Origin: a virus
Virus record (IMG/VR): IMGVR_UViG_3300030943_000113
Span: 1 to 32,171 of that record
Direction: 5' to 3' (one strand)
DNA length: 32,171 nucleotides
The translations under genes and the position numbers were made by a program. Shown piece by piece: positions 1 through 32,171 of this stretch (positions within the stretch are counted from its first letter, which is position 1; the number at the start of each line of letters is the position of its first letter). The notes beneath the pieces were generated by a model. It was not told where the DNA came from. It was given only the letters and a program-made list of their open reading frames with translations, and ran no database searches.

Positions 1-129
1 ATAGTCAAGTGATATACCGATGTAATCCGGTTTATACTTATCTATGTATTCCCGTAATGGTTGTCCGATAAGACTTGTAAGATGTTTCTCTAAATTAGCT
101 TTTGCATCTTGTGTAGTTGGATCACTCAT
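1..129 (-). CDS. Hypothetical protein, 5' part only (runs off the left edge)
   Basis: An open frame of 43 codons starts MSDPTTQDAKANLEKHL and continues past base 1 without a stop. Its ATG overlaps the TGA of the upstream gene as ATGA (126-129), the same junction seen across this operon, which supports the start. The visible part is hydrophilic and I recognise no domain. It is the last leftward gene visible, downstream of the DNA polymerase gene. Confidence 0.7.
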   Translation of the reverse strand, partial: MSDPTTQDAKANLEKHLTSLIGQPLREYIDKYKPDYIGISLDY

Positions 130-335
130 AAGGTTCGTTTGTATTGTATTGGATAAATAGTTCTTTTCATTTTATACATAGATTGTAATGCCCAACCTTT
201 CATTCCTCTATAAGATGGAATTGGTTTTAAAGGATCATCCCTTCTTATTAAAGTTACGATGTATCCGTTTATAAATAAATCTTTTGTTCTTACTTCCGGA
301 ATTTCTATCGTGGAGGGGAATCGTGTACGTTCCAT
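126..335 (-). CDS. Hypothetical protein, 69 aa
   Basis: A small basic protein beginning MERTRFPSTIEIPEV, rich in Arg and Lys towards the C-terminus. It lies between the polymerase gene (18 bases upstream) and the truncated gene at the left edge, to which it is joined by an ATGA overlap. No family recognised. Its place right after the polymerase suggests co-expression with replication genes, but nothing in the protein shows a function. Confidence 0.7.
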   Translation of the reverse strand: MERTRFPSTIEIPEVRTKDLFINGYIVTLIRRDDPLKPIPSYRGMKGWALQSMYKMKRTIYPIQYKRTL

Positions 336-353
336 AGAAATAGTGTAAATAAA

Positions 354-1745
354 TTATCTAAAAGCATATTTTTTCTTTTTGCTCCAAGGCTCATCAACTT
401 TACAAATCTCCATATCAACATCTAATGGAACGTTGATCCATTTCCATGCTTTAGGAAGATCAGTACAGGTAATCCGGTAAAGGACTTCTACAACATGGTC
501 TAATTCAGAAGGAAGTACATCTAATAAAATAGAATCGTGAATTTGTCCAATAAGTCTTGTATCCCAATTTTCTTCTTGCATAATTCTATCAGCCTCTATA
601 AAAGACCAAAGTAGGCAAGCAAATCCTCCGTTCTGTCCAGGGTAGTTACAAACTTGTTTTTTATTCATTACACCCTGACAACGGAATCCGGTAGGTAAAT
701 CAATATATCCTTTCTTTTGATACTTAGCAAACCAAACGTCTTTCCACTTCGCATATTCAGGAAAACGATTTTTCCATAAATCTGCTTCCATTTCTTTTAA
801 GTGTTCCGTAAACTTATCATAGGATAAAATCCCCTTACTAATTAGATGATTAGATAAATAGGTATTACCAATAGCAATACCCATTCCTGCTTTCCATTTA
901 GTCTTTGGTAGTTCACCCCAATTACAAGCTACATTTTCCGCACAACTTTTATACCAATCCCCATAGAATTGAGGAAATACAAAACCATTCTTTGCAGCCT
1001 GACGTAATGTTTTATGACCTTCAATCTTTTCATCGTATTCATCAAGCTTAAATATTTGTATGGCAATATCTCTATGCATATCAGTCGTTGGGTCTTTAAT
1101 ATACTTGATAAGATTTTTGTCCTTATTAATACAAGCATTTATCCGTACCTCTACGCCTGAATAGTCAACTTCTAATAAAAGATGTCCTGGACGGGGAAAC
1201 ATCGCTGAACGTACCGTTTGCATAGCAAATTCATCCCTCTTAGGAACATTTTGAAAGTTTGGAGAATTTGAACTTGATCTGTAGGTTACAACGGTATTTA
1301 GATTAAAGAATGGATGAATATACCCTTCAACCTGTTCTCTTGTATAACCATCTAAATATGTATCCCTGATCTTTTTTAGTTTACTGATCTTAACCAGATA
1401 ATCTAATTCCGGTATGTTTAATTGTTTTAAAGCTTCTTCATCAGTAGAACCCATTCCTGACTTGGTTTCTTTACCAACCTTTATCTTCAGGACTTTATAA
1501 AGATAATCCCCTAACTGTTGTCCGGAATTAATATTTATCTTTGCCTTAGACCGTTTTTGCCAATCTTTAAAGAATTTAGTATCACGGAAATCCTCTTCCA
1601 AATGTTCTATTTTATTAGTCATTTGTTGCTTCTTCCGATTGACATAATCCATATCAATTCTAATTCCCTGACGTTCCGCACGAGCAAGGGCAAGCATTCC
1701 TTTATGTAATAATTGGTAAGCTTCCATGTTCCCAGCCTTAGCCAT
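354..1745 (-). CDS. polA: Family A DNA polymerase, polymerase domain only
   Basis: 463 residues covering the thumb, palm and fingers of a Pol I-type enzyme. A template-contact segment YRSSSNSPNFQNVP lies near 155-168. Motif A is DYSGVEVR, with the metal-binding Asp at 194. Motif B (O-helix) has Arg248 and Lys252 followed by FVFPQFYG. Motif C is QIHDSIL, with His403-Asp404. Catalytic residues therefore look intact. The protein starts at the thumb, and the 3'-5' exonuclease that normally precedes it is a separate gene at 2336-3535. The ATG overlaps the end of the small gene upstream by 8 bases. It very likely copies the phage genome together with the neighbouring clamp and exonuclease; the two-gene arrangement is the odd point. 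Confidence 0.95.
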   Translation of the reverse strand: MAKAGNMEAYQLLHKGMLALARAERQGIRIDMDYVNRKKQQMTNKIEHLEEDFRDTKFFKDWQKRSKAKININSGQQLGDYLYKVLKIKVGKETKSGMGSTDEEALKQLNIPELDYLVKISKLKKIRDTYLDGYTREQVEGYIHPFFNLNTVVTYRSSSNSPNFQNVPKRDEFAMQTVRSAMFPRPGHLLLEVDYSGVEVRINACINKDKNLIKYIKDPTTDMHRDIAIQIFKLDEYDEKIEGHKTLRQAAKNGFVFPQFYGDWYKSCAENVACNWGELPKTKWKAGMGIAIGNTYLSNHLISKGILSYDKFTEHLKEMEADLWKNRFPEYAKWKDVWFAKYQKKGYIDLPTGFRCQGVMNKKQVCNYPGQNGGFACLLWSFIEADRIMQEENWDTRLIGQIHDSILLDVLPSELDHVVEVLYRITCTDLPKAWKWINVPLDVDMEICKVDEPWSKKKKYAFR

Positions 1746-2082
1746 TATTTATCTCCTTTTCAATTTTAGTCTGATGTTCCTCATAATAAAGTATAGTCCT
1801 GCTTATAACGGTTTTCATAAAGTCTTCAATCCAATTACGTTCACGGCTTGGTAACTTTGACACTTTAGAACGTATTAAAACATATTCTTGTACTAATGGT
1901 TCTGTAAAAAGCATTCCTTTACTATCCAAAATAGAAAAGGCATCTATTTTAAATCTTCCACTTGTATGTTGATGTAAAATAGCATCCCGACGTTTCCTGT
2001 AAATTCCTAATTCTATATTAAAGAAATACCGGAATTTGGAATCATCTAATACTTGCTGAACTGTAGCTGTTTTAGTATCCAT
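1738..2082 (-). CDS. Hypothetical protein, 114 aa, between exonuclease and polymerase
   Basis: Hydrophilic protein starting MDTKTATVQQVLDDSK, with a long basic and aromatic middle and a Lys/Glu-rich C-terminus. It overlaps the polymerase start by 8 bases, so the two are probably translationally coupled. I recognise no domain. With the next small gene it separates the proofreading and polymerase halves. It could be a polymerase accessory protein, but that is inferred from position alone. Confidence 0.75.
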   Translation of the reverse strand: MDTKTATVQQVLDDSKFRYFFNIELGIYRKRRDAILHQHTSGRFKIDAFSILDSKGMLFTEPLVQEYVLIRSKVSKLPSRERNWIEDFMKTVISRTILYYEEHQTKIEKEINNG

Positions 2083-2084
2083 TA

Positions 2085-2321
2085 TTATTTTTCAATTAAA
2101 TTAATTAACTCACACCATCCAGGAGTACTATTGGCAATATTTACTTTATCCGGCATATGAAACCAAATATCATTTAGTACCCGTTCTATCTGTAATTGCC
2201 TTCTCCATTTCCGATAAACAAATATCTTTTCCCATTCATTTTTAAAACCATATTGTAAACAAAGTTCTTCAATTAAATGCTTTGTTCGATCAAATGTATC
2301 AAAAAATTGTATAGTAGTCAT
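2085..2321 (-). CDS. Hypothetical protein, 78 aa
   Basis: Starts MTTIQFFDTFDRTKHLIEEL; rich in Trp, Arg and Glu, probably helical. It lies two bases upstream of the 114-aa gene and 14 bases after the exonuclease gene, inside the tight replication operon. No recognisable domain, signal peptide or membrane segment. Confidence 0.7.
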   Translation of the reverse strand: MTTIQFFDTFDRTKHLIEELCLQYGFKNEWEKIFVYRKWRRQLQIERVLNDIWFHMPDKVNIANSTPGWCELINLIEK

Positions 2322-2335
2322 AGTATTAAAATTAG

Positions 2336-3535
2336 TTACATTATAATATTTCTTTGTAAAACACTAAGCCTATATTCATAAATACTATCGTATGCACAAT
2401 ACTTCATTATTAAATGTGGACCACCTGGTTTGTCTATAAGTTCCTGAATACGATTAATTGAATTAGCATTCTTTTCTTCCTTCGCTTTCAGATAAGGACT
2501 TACTTCACTATCATAATCTACTATACCAAATTGAACATATGTTTGGAATTTTAATCCGGTAACTCCTGTTCTATTATCTAATACATGGGTAGCAAGCATA
2601 GTATCCCAAATCCAATTACGTACTTCTACTCCAAGTATTTCAAAAGACCAAGCGTGCTCATATTTCATATTTTGAGCAATCTTCCCGATATTAGGATTGG
2701 TTAATAAATTAAGAAATAGTTTCCGTGCCTTTCTACTTTTAGGCATCATAAAGACATAGACTAAATCCTCTGAAACGGCAATACTTACACAGATTACTTT
2801 ATGCCCCTCGTCGTGCGGTTTTAAACCAGTAGTTTCATAATCAAAAGCAACATCATCTTTAATGGTATTTAAGACGGTTAAATCATTGTCAAGATATTTT
2901 ATAGTCGGTTCTTTATACTTTGGAAAAGGAATATCTAAATGCGATATAGCATTCCGAAGATCATTTTTCCATACAGTTAAAACTTCCAATTTATCCTTTA
3001 CTTGGAAAGTATCATACGTAGGACAAATCCAAGCTTTAAAATCCTGATCAGGAATACACCAACCACGCCATCTTTCTATATCATTTAAATCCTTTTTCCA
3101 ACGATTACCTATTAAACTATATACTGCCGCACTACCCAACAGAATAATTAGTTTTGGTTTATTATTTTTAATTATTGGATTTACAACAATTTTTCTACAA
3201 CAATCAATTTCATATGTAGTATAGGTATATCCTTGGTCAGGATTATAACAATTATAAGAATAAGTTAATAAACAATCTTCAAACATATCTATTCCTAACT
3301 CAAATAATACTTTTTTTAAATAATCGGCATTTAAACTTTGAAAAGCAGCCCCCATCTTATCATCTATCCTTTCCGGTGATGCATCGATAATAAGTATTTG
3401 CTTTCCAAAATTACCTGTTGGTTGCATTTTAGGAGTTTTACACTTCTTATAAAATCCACAACTTGCACAGGATAAAATCTTTCCTTCAGGACGGGAAGCA
3501 GATTCAGTTTCTTTTATTGAGAAAAAACCTTTCAT
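2336..3535 (-). CDS. UDG-superfamily domain fused to DnaQ-like 3'-5' exonuclease (proofreading subunit)
   Basis: 399 residues, two domains. Residues about 20-200 resemble family 4 uracil-DNA glycosylases. Cys23, Cys26, Cys96 and Cys112 or Cys113 match the spacing of the four iron-sulfur cysteines, and PKLIILLGSAAVYSLIG matches the family's C-terminal core strand. The catalytic loop that usually reads GEAPG is IDASP (50-54), so glycosylase activity is doubtful. Residues about 225-399 form a Pol I-type exonuclease: ExoI Asp232/Glu234 in DYETTG, ExoII Asn289 with Glu293 where Asp is usual, ExoIII Tyr379/Asp383 in YCAYD. It probably proofreads for the polymerase encoded downstream. The start ATG overlaps the stop of the clamp gene as ATGA. 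Confidence 0.88.
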   Translation of the reverse strand: MKGFFSIKETESASRPEGKILSCASCGFYKKCKTPKMQPTGNFGKQILIIDASPERIDDKMGAAFQSLNADYLKKVLFELGIDMFEDCLLTYSYNCYNPDQGYTYTTYEIDCCRKIVVNPIIKNNKPKLIILLGSAAVYSLIGNRWKKDLNDIERWRGWCIPDQDFKAWICPTYDTFQVKDKLEVLTVWKNDLRNAISHLDIPFPKYKEPTIKYLDNDLTVLNTIKDDVAFDYETTGLKPHDEGHKVICVSIAVSEDLVYVFMMPKSRKARKLFLNLLTNPNIGKIAQNMKYEHAWSFEILGVEVRNWIWDTMLATHVLDNRTGVTGLKFQTYVQFGIVDYDSEVSPYLKAKEEKNANSINRIQELIDKPGGPHLIMKYCAYDSIYEYRLSVLQRNIIM

Positions 3536-4542
3536 TCGTTTATTTTAACAAGAGTTATAAATTCCCAATTTTCCCCGACAAACTTTAGAATACGACCATT
3601 AAAGGTACAGGTCAATACAGTAGCTAATATGTTTTTAAGTAAAGATGGAACTATATTAAATTCCATTTTTTCTTCAGCGTACTTTATATTTGCTTCTTCT
3701 TTAAACCACCCAGTTTCACTCTTACTACTAATTTTAATTCGGTTCTTTTCCATACATATCGTAATATCATCACTAAGTGAAGTACTATCTTGTTTTCCAA
3801 ATACGCTGGCACGATCAAGTATTTCATTAATCGTACGTGGGAATGAAAAATGAACTCCTTCTACTTTTAATAGTTCAGTGGTATTAGGATAGTTTTCTTC
3901 ATATACTCTACAAGACATTACGGTTTCTAATTTTGTTTTAAAATGAATCCACCCTTTTCCTGAAGAAACTTTTATCGGATTTAATTTTACTAAATCATTT
4001 ACAACGGTTGCAGGGATTAAGAAAGTAGGTACAGGCATCTTTTTTGGTAAAGTAGTTTTCATAACCCTATATCCGTCAGAACCTTCAATAAATCCGGATT
4101 CATCTACATGTACGCAAGTAAGTAATGGTTGTGCGTTATCTGAACTACAAGAATACATTGCCATTTTCATAGCCGGAACAAATTCCTCTGGCAAAGTTTT
4201 CCATTTAGTAATAGCACCAATTTCTTCCAAAGGAAGTTTAATTTCCTGTTGTAGTGTTAATCCCACTTTAACCCTTCCGGCAGTAAATTGAATTTCAGAA
4301 TCAGTAATAGAAACTTCAATTTCATCCTGTTTAATTTTCTTTAGGATTAGATACAATTCCGTGGCTTGAATAGCACCCATAATTTCTAACCCTTCTACCG
4401 GATGACTTATAGAAATTTCATCATTATAAGTAACAATACGACCTTCCATAAAGGCAAAGGATGTAGATTGTTCAATTACTTCCTTATTAGCCAAACCTGG
4501 CCGGACAATTTCTAAGGCATTTAATAAGTCCTGTTTTTTCAT
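3532..4542 (-). CDS. dnaN: DNA polymerase sliding clamp (beta-clamp-like)
   Basis: 336 residues, close to the usual clamp length and built of repeated beta-alpha units. It begins MKKQDLLNALEIVRPGL like the first helix of bacterial beta clamps. EGSDGYRVMKT corresponds to the conserved turn (bacterial form TDGHRL), NYPNTTELL to the inter-domain YP segment, and FNIVPSLLKNIL to the third-domain helix. A clamp would hold the phage polymerase on DNA. It precedes the UDG/exonuclease gene with an ATGA overlap. A phage-encoded clamp of bacterial type makes the phage less dependent on the host replisome. Confidence 0.9.
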   Translation of the reverse strand: MKKQDLLNALEIVRPGLANKEVIEQSTSFAFMEGRIVTYNDEISISHPVEGLEIMGAIQATELYLILKKIKQDEIEVSITDSEIQFTAGRVKVGLTLQQEIKLPLEEIGAITKWKTLPEEFVPAMKMAMYSCSSDNAQPLLTCVHVDESGFIEGSDGYRVMKTTLPKKMPVPTFLIPATVVNDLVKLNPIKVSSGKGWIHFKTKLETVMSCRVYEENYPNTTELLKVEGVHFSFPRTINEILDRASVFGKQDSTSLSDDITICMEKNRIKISSKSETGWFKEEANIKYAEEKMEFNIVPSLLKNILATVLTCTFNGRILKFVGENWEFITLVKINE

Positions 4543-4558
4543 TTTAGTTTTTATTTAT

Positions 4559-4732
4559 TTATACATCCCATTCATTACAACCTTGCTGAAAAGCTTCTAT
4601 GATACTTAAATCAGGATTATTCTTCATAGCTCCTAAAGCACCTACGATTACTTCAGCTTCCAACCCGTATTGGGTAACACCTTCCATTAATGAATTAATG
4701 GTATTAAGATTTTCTTTTGTATAAGTTTCCAT
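4559..4732 (-). CDS. Small hypothetical protein, 57 aa
   Basis: Found by reading the gap between the clamp gene and the next gene. It starts METYTKENLNTINSLMEG, ends QGCNEWDV and is followed by TAA. Acidic and helical, without a recognisable motif. It fills the gap almost exactly (6 bases from the upstream stop, 16 to the clamp start), which supports it as real. Confidence 0.72.
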   Translation of the reverse strand: METYTKENLNTINSLMEGVTQYGLEAEVIVGALGAMKNNPDLSIIEAFQQGCNEWDV

Positions 4733-4738
4733 AGTTAT

Positions 4739-4951
4739 TTATTTTTGAATATCATTTTCCCAAATAGCACTAATTTCATCATACGCATCTGCTAACAAAG
4801 AAACAGATGTAGAAACGTTACGGGCATTGAAAAAATCCCCCTTCTTTTCATCATTACGTTGCTTATACAAAGTAATAGCCAATTCAAAATTACGTCTTGC
4901 CTGTGCTAAGCACTCAAAACCTGCTTTCATTACATCTTCAACTTCACCCAT
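4739..4951 (-). CDS. Hypothetical protein, 70 aa, helical
   Basis: Starts MGEVEDVMKAGFECLAQARR. It alternates charged and hydrophobic residues over most of its length, as in a helical bundle. It sits 4 bases after the methyltransferase gene and 6 bases before the 57-aa gene. No family recognised. Confidence 0.7.
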   Translation of the reverse strand: MGEVEDVMKAGFECLAQARRNFELAITLYKQRNDEKKGDFFNARNVSTSVSLLADAYDEISAIWENDIQK

Positions 4952-4955
4952 GATT

Positions 4956-5636
4956 TTATTTTTTTAGTTTATAATTTATTTTAAATTCTTTCTTTTGAAA
5001 CACCCAAAAATAACTGTGATATTTTCTTGCATGATGTTGTGTAGTCCAATGACCTGTTAAACGATTTCTTGCTAATAATATAAATAAGTCTTTCGGATAA
5101 AATCCATATTTTAATGCTTGTTGCATTACCCAACAATGCGTGAAATAATTTCCACCTGTATCAACTGTATCTTGGCATTTAAAGATTACAATTCCATCCG
5201 GTTTTAACAATCTGCTAAACTCTTTTAAACTATCACTATACATTACTTTAAGTTCATTAAAAGAATGAAAGTTTGTAAATCGTTTTACAGTAATTGAACT
5301 TCCTTCACCTGAATTTTCTTTAATTGTACCACCAATTAGAAAAGGGGGATCAAACATTATTATATTTACACATTCGTCCGGTAAAGGTATATTACCACTA
5401 CTTGCTTGTATTACATCTTTTCCTTGAGGAAAGAAATCAAATTTATATTTGGGATCTCGTAATCCTTTTTTATAGAAATTACCAACTGAATATGTTGGGT
5501 CTAAATCAATTTTATTTTGTTTAGCGTGTAAAGAAAGTATATCACTAATTATTGTAAATTGATCATAACCGATACTGCGAATGGAACTTTGTATAGATAG
5601 GAATTGATCATCATCAAATAAATTAATTTTTCCCAT
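4956..5636 (-). CDS. DNA methyltransferase-like protein with DPPF motif
   Basis: 226 residues. DPPF at 96-99 is the catalytic motif IV form of amino-methylating (N6-adenine or N4-cytosine) DNA methyltransferases. The preceding LDPTYSVGNFYKKG (45-58) is found in phage relatives of this group. FKCQDTVDTGGNYF and the C-terminal HWTTQHHARKYHSYFW are probably substrate-side motifs. A glycine-rich SAM motif is not obvious, so the cofactor site is inferred. It may methylate phage DNA, alone or with the modification cassette at 6176-8128. It starts 2 bases from the upstream gene's stop. Target base and specificity cannot be read from sequence. Confidence 0.82.
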   Translation of the reverse strand: MGKINLFDDDQFLSIQSSIRSIGYDQFTIISDILSLHAKQNKIDLDPTYSVGNFYKKGLRDPKYKFDFFPQGKDVIQASSGNIPLPDECVNIIMFDPPFLIGGTIKENSGEGSSITVKRFTNFHSFNELKVMYSDSLKEFSRLLKPDGIVIFKCQDTVDTGGNYFTHCWVMQQALKYGFYPKDLFILLARNRLTGHWTTQHHARKYHSYFWVFQKKEFKINYKLKK

Positions 5637-5638
5637 GA

Positions 5639-6055
5639 TTATTTTCTTCTTTTATTTATGATGTTTATTATTTTTTCTTTCCAATCATTATCGAAAGGAT
5701 CAATTAATATTGTCTTCATTAATCGGTCTGCTTCATCCCTAAGATTTAATATTTTTATTGCAGTAGAATGTATTATCATAGAATCAGGTTGTATAGAAAT
5801 ACTTGAATTAAAAAATTCTACTATCTGTTCTTTTTTCTTTCCTGGCCACCAAGGCATCCTTCCGGTTAAATGATTAATCATTGTACTATACGCTTGATCA
5901 TTACTTTTAAATGTATCAATTACTTGATTTGATTCGGTAAGATAAATTACACAACCTTTCTTATAAGGTTTACTACCAACGATATAATGCCCTGGCCAAT
6001 GTTTAATAAGCTTATCTAAATCCTCCTGATGCGTTTGTTGTGTTGTTCCTGCCAT
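5639..6055 (-). CDS. Hypothetical protein, 138 aa
   Basis: Starts MAGTTQQTHQEDLDKLIKHWPGHY. It has a Trp/Pro-rich centre (GRMPWWPGKKK) and a basic C-terminus. No domain recognised. It lies between the glycosyltransferase cassette and the DPPF methyltransferase, which starts 2 bases after its stop. A 120-base gap lies upstream, so it may be the first gene of a transcript. Confidence 0.72.
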   Translation of the reverse strand: MAGTTQQTHQEDLDKLIKHWPGHYIVGSKPYKKGCVIYLTESNQVIDTFKSNDQAYSTMINHLTGRMPWWPGKKKEQIVEFFNSSISIQPDSMIIHSTAIKILNLRDEADRLMKTILIDPFDNDWKEKIINIINKRRK

Positions 6056-6175
6056 AATTAGATAATTTATATTCGATTTTAAGCTTATTTGAGACGTTAT
6101 TATTTAAAGTTAATAGAATATATTACTAATACTTTACGGTTAAAATTTAAGGGTTTGTTCGCTATACAAATAAAA
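6056..6175 (-). promoter_or_regulatory. AT-rich intergenic gap, possible internal promoter
   Basis: 120 bases without a gene, one of the few gaps inside the tightly packed left operon. The minus strand holds TAACTTTA, one mismatch from the Bacteroidota TAnnTTTG box, and a TAATAACGTCT string (6092-6102) that resembles AATAACGTCTTA in the divergent region at 26.3 and 26.8 kb. No strong hairpin was seen. The promoter assignment is a guess from composition and position. Confidence 0.3.
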
Positions 6176-7039
6176 TTATTTACCTTCTATTTTCTTTCCT
6201 AAATTCTTTTTATAATCAGGAATATTAACTAATTTCATGCCGTAATTATCTACACCTTTCGGTATTATCAATCCTTCTTTATGAATTAATCTATTTTTTG
6301 CGAATGGTCGGTAATCGACACTGTGTTGCCAACGATGAAATTTCCAAACAACTTCAGTTATAGCAGGATATAATTTTTGTAAAGCTTCTGCCATTTTTAA
6401 TCTTCCATCCTCAATTAAATATAAATTCTCTGTATTTCCACCTTTTACGGTCATAGTAGTTGCTTTACATTGAGCAAAAGCATTAACTAATATCGTGCAC
6501 CATCTATCCTTTAGAGCCATTAAGCATACATCGGTATCATCATTATATATACTTCTCCAACGATATGGAATAGAATTATTTACTAATGTACAAGAATAAA
6601 TACGTGTATTTAAAAAGAAAGGTGGTTGTGGGTCTTTTCTACAACTAAAGAAATCATATTGTAATCCGGAATATGCTACATTTGTATATCTATCTGTAAA
6701 ATCTTCTACACAACGAAATATTGTTCCCGAAGCAACCGGATAATGCATATTTTTATTAAGTCGTAAAAATCCACGAATATTATCATCTAATTGCCAGTGA
6801 CGAGCAAATCCTTTTTTTATAGAATGTTCCATAATCCAACAACGACTACCAATTAATTTCATATCATCCTTTGGTAGAACTAAAATCTTTTTGGGATTAA
6901 TTACTTTAGCATAATTATCGTATTCTGAAGGTTCTACAACAATTTTATATGGAACTTTCATCTTTTCCAAAGCTTTACTTGTAAGTCTGCTTTCCCATCT
7001 ACCTTTCGATGGAATATAAATAGGGTAACGTGGATTCAT
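6176..7039 (-). CDS. TET-associated-type glycosyltransferase (TAGT-like), putative DNA base glycosylation
   Basis: 287 residues from the ATG at 7039, which overlaps the upstream stop as ATGA. A start 15 codons upstream is possible but would bury the junction. The N-terminus PIYIPSKGR, then VVEPSEYDNY (35-43) and HWQLDDNIRG (81-90), with LDDN as the probable nucleotide-sugar/metal motif, match my memory of TET-associated glycosyltransferases, which add sugars to modified pyrimidines in phage DNA. A second acidic motif, NDDTDVCLM, lies further on. The substrate base is unknown because no TET oxygenase or hydroxymethylase lies in this window. It is the last gene of a three-gene overlapping cassette. 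Confidence 0.78.
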   Translation of the reverse strand: MNPRYPIYIPSKGRWESRLTSKALEKMKVPYKIVVEPSEYDNYAKVINPKKILVLPKDDMKLIGSRCWIMEHSIKKGFARHWQLDDNIRGFLRLNKNMHYPVASGTIFRCVEDFTDRYTNVAYSGLQYDFFSCRKDPQPPFFLNTRIYSCTLVNNSIPYRWRSIYNDDTDVCLMALKDRWCTILVNAFAQCKATTMTVKGGNTENLYLIEDGRLKMAEALQKLYPAITEVVWKFHRWQHSVDYRPFAKNRLIHKEGLIIPKGVDNYGMKLVNIPDYKKNLGKKIEGK

Positions 7040-7881
7040 GAGAATAATGAATTTAAGGGTTTTCGTATTGATACTTTTTTCCAATATGTAGGTCGGTTAT
7101 TCCACAAAGTAGTTTTTACTTTCTCAAATCCATGAGATCGTAAAGTATCATTAAAAAGTTTACTAATTTCTTTTCCAGTATATTCAGCTTTTCCGTGGAA
7201 ATATTTAATAAAATGCCCTACCGATAAGGCATTAAAAGCATTAGCTATTATTAAATATTTTGGTTTTGCAATAGTTAAAATAGAAAGTAAATGTTCTACT
7301 GGTCTTTCTATATGTTCAAAATATTCTGAAGCAAAGATTAAATCTGCTTTGCTTAATTTGTTTAAATCTGAAATAATATAGAAATTATATTTTTTCCCAA
7401 ATTCAGTTGCTATTTTATATTGACTTGTAGTTTCTAAATTAGTACCATAAACATCAGCCTTTGGAAATAATTCTTTCAGAACTCCTGTGGTATATCCAAA
7501 ACCACATCCTAAATCAACTACACTATCTATATTCCCAATATCTTGTATAATGCTTTTATCGGTCAAGGATTTAGGAGAATTAATAGAAAGTAGATATGGA
7601 CGGGAATAGACAATCCAACATGCCCATAAATCACTTAAATAATAAGTTCCATCATATATAGAGTAATCTGGTTTTCCATTCTTTAAAGATTCATACCATT
7701 TAATTTCTGTTTCTTGAAATATTCGTAGTGAATCCCTAACAGATTTATTTCCTTTATAATATTTAATAGCATTTATAGCCAATGAAAAAGCTATATCTTT
7801 ATTAAATACAGAATATTTAGAACACTTTTTAAGGTATTCTAAAAGATCATCTTTTCCGATTTTATTAGATATACTATTCAT
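7036..7881 (-). CDS. Class I SAM-dependent methyltransferase-fold protein
   Basis: 281 residues from the ATG at 7881; an in-frame TTG one codon earlier is less likely. The SAM-binding motif I is VVDLGCGFGY (121-130). It is followed by an acidic strand end and by SEYFEHIERPVEHLL, typical of the post-motif region of Methyltransf-type enzymes. The N-terminal 110 residues are helical and unassigned. The gene overlaps its upstream neighbour by 8 bases and the glycosyltransferase by 4, so the three are probably translated together. It may act on the same DNA base or on the added group; a non-DNA substrate is equally open. Confidence 0.82.
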   Translation of the reverse strand: MNSISNKIGKDDLLEYLKKCSKYSVFNKDIAFSLAINAIKYYKGNKSVRDSLRIFQETEIKWYESLKNGKPDYSIYDGTYYLSDLWACWIVYSRPYLLSINSPKSLTDKSIIQDIGNIDSVVDLGCGFGYTTGVLKELFPKADVYGTNLETTSQYKIATEFGKKYNFYIISDLNKLSKADLIFASEYFEHIERPVEHLLSILTIAKPKYLIIANAFNALSVGHFIKYFHGKAEYTGKEISKLFNDTLRSHGFEKVKTTLWNNRPTYWKKVSIRKPLNSLFS

Positions 7882-8128
7882 CAATATATTTTTTTGATCT
7901 TAATTTCCACTTTGCTATTGGGAACCAAACTGCCCGTGTCTTTACTGTTAGTTTTTGCCCTATTAATTCAGCAAATGTATCTAAATCTTCTTTGGTACGA
8001 AAACTAACTTTTATACTACGAAATGGGGTTAAATCATTTTGTATAAATTCGGGCATCCCTTTCCATTCTTTTTGCCATAAAATAGTTTCCTCCTCATCGA
8101 AAAGAGGTTTTAATTTATCTTTCTTCAT
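7874..8128 (-). CDS. Small conserved phage protein with WKGMPEF motif
   Basis: 84 residues. The core WKGMPEFIQNDLTPFRSIKV, then FAELIGQKLTVKTRAVWFP, resembles a small domain I recall from other phages, next to or fused with DNA-modification or ParB-like genes. That link is from memory and weak. It has no membrane segment or cysteine cluster. It opens the cassette and overlaps the methyltransferase gene by 8 bases, so a role as a partner of those enzymes is a reasonable guess. It ends with TAG, evidence against TAG recoding. Confidence 0.72.
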   Translation of the reverse strand: MKKDKLKPLFDEEETILWQKEWKGMPEFIQNDLTPFRSIKVSFRTKEDLDTFAELIGQKLTVKTRAVWFPIAKWKLRSKKYIDE

Positions 8129-8155
8129 CTGTATTATTTTGATAGGTTAAAGATA

Positions 8156-8175
8156 GGTAGGGGAAATCCCCTACC
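8156..8175 (-). terminator. Hairpin after the acidic repeat gene
   Basis: A perfect 9-bp inverted repeat GGTAGGGGA with a 2-base loop lies between the stop of the acidic gene (8204) and the start at 8128. On the minus strand it is followed by TATCTTTAACC, only partly T-rich, so it may be a weak terminator or an mRNA 3'-end stabiliser that separates the highly biased acidic gene from the modification cassette. Confidence 0.55.
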
Positions 8176-8203
8176 CAATTCTTTCTTTTTTTAATTACCG
8201 GAA

Positions 8204-9055
8204 TTACTTCAGGGTAATAACGCCATCTTTTTCACTTAAAATACCCCATTCGCTTGCGGCAGGAAGGATATACTTCAAAATGTGAATCGTTTGAGGAAGA
8301 TTCGTTTTTCCACCGACCTTTACGAAGTCGTTATCGGCAGTAGCGCAAACCTTAGTAATGGCTGTTGGTTTTGCAATTGCCATAACAGCTTTACAAATAC
8401 ATACCAGGCGTGAAGGAGTAATAATGGTTTTCCCAGGAAAAGCTTTTTTAACCTTTTTAACAGGCTCTTCATCTTCGTCGTCATCCTCAACAACTGGTGC
8501 TTTCTTACCTTTCTTTGCGGGGACAACGGGTTCTGGAGCAACGACTTTCTTACCTTTCTTTGCAGGGACAACGGGTTCATCATCTTCCTCATCCTCATCC
8601 TCGTCTTCATCCTCGTCAATAACGACAGGAACTTTCTTACTTTTCTTTTCCGGTACAGTAGGAGCAACTACCTTTTTGCCTTTCTTTACAGGGGCAACGG
8701 GTTCGTCGTCTTCATCCTCGTCGTCTTCATCCTCGTCTTCTTCATCTTCTTCTTCTTCATCTTCTTCATCTTCTTCATCTTCTTCATCTTCTTCATCTTC
8801 TTCTTCAACGACAACTGGAGCTTTCTTACCCTTTGCAGCAGGGGCAGTTGCTTTAGCAGGTTTTACGCCAAGGATTTCATTAATCACTGCCTGGGTTTCT
8901 TCGGAAAACTCATCGTCCGGAGTGATATGTTTGCTTGCTGCTTTGATCCCTTTGGTCAATACATCAGCATTACCTTTAACGTTAATCTCAGGACTTAATC
9001 CCATTACGTCGTTCAGCTCTGTGGCTGCTTTCTTCAATATTTTGTCTGTTGCCAT
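8204..9055 (-). CDS. Acidic/basic repeat protein, 283 aa
   Basis: An N-terminal domain of about 65 residues is followed by about 140 residues of low complexity. Long Asp/Glu runs alternate with Lys-rich islands of the type PVVPAKKGKKVVAP, at least five of them. A C-terminal domain of about 80 residues begins near FPGKTIITPSRLV and could be a winged helix. Acidic tails of this kind occur in DNA mimics, histone-chaperone-like proteins and single-strand-binding proteins, but I cannot assign one. It lies just downstream of the helicase genes and ends at a hairpin. The coding DNA is less AT-rich than its neighbours. Confidence 0.8.
   Translation of the reverse strand: MATDKILKKAATELNDVMGLSPEINVKGNADVLTKGIKAASKHITPDDEFSEETQAVINEILGVKPAKATAPAAKGKKAPVVVEEEDEEDEEDEEDEEDEEEEDEEDEDEDDEDEDDEPVAPVKKGKKVVAPTVPEKKSKKVPVVIDEDEDEDEDEEDDEPVVPAKKGKKVVAPEPVVPAKKGKKAPVVEDDDEDEEPVKKVKKAFPGKTIITPSRLVCICKAVMAIAKPTAITKVCATADNDFVKVGGKTNLPQTIHILKYILPAASEWGILSEKDGVITLK
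8735..8806 (-). repeat. Tandem CTTCTTCAT-type microsatellite inside the acidic gene
   Basis: About six to seven near-perfect 9-base units (CTTCTTCAT on the plus strand) encode a Glu-Glu-Asp repeat. Units of 9 keep the reading frame, so slippage would change only the length of the acidic tract. Confidence 0.85.
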
Positions 9056-9126
9056 AACTTTAAAAATTAAATTGATTATTAAAAAAAACTAAAACTATCT
9101 CTTGTATGAGAATTTTATTATTAATA

Positions 9127-10374
9127 TTAATGATTTTCGGTAACTTCCCAATGTGTTTCTTTATCGTTATTTTGTTGCGAGTATCTTAACGAAAAAGTTT
9201 TGAAGCTAAATCCGGCTGCTCGTTGTTTATCTTTACCGATAGTGAACCAAGCTTCCCCGTCATCAACGTTTTTATTAACATGGTTAGTTAAAGCGAATAT
9301 GTTATGTGCCATAGCACCCATAGCAGAAGCACCTCGCAATCCCTTCTTTCCATCCTTTCCGGAGTGATGTAATAAAATACAGGCTACATCTAATGCCCGT
9401 AAATCTCTCAAGAATGGATTTATTTTGTTACTCCATTCACTATTGTCATTTTCTTCGACTAATCCAAATAGAGTACTGGCACTGTCCAGAATAATTAGTT
9501 TGTAGTTAGGATGTGTCTTTAGCCATTGTATTATTTTTAATTGGTTTATACGATTAGATAAATAAAACTGATCCTCCGTTGCGATCTGATATTCCGGTAT
9601 AGATAAAATCCGCATACGGTATTTACTTTGTTGAACTCCCACCCATTCAAATTGAGCAATACGTTCTTCCATTTCCTGCTCACCTAATTCCCCATCTATG
9701 TAAAGAGTACCTGTTTGATGTTTAACCTGCCAAGTTCCTATTTCTGCTTCATCGGAAGTGTAGTCTTTTAAGCCTAACAAATAAGCAGTACTAATTACAA
9801 GTAAGGATTTACCGCTTCCATAATTACCATAGATAATGGTAGTCTGTCCTTCACGCAACCAAGGACTTAAAAGCATCCTTGGGGTTTCTCTTTTATGTTT
9901 TCTTATTTCAAGTACACTAAGGATAAATTTGTTTAAATCGGTTTTAGGATCACTAAAATTTACTTTGTATTCAGAAGCAAGCTTCTCTGCTTCCTCCATC
10001 TTACCTGAATTAACTAACTGTTCGATTGAATCTTTATATTTAACCAAACGACGTTGCCTAAAGTATTTGATTGCTATATCTATCAAATAATCTACATTAA
10101 TATCTTCCTCTGATTCGGCACTAAGACTTTGTAAGATTTCTTCTATGTCCTCAATTTCATCTTTCGGAATGTTTTGATCTTTTATCTTTTGATAGAATAT
10201 ACCTTCAATATCGTGCTTAGGTGATACCTGAAATTTGTCGTAATACTCCATTATCCAACCTGCTAATTTGCGAGCGCTGCCGGATTCCAATAATTGGATA
10301 TTCCAAATGGATGATATTTGCTGAACAAATTCGGTACTTGTAATTAATCCTATGATAATCTTTCTTTCTTGCAT
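9127..10374 (-). CDS. RepA/DnaB-like replicative ATPase (AAA_25 type)
   Basis: 415 residues. A helical N-terminal region (about 1-140) resembles the DnaB N-terminal domain in size. It is followed by a RecA-fold ATPase with Walker A GNYGSGKS (183-190), Walker B YKLIILDSAS, and the HHSGKDGKKGLRGASAMG segment typical of RepA-family hexameric helicases. It probably unwinds the phage origin and fork. It lies 21 bases downstream of the DnaC-like loader gene, the expected partner. Whether it is a true helicase or a recombination ATPase is not settled by motifs alone. Confidence 0.87.
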   Translation of the reverse strand: MQERKIIIGLITSTEFVQQISSIWNIQLLESGSARKLAGWIMEYYDKFQVSPKHDIEGIFYQKIKDQNIPKDEIEDIEEILQSLSAESEEDINVDYLIDIAIKYFRQRRLVKYKDSIEQLVNSGKMEEAEKLASEYKVNFSDPKTDLNKFILSVLEIRKHKRETPRMLLSPWLREGQTTIIYGNYGSGKSLLVISTAYLLGLKDYTSDEAEIGTWQVKHQTGTLYIDGELGEQEMEERIAQFEWVGVQQSKYRMRILSIPEYQIATEDQFYLSNRINQLKIIQWLKTHPNYKLIILDSASTLFGLVEENDNSEWSNKINPFLRDLRALDVACILLHHSGKDGKKGLRGASAMGAMAHNIFALTNHVNKNVDDGEAWFTIGKDKQRAAGFSFKTFSLRYSQQNNDKETHWEVTENH

Positions 10375-10395
10375 AACAAAATTTAATAGGATAAA

Positions 10396-11031
10396 TTACA
10401 AATTGTCCTCACGGTAATTTTTAGTTCCTGACTTTTTTATTTTACACATTTGTTGAATTCTTGAAGTAAGTCTATCATCACCAAACTTATCTGCTAATTC
10501 GGATAATTTTAAATTGGATGTAAATATAGTTATTTTCATGTTTTCATATCTACGGTTAATTATAATGTAAAGAAGTTGAAAAGACCAATCCGTTGTTTTA
10601 TCAACACCAAAATCATCTAATACTAAAAAATCCATATCACTATACATTTTTATTAATTCTGTTTCGGAAAATACATTATCTACTTTGGAATATACTGCTT
10701 TAAATAAAAGTAACAATTCCGGTACAGATATGAAACCTGCTGTCTTTTTTTGAATATCCTTATCATATTGATTTATGTATAAGTATTTCAAATAATTTAG
10801 CATTATTTGAACAGCAGTAATTGTTTTTCCTGTACCTATGCCTCCATATAAATAAGTGCTTTCAATTTCATCAATATCAATATCCGGTAAAGATAACTTT
10901 AAAATATCTTGCTGTATTCTTTTTGGAAATTTTGTTATTAAAGTTTTTTCAAATGCAGATTCTTCCCATACGGCAGGTAATCGAAGTATTTTTTCTTTTC
11001 TTCTGTTTTCCAATTCAGCATCTTCTATCAT
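10396..11031 (-). CDS. DnaC/IstB-like helicase loader ATPase
   Basis: 211 residues. AAA+ core with Walker A GGIGTGKT (63-70), Walker B FLVLDDFG and sensor-1-type TIFTSN, followed by DDRLTSRI, the box VII/arginine-finger region of DnaC and DnaI. The N-terminal 50 residues would contact the helicase. It is placed between the initiator-like gene and the helicase, as in many phage replication modules. An IstB transposition ATPase is the alternative, but no transposase is nearby. Confidence 0.9.
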   Translation of the reverse strand: MIEDAELENRRKEKILRLPAVWEESAFEKTLITKFPKRIQQDILKLSLPDIDIDEIESTYLYGGIGTGKTITAVQIMLNYLKYLYINQYDKDIQKKTAGFISVPELLLLFKAVYSKVDNVFSETELIKMYSDMDFLVLDDFGVDKTTDWSFQLLYIIINRRYENMKITIFTSNLKLSELADKFGDDRLTSRIQQMCKIKKSGTKNYREDNL

Positions 11032-11036
11032 AGCTT

Positions 11037-11822
11037 TTATTCTTTATATTTCATTTTTGATGTAGTATCACGTCTACTTCGGTTTGAAGTATTTATTGTA
11101 TTAGAATAATTTGTTCTTCTTTGTTGCACATTTTCGGGAAAGACACCTGTCCATCCATTTTCTATTGCCGTATTAATAGCTTCGATACAAATTGGAACGG
11201 GAAATGTACTTAATTTTTTTGCTAATTTTTGACAGGATATTTTTGTAAGTTTTTTTCCTTTTTCTTTGCGGTGGATAATATATTCATTTACGGTTGTTTT
11301 AAATATTTCATCATTACGGAAATTTTCAGGAAATAAATTTAAAAATAAATCAAACACTTCATGCGTACGCGTATTTTTATTTAAAGTATTTATACTATAT
11401 TTACTTAAAGTATTTGTGGTTAATGGAACTACCGGTACGAAAATCGACCCAATGGCATTTTTTCTTTCAATAGCTTTATCATATGCTTTTTGTGTCCAAA
11501 TAAAATTTACTTTAATATAATGTCCTTCAATACTTCCGTTGATACTTCTATTTTGTATGTTTTCAATTAATCCTAATTTAATTAATTGCATTTTGTATTT
11601 TTTAACTTTACCTATACTCCAATTTATTCCTTTAGCAGTATAGGTATTTGTAGCTTTTGGTTGATTAGTTTTTTGCCATTTTGCCGTATAATAGTAAAAA
11701 TAATATAATGCTAATATTTCGGCAAAGTTTGATTGTGCTAAAAGTAAATCTGAAATTAATTCAGAAAATGTAATAGGTACATTCCAAAATCCAGTATCAG
11801 AAGATTCATTTAATTTTTCCAT
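11037..11822 (-). CDS. Winged-helix replication initiator-like protein (DnaD/phage O-like)
   Basis: 261 residues. The N-terminal half has a winged-helix pattern, with a helical stretch ILALYYFYYYTAKWQ and then SIGKVKKYKMQLIKLGLIEN as recognition helix and wing. The C-terminal half contains a Lys-rich segment and a helical region reminiscent of DnaD-like loaders. Order with loader and helicase supports a role in origin recognition. It follows a structured RNA whose 3' arm ends 29 bases before the ATG, so its expression may be controlled at RNA level. Confidence 0.68.
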   Translation of the reverse strand: MEKLNESSDTGFWNVPITFSELISDLLLAQSNFAEILALYYFYYYTAKWQKTNQPKATNTYTAKGINWSIGKVKKYKMQLIKLGLIENIQNRSINGSIEGHYIKVNFIWTQKAYDKAIERKNAIGSIFVPVVPLTTNTLSKYSINTLNKNTRTHEVFDLFLNLFPENFRNDEIFKTTVNEYIIHRKEKGKKLTKISCQKLAKKLSTFPVPICIEAINTAIENGWTGVFPENVQQRRTNYSNTINTSNRSRRDTTSKMKYKE

Positions 11823-11851
11823 TTCTCTTCAGAATAAATTAGACGAAAAAT

Positions 11852-11920
11852 GCCCCCAAAGAAAGATTCAACCGGACAGCCTCCACGCAAACCAATTGAG
11901 GGTATTCTTTCTCTGAGGGC
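11852..11920 (-). ncRNA. Long structured RNA element / terminator-like hairpin before the initiator gene
   Basis: Read on the minus strand, bases 11920-11906 pair with 11866-11852 over 15 continuous positions. After a 6-base internal loop, 11899-11892 pair with 11875-11868 over 8 more, closing a 16-base loop. All four non-Watson-Crick positions are G-U pairs on the minus strand but C-A mismatches on the plus strand, so the RNA is probably the leftward transcript. The 3' arm is followed by ATTTTTCG, as in an intrinsic terminator or attenuator. A 47-codon open frame (11810-11953) overlaps it and remains an alternative explanation. Confidence 0.7.
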
Positions 11921-12064
11921 AATATTTTTATGTACTGAGGTAGTAAAAATCATTATAGAGGTTGTTTTTGATTAAAATCGAATACGAAAGTAATAATACT
12001 ATTTATAATAAAAAAATTTGCGTCTAATTATTTTTAAAAATATTTAAAATAGCTAAAAATCCCT
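11921..12064 (-). promoter_or_regulatory. AT-rich leader/promoter region of the initiator operon
   Basis: 144 bases between the preceding gene and the RNA hairpin. On the minus strand there is a TACTTTCG, one change from TAnnTTTG, and a TATAAT (11952-11957). A similar TTACTTTCG string occurs near 25.0 and 25.1 kb. No unambiguous -33 box was found, so this is only a candidate promoter. Confidence 0.35.
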
Positions 12065-12424
12065 TTATTTAGTACGTTGTACGGCAGGGTACTTATTGCG
12101 AGTTATCGTTTGCTTAGTACGTATAATAGTTTGCTTAGTACGTTGCATTGTAACGGGTTCTATAAAAGGAATCCATTCATGATACCACAAGAATATTTTG
12201 CCGGCAATTCCTTCTACCCAAACCCCATAATAACCGTTTTTGCGGGATTTCCTTGTAGGTCTATCCGTTATAGTATGGATAGAATTTGGCACTATATTAT
12301 TTGTATTATTATGATCGAAGGAATTAAATTCATTATTTTCCCTTGACGGGGCACCTAAAGTAATTTTAATTTGTAAACCTGGTTCAATCCACGTATGCTT
12401 ATCAATTACTACTTTCTTTTTCAT
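12065..12424 (-). CDS. Hypothetical protein, 119 aa, with C-terminal repeats
   Basis: Starts MKKKVVIDKHTWIEPGLQIK. The middle segment GYYGVWVEGIAGKIFLWYHE is probably beta-rich. The C-terminus repeats TKQTI twice, then QRTK, encoded by short tandem DNA repeats. The start overlaps the upstream TGA as ATGA. No family recognised. The repetitive tail suggests recent length variation. Confidence 0.7.
   Translation of the reverse strand: MKKKVVIDKHTWIEPGLQIKITLGAPSRENNEFNSFDHNNTNNIVPNSIHTITDRPTRKSRKNGYYGVWVEGIAGKIFLWYHEWIPFIEPVTMQRTKQTIIRTKQTITRNKYPAVQRTK
12066..12148. repeat. Short tandem repeats, 21-base period
   Basis: GTTTGCTTAGTACGT occurs at 12108-12122 and again at 12129-12143. A third, diverged copy of the TTTAGTACGT part lies near 12067-12077. 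The repeats encode the basic C-terminal tail of the overlapping gene. Confidence 0.75.
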
Positions 12425-12720
12425 CTTTGATAATCTGACGGGGTATGTCGCATACGAAGAACAAAATCTTTAAATGTTTCCCCTTCTTTTGGATATGTAA
12501 GGAATCTTTCTTCCTCAAATTCTTTTGCACTTTCAATAATCTCTTTGCAACATTTAGGGCAGAAAGCAGTTCGACTTAATAATACACCACCTACTTCTTC
12601 ACTATTGATATAGTTATCATTACATCCGTCACAGATAACTAAATTACCAGGATTAATGTCGATAATTTCCATTGGTCCAAAGACCTCTTCCAATTCTTCT
12701 TGTAAGGTTTTCTTTTTCAT
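12421..12720 (-). CDS. Small zinc-ribbon-like protein, 99 aa
   Basis: Two CxxC pairs, CDGC and CPKC, about 27 residues apart, form a likely zinc site. The rest is acidic and helical. The ATG at 12720 (MKKKTLQEELEE) is preferred to an upstream TTG that would run into the neighbouring membrane-protein gene. It is joined to the next gene by an ATGA overlap. It could bind DNA, RNA or protein; no family is identified. Confidence 0.75.
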   Translation of the reverse strand: MKKKTLQEELEEVFGPMEIIDINPGNLVICDGCNDNYINSEEVGGVLLSRTAFCPKCCKEIIESAKEFEEERFLTYPKEGETFKDFVLRMRHTPSDYQR

Positions 12721-12721
12721 G

Positions 12722-12841
12722 TTATTTTTTGTATAAGTAAACAAGTCCAACAATTAATAATAAAATTGATAATGCAATTACTTCTATATGATCATACATT
12801 TTAGCAATTTTTTCTATTACACGTATTATTCGATATTTCAT
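12722..12841 (-). CDS. Tiny single-pass membrane protein, 39 aa
   Basis: Starts MKYRIIRVIEKIAKMYDHIE, followed by one hydrophobic segment IALSILLLIVGLVYLY and a Lys-Lys end. The ATG lies 4 bases after the upstream stop and the stop lies 1 base before the next start, an exact fit to the gap. The product would sit in the inner membrane with a basic, helical cytoplasmic N-terminus. Function unknown; superinfection or lysis control are generic possibilities. Confidence 0.65.
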   Translation of the reverse strand: MKYRIIRVIEKIAKMYDHIEVIALSILLLIVGLVYLYKK

Positions 12842-12845
12842 AGCT

Positions 12846-13034
12846 TTATTTTTTAGATAGGATTGAAAAATGATGATAACCAAAAGGTAGGTATGGAACA
12901 ATACTTCCACCAAATTTACGATTTATAATGTCCCTTGCTTTTTTAAGGATTTCTGATTTACTTGTCTTTTCCGTGCATTCTACTTCCACCGTACCGGAAT
13001 AAGTAGCAACCTGATATTTTACTATTGCTTTCAC
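12846..13034 (-). CDS. Hypothetical protein, 62 aa (GTG start)
   Basis: Reads KAIVKYQVATYSGTVEVE after the initiator, then a helical basic stretch and a glycine/proline/aromatic C-terminus. The start is GTG in a GTGA overlap with the upstream stop, matching the coupling seen elsewhere. A small alpha/beta fold; no named family. Confidence 0.68.
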   Translation of the reverse strand: MKAIVKYQVATYSGTVEVECTEKTSKSEILKKARDIINRKFGGSIVPYLPFGYHHFSILSKK

Positions 13035-13297
13035 GATTGAATCCTTTCAAATACATGAAAAATAAGAGAACCTAACTGAATGGTAGAAATATATTTTCGT
13101 TTTAATTTATTCATACCATGCCCTGTTCCATATATTTCTATTATATGCTCTGTTTCCTTAAACTCATTGGTATCAATTATTGCCCAAAGCATGGGTTGAT
13201 CTTTTTGTAATTGTACCGTTAATATTTTAGAATATATCGGTAAGATTACGATTTGGGAATCTACCATTCCCAATGGGTATTTGTAAATTGTTTTCAT
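13031..13297 (-). CDS. DUF7352-like conserved phage protein, 88 aa
   Basis: Starts MKTIYKYPLGMVDSQIVILP, followed by VQLQKDQPMLWAIID, EIYGTGHGM and IFHVFE. This pattern matches a small domain common in phages and bacteria that I recall as DUF7352, function unknown. Beta-rich, no cysteines. ATGA overlaps occur at both ends of the gene pair, placing it in the chain leading from the primase to the zinc-ribbon gene. Confidence 0.75.
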   Translation of the reverse strand: MKTIYKYPLGMVDSQIVILPIYSKILTVQLQKDQPMLWAIIDTNEFKETEHIIEIYGTGHGMNKLKRKYISTIQLGSLIFHVFERIQS

Positions 13298-13467
13298 ATG
13301 ATTAATCCTAATGCGTAAATGATTTTAGCTTTCAAATACTTCTTATCTTCTGTTTCCGTATTAATAGGAGGTTGCAAACCAAGATCGTTATTTAACATTC
13401 TGGCTATTGCTTTTAGCAATTCTAAATCGCTCCACTCTTTTGCTTTTAAAAAATCTTCGTGTTTCAT
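13294..13467 (-). CDS. Small hypothetical protein, 57 aa
   Basis: Read from the gap after the primase gene. It starts MKHEDFLKAKEWSDLELLKA and ends with an ATGA overlap on the DUF7352-like gene. Helical and charged. The overlap and exact gap filling support it; no motif indicates function. Confidence 0.72.
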   Translation of the reverse strand: MKHEDFLKAKEWSDLELLKAIARMLNNDLGLQPPINTETEDKKYLKAKIIYALGLII

Positions 13468-13473
13468 AATTTT

Positions 13474-14373
13474 TCATTTTGTAAGTTGTTTAACTAAATA
13501 ATTTGCTTCTTTCTGATCCATGCTTCCTGGATCACCGATAATATCTACCCTACGGGCATCTACCCCACGGAATTTTAATTCAGATACGAGTTTGTTAGCT
13601 TGTTCCAATGCTTGAGATTCCTCTCCGTCAAAACAGACAAAAACCCGTTTGAAGGTTTTGGTAATAAGACGAACTTGCTTTGGAGTATATTTAATACCTG
13701 ATACTGCAAAACTATTATCGCCAAATCTCCATACATCGGTACACCCTTCAACACATATACCTGTACTGTTCCATTTCTCCTGTGCTCCATATAATATTTC
13801 TTTATGAGGGATAATTTCCCGATTTTTCGGGCAAGCCATGTATTTTGAAGTATTCTTTCCAGTTACATCCCGACTATCAAAGGATACCTGCTCATAATTC
13901 CAATAGTAAGGAATCATGATACGGTGTCGATAATCACTGTGATCGAGTAGGGCAATTGGACCCGTGGATTGTAAATTATATTTCCGTTCCAAGTATTCCG
14001 GATCAAACAAACGCTTTTCTAAATAACGTTTATGCTGATCTGTCAGAGGCATTATTCCGGAGGGTAGTTTAAATTCTATCTTTACGTCCGATTGCTGAGG
14101 TTTTACGTATGGATTGACGAGTAATCCGTATTCTTTAACTATCTTATAAGCTTTAGAATTATCTACCCTTAAAACGAGTGCAATAGTAGGTACAATAGGA
14201 TGGTATCCGCAACGAAAACAGGTAAAGAAATTATTTGTTAGGTTATACCCAAGATGATAATCCTGTGATCCGGAACACCATGGACAATTTATTCCTATCC
14301 ATCCTTGCCTTGTATGTTTTCCTTCCGTTTGATAGTCAACTCCAAAATCTTTATAAAGTTGTTGAATGTCCAT
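13474..14373 (-). CDS. DNA primase, zinc finger plus TOPRIM
   Basis: 299 residues. Cys30, Cys33, Cys52 and Cys55 form the N-terminal zinc ribbon of DnaG-type primases (CPWC and CFRCG). A TOPRIM core follows, with VEGCTDVWRFG carrying the catalytic Glu and FVCFDGEESQ as the metal-binding acidic motif. It is shorter than bacterial DnaG and lacks a helicase-binding tail or fused helicase domain, as in other phage primases with a separate helicase. It would lay primers for the phage polymerase. It is joined to the upstream gene by TAATG. Confidence 0.92.
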   Translation of the reverse strand: MDIQQLYKDFGVDYQTEGKHTRQGWIGINCPWCSGSQDYHLGYNLTNNFFTCFRCGYHPIVPTIALVLRVDNSKAYKIVKEYGLLVNPYVKPQQSDVKIEFKLPSGIMPLTDQHKRYLEKRLFDPEYLERKYNLQSTGPIALLDHSDYRHRIMIPYYWNYEQVSFDSRDVTGKNTSKYMACPKNREIIPHKEILYGAQEKWNSTGICVEGCTDVWRFGDNSFAVSGIKYTPKQVRLITKTFKRVFVCFDGEESQALEQANKLVSELKFRGVDARRVDIIGDPGSMDQKEANYLVKQLTK

Positions 14374-14558
14374 TATTCTTCATCTTTAGCTATTCTGAAA
14401 ATAAATCCTGCTGGAGATACTACAAACTTATCAGTCTGTTTTGCAGCCCAATTAAAGATAGTTTTCATTGGTAGGGTTCTTGCTTTTCTTCCTGTATGAA
14501 CTTTATCATATTCATTAGCAAGTTCATCCCAAGTTAATGATGGTTCATTTGTTTTCAT
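14373..14558 (-). CDS. Hypothetical protein, 61 aa
   Basis: Starts MKTNEPSLTWDELANEYDKV, with TGRKARTLPMKTIFNWA in the middle. It looks like a small folded domain seen in several phages but without a name I can give. It shares one base with the primase start (TAATG). Confidence 0.68.
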   Translation of the reverse strand: MKTNEPSLTWDELANEYDKVHTGRKARTLPMKTIFNWAAKQTDKFVVSPAGFIFRIAKDEE

Positions 14559-14572
14559 ATTCTTTTCTATTT

Positions 14573-14818
14573 TTAATCCTTATCAAAAATATTTGTAGGG
14601 TGATTCTTTTTGATTTGTAAAACCAAAGCATCAATAAACTCAATGTTATTAACAATTGGTTCAATTAAAGTACTAATCATTGGAAATCCTTCGTCATCCT
14701 CTTCACAGTTTTTATACAACCAAGACATAAGTTCTTCTTTGGTTTCATCATACAATGCCTCCTTTTCGGTATCATACTGATTACCATTTTCCGTTTCAAA
14801 CTTTGTAACTTGTTTCAT
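14573..14818 (-). CDS. Hypothetical acidic protein, 81 aa
   Basis: Starts MKQVTKFETENGNQYDTEKE; strongly acidic in the middle (NCEEDDEGFP). The opening phrase, Phe-x-Thr-x-x-Gly then YDTEKEA, is common in small phage proteins of unknown role. No membrane segment. Confidence 0.68.
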   Translation of the reverse strand: MKQVTKFETENGNQYDTEKEALYDETKEELMSWLYKNCEEDDEGFPMISTLIEPIVNNIEFIDALVLQIKKNHPTNIFDKD

Positions 14819-14824
14819 AACTTT

Positions 14825-15013
14825 TTAGTTTTTTTTATTTTCAAATTTAGAACATTTAACCCAACTTTCTTCTTCATCCCAACCATAACAGTTAGGGCAA
14901 TCTTTACAGGTAGAACTTCCTATCATTACCTTTTCCGTAAGAATGTGAGGACACCTTGTCGTACACCATTTATCAGGATCTTCCCCTTTGGTAGTAAATT
15001 TAGTTTTATCCAT
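14825..15013 (-). CDS. Cysteine-rich small protein, 62 aa
   Basis: Six cysteines in two groups (CTTRCPH, then CKDCPNC) plus one near the end suggest one or two zinc sites. Starts MDKTKFTTKGEDPDKWC. It lies in the row of tiny genes between primase and SNF2 helicase. Function unknown. Confidence 0.7.
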   Translation of the reverse strand: MDKTKFTTKGEDPDKWCTTRCPHILTEKVMIGSSTCKDCPNCYGWDEEESWVKCSKFENKKN

Positions 15014-15016
15014 GAT

Positions 15017-15190
15017 TTATTTTCCCTTTCTTTTAGCAAGTTTCATGTGAATACTATGTTCCTTTCCTATTTCTTTATAATGCTCCGAATTATCATCTAT
15101 CCAGCAACGGCTTCCTCCTCCTTTTTGAGAAGGTTGATTAGGAATGTAAACCGGATTCTTTGAAAGATTAACCTTTTTGTTTGCTTTCAT
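15017..15190 (-). CDS. Small basic hypothetical protein, 57 aa
   Basis: Starts MKANKKVNLSKNPVYIPNQP, with a Gly-rich turn (KGGGSRCW) and a Lys/Arg-rich end. The start overlaps the upstream gene by 23 bases, more than most junctions here, so a later start cannot be excluded. It fills the gap up to the Cys-rich gene. Confidence 0.58.
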   Translation of the reverse strand: MKANKKVNLSKNPVYIPNQPSQKGGGSRCWIDDNSEHYKEIGKEHSIHMKLAKRKGK

Positions 15191-15539
15191 CTTTCAATTT
15201 TTTTATTTCGTTGGCAGTCCGGTATGGATAGGAAACGGTTACTTTTACTTTGGTATCCTTTACAACGGGTTGAAATGCTGCTATTAATAAATTTAATCTT
15301 TCATGGTTTTCCTTTGCCGTCCGTACCCTGTAAATTGGTTTAATAATCATGTGCTTTTCGTGAATAGCTACGATAGCAACCATCCAACTACTTGACGGGG
15401 TGATTAGGTCTTTACAACTATTCTCTATAAAACAAACCATTCCGTCTATACGACATACTGGCTTTCCACCGTTTTGATTCTTTTGGAAGTCTACGGTAAA
15501 TTCTTCCCCAACAGCAATTACTACTTTTTCATTTTCCAT
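15168..15539 (-). CDS. Hypothetical protein, 123 aa, possible TRAM/OB-like fold
   Basis: Starts MENEKVVIAVGEEFTVDFQK, followed by GKPVCRIDGMVCFIENS and GSSWMV-like text, which reads as successive beta strands similar to TRAM or OB-type RNA-binding domains in small proteins of this phylum. The C-terminus is basic and helical. Fold assignment is from pattern only. Confidence 0.6.
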   Translation of the reverse strand: MENEKVVIAVGEEFTVDFQKNQNGGKPVCRIDGMVCFIENSCKDLITPSSSWMVAIVAIHEKHMIIKPIYRVRTAKENHERLNLLIAAFQPVVKDTKVKVTVSYPYRTANEIKKLKDESKQKG

Positions 15540-15546
15540 AGTAAAT

Positions 15547-15777
15547 TTATTTTATTAATCCATTTTCAAACATATCAATTATAATATCCGGAGTTACATC
15601 GTGCTTATGACAAATATCTAATATTTGGATAGTTTTATCAAAGGAACAACATTTTTGATATACCGTATTGCATTCACTAAAAGGATATGGAAATGTTTCT
15701 GATATATCTTTTAGTATCTTTTGTTCCAATTCAAATAAATTAATCTTTTCATGAAATGGGTTCATCTTTAATGTCAT
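15547..15777 (-). CDS. Hypothetical protein, 76 aa
   Basis: Starts MTLKMNPFHEKINLFELEQ; helical, with three cysteines in the centre. An alternative ATG four codons in (15765) would shorten the 29-base overlap with the upstream gene. No family known to me. Confidence 0.62.
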   Translation of the reverse strand: MTLKMNPFHEKINLFELEQKILKDISETFPYPFSECNTVYQKCCSFDKTIQILDICHKHDVTPDIIIDMFENGLIK

Positions 15778-15970
15778 TTATTATTTTTTGAATTGATTCT
15801 TCTAATTGAGTAAGATTCTTATCGTAATCAGCTACAACTTTTTCGTAGTGAGTAATCATAGCATCCCTTTCTTCAATGCCCTGCTCAATTATTCTTAATA
15901 TTTCTATACCGGCAAGAGTAAAGTCTTCATTATCACGAAGAACTTGAATACGCTTTTTTATTGGAGTCAT
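15749..15970 (-). CDS. Coiled-coil protein, 73 aa
   Basis: Starts MTPIKKRIQVLRDNEDFTLA. Heptad-like spacing of Ile, Leu and Val through the second half suggests a coiled coil. It follows its upstream neighbour with an ATGA overlap. Probably a small dimer; function unknown. Confidence 0.65.
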   Translation of the reverse strand: MTPIKKRIQVLRDNEDFTLAGIEILRIIEQGIEERDAMITHYEKVVADYDKNLTQLEESIQKIINDIKDEPIS

Positions 15971-16248
15971 AATTCTATTTTATTTTTTCGTAAATATTCA
16001 AGTAAATCTTCTAAAGTAAAAACAAAACAATCACAGGAAAAGTGCCCTGGCCAGACTTGCATAAAGACAGTACCTTCAGGAACTCTTTTATCAAATAGTT
16101 GTCTCCAATGCCAACGGGCATACATATGATTTCCCTTTTGATAAATGAAAGGAGTGAAAGACTTTTTAGCTTCCGGTACTCCAGTCATCCATTTAAAGTA
16201 ATCATCCAGATCAGTACGAAAACCGATATAATTTTCCTTTGGTATCAT
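15967..16248 (-). CDS. Hypothetical aromatic-rich protein, 93 aa
   Basis: Starts MIPKENYIGFRTDLDDYFKW. Many Trp, Phe and Tyr residues, with two cysteines in FSCDCF. ATGA overlaps at both ends tie it into the same chain. No domain recognised. Confidence 0.68.
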   Translation of the reverse strand: MIPKENYIGFRTDLDDYFKWMTGVPEAKKSFTPFIYQKGNHMYARWHWRQLFDKRVPEGTVFMQVWPGHFSCDCFVFTLEDLLEYLRKNKIEL

Positions 16249-16424
16249 TTTGTAACGGGATGTAACATTTTGCTAAAATAATCCCTATCTAAAGGATGAC
16301 ATTCACAAAGTAATTCCCCATAACTCAACGATTTAAGAAATTCATCTGTCATAGTTCTGTTGTGACTACGAATGTGTTGATAGATAATTTCTTTTACTGA
16401 CTTTTCTTTTGCTTTTGTTTCCAT
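16245..16424 (-). CDS. Small hypothetical protein, 59 aa
   Basis: Found in the gap after the SNF2 gene. It starts METKAKEKSVKEIIYQHIRS, ends HPVTK, and its TGA overlaps the next ATG (ATGA). Basic and helical, with Cys-x-Cys in the middle. The overlap supports translation. Confidence 0.7.
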   Translation of the reverse strand: METKAKEKSVKEIIYQHIRSHNRTMTDEFLKSLSYGELLCECHPLDRDYFSKMLHPVTK

Positions 16425-16444
16425 AATAATTGTTTTTAATTGGT

Positions 16445-18556
16445 TTATAAATACTCTTTCATTAATTCTGCTAATAAACTTGTTTCATCGGTTTTAGTTC
16501 CATCTAATACTGCATCTAATACTTTCCGTTTGGAATCAATTAGTCGTGCAATCTTTTCTTCAATCGTACCTACGGCAAGAAGAAAGTAAATGGTAACACT
16601 ATCCTTCTGTCCAATCCTGTGGCAACGATCTTCTGCCTGACTGACAAGTGATGGTGTCCATGGAAGTTCTAAGAATACTACATCACTTGCAGCTGTCAAA
16701 GTAAGTCCTTGTCCTGCAGCCTGAATGTTCCCTACAAATAATCTTACTTTAGGGTTATCTTGGAAAGCATCTACATTCTTATTTCTTTGTTCCATAGATG
16801 TAGAACCATCCACTTTTACGGATATATTAGGAAAAGCCTCCATAATAGCATCTATAACAAACTTGTGAACTCCAAATACAACTAACTTTTTGTCCGTTTC
16901 AAGGAACTCTGTAATCCAGTCTATTGCCGCAACGAGTTTGCCTCTTACAGCAATTTGTTTTAATCCTTCGATCTCAGCAAGTACTGCGGCATTGGATGCA
17001 CGTTCCGCTGCAGCTATTCCCTTAGTTCCTTTGACATAAGCAATAAAATCCCGTTCAGCTACATCATAATCTTTTTGATTATTTAATTCCATCGGGACAA
17101 AGGACTTCAGTTTATCCGGCAAATCTTTAAGTACATCCTTTTTTAATCTACGTATCATAAAGGAATTTACTAATATCCGGTGGAGTTCATCGGTATTAGT
17201 AGCACCGTTAAAATCCCAACCAAAACCGTTATACTTTGCACCACAAAATTTATTAGTATATTCCTTAAAATTTGGAATAGCAGAAGCATTAATAATACTT
17301 AATGCATTATAAATTTCAATAGGTCGATTTAGTATTGGTGTACCCGACAGTCCTATAACGTGAGGAATGCCCTTTGCGAGCTGTTTAGCTGCCTTAGTTC
17401 TTTTTGCCGAACTATTCTTCAACGCATGAACTTCATCAAATATAAGTACCTTGTAACTCTTTGCTTTAAGGGTAGGTAGCCAAGCCGAAAGTATATCATA
17501 ATTGATTATAGTAATATCACCTTCATTGTACATTTTAAAAGGTTTTGTTCCACTGATAACTAAACAGTTTGGTTTAGTCATCCACTTTTCAGCTTCATAA
17601 AGCCAATTTAATTTTAAGGATGCTGGAACAACGATAACTGCCGGACGTAATTCAGGATGCAGTTGTAACCATCCTAATGCTTGTATGGTTTTTCCTAATC
17701 CCATTTCATCGGCAATTAATGCTCTACCTTGCTTTTTATCCAAGAAAGAAACACCTATACCTTGAAACGGGAATAGATCTCCTTTCAGACCAGGGATTAT
17801 CATAGGTTTTAGATTTTCTACTTTTACGGCATTTTCCGGTTTAGATTGCTCATAGATAGATTCAAGTTCCGGTGCTAATCGAAATCCCCAATCCTTTAGG
17901 ATTTGTAGTGTATTAATCTTAATAGGACTTGTCCAACATCGCTGTTCAGGTACATACCTTCTGTCAGGTAATGTTTTGATTTTGGCAATATCTTCCATAT
18001 CATATGGAAATACAATCCGGATTAGGTTATTATTATTTGCACCCTTACTTTCCATTACCTCACAAAATCGGGTTACTTTGACGGGTTTTACTTCTTTTAT
18101 CATATCTTTATTATTTACTTGTTCCGGTATAACATCAAATACTGTAATAGCATCTGGTTCACGTCTTTTAAGCATTGGATGATCCGTAGGAACTACAACG
18201 GTATCTATTGTATCAAAGGTTTGTTCTATTTGACTTTTAGGAACCCATGAATCAAATTTGATTTCTACCATAGCACCTTTAAGTCTTTCAATATTTTCTT
18301 TGGTATAACCTCCAATCATATTCCAATCGTGGAAGTGCTGTCCACATTCTGGACCAATACCTAACTCAACGGAAACTGGGTGAGTAAGGGTTCTACCACA
18401 AGCACAACACAATCCCATCTTTGTAGTTTCCATAGTACCATGACCGTACAAATATACGGCTTTTTGGGTTTCAAATAAAGGAACAGCCACGAAATAAATT
18501 AAGTGATTGTTATGCTTTGCGAAACCCGATTTTAATTGATACAGTTGAGTTTTCAT
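16445..18556 (-). CDS. SNF2-family helicase, SMARCAL1-like (HARP plus SWI2/SNF2 motor)
   Basis: 703 residues. An N-terminal zinc-finger-like unit (CCACGRTLTHP with GIGPEC, about 50-71) precedes a region at 160-230 that reads like the HARP annealing domain of SMARCAL1. The motor has Walker A DEMGLGKT (283-290), DEVH (374-377) and LSGTP. The second lobe has GQGLTLTAAS and CHRIGQ, hallmarks of SNF2 proteins. Relatives of this class anneal or remodel DNA at forks. Here it may restart or protect phage forks. Its ATG overlaps the stop of a 32-codon gene (ATGA). Confidence 0.9.
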   Translation of the reverse strand: MKTQLYQLKSGFAKHNNHLIYFVAVPLFETQKAVYLYGHGTMETTKMGLCCACGRTLTHPVSVELGIGPECGQHFHDWNMIGGYTKENIERLKGAMVEIKFDSWVPKSQIEQTFDTIDTVVVPTDHPMLKRREPDAITVFDVIPEQVNNKDMIKEVKPVKVTRFCEVMESKGANNNNLIRIVFPYDMEDIAKIKTLPDRRYVPEQRCWTSPIKINTLQILKDWGFRLAPELESIYEQSKPENAVKVENLKPMIIPGLKGDLFPFQGIGVSFLDKKQGRALIADEMGLGKTIQALGWLQLHPELRPAVIVVPASLKLNWLYEAEKWMTKPNCLVISGTKPFKMYNEGDITIINYDILSAWLPTLKAKSYKVLIFDEVHALKNSSAKRTKAAKQLAKGIPHVIGLSGTPILNRPIEIYNALSIINASAIPNFKEYTNKFCGAKYNGFGWDFNGATNTDELHRILVNSFMIRRLKKDVLKDLPDKLKSFVPMELNNQKDYDVAERDFIAYVKGTKGIAAAERASNAAVLAEIEGLKQIAVRGKLVAAIDWITEFLETDKKLVVFGVHKFVIDAIMEAFPNISVKVDGSTSMEQRNKNVDAFQDNPKVRLFVGNIQAAGQGLTLTAASDVVFLELPWTPSLVSQAEDRCHRIGQKDSVTIYFLLAVGTIEEKIARLIDSKRKVLDAVLDGTKTDETSLLAELMKEYL

Positions 18557-18651
18557 TTCATCGGAATAAAGTAATCACAAAACGCAAATAAAATAAACAT
18601 CAGGATAGCAGCTATTACTACTATCAAAATAAATCTAAATATCTTTTTCAT
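18553..18651 (-). CDS. Tiny membrane protein, 32 aa
   Basis: MKKIFRFILIVVIAAILMF and onward: a basic start and one hydrophobic helix covering nearly the whole protein, ending FIPMK. The TGA overlaps the ATG of the SNF2 gene, and the start overlaps the upstream gene by 17 bases. Could be a membrane peptide or a coupling leader for the helicase gene. Confidence 0.6.
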   Translation of the reverse strand: MKKIFRFILIVVIAAILMFILFAFCDYFIPMK

Positions 18652-18871
18652 CTTGTTCTTTTTTATAAAGTTTAATACATTCAGGACAGCCTACATCTTT
18701 AACTCCTTCAATTGCTACCCAATTGCTTGATAGCATTGGTTTACCACACATGGTCTTACCGTATTCCGGTGTACCATAGGTATTTGTTTTTGCAATGTGA
18801 GCAGTCTTACTCCAAACATTACCCCTTCCACCAAATAAATGGTGTGTTTCATCTAAATAATGTAGTCCCAT
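18635..18871 (-). CDS. Hypothetical protein with HxxxxC-x2-C site, 78 aa
   Basis: Starts MGLHYLDETHHLFGGRG at the ATG preceded by the AAAACTTACAAAATT leader. A GTG 12 codons earlier is rejected because it would translate through that leader and the hairpin. Late CGK and GCPEC cysteines suggest a small zinc site. No family recognised. Confidence 0.68.
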   Translation of the reverse strand: MGLHYLDETHHLFGGRGNVWSKTAHIAKTNTYGTPEYGKTMCGKPMLSSNWVAIEGVKDVGCPECIKLYKKEQDEKDI

Positions 18872-18941
18872 AATTTTGTAAGTTTTAAATTGATTAAGAC
18901 GCTTCACAGCGTTTCGGGTATTGAACCCTCATCGGTTAATC
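18872..18941 (-). promoter_or_regulatory. Leader module: two small hairpins plus AAACTTACAA leader
   Basis: On the minus strand, GGGT-ACCC (18916-18928) and a 5-bp ACGCT/AGCGT hairpin with a GUGA tetraloop (18899-18912) are followed by the leader at 18876-18888 just before the ATG. The same order of hairpin, hairpin, leader recurs at 20.4, 21.7, 23.2 and 24.0 kb. Not a tRNA: only a T-arm-like piece is present. Confidence 0.55.
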
Positions 18942-19316
18942 TTATCTTGATTCCCTTGTAAGGGTGACACTATCCTTTAGAACTACGTCCAACGCATAAA
19001 TATCCCCTTTCTGTTGCTTGTAAACTTTAGTAACCAACCGGATTACTTTTAGCTGATCTAATTGGGATAAACTTGATACCAATTTGATTAACTTGTATTC
19101 ATCCAATTTAAGATACTCACGAACTACTTTGGGAGTTTCTTTTATATGGGAAACAACTTTTTCTAATTCTACGAAGTTTAGTGACGGACAAAATGGGCAA
19201 CAATCATTTGCAATCTTTCGTCCCATTCTATCTGTTTCGTATGTAATCCCAGGTACTTCAAATACTCTTAGGCACATTTTGCACCTATATTTTCCTTCTT
19301 GCTTTAAGTCTTTCAT
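18942..19316 (-). CDS. Zinc-ribbon protein, 124 aa
   Basis: The N-terminal half has CKMCL and CCPFCP pairs around a beta ribbon, like a rubredoxin-type zinc site. The C-terminal half is helical and rich in Leu, Val and Lys. It starts in an ATGA overlap with the first of two paralogous genes upstream. It may be a regulator or an RNA-binding protein; the target is unknown. Confidence 0.72.
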   Translation of the reverse strand: MKDLKQEGKYRCKMCLRVFEVPGITYETDRMGRKIANDCCPFCPSLNFVELEKVVSHIKETPKVVREYLKLDEYKLIKLVSSLSQLDQLKVIRLVTKVYKQQKGDIYALDVVLKDSVTLTRESR

Positions 19317-19573
19317 TTCTTTGTTCTTTTCATAGGTAAATACAATTCAAAATCAACCGCCCGAAACCATTCCCCGTCACGTACAAGGGTACTTTGATCA
19401 CTTAGTAAATATACATCCCCTAAATTGGTATTAACGTACATAAAAGGTTGGTGAAACTTTTTTGCCAGTGCCCAACGCTTAGAGTTTTCTAATCCTTGAA
19501 GGATTCCTTTACCTTTAGCTGTTTTAGCATGAGGAACTACTTTCATACCAACGGCAACATCTTTGTCTTTCAT
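19313..19573 (-). CDS. GMKVVPH-family small protein, copy 1 (86 aa)
   Basis: Starts MKDKDVAVGMKVVPHAKTAKG and ends with a basic tail. It shares GMKVVPHxKTAxG, a central Trp-x-x-Ala-Lys and a FELY-type end with the adjacent 82-aa gene, so the two arose by tandem duplication. The opening looks like a small SH3-like barrel (V-x-V-G-M-K-V). Preceded by the AAACTTACAA leader (19577-19587). Confidence 0.75.
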   Translation of the reverse strand: MKDKDVAVGMKVVPHAKTAKGKGILQGLENSKRWALAKKFHQPFMYVNTNLGDVYLLSDQSTLVRDGEWFRAVDFELYLPMKRTKK

Positions 19574-19585
19574 CTTTTGTAAGTT

Positions 19586-19834
19586 TTAAATGTAAGGTTC
19601 AAAATCATTTGCAAGAAAATAATCACCACCACTTGGATTATCTTCATTAGAAAAATGTAATACAAATTCCTTATAATTTCCATCTGCAGGAATATGAATA
19701 ACATATAAATAAGGCTGTTTAATAGCTTTTGCACAATTCCATACAACGGATTTATCTAATCCTAATTTTCTACCTTGGGCAGTTTTAGAATGTGGAACAA
19801 CCTTCATCCCAAAATTAACATCTCTATAATCCAT
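19586..19834 (-). CDS. GMKVVPH-family small protein, copy 2 (82 aa)
   Basis: Starts MDYRDVNFGMKVVPHSKTAQG. Paralogue of the neighbouring 86-aa gene, with a longer beta-rich second half and without its basic tail. Leader at 19837-19848. Retention of both copies suggests distinct roles, which the sequence does not reveal. Confidence 0.75.
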   Translation of the reverse strand: MDYRDVNFGMKVVPHSKTAQGRKLGLDKSVVWNCAKAIKQPYLYVIHIPADGNYKEFVLHFSNEDNPSGGDYFLANDFEPYI

Positions 19835-19846
19835 CTTTGTAAGTTT

Positions 19847-20014
19847 TTAACCTTGGTGAACAATTACATTATCGAATACTCTGACGAGTTTCCATCGAAT
19901 ATTATTTTCCCGACACCAATTAATGTAGGCATGGTAGTTGGGGTCCAAAGTACTGTTAAATGTTTCACAATACTTTTCTTTCCCATTCGGGAATATTTTA
20001 TAGAATTTATACAT
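19847..20014 (-). CDS. Small hypothetical protein, 55 aa
   Basis: Starts MYKFYKIFPNGKEKYCETFN, aromatic and basic. Its TAA stop lies inside the leader of the next gene (the TTAA of that motif), and its own start follows another leader copy (20017-20027). That fit on both sides is good evidence for translation. Confidence 0.72.
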   Translation of the reverse strand: MYKFYKIFPNGKEKYCETFNSTLDPNYHAYINWCRENNIRWKLVRVFDNVIVHQG

Positions 20015-20025
20015 GGTTGTAAGTT

Positions 20026-20421
20026 TTAAATATAATCAGATAAACAACCCATTGGATCTTCATCCATTTCATGTTCTTCCCCCAACCGGATAGGTTCATT
20101 TGTTTTATTGAATTTGTAAATCAAATGAAACATTCCTTTATGCCTTTTCCAAGTACGTAGTTCTATGTTATCAATATATAAATCTATGAACGGTTCTTTA
20201 TGGGTATGACTAACAGTACTAATTTGAATTTCATTACCCCAACAGGATTTGATTTCTACAACATATTTTCTTTTACCGATGCAGAATTTTTTAAATCCTC
20301 CTGACCAACTTGTAGCATCAAAAGCTTTATTAGCTACCCCACGTTCTGTAACGGGGATTCTATCAATTAAGTCTTTTACTAACTTAATGATAAACGGATT
20401 TGTTAATACTTTGATTTTCAT
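20026..20421 (-). CDS. Hypothetical protein, 131 aa
   Basis: Starts MKIKVLTNPFIIKLVKDLID. An alpha-beta protein with an acidic tail (EEHEMDEDP). It is preceded by the leader at 20424-20434 and a hairpin module. No family recognised. Confidence 0.7.
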   Translation of the reverse strand: MKIKVLTNPFIIKLVKDLIDRIPVTERGVANKAFDATSWSGGFKKFCIGKRKYVVEIKSCWGNEIQISTVSHTHKEPFIDLYIDNIELRTWKRHKGMFHLIYKFNKTNEPIRLGEEHEMDEDPMGCLSDYI

Positions 20422-20485
20422 TTTTGTAAGTTTAAATTGGAAGGAACATCCTTCACTGGGGAAACCCCCTACAATTTACTGTAGG
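20422..20485 (-). promoter_or_regulatory. Hairpin module plus leader
   Basis: Three inverted repeats in a row on the minus strand: CCTACA/TGTAGG (20468-20485, overlapping the last codons of the upstream gene), GGGG/CCCC (20458-20468) and GAAGGA/TCCTTC (20440-20454), then the leader and ATG. The GGAACATCC text matches the module at 21.66 kb. Could terminate, attenuate or protect mRNA. Confidence 0.6.
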
Positions 20486-20744
20486 AGGCTGTATTTTTTA
20501 ACATTTGTTTTACAGAATCACCTATGATGTCTAAATCTTCATCATATAATCCTTTTTTAAAGTCACGAACCAAACTTTTAAAGTATGGTCCAGTAGAAGT
20601 ATCTATTCGACTTGCTTTTGCTTGTCGTAATTCCAATTCGGTAAACTTAATCCACGTTTGAAGTTCTGTTACAAAATCATAGATTTTCACCGCAGGTTTC
20701 TTTTTCCTGATTATTTCCGGTTCTTTTTTCTTAGTCCTTTCCAT
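20469..20744 (-). CDS. Hypothetical basic protein, 91 aa
   Basis: Starts MERTKKKEPEIIRKKKPAVK at the ATG; an upstream TTG is ignored. The N-terminus is very Lys-rich, followed by a helical domain (YDFVTELQTWIKFTELELR). It could bind nucleic acid. It overlaps the preceding gene by 14 bases. Confidence 0.68.
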   Translation of the reverse strand: MERTKKKEPEIIRKKKPAVKIYDFVTELQTWIKFTELELRQAKASRIDTSTGPYFKSLVRDFKKGLYDEDLDIIGDSVKQMLKNTASYSKL

Positions 20745-20904
20745 TTCTCGCAAATATTAAAGTTGAATATTCAATACAGTATTTGACATATGCCGTAAGT
20801 ATTTCCATTCCTTTGAATTGGAATGATGTAGCACCCTCTTTGCAGGCTTTCCTGTATTTAATTTTAAATGTAGCCATATCATTCAAGGATAGTTTATTTT
20901 CCAT
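20731..20904 (-). CDS. Small hypothetical protein, 57 aa
   Basis: Read in the gap after the DUF932-like gene. It starts MENKLSLNDMATFKIKYRKA, and its ATG shares one base with the upstream stop (TAATG). Helical, with two cysteines. The 14-base overlap with the next gene is similar to others here. Confidence 0.68.
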   Translation of the reverse strand: MENKLSLNDMATFKIKYRKACKEGATSFQFKGMEILTAYVKYCIEYSTLIFARNGKD

Positions 20905-21641
20905 TAATACATAACCTCCTCAGCTTCTGTTATTAATTCGGCTTCTGCCATGAAGAAATCGTGAGCTTTTACGTGGTCGGCAATCCACGTTGAATTGAAT
21001 CCTCCGATACTGTACGTTGTAAATTGGTAAAGTTCCCACATCGTTTGAGGTGCTCGGTAATCATGTGTAGGGTGTAACAATTCCCTCTTAATGATATTCA
21101 GTTGCGCAGAGGTAAGAAAGTCTTGTTCGATGAACATCCTGCCGACTAATTCAGCCTGATCCTTTTTTGATATCTGAATGCTTTTAAGGACATCCCGTTC
21201 ACCTTGTAATCCTTGAAATACTTCGCCGGAACTTTTTACCAACTCAGGGATAATCAGTGGACTGATCTCTTGCACATCGGATAAATGTTTGTGCGTAAAG
21301 TTTCCCATAGCCCGCATACTAATCATTCCGTTTGTACATACAAGAACCATAGCTCCCATAATGAATTTCAGTTTCATACTTTTGTCATAGGAATTTTCCC
21401 AAAGACACTGCATTTGCATTTCAGAATCTTCCAAACCTTTTAGAAGATATGTACCGGAAGCAACCTGTCCATGGCGAATACATTCGTATGATTCTCTTGC
21501 TACTTCAAACCCTGCTTTATGAATGCCTTCCAAGGATAAGTCAATCAACTGTTGATGACTTACAGGTTTGTAAGTAGCTGTTTGCTTTGGTATTTCAGCC
21601 AAAAGCAGTTGATCTTTTGTGATTAAATTATATTCTTTCAT
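20904..21641 (-). CDS. DUF932-like phage/plasmid protein, 245 aa
   Basis: Starts MKEYNLITKDQLLLAEIPKQ. The start is the ATG after a TTAAAATTTACGCA leader variant; a TTG 22 codons upstream would read through a hairpin. The central VCTNGMISMRAMG and the later TMWELYQFTTYS match landmarks of DUF932 proteins (an Asn-Gly strand and a Trp-x-x-Tyr/Phe-x-x-Thr helix), which are common on phages and plasmids and of unknown biochemical role. It is the largest protein of the early small-gene region. Confidence 0.75.
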   Translation of the reverse strand: MKEYNLITKDQLLLAEIPKQTATYKPVSHQQLIDLSLEGIHKAGFEVARESYECIRHGQVASGTYLLKGLEDSEMQMQCLWENSYDKSMKLKFIMGAMVLVCTNGMISMRAMGNFTHKHLSDVQEISPLIIPELVKSSGEVFQGLQGERDVLKSIQISKKDQAELVGRMFIEQDFLTSAQLNIIKRELLHPTHDYRAPQTMWELYQFTTYSIGGFNSTWIADHVKAHDFFMAEAELITEAEEVMY

Positions 21642-21704
21642 TGCGTAAATTTTAACAGGAACATCCCTGTACCAGTAAAACCCCCATTCTTGGTAGAATG
21701 GAGG
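21642..21704 (-). promoter_or_regulatory. Terminator-like hairpin, second hairpin and leader variant
   Basis: On the minus strand a 9-bp stem (21681-21704, loop of 6) has one G-U pair that would be C-A on the other strand. It is followed by TTTT and an ACAGG/CCTGT hairpin (21655-21670), then the leader variant. It belongs to the same repeated module family as those at 23.2 and 24.0 kb. Confidence 0.65.
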
Positions 21705-21749
21705 CAAAACTTAAGTAGATCAAAACTTACGGAAAATAGCTACTTGGTT

Positions 21750-22085
21750 TTAAATTTTCATAAAATCATTAAGGTTGTACCAAGTATCGTTATGATTAAA
21801 TTGAGCAATCATATTATCATCTTCCTCAGCATTTCCTTCAAAGTCGGGATCATCGTGATATTCAATTTCACATTCAGTAAGTTTGTCACTAACGGCACAA
21901 TCTGCCCAATCCGACCAAACAATAACAGAATCACCGCTATTACTTAAAATAAGAAGCATACCACCAAAATTACATTCGGTCATGAAAGCTTGAGCTTTAA
22001 AAGCATCAGGATAACCATTGCCGGAAAATTCTTCTTTGTACTGGTTTTCTAAATCCAATAATATTTCTTCACGTGTCTTTTTCAT
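21750..22085 (-). CDS. Hypothetical acidic protein, 111 aa
   Basis: Starts MKKTREEILLDLENQYKEEF. The C-terminal half is strongly acidic (DDPDFEGNAEEDDN). The middle FGGMLLILSNSGDSVIVW suggests a beta sheet. Leader at 22088-22098. An acidic early phage protein could be an inhibitor or DNA mimic; this is speculation. Confidence 0.7.
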   Translation of the reverse strand: MKKTREEILLDLENQYKEEFSGNGYPDAFKAQAFMTECNFGGMLLILSNSGDSVIVWSDWADCAVSDKLTECEIEYHDDPDFEGNAEEDDNMIAQFNHNDTWYNLNDFMKI

Positions 22086-22097
22086 CTTTGTAAGTTT

Positions 22098-22370
22098 TTA
22101 ATATTGACGGTTTAAATAATGTTCCTCTATAATATCCCTGTGATATACCAGTCTTGGAGTTTCTTCACTTGTCATGTAGGTGTAGTTGTAAACCGTATGT
22201 CGCATTGGATCTTTTACTAAAGTATTTCCTTTATTAATATTGAAGTTTGCTACTACACAAGCCTCAGCTCTTTTTTGTGTAGTAAAAATACCTACCACCT
22301 GAAAATGATTAAAATTGTTCTCAGGTAAGGCACTATCCGATTTTACGATAAATAATTTCTTATAGTTCAT
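22098..22370 (-). CDS. Hypothetical protein, 90 aa
   Basis: Starts MNYKKLFIVKSDSALPENNF; a small alpha-beta fold with several Tyr near the end. Leader at 22373-22383. The stop is immediately followed by the next leader, leaving 12 bases between the genes. Confidence 0.7.
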   Translation of the reverse strand: MNYKKLFIVKSDSALPENNFNHFQVVGIFTTQKRAEACVVANFNINKGNTLVKDPMRHTVYNYTYMTSEETPRLVYHRDIIEEHYLNRQY

Positions 22371-22387
22371 CTTTGTAAGTTTTTAAA

Positions 22388-22615
22388 TTAATCAATAGTC
22401 CAAAATTGCATTTCCTTTTCAGTAATGTACCCGTAATCATACATACCGTGTTTTACAGGAATCTGAAACCTTTGTGGTGTCCTTTTCCAAGTTTTAGTTT
22501 TACCATTCCTCCGGCAACGTAATCTTGAACCATCAGCATTTAATGCGGTGGTGCAATAGAAAGTGCTTACACCTTCCTGATTTTCTTTTGTGAGTGGAGT
22601 GAATCGTGTTTTCAT
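22388..22615 (-). CDS. Hypothetical basic protein, 75 aa
   Basis: Starts MKTRFTPLTKENQEGVSTFY and has a strongly basic centre (RLRCRRNGKTKTWKR), compatible with nucleic-acid binding. The leader is a variant, ATCCACAAAA. ATGA overlap with the gene upstream. Confidence 0.68.
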   Translation of the reverse strand: MKTRFTPLTKENQEGVSTFYCTTALNADGSRLRCRRNGKTKTWKRTPQRFQIPVKHGMYDYGYITEKEMQFWTID

Positions 22616-22770
22616 TTTTGTGGATTATAAATAACCATTGAACGTTTTGAATTTGGATAGGAGTTTACAACTCTTCTTGCTTCTTCAAGTGTCAGATTTT
22701 TTTCTAAAATCTTTTTGCGACCACTAACATAAAAGACTTTTGCTACGTAGTACAATTGTTGAGTTTCCAT
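22612..22770 (-). CDS. Small hypothetical protein, 52 aa
   Basis: Starts METQQLYYVAKVFYVSGRKK and ends with an ATGA overlap onto the next start. Basic and alpha-beta. Recognised by reading the gap; the overlap supports it. Confidence 0.7.
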   Translation of the reverse strand: METQQLYYVAKVFYVSGRKKILEKNLTLEEARRVVNSYPNSKRSMVIYNPQK

Positions 22771-22774
22771 AGTT

Positions 22775-23044
22775 TTATTTTATTGAGTGATAAAATTTTC
22801 TTGCTTTGGTAAGCTCATCAATTTGAAAAGATTCCCATATATCAAAACAACCATGAGTTGATTCATTATATGTTTTTCCTTTTGGGTAGATATTACCGGA
22901 ACGTACATGGAATACATGGTGTTCACAATAAATTTCCTTCCATCGGTGTTTGGTTTCCCTTCTTTGCACATAACCGCAACCAAGAGAATAAATACTAATA
23001 TCACCGTTTTTCAACGGTAATAATCTTTGTTCAGTTGTTTTCAT
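22775..23044 (-). CDS. Hypothetical protein, 89 aa
   Basis: Starts MKTTEQRLLPLKNGDISIYS. Rich in His, Trp and Cys (YCEHHVFHVRSG), perhaps metal-binding. This frame is preferred over an overlapping 74-codon frame because it starts next to the upstream gene and fills the gap. Four bases separate it from the next gene. Confidence 0.68.
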   Translation of the reverse strand: MKTTEQRLLPLKNGDISIYSLGCGYVQRRETKHRWKEIYCEHHVFHVRSGNIYPKGKTYNESTHGCFDIWESFQIDELTKARKFYHSIK

Positions 23045-23050
23045 GATTTT

Positions 23051-23149
23051 CTAATTTAGATTAGTTTCAAACAGAATACCGCAAGCAAAGTAAACATACG
23101 TAAATCCATCCACGTAATAAATCTGGAACCAGCAATTTGATGTTTTCAT
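23051..23149 (-). CDS. Tiny hydrophobic protein, 32 aa
   Basis: MKTSNCWFQIYYVDGFTYVY and onward, hydrophobic and aromatic. The ATG directly follows the leader (23151-23161). A longer frame starting upstream would run through a perfect 10-bp hairpin and is rejected. Very short, so confidence is moderate. Confidence 0.55.
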   Translation of the reverse strand: MKTSNCWFQIYYVDGFTYVYFACGILFETNLN

Positions 23150-23216
23150 TTTGTAAGTTTTAACAGGAACCATTCTCCTGATACCAACAAATCCTCCAAC
23201 CTGGGGAGGTTGGAGG
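23150..23216 (-). promoter_or_regulatory. Intergenic module: perfect hairpin, second hairpin, leader
   Basis: CCTCCAACCT and its exact complement (23193-23202, 23207-23216) flank a 4-base loop. Downstream on the minus strand follow CAGGA/TCCTG (23164-23180) and TTAAAACTTACAAA, then the ATG. Before the stem lies a GAAAATCGAAAATCAAA string shared with the module at 24.0 kb. Confidence 0.7.
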
Positions 23217-23237
23217 CATAAATTTGATTTTCGATTT

Positions 23238-23480
23238 TCATTTCCAATGCTTATACCGATATAAGCAATTGTTAAAATCCTCAATTACTGCTTTCAGGAA
23301 TAGCAGCATACATATTGCGGCAGTAGTGCCAAGTATCACAATAAAGATTGAATTTATTTCATATCCAAACCAAATGCTCCAAACAGAGAACCACTCCATT
23401 GCTACAAAAAATATAATTCCTACAAGAGTCATCGTGAAATGATCCAGGAATCTTTTAATCATCCGGTATATCTTTTTCAT
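23238..23480 (-). CDS. Membrane protein, 80 aa, two segments
   Basis: Starts MKKIYRMIKRFLDHFTMTLV. Two hydrophobic stretches (VGIIFFVAMEWF with its flank, and IFIVILGTTAAICMLLFL) are joined by a short aromatic loop, with basic residues at both ends. Both termini are probably cytoplasmic. First of three adjacent membrane genes. No lysis-gene signature. Confidence 0.68.
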   Translation of the reverse strand: MKKIYRMIKRFLDHFTMTLVGIIFFVAMEWFSVWSIWFGYEINSIFIVILGTTAAICMLLFLKAVIEDFNNCLYRYKHWK

Positions 23481-23481
23481 T

Positions 23482-23670
23482 TTATTTTAAATATAAGTTA
23501 CATAAACACAACATAAGAATACAGCTAAAAAGAATTGCAAATACGAATACGAACAATGTTTGCAGTCCGTCCATAGGATAGAAACAACTTATCCCATATG
23601 TTATGGAACCAGGAACAATAGCAGCATGTAATACTGCTATAAAAGTTGAATTTGAAAATAACTTTTTCAT
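23482..23670 (-). CDS. Membrane protein, 62 aa
   Basis: Starts MKKLFSNSTFIAVLHAAIVP at the ATG after a TTAAAATATTTACAAAA leader variant; 41 codons of in-frame upstream sequence are ignored. Two hydrophobic segments, the second FVFVFAILFSCILMLCLC. It ends one base before the next gene. Confidence 0.62.
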   Translation of the reverse strand: MKKLFSNSTFIAVLHAAIVPGSITYGISCFYPMDGLQTLFVFVFAILFSCILMLCLCNLYLK

Positions 23671-23683
23671 TTTTGTAAATATT

Positions 23684-23839
23684 TTAAATGTAACGGTTGA
23701 AATATCTTTTACAAAAGATAGAATAACTTTCACCTTTGTAAGAATATTTCCGGTAAGCACTCTTTTGACCGGATATGGTACTGAAGATAGCAAAAAGTAT
23801 TAAGGCAATTGCTATGCCAATCAGGATAGTTAGTTTCAT
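23684..23839 (-). CDS. Small membrane-anchored protein, 51 aa
   Basis: MKLTILIGIAIALILFAIFS forms one N-terminal helix, followed by a basic, Tyr-rich tail of about 30 residues. The start overlaps the upstream TGA (ATGA) and the stop precedes the next leader. It could be an anchored peptide facing either side; the positive tail favours the cytoplasm. Confidence 0.65.
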   Translation of the reverse strand: MKLTILIGIAIALILFAIFSTISGQKSAYRKYSYKGESYSIFCKRYFNRYI

Positions 23840-23994
23840 TGTTTTTGGTCGGCATTACCGATTAAATTATTTGTTTGAAGAACTTCAAGTGAAAGTGCAA
23901 TTAATTGATTATGCATTTCTGAAAGTTCTATAAAACCAATTTCATAATTGGTTATAATCTCTTTTTGCTGTGAAATAAATTTGTCGTGTTCCAT
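23836..23994 (-). CDS. Small helical protein, 52 aa
   Basis: Starts MEHDKFISQQKEIITNYEIG. Spacing of Ile and Leu suggests an amphipathic helix or coiled coil. The leader at 23996-24006 lies directly before the ATG. ATGA coupling to the membrane-anchored gene. Confidence 0.68.
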   Translation of the reverse strand: MEHDKFISQQKEIITNYEIGFIELSEMHNQLIALSLEVLQTNNLIGNADQKQ

Positions 23995-24066
23995 TTTGTA
24001 AGTTTTTAGCCTTTCAACGTTGTCCGGCTTATACCACCAAAACCTCCAATCTTGGTAGATTGGAGG
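23995..24066 (-). promoter_or_regulatory. Intergenic module: perfect hairpin, second hairpin, leader
   Basis: CCTCCAATCT and its exact complement (24043-24052, 24057-24066) with a 4-base loop are followed on the minus strand by TTTTGGTGGTAT, an AGCC/GGCT stem enclosing the palindrome CAACGTTG, and the leader. Stem plus T-run fits an intrinsic terminator; the downstream half is shared with the other modules. Confidence 0.7.
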
Positions 24067-24091
24067 TATTTTGATTTTCGATTTTCGATTT

Positions 24092-24763
24092 TCAATTCTT
24101 GGTTTTCAATTTTCGATTTTTAGGTTGGTTTTCAAATATCGTAATCAATAAATCATTCCGGTATGCTTTTGCCCTAAGTGCGTTGTCGTAGCAAGCATTC
24201 TTAATCCAATCTTCCAAGTTTGTTTTTCCTAAAGGTAGATACTTCATTCTATCACCAAGAACACGCATATAGCAAATATTCATTATGCGGAGAATAGATA
24301 AAACCATGCTTGCATCCTCAGGCTTCGTTGTTTCCATTATCTGCCATATTTCAACGGCATATTCAAGATTCTGTTTTGCTATCTTTTCGGCATAAGGTAT
24401 TTCCGAAGTAAGATTCTGAAAATTGGTATCGGAATGTGCAATTTTAGTACAAAGATCAATTAATCTTTCCAAGGTAGTTGTTTTGTGTTTTACATTAACA
24501 TCACGACCGATTTCAATCATATCGTTGTTTTCGTAATGCTTGCGTACTTGCTCCATGGTCAATGCTTTTGGTGCTCTTGGGGTAACAAACCTGCTAACAT
24601 TTTCCCATTTAGTATCAACAAAATTACCTTCTCTTTTTTTAGGAAGTAATTCATCATAAACATATTCAGGAACAGCTTGCATATCACTTGGATAACATAC
24701 TTCACAAGGTTGAAATGCTACTTCCGGCGTTTCTTTTTCTGCTTTAACTTGTTTTGTTTTCAT
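24092..24763 (-). CDS. Hypothetical protein, 223 aa
   Basis: Starts MKTKQVKAEKETPEVAFQPC. It has one early CEVC pair and then a mostly helical body (TTLERLIDLCTKIAHSD, EYAVEIWQIMETTKPED). Leader at 24767-24777. It ends in a low-complexity Asn/Lys tail encoded by GATTTTC-like repeats. First gene after the 540-base gap, so possibly the first of the leftward series. No family recognised. Confidence 0.72.
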   Translation of the reverse strand: MKTKQVKAEKETPEVAFQPCEVCYPSDMQAVPEYVYDELLPKKREGNFVDTKWENVSRFVTPRAPKALTMEQVRKHYENNDMIEIGRDVNVKHKTTTLERLIDLCTKIAHSDTNFQNLTSEIPYAEKIAKQNLEYAVEIWQIMETTKPEDASMVLSILRIMNICYMRVLGDRMKYLPLGKTNLEDWIKNACYDNALRAKAYRNDLLITIFENQPKNRKLKTKN

Positions 24764-25199
24764 AATTTGTAAGTTTTAAATTTGTAAATATTTGTAATTG
24801 ATTAATTTCATTTCACCATGGGAAAATTGAACTCAACTTTTGATTTAAAAGCAATTATATCTATACTATTTCAAATCTAATTATTTCAAATCCAAATTAG
24901 TATAATAACCCATTTTCAATCCCATTTGAATCGTTTTGTTCCGACATTCCTGTAATCCGGTATATAACTACTGCGTCAGAATCACTATTGCGTGGATTAC
25001 AAACACTATACACGTCGTCAAATATCGAAAGTAATATAATTATATGATTCATAATAATAATGGTTAAAATAGTGTTCAAAATCGAAAGTAGTAAAATAGG
25101 TGTTTCAAATATAGTAAAAATACCGGATATCTGAAATTCAAATAGTATTAATCCGGATCACCGTATAAAATAGGATATTAAGAGTATATAAACGAAAAT

Positions 25200-25224
25200 A
25201 GGTTTGTCCAATCCGGACAAACCT
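25200..25224 (-). terminator. Second hairpin downstream of the basic protein gene
   Basis: Perfect 10-bp stem AGGTTTGTCC with a 5-base loop, followed on the minus strand by TATTTTCGTTT. With the hairpin at 25252-25277 it makes a double terminator for leftward transcription. Confidence 0.6.
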
Positions 25225-25251
25225 AAAAATAAACCCTATTTTACTACAAAA

Positions 25252-25277
25252 CCGTCTAACTAATTAAAGTTAGACGG
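25252..25277 (-). terminator. Intrinsic terminator after the basic Lys/Ala-rich gene
   Basis: Perfect 10-bp stem CCGTCTAACT with a 6-base loop, followed on the minus strand by TTTTGTAG. It lies 31 bases after the stop of the 171-aa gene. Confidence 0.75.
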
Positions 25278-25307
25278 CAAAGTAATTAATCGGATAAATT
25301 AAGCTAA

Positions 25308-25823
25308 TTAAACTGCGGCAACCCAGATATAATTGCCACCTTCAAGCTGCTTGACGTCCCAACCAAATGTGCCACCCTTTTTGAAGTTGGTGGGCTGAAG
25401 GATGGTGTACAAGCCAATCGCCAGTGTCATTGGGGACATTTCAGGATGCGCTGCGCAAAGCTTTGCATAAACCTGATCACGTGAAATACCTACTTTTTTA
25501 TCTGCAGCAAAAAGAATATCACGTACTTCTGCTTTTGCCGTCCATTTTGTTCCGGTGGTCTTGTGAAGCATAGTGTCAATTGCCGTTAAAAGTGCTTTTT
25601 TAGATTCAGCTTCCATGTTCCAGTCGGTGATGATTTTGATGATCAGGTCAGTAACTTTTACTTTTGCTACTTTTTTTTCTGGTTCCTTGGTGCGTGCTGG
25701 TTCATCGGCAGGCTTGTCGTTTTTGGCTGCTTCATCGATTTTTTTCTGCTCTGCGATTTTTGCGGCAAGTTGTTCGTTGGCGATTTGTGCATTTTTTTTG
25801 GCTAATTTCTGTGCTGGTGTCAT
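25308..25823 (-). CDS. Basic Lys/Ala-rich protein, 171 aa
   Basis: Starts MTPAQKLAKKNAQIANEQLA. The first 55 residues are Lys, Ala, Glu and Pro rich and probably an extended or coiled-coil tail. The remaining 115 form a globular domain with two helical repeats and a beta end (GGTFGWDVKQLEGGNYIWV), perhaps a winged helix. Its codons are clearly richer in G and C than neighbouring genes, and it has its own leader variant (AAAGCTTACAA at 25836-25846) and strong terminators, suggesting high early expression. Possibly DNA-binding; no family named. Confidence 0.75.
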   Translation of the reverse strand: MTPAQKLAKKNAQIANEQLAAKIAEQKKIDEAAKNDKPADEPARTKEPEKKVAKVKVTDLIIKIITDWNMEAESKKALLTAIDTMLHKTTGTKWTAKAEVRDILFAADKKVGISRDQVYAKLCAAHPEMSPMTLAIGLYTILQPTNFKKGGTFGWDVKQLEGGNYIWVAAV

Positions 25824-25847
25824 AACTTTTAATTTTTGTAAGCTTTA

Positions 25848-25957
25848 TGCCGGCTGGTGAACCAATCTTATGGTGGAGGTTGTAACCCATCCGCCTGGCA
25901 CCAGCGATGTCCGCACCTTTATAGGGTTGCGGACTGGCTGGGTGAACTAATATACCG
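25848..25957 (-). promoter_or_regulatory. GC-rich structured leader of the basic protein gene
   Basis: This stretch is far more GC-rich than its surroundings. It has inverted repeats GTCCGCA/TGCGGAC (around a 12-base loop with its own CC/GG pairs) and CTGGTG/CACCAG. Near-identical direct repeats GGCTGGTGAAC and GGCTGGGTGAAC lie at the two ends. It sits between the 40-aa membrane gene and the 171-aa gene, so it may form an mRNA 5' structure or terminator. Confidence 0.5.
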
Positions 25958-25959
25958 GA

Positions 25960-26082
25960 TCACCGTTTGACTGCCTTTTTGGGTGTTGGAGTGGTCAGGT
26001 ATGCTGCGACAAAGGCAAGGACAAAAAAGATAGCTACAAAAGCTACTAAAAATGCTGGGTTAAAAAAGTACTCTGAGTTCAT
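25960..26082 (-). CDS. Tiny membrane protein, 40 aa, first leftward gene
   Basis: MNSEYFFNPAFLVAFVAIFF and onward: one hydrophobic helix, then a basic tail (TPKKAVKR). It shares the higher GC content of the gene downstream. It lies about 75 bases from a TATTTTTG promoter-like box. Probably an inner-membrane peptide made first on infection; role unknown. Confidence 0.65.
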   Translation of the reverse strand: MNSEYFFNPAFLVAFVAIFFVLAFVAAYLTTPTPKKAVKR

Positions 26083-26155
26083 AATAATTAGTATAAATGT
26101 TATTTAACAATATAATCGGATACTCTGTTTGCTTCCGCTGGGTGTAATATACGCA

Positions 26156-26163
26156 CAAAAATA
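26156..26163 (-). promoter_or_regulatory. Candidate leftward promoter -7 box (TATTTTTG)
   Basis: Exact match to TAnnTTTG on the minus strand, about 74 bases before the first leftward ATG. It is embedded in AAAAATACCGGAT, which also occurs at 25116-25128. A clear -33 TTTG was not found, so the match is suggestive only. Confidence 0.4.
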
Positions 26164-26322
26164 CCGGATTGATACTGAATCACTAAAATATATTTTATCG
26201 TTTGTAGCCTATTTATTAAGCGCATGAAGCATCGTTAATATTAAAATAAGATAGTAATCTATTATATAAAAATAACGTCTTAAAATAGGTTTAAAATGCG
26301 ATTAAAACAACGTCTTAATATA

Positions 26323-26360
26323 CGCAATAGTATATACTTAATATAATATATACTATTGCG
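26323..26360. repeat. Perfect 14-bp inverted repeat
   Basis: CGCAATAGTATATA (26323-26336) and its exact complement (26347-26360) flank a 10-base AT loop; the right arm abuts the first GCGCAAA. It could be an operator, an origin element or a transcript hairpin. No T-run follows on either side. Confidence 0.8.
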
Positions 26361-27579
26361 CAAACGTATAAAATAAATGCGTGAAATAGCGCAAAAGGTA
26401 TAATATCCGGCAAATAAATATATCGTATTAAAAGTATTGCCGGTGATCCGGATATAGTAAGGAAGTAAATGTGAATTGCCAGGTATAGAATAAAAACAAA
26501 AGAATACCGGCAAAAAGAGTAAATTAATAAATACGAATAGTATAATATAGATAGATAGTATAATGTGAAACACCCAGGTATAGAATGTATATAGATAGCG
26601 CAAATAGATAGTTATAAGAGTATAGATAGAATATAAAGATATATCGGATATATATTAAAATGCCTAAAATGGGCAGAAAATGTGGTGTGACGTGGTCCAC
26701 CCAGTCACCCTATTAAAAGTAGTCAAATAACCGTAAACAAAAGGGTGAACACGTAGCATGGTGTAAATAAGCGCAAATAAGACGTTATTGCTTACAGATA
26801 GGGATGTGTATAGGTAGGTAATAGTATATATATAATAGACTATACTATATGAGTAGTAATGGGATAATAAATCAATGTGATTCGAATGATTGAAAGGTGG
26901 ACCCAGGGTCATGACGTTCCTCATAATTGTGTAAATTTTTTAGTCATTATTTGAAATAACCTTTTATATATTCAAAATATTTTACCCTTTTTCCAAATAT
27001 CCCATATATATATATATATTCATTTGCCATATATCCCTATTGTACGTTTAAATATACTTCGGTATATACTATCTATTATATATAGGATATATTCTTATTT
27101 ACTTTATTTGCGTTTTTATATTTGTAAATCATACCGGCATGAATTAATAATAGTATATATACTTACTTATACTATTAGTATTTCTATTTACCGTTTATCG
27201 CAAATTAGGGTATATATCATGCCGTTATATACGCATTTTATATTTACCTTTTTGTAGAATATTATTACATTTATTGGGAAGGGTACAAAAATTTCTAAAA
27301 AAATATAGGATTTTTGCAAATGTATTATTTGCATAGTATAGGAATTTATTCATGCCGTAACTACATTTTAGTATTTGCGAGTATTGGTATTTAAAAGTAA
27401 TTAAAAAACTTTATATTAAATATAGAATTTAACATGTTAAGTATGCATTTATTTATTTTATTTTAGCAAACAATAGGATTTCAACTTGTTGTCTCAAATA
27501 TATTTTTAAATTTCGGATCAATTCAATTTATTTACAATCCGCAAACCTATTTTATAATCAATTACGCACATAAAATCAC

Positions 27580-28197
27580 ATGAAACGCAAACGAGACAAA
27601 TTCTCCCACCCTGATGAAATCCCAGAGATGACGGCACATCAATTTCCGTATAAGTTTCGGGAATCCATGATTGAGGAAGCACATCGGCTTGCAAGGTTTG
27701 GTTGTACAAACGAAGAAATTGCCGAATTTCTTAAAATTAGTCTTCAAACCTTTACCGCATATCATCGGGACATTCCAGAATTCGGGAAAGCTTTAGAGGA
27801 AGGTCGGATGTACGATAGCATGAAGGTAGTTGATTCCCTGCATAAACAGGCGTTGGGCTACGTAGTTCAGGAGCACGAGTCAGCCGAGCATATGACTCGC
27901 AACGGAGAAATTGTAATACTAAAAAAAACTACTACTAAATTTGTTCAACCGAGTGTAACTGCCGCTATTTATTTGCTTAAAACACGCCACGGTGATAAAT
28001 GGATGGATATTGTTAAAACCGAGCAAACCCGTAACCTTAATATTATGGTTAAAAATGTTGATTTTAGCGATATGAGTAATGAGGAATTGCTGACTTTGAA
28101 AAAATTAGGAATTAAACGTATTCCGGCAGAGTTTACCCGTCCAAAAGACACAGAAATACAAACCCCAGAAGTAATTCAGGATGTACGAGGAAATTAA
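27580..28197 (+). CDS. terS: Terminase small subunit
   Basis: 205 residues. A helix-turn-helix at about 33-62 (HRLARFGCTNEEIAEFLKIS) recognises phage DNA. It is followed by a helical oligomerisation region (SVTAAIYLLKTRHGDKW) as in many small terminases. The C-terminus overlaps the large subunit gene by 17 bases. First gene of the rightward operon, with a candidate promoter just before it (TTG near 27486 and TAAATTTCG at 27507, weak). Confidence 0.88.
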   Translation: MKRKRDKFSHPDEIPEMTAHQFPYKFRESMIEEAHRLARFGCTNEEIAEFLKISLQTFTAYHRDIPEFGKALEEGRMYDSMKVVDSLHKQALGYVVQEHESAEHMTRNGEIVILKKTTTKFVQPSVTAAIYLLKTRHGDKWMDIVKTEQTRNLNIMVKNVDFSDMSNEELLTLKKLGIKRIPAEFTRPKDTEIQTPEVIQDVRGN

Positions 28198-29731
28198 CAC
28201 AGAAGAAATTCCTTTTATAAGGACGAAGCTACCAAAAGTAGATCGTATGAGGGAATCTTTGGATAATCCTTTGCTTATAATCCGTGAATTAAATAACCGT
28301 AGCTTATATCACTTTATACAATGGTTTTGGCCAGTAGTTTGTAATCAGCAATTCGAGGGTAACTGGCATATAGAGGTATTATGTGCGGAATTAGAACGTG
28401 TCGCCAAAAGGGTCGCAAATCGTCAACAAAAGCTACACGATGTTATTATTAATGTACCCCCAGGAACTTCTAAAACAATCGTATGTTCAATTATGTTTCC
28501 GGCTTGGTGTTGGTCCCAGTGGTATTGGATGCGTTTTATTACGGCATCGTATTCTGGTGCTTTATCCTTAGAGTCTGCGGAGTATTGTCGTGATTTAGTA
28601 CGTAGTAGTCAATACAAAGCCGTTTATCCTGATATTGATATTAAGGAAGATAAGGATACAAAAACAAACTTTAAAATTGTTAAGAAAGATTGGTGGCATG
28701 GTAAATTAAATAAGGCTCCAAGGATACTACAGGGTGGTAATAGGTATTCTACATCAGTTGGGGGTTCATTAATGGGATTCCATGCTGATATTATAGTTTG
28801 GGATGATCCAATCAACCCTACGCAATCAATTTCCGATAAAGAACGTGATATTGCTAATCGTTGGATTGATAATACACTTCCTACCCGTAAAACAGATAAG
28901 GGAATTTCTGTGGTAATCGGAATTATGCAGAGATTACATCAAGATGATCCTACGGGACATATTCTTAATAAGAAAAAGGATAATATTTATAATATTTGCT
29001 TACCTGGTGAAATTCGTAATTATAAGAACAGAGTAAATCCACCGGAATTAGCTAAATTCTATATTGATGATTTACTTGATCCAAAACGTTTAAGTTGGAA
29101 ACATTTAAATGATTTAAAATCGGATTTAGGACAGTATGGATACGCTGGACAAATAGGGCAAGACCCAACACCAGCTGGTGGAGGTATGTTTCACGTTGAT
29201 AGCTTTATTTTAATTACACAACCACCTCTTTCAAAAGAAATTGTACAAACTGTCCGTTATTGGGATAAAGCGAGTTCGGAAGGAAAAGGTGCATATACTG
29301 TCGGTGTTAAAATGTGTAAATTGAAATCCGGTATATTTGTTATAATGGATGTAAAGCGTGGTCAATGGGGTTCTAATAAAAGGGAACAGATTATTAAGGA
29401 TACAGCGGTTGCTGATGGAGTTAATACATATGTTTACGTGGAACAAGAACCAGGATCAGGAGGAAAAGAATCTGCAGAAGGAACCATTCGTAATTTAATA
29501 GGTTATTCCTGTTATGCCGATAAACCAACCGGAGATAAGGTTTTCAGAGCTGACCCTTATTCTGTGCAAGTAAATAATGGTTTGTTTCAAATAATGGCTG
29601 GTTTTTGGAATCACGAATATATTGAAGAACATCGGTTCTTTCCATATAGTATGTATAAGGATCAAGTGGATGCATCATCAGGTGCTTTCAATCATTTAGT
29701 AGGTCGTAAAGTTGCAGGACGAATAACTTAA
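28181..29731 (+). CDS. terL: Terminase large subunit
   Basis: 516 residues. N-terminal ATPase with Walker A VPPGTSKT (92-99) and Walker B IIVWDDP (to 210), plus a GGSLMGFHAD coupling segment. A C-terminal RNase H-like nuclease begins at RYWDKASSEGKGAYTVG, with a second acidic site in VYVEQEPGSGG. It drives DNA into the capsid and cuts the concatemer. The ATG lies inside the end of the small subunit gene. Length and motif order are normal. Confidence 0.95.
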   Translation: MYEEINTEEIPFIRTKLPKVDRMRESLDNPLLIIRELNNRSLYHFIQWFWPVVCNQQFEGNWHIEVLCAELERVAKRVANRQQKLHDVIINVPPGTSKTIVCSIMFPAWCWSQWYWMRFITASYSGALSLESAEYCRDLVRSSQYKAVYPDIDIKEDKDTKTNFKIVKKDWWHGKLNKAPRILQGGNRYSTSVGGSLMGFHADIIVWDDPINPTQSISDKERDIANRWIDNTLPTRKTDKGISVVIGIMQRLHQDDPTGHILNKKKDNIYNICLPGEIRNYKNRVNPPELAKFYIDDLLDPKRLSWKHLNDLKSDLGQYGYAGQIGQDPTPAGGGMFHVDSFILITQPPLSKEIVQTVRYWDKASSEGKGAYTVGVKMCKLKSGIFVIMDVKRGQWGSNKREQIIKDTAVADGVNTYVYVEQEPGSGGKESAEGTIRNLIGYSCYADKPTGDKVFRADPYSVQVNNGLFQIMAGFWNHEYIEEHRFFPYSMYKDQVDASSGAFNHLVGRKVAGRIT

Positions 29732-29742
29732 TATGAAATAGT

Positions 29743-31197
29743 ATGAAAAAGTTATTAATTGTTTTCTTAGTTTTGTTTATAGCTTTATATTCTTCAGCTA
29801 TTACTCGTTATGTTGCTACAACGGGAAATGATAGTAATGCTGGAACAATTACTGCTCCCTATAAAACAATACAACATGCAGCGGATGTTGTTAATCCTGG
29901 GGATATAGTAATTGTAAAAGATGGTGTATATACAAATACTATTCCAAATTACGGATCAGAACAAGCGGTAATTAAATTAACTCGATCAGGTACTGCATCT
30001 TCTTATATTACATTTCAAGCAGAACATAAATGGGGTGCAGTATTAGATGGGCAAAGTTTTGCAGCTGAATTTGGGATAATGATTAATACCGCTTCCTATA
30101 TAAAGATAGATGGTTTTGAAATAAAAGATATTGGAATTTGGGCGATACCTATTTATGAAGGTAGTAATTATATAGAGATACGAAATTGTAAGATAAATTC
30201 AATAGGGGTTGTATGTACTGCAACCACAAATGGTTTATCTGCTATTGCTTTATTTTCAGCAAATCATATATTAATTGAAAAGAACTTAATCTATAATATA
30301 GGAAGATTAGCACCGGATGAAGGTTGTACAATTGCAAAATATTATCAATGGCAAGATCATGGTATTTATATTGACAACTCAAATTTTATAACTATACAAA
30401 AGAATATAATTTATGGTGTTCAAGGAGGATGGACAATTCATTTTTATAGTGGATCAGGTGGTATGAGTTCAAATAATTACATCTTAAATAATACCATAGC
30501 ATTTGGTAAACGGGCATCCGGTTTAGTAATACTTTATGAGAATGTAACAAACACATATATTCAAAATAATATTTTTTATCATGGAACGGATATTTCCTAC
30601 GATGTTTATGCTGGATATAATCATGGTATAGTAATTAATACTGGATACACTTATTCTAATGTACAGATAAATTATAATTTGACATATCGGGGAAGTGGAT
30701 TAACCACGTCAGGAGTTGTTGTACCAGGAGTTACTTCACGTTATAATATAAACAATACAAATCCATTAATATTAAGTGAATCTAATTTTGATTTTTCTTT
30801 GCAGTTAGGAAGTTTAGCAATACATGCTGGAGTGGATGTAGGATTGACCTCTGATTATTTAGGTAATCCTGTTATAGGTAAACCAGATATAGGAGCATTG
30901 GAATATCAACCCACTGCAATTACTTATTATAATACAACGGCAACGGCAACGGCAATAAGAAATAATTGTCCTACTAATTATACTGGATCAGTGGTTACTT
31001 ATATTGTACCTGCCAATAAATATTCATCTACTACGAGTCAGGCGGAAGCAGATTTACAAGCAACAAATGATCTTACTGCAAATAAACAAGCATACGCTAA
31101 TACGAATGGGATTTGTACAGCTCCAATTCCGGATATTACAAAAACTATTAAAATAAGTGTGCAGGACGGAAAAATAATAATTCAAGATGTACCTTAA
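29743..31197 (+). CDS. Secreted-type right-handed beta-helix protein with DUF5977-like C-terminus
   Basis: 484 residues. The first 19 residues (MKKLLIVFLVLFIALYSSA) are a classic signal peptide without a lipobox. RYVATTGNDSNAG and PYKTIQHAADVVNPGDIV begin a pectate-lyase-like parallel beta-helix with many Asn-Tyr-Ile turns (to about 385). Residues 393-460 match the DUF5977 pattern (YYNTTATATAIRNNCP, TYIVPANKYSS, QAYANTNGIC). It may cleave polysaccharide or act as a tailspike. A signal peptide is unusual for a virion part, and so is the position between terminase and portal. Host-acquired gene is the alternative. Confidence 0.82.
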   Translation: MKKLLIVFLVLFIALYSSAITRYVATTGNDSNAGTITAPYKTIQHAADVVNPGDIVIVKDGVYTNTIPNYGSEQAVIKLTRSGTASSYITFQAEHKWGAVLDGQSFAAEFGIMINTASYIKIDGFEIKDIGIWAIPIYEGSNYIEIRNCKINSIGVVCTATTNGLSAIALFSANHILIEKNLIYNIGRLAPDEGCTIAKYYQWQDHGIYIDNSNFITIQKNIIYGVQGGWTIHFYSGSGGMSSNNYILNNTIAFGKRASGLVILYENVTNTYIQNNIFYHGTDISYDVYAGYNHGIVINTGYTYSNVQINYNLTYRGSGLTTSGVVVPGVTSRYNINNTNPLILSESNFDFSLQLGSLAIHAGVDVGLTSDYLGNPVIGKPDIGALEYQPTAITYYNTTATATAIRNNCPTNYTGSVVTYIVPANKYSSTTSQAEADLQATNDLTANKQAYANTNGICTAPIPDITKTIKISVQDGKIIIQDVP

Positions 31198-31209
31198 AAA
31201 AAGTAACTA

Positions 31210-32171
31210 ATGAAAAGGACTATTAAACCGATTAATACAAATATGGTGATTGTTTCCCCTGCTAAGTTAGCTACTTTTGCAAGTGCTTTAGTTGGAAGAG
31301 CAAATCTTGCTTCTAAAATGGGGATGCAATCATATCAAGGTGCTCGTAATTTATATGAAGCTCTTGGTTATATAGATGATCTTCAATATCATGATTACGA
31401 AGCAAGGTATCGCAGACAAGATATAGCAAAAGCTGTAATTGATCGTCCAGCTAAAGCGACTTGGCAAGGTCCATTATTCTTACAGGAATCTACAGAAGCC
31501 GATGAAACACCATTAGAAAAAGCATGGAAAGAACTTGATAATACATTAGGTCTTAAAACAAGATTTAGTCGGGTAGATAGACTTTCCGGTATTGGCGGTT
31601 TTGGTATTCTTTTAATGGGATTGGATGATGTAAAAGAAGCTAATGATTTCCAAAAGCCTGTTTCTGATGGAGAAAGAAAATTATTATACGTTAAACCATT
31701 TGGAGAAGGTTCTGCACAAATAAGTGCCTTTGAAACGGATACTAAAAATCCAAGATATGGTATGCCTCTTATGTATCGGGTATCTATATCAGATACTGCA
31801 AGTGGTACTACGGTTACATCAGCAAAGATGGCTTCCGTTATTACGGTAGAAGTTCATTATACAAGGGTAATTCATATTATTGACGATATTTTGGAAAATG
31901 AGGTTGTAGGTCAACCACGATTAGAGGTTGTATTTAATCGTTTAATGGATTTGGAAAAAGTAATAGGGGGTGATGCTGAAATGTTTTGGAGAAGTGCCCG
32001 TCCAGGATTTCAAGGAAAGGTTGATCCGGAATATCAAATGACTCCGGAAACAAAAGAAGATTTAAAAGATCAAATTGACGAATATGAGCACAATTTAAGA
32101 AGGATGCTTGTCAATGAAGGTGTAGAATATAAAGCCTTAGAACAACAGGTAGCAGACCCAGCTAACCACGT
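31210..32171 (+). CDS. Portal protein, DUF1073-like, 5' part only
   Basis: Starts MKRTIKPINTNMVIVSPAKL at the ATG, 12 bases after the beta-helix gene, and runs off the right edge after 320 codons. RRQDIAKAVIDRPAKATWQGP, SGIGGFGILLMG and HYTRVIHIIDD with NRLMDLEKVIGGDAEMFW match DUF1073-type portals, a family some databases label anti-CBASS Acb1-like. Order after terminase fits a portal. It would form the ring through which DNA enters the head. Confidence 0.88.
   Translation, partial: MKRTIKPINTNMVIVSPAKLATFASALVGRANLASKMGMQSYQGARNLYEALGYIDDLQYHDYEARYRRQDIAKAVIDRPAKATWQGPLFLQESTEADETPLEKAWKELDNTLGLKTRFSRVDRLSGIGGFGILLMGLDDVKEANDFQKPVSDGERKLLYVKPFGEGSAQISAFETDTKNPRYGMPLMYRVSISDTASGTTVTSAKMASVITVEVHYTRVIHIIDDILENEVVGQPRLEVVFNRLMDLEKVIGGDAEMFWRSARPGFQGKVDPEYQMTPETKEDLKDQIDEYEHNLRRMLVNEGVEYKALEQQVADPANH

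Follow-up and report, generated by a model that had tools for sequence, protein, structure and literature searches.

The TET-associated-type glycosyltransferases (TAGTs) were reportedly defined in a paper of 2013. They are GT-A enzymes that lie near GT2; the T6 member of the family (PF20691) puts a second glucose on glucosylated hydroxymethylcytosine (hmC), and a solitary TAGT is present in 288 of 753 phage genomes, where it may be a novel transferase (PMC13216743). The enzyme described here belongs by profile to the same family as the DNA glycosyltransferases of T2 and T6 (beta-glucosyl-HMC-alpha-glucosyltransferase; PF20691, phrog_842). It differs from them in having an MPEF part (with a WKGMPEF motif) in its clade and a methyltransferase in its gene cassette, and the stretch of DNA analysed here is without a companion alpha- or beta-glucosyltransferase and without a hydroxymethylase. 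The two clades are distant, and a tblastn search at E ≤ 1e-5 returned no Tequatrovirus. Nearer relatives, with a TAGT about 40–45% identical, are found in Aeromonas phage Aeh1, Pectobacterium phage POP12, Tenacibaculum phage PTm1 and Vibrio phages; these have the same two parts, but in one polypeptide and without an inserted methyltransferase, and several of them have thymidylate-synthase superfamily genes. Nonlabens phage P12024L, with an array of TET, TAGT and DNA methylase genes, is a likeness in being a small Bacteroidota phage whose TAGT adjoins a methyltransferase, but it differs in its TET/JBP oxygenase, its DPPY-type DNA methylase and the absence of MPEF. A pentose on cytosine in phage DNA is known from Shewanella phage Thanatos and from Mosigvirus RB69/NP, and Thanatos encodes UDP-xylose metabolism (PMC12838424, PMC13390438). 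A UDP-xylose synthase gene likewise abuts TAGT in three of the loci collected here; the base hydroxyl, however, is made in Mosigvirus by a thymidylate-synthase-type enzyme, for which Thanatos encodes a candidate, and none was seen here. In the open-access literature searched, we found MPEF nowhere described as the TAGT N-terminus, nor any account of an exchangeable slot or of phage DNA bearing a methylated sugar.

The DNA that was analysed (the window) is a linear virus contig of 32,171 bases. It is probably a fragment, and the absence of a gene from it therefore proves little. The three genes of the cassette and the two that follow are listed below, with the cassette genes taken from their ATG starts.

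7874..8128, minus strand: MPEF protein, 84 aa, with the WKGMPEF motif; putative separate N-terminal part or subunit of TAGT
7872..7884, minus strand: junction GATGAATAG(T), end of the MPEF gene and start of the methyltransferase gene
7036..7881, minus strand: class I SAM-dependent methyltransferase, 281 aa (Methyltransf_23/11); putative sugar-tailoring enzyme
6176..7039, minus strand: TAGT glycosyltransferase, 287 aa (PF20691); DDN and N-D-D-T-D motifs conserved
5639..6055, minus strand: open reading frame separating cassette and DPPF gene; matched neither Pfam nor PHROG
4956..5636, minus strand: DPPF DNA (adenine/cytosine-N4) methyltransferase (phrog_24333); probably not part of the cassette

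The preliminary description had reported three genes overlapping by 8 and 4 bases, and the coordinates agree: MPEF and the methyltransferase share 8 bp (7874–7881), the methyltransferase and TAGT 4 bp (7036–7039, ATGA). The MPEF gene ends in GATGAATAG, inside which ATGAAT is the start of the methyltransferase, and TAGT starts with ATGAAT again. In relatives, GATGAATCC combines the MPEF end with the TAGT start, and MPEF/TAGT gene pairs usually overlap via the conserved GATGAATCCTAA. The methyltransferase of the window thus sits exactly at the junction between MPEF and TAGT, which in the nearest TAGT relatives (64–70% identity) abut without an insert. Pairs of relatives gave dN/dS values of 0.03–0.12 for all three genes; since these are under purifying selection, the cassette is not a chance arrangement. 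Elsewhere in the window, a very acidic, lysine-rich repeat protein (8204–9055) adjoins the cassette, a similar acidic protein following TAGT in another contig (L005). The polymerase and exonuclease portions of a family A DNA polymerase are in separate reading frames (354–1745 and 2336–3535) with two small ones between them; at its N-terminus the exonuclease frame weakly matches a UDG-like domain (PF03167, 21.6 bits against a cut-off of 24.3). A stretch at about 25900–27500 holds no convincing gene, shows a change of sign in GC skew and lies between mostly minus-strand and mostly plus-strand genes; it contains a perfect 14-bp inverted repeat (26323–26360) and may be an origin or a divergent promoter region. 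Scanning the window for Rfam families and tRNAs gave no matches. A twin contig is almost wholly identical to the window where the two coincide, but one segment (L002:1853–2230 against window 14810–15190) differs, with a protein identity of 79–83%.

The glycosyltransferase had been described as of the TET-associated type, and comparison with the TAGT profile confirmed this: PF20691 matched with E = 2.6e-41 and 142.3 bits (cut-off 27.5) over profile positions 1–205 of 205. The protein also matched phrog_842 (beta-glucosyl-HMC-alpha-glucosyltransferase; E = 1.5e-34). Residues D85, D86 and D168 were invariant in an alignment of 14 TAGT relatives, which provides the conserved acidic, DxD-like residues expected of a GT-A enzyme. 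Sequence searches of the PDB with TAGT and MPEF gave no meaningful match.

MPEF is the small WKGMPEF protein of the preliminary description, and its profile matches the N-terminal segment of full-length TAGTs. The closest TAGTs of annotated phages (Aeh1, POP12, PTm1, Vibrio phages 1.076.O and 1.124.O, and Kuja) carry about 100–140 extra N-terminal residues, and the MPEF profile matches exactly this extension in Aeh1 (E = 1.2e-16), POP12 (7.5e-15) and PTm1 (8e-13), as well as the TAGT N-termini of Vibrio phages 1.076.O and 1.124.O. By these profile matches, MPEF is equivalent to the N-terminus of the full-length enzymes, here encoded by a gene of its own. The association is nearly constant: 111 of 117 TAGT matches in IMG/VR, which include some overlapping stretches of one contig, have MPEF adjacent (94), fused (11) or within 1.5 kb (6). 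In bacterial genomes, 39 of 44 TAGT loci have it adjacent (29) or fused (10), and these loci presumably lie mostly in prophages. With MPEF as the sole query 77 further loci were obtained, every one with a TAGT (72 adjacent, 5 within 2.5 kb). Nothing else in the surrounding 7 kb or so is as constant as MPEF, the next-commonest neighbours being ordinary phage genes such as the terminase (36 of 108 loci). The AlphaFold model of MPEF alone had a pLDDT of 86 and a pTM of 0.49 with its strands unpaired, because of which no independent fold could be named; the unpaired strands would fit a segment that completes TAGT rather than folding alone. Vibrio phage Kuja has two full-length MPEF-TAGT genes in tandem (L015:5581–8269). 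The neighbours of MPEF-TAGT in Rhodovulum euryhalinum (L183:4747–8008) include a PAPS-reductase-like gene, genes that by eye are CRISPR RAMP-like and, close by, a probable C5 DNA methylase.

The methyltransferase belongs to class I, as first described (Methyltransf_23, 28.3 bits, cut-off 27; Methyltransf_11, 28.5 bits, cut-off 21.2), and has the SAM motif DLGCGFG. It is not of the DNA-methylase type; its model is like small-molecule O-methyltransferases, and the gene is one of several exchangeable ones. The protein matched none of the DNA-methylase families of Pfam, only generic class I families; PADLOC gave no match for it, and a tblastn search of annotated phages found no relative. The AF2 model (mean pLDDT 90) has the Rossmann methyltransferase fold, and structure comparison (VIA, PDB) gave small-molecule O-methyltransferases as best matches (Z ∼13), among them sugar methyltransferases such as CalS10 at Z 12.6; the fold is common to many class I methyltransferases and does not in itself show the substrate. 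DNA methylases were absent among the top structural matches listed, although this is no proof against them. Residue 148, which ends the second strand, is Asn (GTN) in 13 of 13 aligned relatives; an acidic residue is usual there in class I enzymes.

A search with the methyltransferase as the sole query yielded 16 loci, one of them a near-identical twin of the window. A TAGT is nearby in 13 of the 15 others, and the two without one are short contigs (10.0 and 5.3 kb); several loci are near-copies and are therefore not independent counts. The order MPEF-methyltransferase-TAGT occurs in the window and in L060, whereas in L050, L053, L055 and L056 the methyltransferase follows MPEF-TAGT. There are three further cases: L102 and L203 share the latter order, and in L143 the methyltransferase precedes a fused MPEF-TAGT. 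On the TAGT tree, which was built quickly and includes some long rows, the presence of the methyltransferase requires 8 changes, at least 5 of which are forced by well-supported branches. By this tree, the gene has been joined to TAGT repeatedly; it occurs in only a minority of TAGT loci.

Other loci have other enzymes in the same place. Between MPEF and TAGT we found an FkbM methyltransferase (L250; PF05050, 2.8e-16), a radical SAM/SPASM enzyme whose gene overlaps both neighbours (L095:7049–8005; 1.3e-8 and 1.5e-6), a group-1-like glycosyltransferase (L177; 0.0043, below cut-off) and an uncertain gene (L266). A relative of the L177 protein follows TAGT in L164 (2.9e-4, below cut-off), and both are probable second glycosyltransferases. 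A UDP-glucuronate decarboxylase (UDP-xylose synthase) gene lies directly after TAGT in L086, L120 and L243 (E = 8.8e-115, 4.6e-100 and 7.3e-119, respectively, against human UXS1), and in L057 TAGT, a sugar-nucleotide epimerase/dehydratase and the methyltransferase stand in a row. The window itself has no sugar-nucleotide enzyme. Gene order across these loci indicates that the place between or beside MPEF and TAGT is an exchangeable slot for sugar-modifying enzymes. Because sugar-nucleotide and sugar-decorating genes surround TAGT, the methyltransferase is read as a sugar-tailoring or small-molecule enzyme, for which the general fold also speaks.

We propose, with moderate confidence, that MPEF and TAGT are the two subunits of a DNA glycosyltransferase and that the cassette's methyltransferase tailors the transferred sugar. 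MPEF would probably help TAGT to bind DNA or keep it active; TAGT would transfer a sugar from a nucleotide sugar onto a base of the phage DNA; and the methyltransferase would methylate that sugar before or after transfer. The product would be DNA carrying a methylated sugar and resistant to restriction enzymes. The sequences show the TAGT family, the identity of MPEF with the TAGT N-terminus, the insertion at their junction, the recurrent link of methyltransferase and TAGT, and the slot with its exchangeable genes; from these we infer that DNA receives the sugar, that the sugar receives the methyl group and that the phage gains protection.

How the base would be prepared was considered from the searches for acceptor-making enzymes. 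The preliminary description had seen no oxygenase or hydroxymethylase, and searches with PF12851 (TET/JBP) and PF00303 (thymidylate-synthase superfamily) found neither in the window. The observation extends to 27 further, related TAGT contigs (26–334 kb, probably fragments), in which neither a TET/JBP gene nor a thymidylate-synthase superfamily gene scored over threshold. The hydroxyl may be the product of an unrecognised enzyme, the glycosylated group may be a different one on the base, or a hydroxymethylase may be encoded in the missing parts. The last would be the conventional arrangement: TAGT would put a plain sugar on hmC or hmU in the manner of T-even and ViI-like phages, with the methyltransferase as a passenger. 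The window is indeed probably a fragment, and large phages with a fused MPEF-TAGT (Aeh1, PTm1, Kuja and POP12) do have thymidylate-synthase superfamily genes, sometimes two. Two close relatives (G002 and G006) have a thymidylate-synthase-type gene just upstream of MPEF; these genes, however, keep the Asn (PFNIAS) typical of dUMP enzymes and may be plain thymidylate synthases. In this superfamily the Asn marks dUMP enzymes and an Asp dCMP enzymes. The lack of such genes in related contigs of up to 334 kb also speaks against a conventional arrangement, and a passenger would not be linked to TAGT as the methyltransferase is (13 of 15 other loci); we consider this arrangement fairly unlikely. Neither TET/JBP nor thymidylate synthase was retained as a partner of the cassette: among the first 18 records only P12024L has a TET/JBP gene, and the gene in G002 and G006 is of the dUMP type.

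The nature of the target is indicated by fusions. Among longer MPEF proteins preceding TAGT, 14 of the 31 match the ParB N-terminal domain (ParB_N; best E = 9.7e-13), and in L114 the ParB-like, MPEF and TAGT parts are in one open frame. UDG-like domains are present at the TAGT C-terminus in L143 (8778–9284, E = 7e-6) and L100 (8778–9293, E = 4e-4), and in L186 a UDG-like gene (797–1249, E = 3.7e-7) directly follows TAGT. These ParB-like and UDG-like fusions and neighbours are the best evidence in this analysis for DNA as the target, and they bear on the alternative that the sugar goes to a virion protein or to some other acceptor than DNA. In favour of this alternative, TAGTs are near the GT2/GT-A group with its many acceptors (PMC13216743), the gene of Vibrio phage 1.076.O lies between portal and head morphogenesis genes, and surface-polysaccharide pathways often include sugar-nucleotide and FkbM genes. 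The fusions point to DNA, however, as does the characterised T6 member of the family, which acts on it (PMC13216743), and a non-DNA target seems distinctly unlikely. Glycosylation of phage DNA is the best-supported function of the cassette, with DNA as the probable target on the basis of domain content. Of the base hypermodification put forward in the preliminary description, the glycosyltransferase and DNA glycosylation survive, on the TAGT profile, the T6 relative and the ParB and UDG fusions; the small protein and the methyltransferase are assigned other roles here, and the DPPF gene is left out. In contigs of Pantoea and Erwinia (L157 and L158), ParB-like-MPEF and TAGT genes adjoin terminase-like genes, and just upstream in L157 are a different class I methyltransferase (PF13489, 8e-11) and a glycosyltransferase-like gene.

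The class I methyltransferase could instead methylate the base or nucleotide and so make the position on which TAGT later acts. This would supply the acceptor-making enzyme that is otherwise missing, and the methyltransferase does lie near a TAGT in nearly every locus with context. Its matches are nevertheless to generic class I families, by profile, and to small-molecule methyltransferases, by profile and fold; moreover, most TAGT loci are without it, so that it cannot be a general acceptor maker, and we regard this as improbable.

The DPPF protein is a DNA methyltransferase (phrog_24333, E = 1.6e-56; PF01555, 23.7 bits, below cut-off). Its distance of 1.1 kb from the cassette had been overstated, its start being 540 bp from the TAGT stop with the single reading frame 5639–6055 between. 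Membership of the same base-hypermodification pathway, for which the shared strand, the closeness (0.5 kb) and the presence in L056/L061 of a DPPF relative, also at some 5 kb from the cassette, could be cited, is highly improbable, since N6/N4 methylases occur in only 7 of 29 TAGT contigs, mostly far away, and the DPPF gene is thus not a conserved partner. With C5 methylases in 2 of the 29, DNA methylases were rejected as constant partners of TAGT.

Returning to the two-subunit glycosyltransferase with a tailoring methyltransferase, a wider reading can be offered tentatively. Cassettes made of MPEF, an exchangeable tailoring enzyme and TAGT may be modular and place varied and additionally modified sugars on DNA without a thymidylate-synthase-type hydroxymethylase or a TET oxygenase, the acceptor being a base modified by an unrecognised route or a canonical base; the product in the window would be a methylated sugar on DNA. 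In the loci compared here, a large group of TAGTs has an obligate small partner that is the enzyme's own N-terminal part. Relatives exist in culturable bacteria, and the UDP-xylose synthase beside TAGT is a concrete candidate for supplying the donor. If the target is DNA, phages would diversify the sugars of their genomes as bacteria diversify those of their surfaces, with consequences for defence by restriction, by CRISPR and by modification-dependent systems.

Follow-up and report, generated by a model that had tools for sequence, protein, structure and literature searches.

In this study, we show by comparison of related phages that a 69-nt hairpin (P2; 11852-11920, minus strand) is conserved as a minus-strand RNA at the same site in front of orthologous replication initiator genes. 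Together with a second hairpin, P2 probably forms a control switch in the initiator mRNA leader of a Bacteroidetes-type phage. We give somewhat better than an even chance to the more specific proposal that P2 is the second hairpin of a 5' leader RNA that acts in cis and adjusts initiator expression through loop-loop contact. The window, i.e. the whole stretch of 32,171 nt that was analysed, is an IMG/VR contig, and one further contig in that database is near-identical to it.

On the minus strand, P2 consists of a 15-bp outer stem (11906-11920 with 11852-11866), an internal loop of 6/1 nt, an 8-bp inner stem (11892-11899 with 11868-11875) and a 16-nt apical loop, which reproduces the 15 plus 8 pairs of the initial annotation. 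The minimum free energy (MFE) of this strand is -33.5 kcal/mol (z -5.2; none of 200 shuffles was as good), compared to -20.0 kcal/mol (z -2.4) for the plus strand. The MFE structure adds a 2-pair GC/GC helix within the apical loop, and the stem can be extended by one U-A pair (11851/11921). In a scan corrected for composition, P2 ranked second in the record among segments of 80 nt, and its GC content is 52% compared to 33% for the record. P2 sits between g119 (12065-12424) and the initiator gene (11037-11822, minus strand). Its end lies 29 nt ahead of the initiator ATG (11822), and directly 3' of it stands ATTTTTCG (11844-11851, minus strand), a possible U-tract that is not kept in the leaders L039 and L034; both the distance and the tail had been annotated correctly. 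All four imperfect positions are G-U on the minus strand, as had also been noted, and with only four positions this wobble bias is by itself weak evidence for selection on RNA.

Strong comparative evidence for RNA structure comes from compensatory changes in L039, the leader of a distant phage with the same gene order and a helicase 83% identical to that of the window. The same 69-nt hairpin is found there, 30 nt ahead of the orthologous O-like initiator gene. All 23 pairs of P2 are kept (15 unchanged, three with one-sided and five with two-sided changes, none broken), with the inner 3' arm displaced by one base relative to the window. The changes preserve G-U as well as Watson-Crick pairs, and the L039 hairpin has two G-U and no A-C. 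The apical loop is the best-kept part of P2, with 2 of 16 positions differing compared to 7 of 30 in the outer stem. In the 47-codon leader open frame (11810-11953, minus strand), which crosses P2 and shares 13 nt with the start of the initiator gene, 13 codon changes alter the amino acid and two are silent; the differences are distributed 10/6/7 over the codon positions, and third positions are not enriched. Because all 23 pairs are kept while the codon changes stand at 13 to two, on this comparison it is the RNA and not the peptide that is under selection at P2. This agrees with the selection on minus-strand RNA structure that had been proposed from the window. A homologue that keeps the frame without the pairing had been named as the case against that proposal, and L039 shows the opposite, with the pairs kept and the peptide drifting.

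The initiator is O-like/DnaD-like (phrog_678, phrog_186); a DnaC-like helicase loader and the helicase come next, in this order. Relatives were collected with an initiator alignment that included a distant relative, which gave 52 viral and five genome loci, and a second alignment extended this set; searches of phage records by DNA and by the initiator protein of the window gave no match. The window-type leader family in IMG/VR has four members: the window, L039, L034 and L036. g119, upstream of the leader, has no Pfam or PHROG match. Its relatives occur only in the phage types of L034 and L036 (63% identity each) and L039 (38%), and it lies directly upstream of the window-type leader in all four phage types. 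L034 and L036 carry a hairpin of the P2 plan ahead of the initiator, in which the outer stem ends in AAAGA/UCUUU and is followed by an asymmetric internal loop and an inner stem; the apical loop is larger than that of the window and contains GGUUUGGAGACU. A covariance model of the window and L039 placed L036 (E 1.8) and L034 (E 3.3) next, at the right place and with insignificant E-values, and a model built from two sequences is a poor judge of their membership. Therefore, the proposed homology of L034 and L036 to the window leader rests on position, synteny and plan, and since MAFFT misaligns their 3' arms, a four-way covariation count is not claimed. A DNA pattern of the conserved loop matched 29 contigs in IMG/VR, with the hairpin only in L039 and in the contig near-identical to the window. 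Among the related loci, a leader gap of at least 100 nt goes with more structure upstream of the initiator than an operonic position does (mean z -2.8 vs -0.9, p 5.5e-4); the operonic control wrongly includes the window, L034, L036 and L110, because their leader frames were counted as upstream genes, and this works against the reported difference. Elsewhere in the window, three hairpins of one pattern (21681-21704, 23193-23216 and 24043-24066, minus strand) have a CCTCC arm, a GGAGG/GGGGG arm, a 4-nt loop and T-rich tails, and those at 21681 and 23193 lie close ahead of possible start codons. At 6176-7884, a TET-associated glycosyltransferase gene (PF20691, E 3e-41) adjoins a methyltransferase-like gene, which hints at hypermodified bases in the phage DNA.

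A promoter of the Bacteroidetes -33/-7 type is predicted upstream of P2 on the minus strand (11985-12016), as TTTT (12013-12016)-N20-TACTTTCG (11985-11992). The published consensus is TTTG/TAnnTTTG (PMC6847099), of which the window matches eight of ten positions, and scores of nine or less are frequent by chance. Perfect scores of 10/10 were found five times compared to 0.3 in shuffles, and lower scores were hardly or not in excess. For this reason, the promoter call in the window is supported by common position and spacing. N20 is also found in L034 (TTTG-TATCTTTG), L036 (TTTG-TATCTTTA), L039 (TTTT-TACCTTTG) and most leaders of a parallel family, group I (N19 in L097; the promoter of L044 was judged by eye). 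These observations support an initiator mRNA that would begin at a Bacteroidetes-type promoter about 157 nt ahead of the initiator, with the transcript start predicted at about 11979, and P2 would thus lie within the 5' leader. Between P2 and the initiator ATG, 29 nt are too short a stretch to hold a further promoter.

The first AUG after the predicted transcript start opens a frame of 47 codons in the window, 41 in L039, 45 in L034 and 47 in L036, and this frame crosses the entire hairpin in all four leaders. It stops at +13, -3, -10 and -1 nt relative to the initiator ATG in the window, L039, L034 and L036, respectively. The chance of such a frame end is 0.12, 0.033, 0.013 and 0.009 in the same order, in a test that was devised after the data had been seen and on leaders that are not fully independent. 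The leader AUG lies in or beside P1, the upstream hairpin described below, in the window and L039, and about 12-25 nt further downstream in L034 and L036. Since L034 and L036 read the corresponding hairpin in different frames, the passage and the end point are kept and the peptide is not. For the 47-codon frame mentioned in the initial annotation, the peptide is not conserved, and what recurs in four of four leaders is a frame ending at the initiator start.

Hairpin P1 (11948-11973, minus strand) has a weak stem in the window, with only five A-U-rich pairs (AATCA/TGATT), and a 16-nt loop, AAAACAACCTCTATAA. Its counterparts are AAAACG/TGTTTT in L039, TTAA/TTAA in L034 (TTAAG/CTTAA by eye) and TTAG/CTAA in L036. 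The P1 loop contains strand A, CCTCTAT (11955-11961, minus strand), which is complementary to strand A' (GTGGAGG; 11880-11886, minus strand), part of the P2 apical loop. The resulting duplex CCUCUAU/GUGGAGG comprises 7 bp including two G-U and is the best that the leader can form with the apical loop (p 0.067). The best loop partner in L039 is UCUCCAAU with GUUGGAGG (p 0.056). In both leaders the complementarity spans 7-8 bp and the pairing strands use the same loop columns, which was not imposed by the method. In L034 (AAGTCTCCAAATCACT/AGTGGTTTGGAGACTT, 16 bp) and L036 (15 bp), the strand is located at the 5' end of the leader and p is 0.0005 in each. The combined p over the four leaders is 1.6e-6 and is dominated by L034 and L036, and the upstream partner strand sits in the P1 loop in all four. 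The pairing strands of L034 and L036 are near-identical between the two, so that there is no covariation at the loop pair, and they could also be inverted repeats acting at the DNA level. Taken together, the four leaders support a complementarity of the P2 apical loop to the P1 loop near the leader 5' end; from the window's own sequence, a contact between the two is suggestive. Over all leaders with a clear stem, a set that mixes in unrelated designs and some operonic loci, the upstream partner strands did better than their shuffled counterparts (combined p 7e-8). Another candidate loop partner, ACGCAAATT, 93 nt upstream, was rejected, since its position, within or upstream of the predicted promoter, precedes the transcript start.

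A parallel arrangement is found in the ten initiator leaders of group I (L030, L031, L035, L044, L045, L097, L104, L110, L128 and L131), in which P1 and P2 occupy the same site in front of the same initiator family, with a Bacteroidetes-type promoter. Their P2 combines a 10-bp stem and a 4-bp inner stem with an AGUA/GAA internal loop that is near-invariant and of the sarcin-ricin/loop-E type. In the alignment, 92% of the P2 cells are paired compared to 63% in shuffles, and 49 cells are doubly changed compared to 16, a value reached by none of 500 shuffles. Strands A and A' form 6-8 Watson-Crick pairs with their own partners, which none of 200,000 permutations reached. Four of the leaders have frames of 16-18 codons that end 7-9 nt ahead of P2. 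The covariance model R1 of this group has one match per phage record, at the initiator, in the ten group I records. A second, weaker R1 match was seen off the initiator in G026, the record of L131 (830-870, minus strand, E 9e-4). The window, L039, L034 and L036 have no R1 match, and neither do 296 genomes from the phylum of a Chlorobiota genome. Both types have plan and site in common, but the window type has 15+8 bp and lacks the AGUA/GAA motif; a sequence relation is not demonstrable and common descent is not claimed. By all appearances, group I is a separate RNA family that has yet to be described. The group I leader L045 scores 27.7 bits (E 8.7e-4) with RF03535 (TEG147), below the gathering score of 56.1, through a GAGUA...GAAA hairpin and U-run. 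This resemblance probably reflects a common terminator-hairpin motif, and the window element gives no match to RF03535. Other large hairpins precede related initiators in L057, L063 and L069, where the loops complement an adjacent upstream strand over 9-13 bp (TCGGACAGA/TCTGTCCGA, GGGCTAACGCATT/AATGTGTTAGCCC and GGGCATCAC/GTGATGCCC, respectively, the last by eye). In L024 (900-1474), which is from the phage that also gave L026 (8764-8806), the terminator-like hairpin GCCCTCAAGG..CCTTGAGGGC TTTTC is followed at about 25 nt by a small gene overlapping the start of the initiator. This gene is HNH-like by eye, without a Pfam match, and is perhaps a mobile gene inserted behind the leader.

How the two hairpins might act can be proposed as follows. 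The leader would belong to an mRNA for initiator, helicase loader and helicase, and would adopt two competing states. In the first, P1 and P2 form and their loops pair, the leader start would be hidden and P2 would stay folded. Initiator expression would then be low, through an early stop of transcription at P2 and/or because ribosomes do not arrive. We take the effect to be repressive on the assumption that paired loops would mask the leader start. In the second state, a ribosome starting on the leader frame would disrupt P1 and melt P2, and the same ribosome would stop beside the initiator AUG and restart there. The leader would thereby fix the amount and timing of the replication initiator. 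The initial idea of an RNA that controls replication is retained here in a narrower form, as a role on the initiator that is backed by position, predicted promoter and synteny; P1, the complementarity of the loops and the promoter had been overlooked in the initial annotation. It is tempting to speculate, with little confidence, that short leader RNAs, through the complementary loops of P1 and P2, also pair in trans with new leaders and not only in cis. More genomes and leader RNAs would then mean less initiator, a copy-number-like feedback inside one RNA that would need no separate antisense gene.

The main alternative, which we consider unlikely, is that P2 is a plain intrinsic terminator of the g119 transcript or an unregulated attenuator and that the loop complementarity in the window arose by chance. 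The stem is G+C-rich and followed by ATTTTTCG, further terminator-like hairpins with T tails occur on the same strand, and a T run ends 9 of 10 group I hairpins. However, the U-run 3' of P2 is good in the window, moderate in L036 and poor in L039 and L034, where the tails read TTCCTTTG and ATTATAATTT, respectively. A terminator, one of the readings in the initial annotation, is therefore not supported as a trait that the window type conserves. Initiator transcripts must cross P2, as the 29 nt left are too short for a promoter, and the best-conserved part is the apical loop, which a terminator does not require. A terminator scan of the window did not report P2, which exceeds the loop limit of the scan.

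Rather improbable is a purely translational role, in which the leader frame is coupled to the initiator and P2 serves as a standby or insulating structure without loop-loop contact. It would account for the frame end points in all four leaders and would fit the report that translation start regions of Bacteroidetes are tuned by RNA structure (PMC6847099), but it leaves the 15-16 bp of loop complementarity in L034 and L036, the matching loop columns in the window and L039 and the conservation of the apical loop unexplained. We are more doubtful still that the hairpin acts as DNA in the replication origin, be it as a single-strand initiation site or as inverted repeats to which the initiator or a repressor binds. 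The hairpin does lie beside the initiator gene and near short repeats (12064-12145), ACGTACTAA occurs three times within 75 bp (12069-12143; 0.25 expected per whole record), and the pairing strands of L034 and L036 are perfect inverted repeats about 100 nt apart. Against this, the wobbles are confined to one strand, the changes in the homologue keep G-U and Watson-Crick pairs, the group I stems have eight G-U compared to two A-C over the ten leaders, and the layout follows promoter, leader and start codon. The ACGTACTAA triplet coincides with the 3' end of g119, with two copies 21 bp apart; these repeats are iteron-like and may mark an origin beside the initiator. A leader cut or terminated into a small RNA acting in trans on other transcripts is very improbable: the hairpin is stable and compact and its loops might pair intermolecularly as well as intramolecularly, but the covariance model R2 has a single match within the window, P2 itself, and no second copy.

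Returning to the two-hairpin leader, the presence of a conserved leader RNA of this design ahead of O-like initiators in phages suggests RNA folding as the means by which phages of Bacteroidetes-type hosts set the onset of replication. Such leader RNAs have at least two sequence-distinct forms that are absent from Rfam: the window and 20 related loci gave only tRNAs, and at the gathering score the window matched no family, the best sub-threshold hit being the MIR861 microRNA model (E 0.51). The open-access literature that was searched gave no account of such a phage leader.

In plasmids, replication initiators governed by structured leaders and coupled leader frames are well known. Plasmid R1 uses the coupled leader peptide of tap-repA and pT181 a conditional terminator, and both need an antisense RNA. 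The phage leader resembles these systems in that the initiator would be controlled in the leader through RNA structure; no antisense promoter stands out over the leaders (best 7-8/10, at inconsistent positions). By analogy, the phage leader would work most like plasmid initiator leaders such as that of ColIb-P9 repZ. Asano and Mizobuchi reportedly described in 1998 that translation of a leader frame opens a hairpin before the replication initiator gene and that a loop and a distant leader segment form an RNA pseudoknot that decides initiator translation. As given in PMC10724649 with reference to Asano and Mizobuchi, initiator synthesis in ColIb-P9 repZ is decided by a leader frame that is translated, together with an RNA pseudoknot. 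The present case differs in being a phage, with an O-like initiator, a predicted Bacteroidetes-type promoter and a proposed pairing from loop to loop; the likeness is one of design, and neither sequence relation nor membership is claimed. As in repZ (repA) of ColIb-P9, IncB and IncL/M, the leader frame runs across the hairpin to a stop beside the start of the initiator in all four leaders, and a pairing of the loop with a distant segment is a candidate for a further shared feature, with p 0.0005 in L034 and L036 and about 0.06 in the window and L039.

Follow-up and report, generated by a model that had tools for sequence, protein, structure and literature searches.

About ten early genes of the virus analysed here carry the same short leader directly before their start codon, and the same virus encodes one predicted small hairpin RNA whose loop holds the exact complement of this leader, which suggests that a single RNA controls the translation of all of them. 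The window, i.e. the whole stretch of DNA analysed, is a 32,171-nucleotide virus record of IMG/VR (G000 in comparisons). It encodes a phage terminase (28181, plus strand), a family A DNA polymerase, a processivity factor, a DnaB-like helicase, a primase and an SNF2-type helicase. Early and replication genes run leftward, late genes rightward. A megablast search revealed no near relatives among GenBank phages, and no cultured close relative was found by protein comparison.

The leader described in the original prediction is real. The 10-mer AAACTTACAA occurs exactly 11 times in the window, only on the minus strand. Ten copies are located 1–4 nt before an ATG between 18.9 and 24.8 kb, while the remaining copy (11243) lies inside a gene. 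The ten copies are found at 18876–18885 (4 nt before the ATG of the gene starting at 18871), 19577–19586 (3 nt, 19573), 19837–19846 (2 nt, 19834), 20017–20026 (2 nt, 20014), 20424–20433 (2 nt, 20421), 22088–22097 (2 nt, 22085), 22373–22382 (2 nt, 22370), 23151–23160 (1 nt, 23149, heading an ORF of only 32 codons), 23996–24005 (1 nt, 23994) and 24767–24776 (3 nt, 24763). With one mismatch allowed, 21 hits were obtained compared to 7.6 expected in dinucleotide shuffles, and none of 100 shuffles reached 21. AACTTACA is the most enriched 8-mer upstream of ORFs in the window (10 of 12 copies, p about 1e-13). A few details of the original prediction had to be corrected. The 14-mer TTAAAACTTACAAA, given there as the usual form, is exact only four times, the others being TAAAAACTTACAAA or similar, and the spacing to the ATG is 1–4 nt rather than 1–5 nt. 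The variant before the gene starting at 21641 (AAAATTTACG, 21644–21653) is real, whereas the one near 25823 (AAGCTTACAA, 25836–25845) lies about 12 nt before its ATG. The one inverted intergenic copy on the same strand, GTAAGTTTT at 21722–21730, had been missed.

Related phage records were retrieved by terminase searches. The same leader stands before starts in four of these records, namely G004 (1972, 4244), G005 (26337, 26058, 25712 and others), G006 (AAAACTTACGAAA three times, AAAACTTACAA twice) and G015. A fifth, G011, has its own version, TAAAAACTCA, and uses TTAAAAACTCAAA, with 8 of 9 TAAAAACT copies located before starts. Other relatives use still other strings, for example CATCAAAAACCTA in G034. 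In G000, G004 and G005 the leader is confined to the early arm, mainly near the divergence point, and no copy precedes a rightward late gene. In 296 Bacteroidota genomes, TAAAACTTACAA-N(0-4)-ATG occurs 25 times, which is chance level and about as often as the reversed control, so that the leader is a phage signal and not a host signal. It is unlikely, therefore, that the leader is simply an optimal initiation context for Bacteroidota ribosomes (A-rich, A at -3, -6, -12 and -13). The leader is indeed A-rich with an A near -3, and such adenines raise translation in Flavobacterium johnsoniae (PMC6847099). However, the CTTAC core is not part of that rule, the spacing varies by 3 nt, hosts do not use the leader and lineages use different cores.

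Genes whose start overlaps or abuts the upstream stop mostly lack the leader. In the early blocks of six genomes, only 1 of 15 genes starting at most 4 nt after the upstream stop has it, compared to 35 of 57 others (Fisher p 2.5e-4). Since overlapping starts also leave less room, this is supportive of independent initiation, but not decisive. Five copies in the window follow the previous stop by only 12–29 nt with nothing conserved upstream, which argues against a promoter. A recombination linker spreading by gene shuffling and duplication, or a promoter giving leaderless mRNAs, is thus considered very unlikely. The leader does precede unrelated small genes, and the genes starting at 19573 and 19834 are paralogues each carrying it, but it is mostly absent from coupled genes and neither view predicts the anti-leader hairpin described below.

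Folding of the intergenic stretches showed the reverse complement of the leader upstream of some leader-bearing genes. Each of six genomes harbors one intergenic anti-leader of the same architecture on the coding strand (G000 21722, G004 4327, G005 25055, G006 8569, G015 4326 and G011 11498). G015 has one more intergenic copy, at 71858, without the architecture. In all six genomes the anti-leader lies in the loop of a hairpin, which is followed at once by a strong terminator-like hairpin and a T-run. In the window, stem-loop 1 (21706–21751, minus strand) consists of the arms AAAACCAAGTAG and CTACTTAAGTTTT around a loop holding TTTTCCGTAAGTTTT. The anti-leader GTAAGTTTT within it is the exact complement of AAAACTTAC and the only copy on the coding strand. 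Stem-loop 2 (21680–21705, minus strand) is the terminator-like hairpin GCCTCCATTCT-acca-AGAATGGGGGT followed by TTT. The gene just downstream (20904–21641, minus strand) encodes a DUF932-like protein (PF06067, 25.4 bits, cut-off 23.0). The downstream gene differs between genomes, so the element is not part of one gene. No match was found in Rfam.

The loop is TTTTCCGTAAGTTTT in four genomes, TTTTCCTGTAAGTTTT in G015 and TTTTAGTGAGTTTTTA in G011. The stem arms differ in sequence and do not align, yet they pair within each genome: of all 720 ways to combine 5' and 3' arms, the true assignment has the lowest total energy. Shuffle tests of single genomes gave p-values of 0.046, <0.0005, 0.008, 0.0075, 0.25 and 0.09. 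Stem-loop 1 is hence only weakly supported in the window itself (p 0.046) and not significant alone in G015 and G011. The loop changes with the leader. G011 has the leader TAAAAACTCA and the loop TGAGTTTTTA (10 bp). In G006, the leaders AAAACTTACG, ending in TTACG, match the loop CGTAAGTTTT base for base, while in G015, with leaders ending in TTACA, the loop TGTAAGTTTT matches AAAACTTACA and contains TGTAAG instead of CGTAAG. Five of the six genomes share nearly one loop type, and G011 is the only clearly different loop with the same architecture. Duplex energies rank the own leaders of each genome near the top for its own loop, and the G011 loop finds 7 of 31 starts in G011, while the G000 loop finds 1. 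In the window, eleven leaders can pair with the anti-leader over 8–10 bp ending 2–6 nt before the AUG (9 bp for the copy at 18876, 8 bp for that at 20424), including the variant at 21644–21653, which keeps 10 bp through one G-U pair.

As to how good this STATISTICALLY is, a 9-nt complement alone is not rare in an AT-rich 32 kb record (56 of 60 simulated Markov records reach it), so that the case rests on architecture and co-variation. Random intergenic 16-mers hold such a complement with a frequency of 1.3e-3 for the G000 leader and 4.4e-4 for the G011 leader. A blind search over all records for terminator-linked elements complementary to several start leaders placed G000, G015, G005, G006 and G004 among its top six, the terminator of G011 not being seen by the detector. 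A blind scan of hairpin loops ranked the element first in G011, G006, G005 and G015, while the broken stems of G000 and G004 escaped the detector. A composite DNA pattern run over 2.9 million viral contigs hit only G004, G005 and G006. Looser patterns gave chance hits, one of them 15, whose contigs have essentially no leaders, and the bare 15-mer TTTTCCGTAAGTTTT is common by chance in IMG/VR and not informative.

The best explanation is that the leader is a common target site before the start codon of separately translated early genes, and that leader and anti-leader form a phage antisense-RNA regulon, most likely repressing early translation (probability roughly 0.6; 0.62 in our estimate). 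The RNA, predicted at about 21751–21677 (minus strand), probably arises at the 3' end of an early transcript, directly after the stop codon of the leader-bearing gene starting at 22085. By pairing just before the AUG it would mask the initiation region of about eleven early mRNAs and lower their translation, as a feedback or early shut-off switch. The leader, one such anti-leader element per genome, the conserved hairpin and terminator, and the matching changes in loop and leader are established by the sequences analysed. That the RNA is made, that it base-pairs in trans and that the effect is repression are inferred from sequence alone.

A cis role cannot be excluded, but appears unlikely as the sole function. 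In this view the anti-leader pairs only with the leader of the next gene on read-through transcripts and keeps that one gene off, the other leaders having a separate role. The element lies about 40–60 nt before a leader-bearing gene in all six genomes, predicted minimum-energy folds of several of them contain such a long-range pairing, and the variant leader of the gene starting at 21641 pairs longest (10 bp). On the other hand, this does not explain why ten other genes share the same complementary leader, a terminator lies between element and gene, and the downstream genes are unrelated. Similarly unlikely is a protein-binding translational operator, with the inverted copy as a second kind of binding site. 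Repeated operator-like sites at start codons of early genes are known for phages (PMC3014915); T4 RegA sites are an example. However, no candidate protein was found, and such an operator does not predict that a hairpin loop is an exact complement and changes with the leader.

The interpretation in the original prediction is therefore partly supported. A dedicated phage signal tied to translation starts, as proposed there, is supported by the near-fixed distance to the ATG, the presence in related phages before different genes, the scarcity at coupled genes and the absence from hosts. Of the three mechanisms offered, a plain translation enhancer does not explain a lineage-specific core with a matching anti-leader, a recombination linker does not explain the hairpin, and no RNA-binding protein was identified. 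The best-supported partner is an RNA hairpin, which had not been noticed.

The closest known system is the start-associated sequence (SAS) of cluster K mycobacteriophages (Pope 2011, PMC3203893), a short identical sequence in one orientation, typically 3–7 nt before the starts of many non-structural genes, whose role was still called ill-defined in 2024 (PMC11373665). The leader shares with it the identical short sequence within a few nt of many starts in one orientation, the absence before late genes (in the window, G004 and G005) and a single reversed copy that is not at a gene start. In contrast, the SAS consensus GGGATAGGAGCCC includes a Shine-Dalgarno core, while the leader is AAAACTTACAAA; about half of the SAS have ESAS elements (putative promoters) upstream; SAS mostly precede genes more than 50 bp from the upstream gene, while five window copies follow the previous stop by 12–29 nt; and the hosts are actinobacteria. 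One reversed SAS copy per genome had been noted without explanation in four phages (PMC3203893). Here, this copy was found on the coding strand in the apical loop of a long hairpin in Anaya, and likewise in the hairpin loop in other K1-type phages. This stretch is held by 125 records, and in most of the divergent ones inspected the loop is kept while the stem changes with mostly compatible pairs, although covariation in the stem is modest against shuffles (27 of 500). ZoeJ has the anti-SAS in a different hairpin elsewhere. In Adephagia the hairpin lies between genes 92 and 93, where late transcription was reported to begin (PMC11373665). Amgine, Ekdilam and SirPhilip, however, keep SAS but not the anti-SAS loop, and Pixie has none, so that the analogy is promising but not universal.

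It is possible, though less likely than not, that unrelated phages independently evolved one design, namely a homogenised tag at the start codons of early genes plus a single hairpin RNA carrying the anti-tag, with both changing together. Besides the family of the window and the cluster K1 and ZoeJ mycobacteriophages, candidate pairs were found in four further records: L360 (18-nt complement, 0 of 60 simulations), L342 (10 nt, 2 of 60), G034 and G018. In G034 the complement (38092–38103) lies in a weak hairpin, and complements of that length are not rare by chance (31 of 60). In G018 a 9-bp hairpin with the loop TTTTTTTGCGAT fits the leader, but the minimum-energy fold prefers other pairings, so that this pair is suggestive only. 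In three other records the search gave no such pair: the anti-leader of L391 consists only of Shine-Dalgarno sites of genes on the other strand, and L060 and L324 have no convincing hairpin. If this reading holds, the anti-SAS hairpin of Adephagia would be an early-to-late translational switch. The antisense-regulon reading would give a mechanism for SAS, unexplained since 2011, in a form testable at once in cultured mycobacteriophages of Mycobacterium smegmatis, and show a phage regulon controlled by one RNA through a shared start tag. It would also offer a tag/anti-tag pair for multi-gene translational control in Bacteroidota, whose ribosomes do not normally use Shine-Dalgarno sites.

Phage antisense RNAs such as P22 sar, lambda OOP and the C4 RNA of P1/P7 are likewise small phage RNAs pairing with phage mRNA, and sar interferes with translation initiation (PMC12197685). 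Those RNAs act on one or few targets, whereas here about eleven genes share one target string, and no covariance-model match above the gathering score was obtained for known Rfam antisense families such as C4. The autoregulatory sRNAs OppZ and CarZ (PMC7398697) originate from the 3' end of a transcript and feed back on their own gene or operon. The predicted phage RNA resembles these 3'UTR-derived sRNAs in its location after a stop codon and its intrinsic terminator, but OppZ and CarZ are bacterial, and in the phage element the pairing stretch is in a hairpin loop. The leader with its predicted hairpin RNA would thus work like SAS and like phage antisense RNAs, but is a member of neither by the features tested.

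In the window, the adjacent genes 19573 and 19834 (19313-19834, minus strand) encode paralogues (GMKVVPHxKTA), each of which carries the leader. At about 23175-23240 and 24040-24110 (minus strand), similar GAAAATCGAAAATCAAA stretches are found before terminator-like hairpins, each followed by a small inverted repeat and a leader. A beta-helix protein with a DUF5977 domain (29743-31197, plus strand) is encoded downstream of the terminase gene.

In the related phage records G006 (upstream of 6149) and G015 (upstream of 1747), a tRNA T-arm-like sequence is located just before leader genes, but was not called as tRNA by ARAGORN. A few late genes of the related phages G004 (13190 and 21309) and G005 (35205 and 35689) have a Shine-Dalgarno-like AAAGGAG before the start, although the early genes do not.

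In the phage record L360, the leader TTAAAAATCAAAGAAAAA precedes four starts (leaders at 4608, 5386, 6186 and 8605), while one intergenic 18-nt perfect complement (8501-8518, plus strand) is unpaired between two hairpins; a tRNA-Glu (6086-6158) lies just before a leader gene. The GC-rich phage L342 harbors a Shine-Dalgarno-bearing leader, GGAGCACGACA, before seven or eight starts and one reversed copy (13564, plus strand) inside a long stable stem-loop. In the cluster K phages Anaya and ZoeJ (L401, 34871, and L413, 3724), the unexplained reversed SAS copy lies in a hairpin loop.
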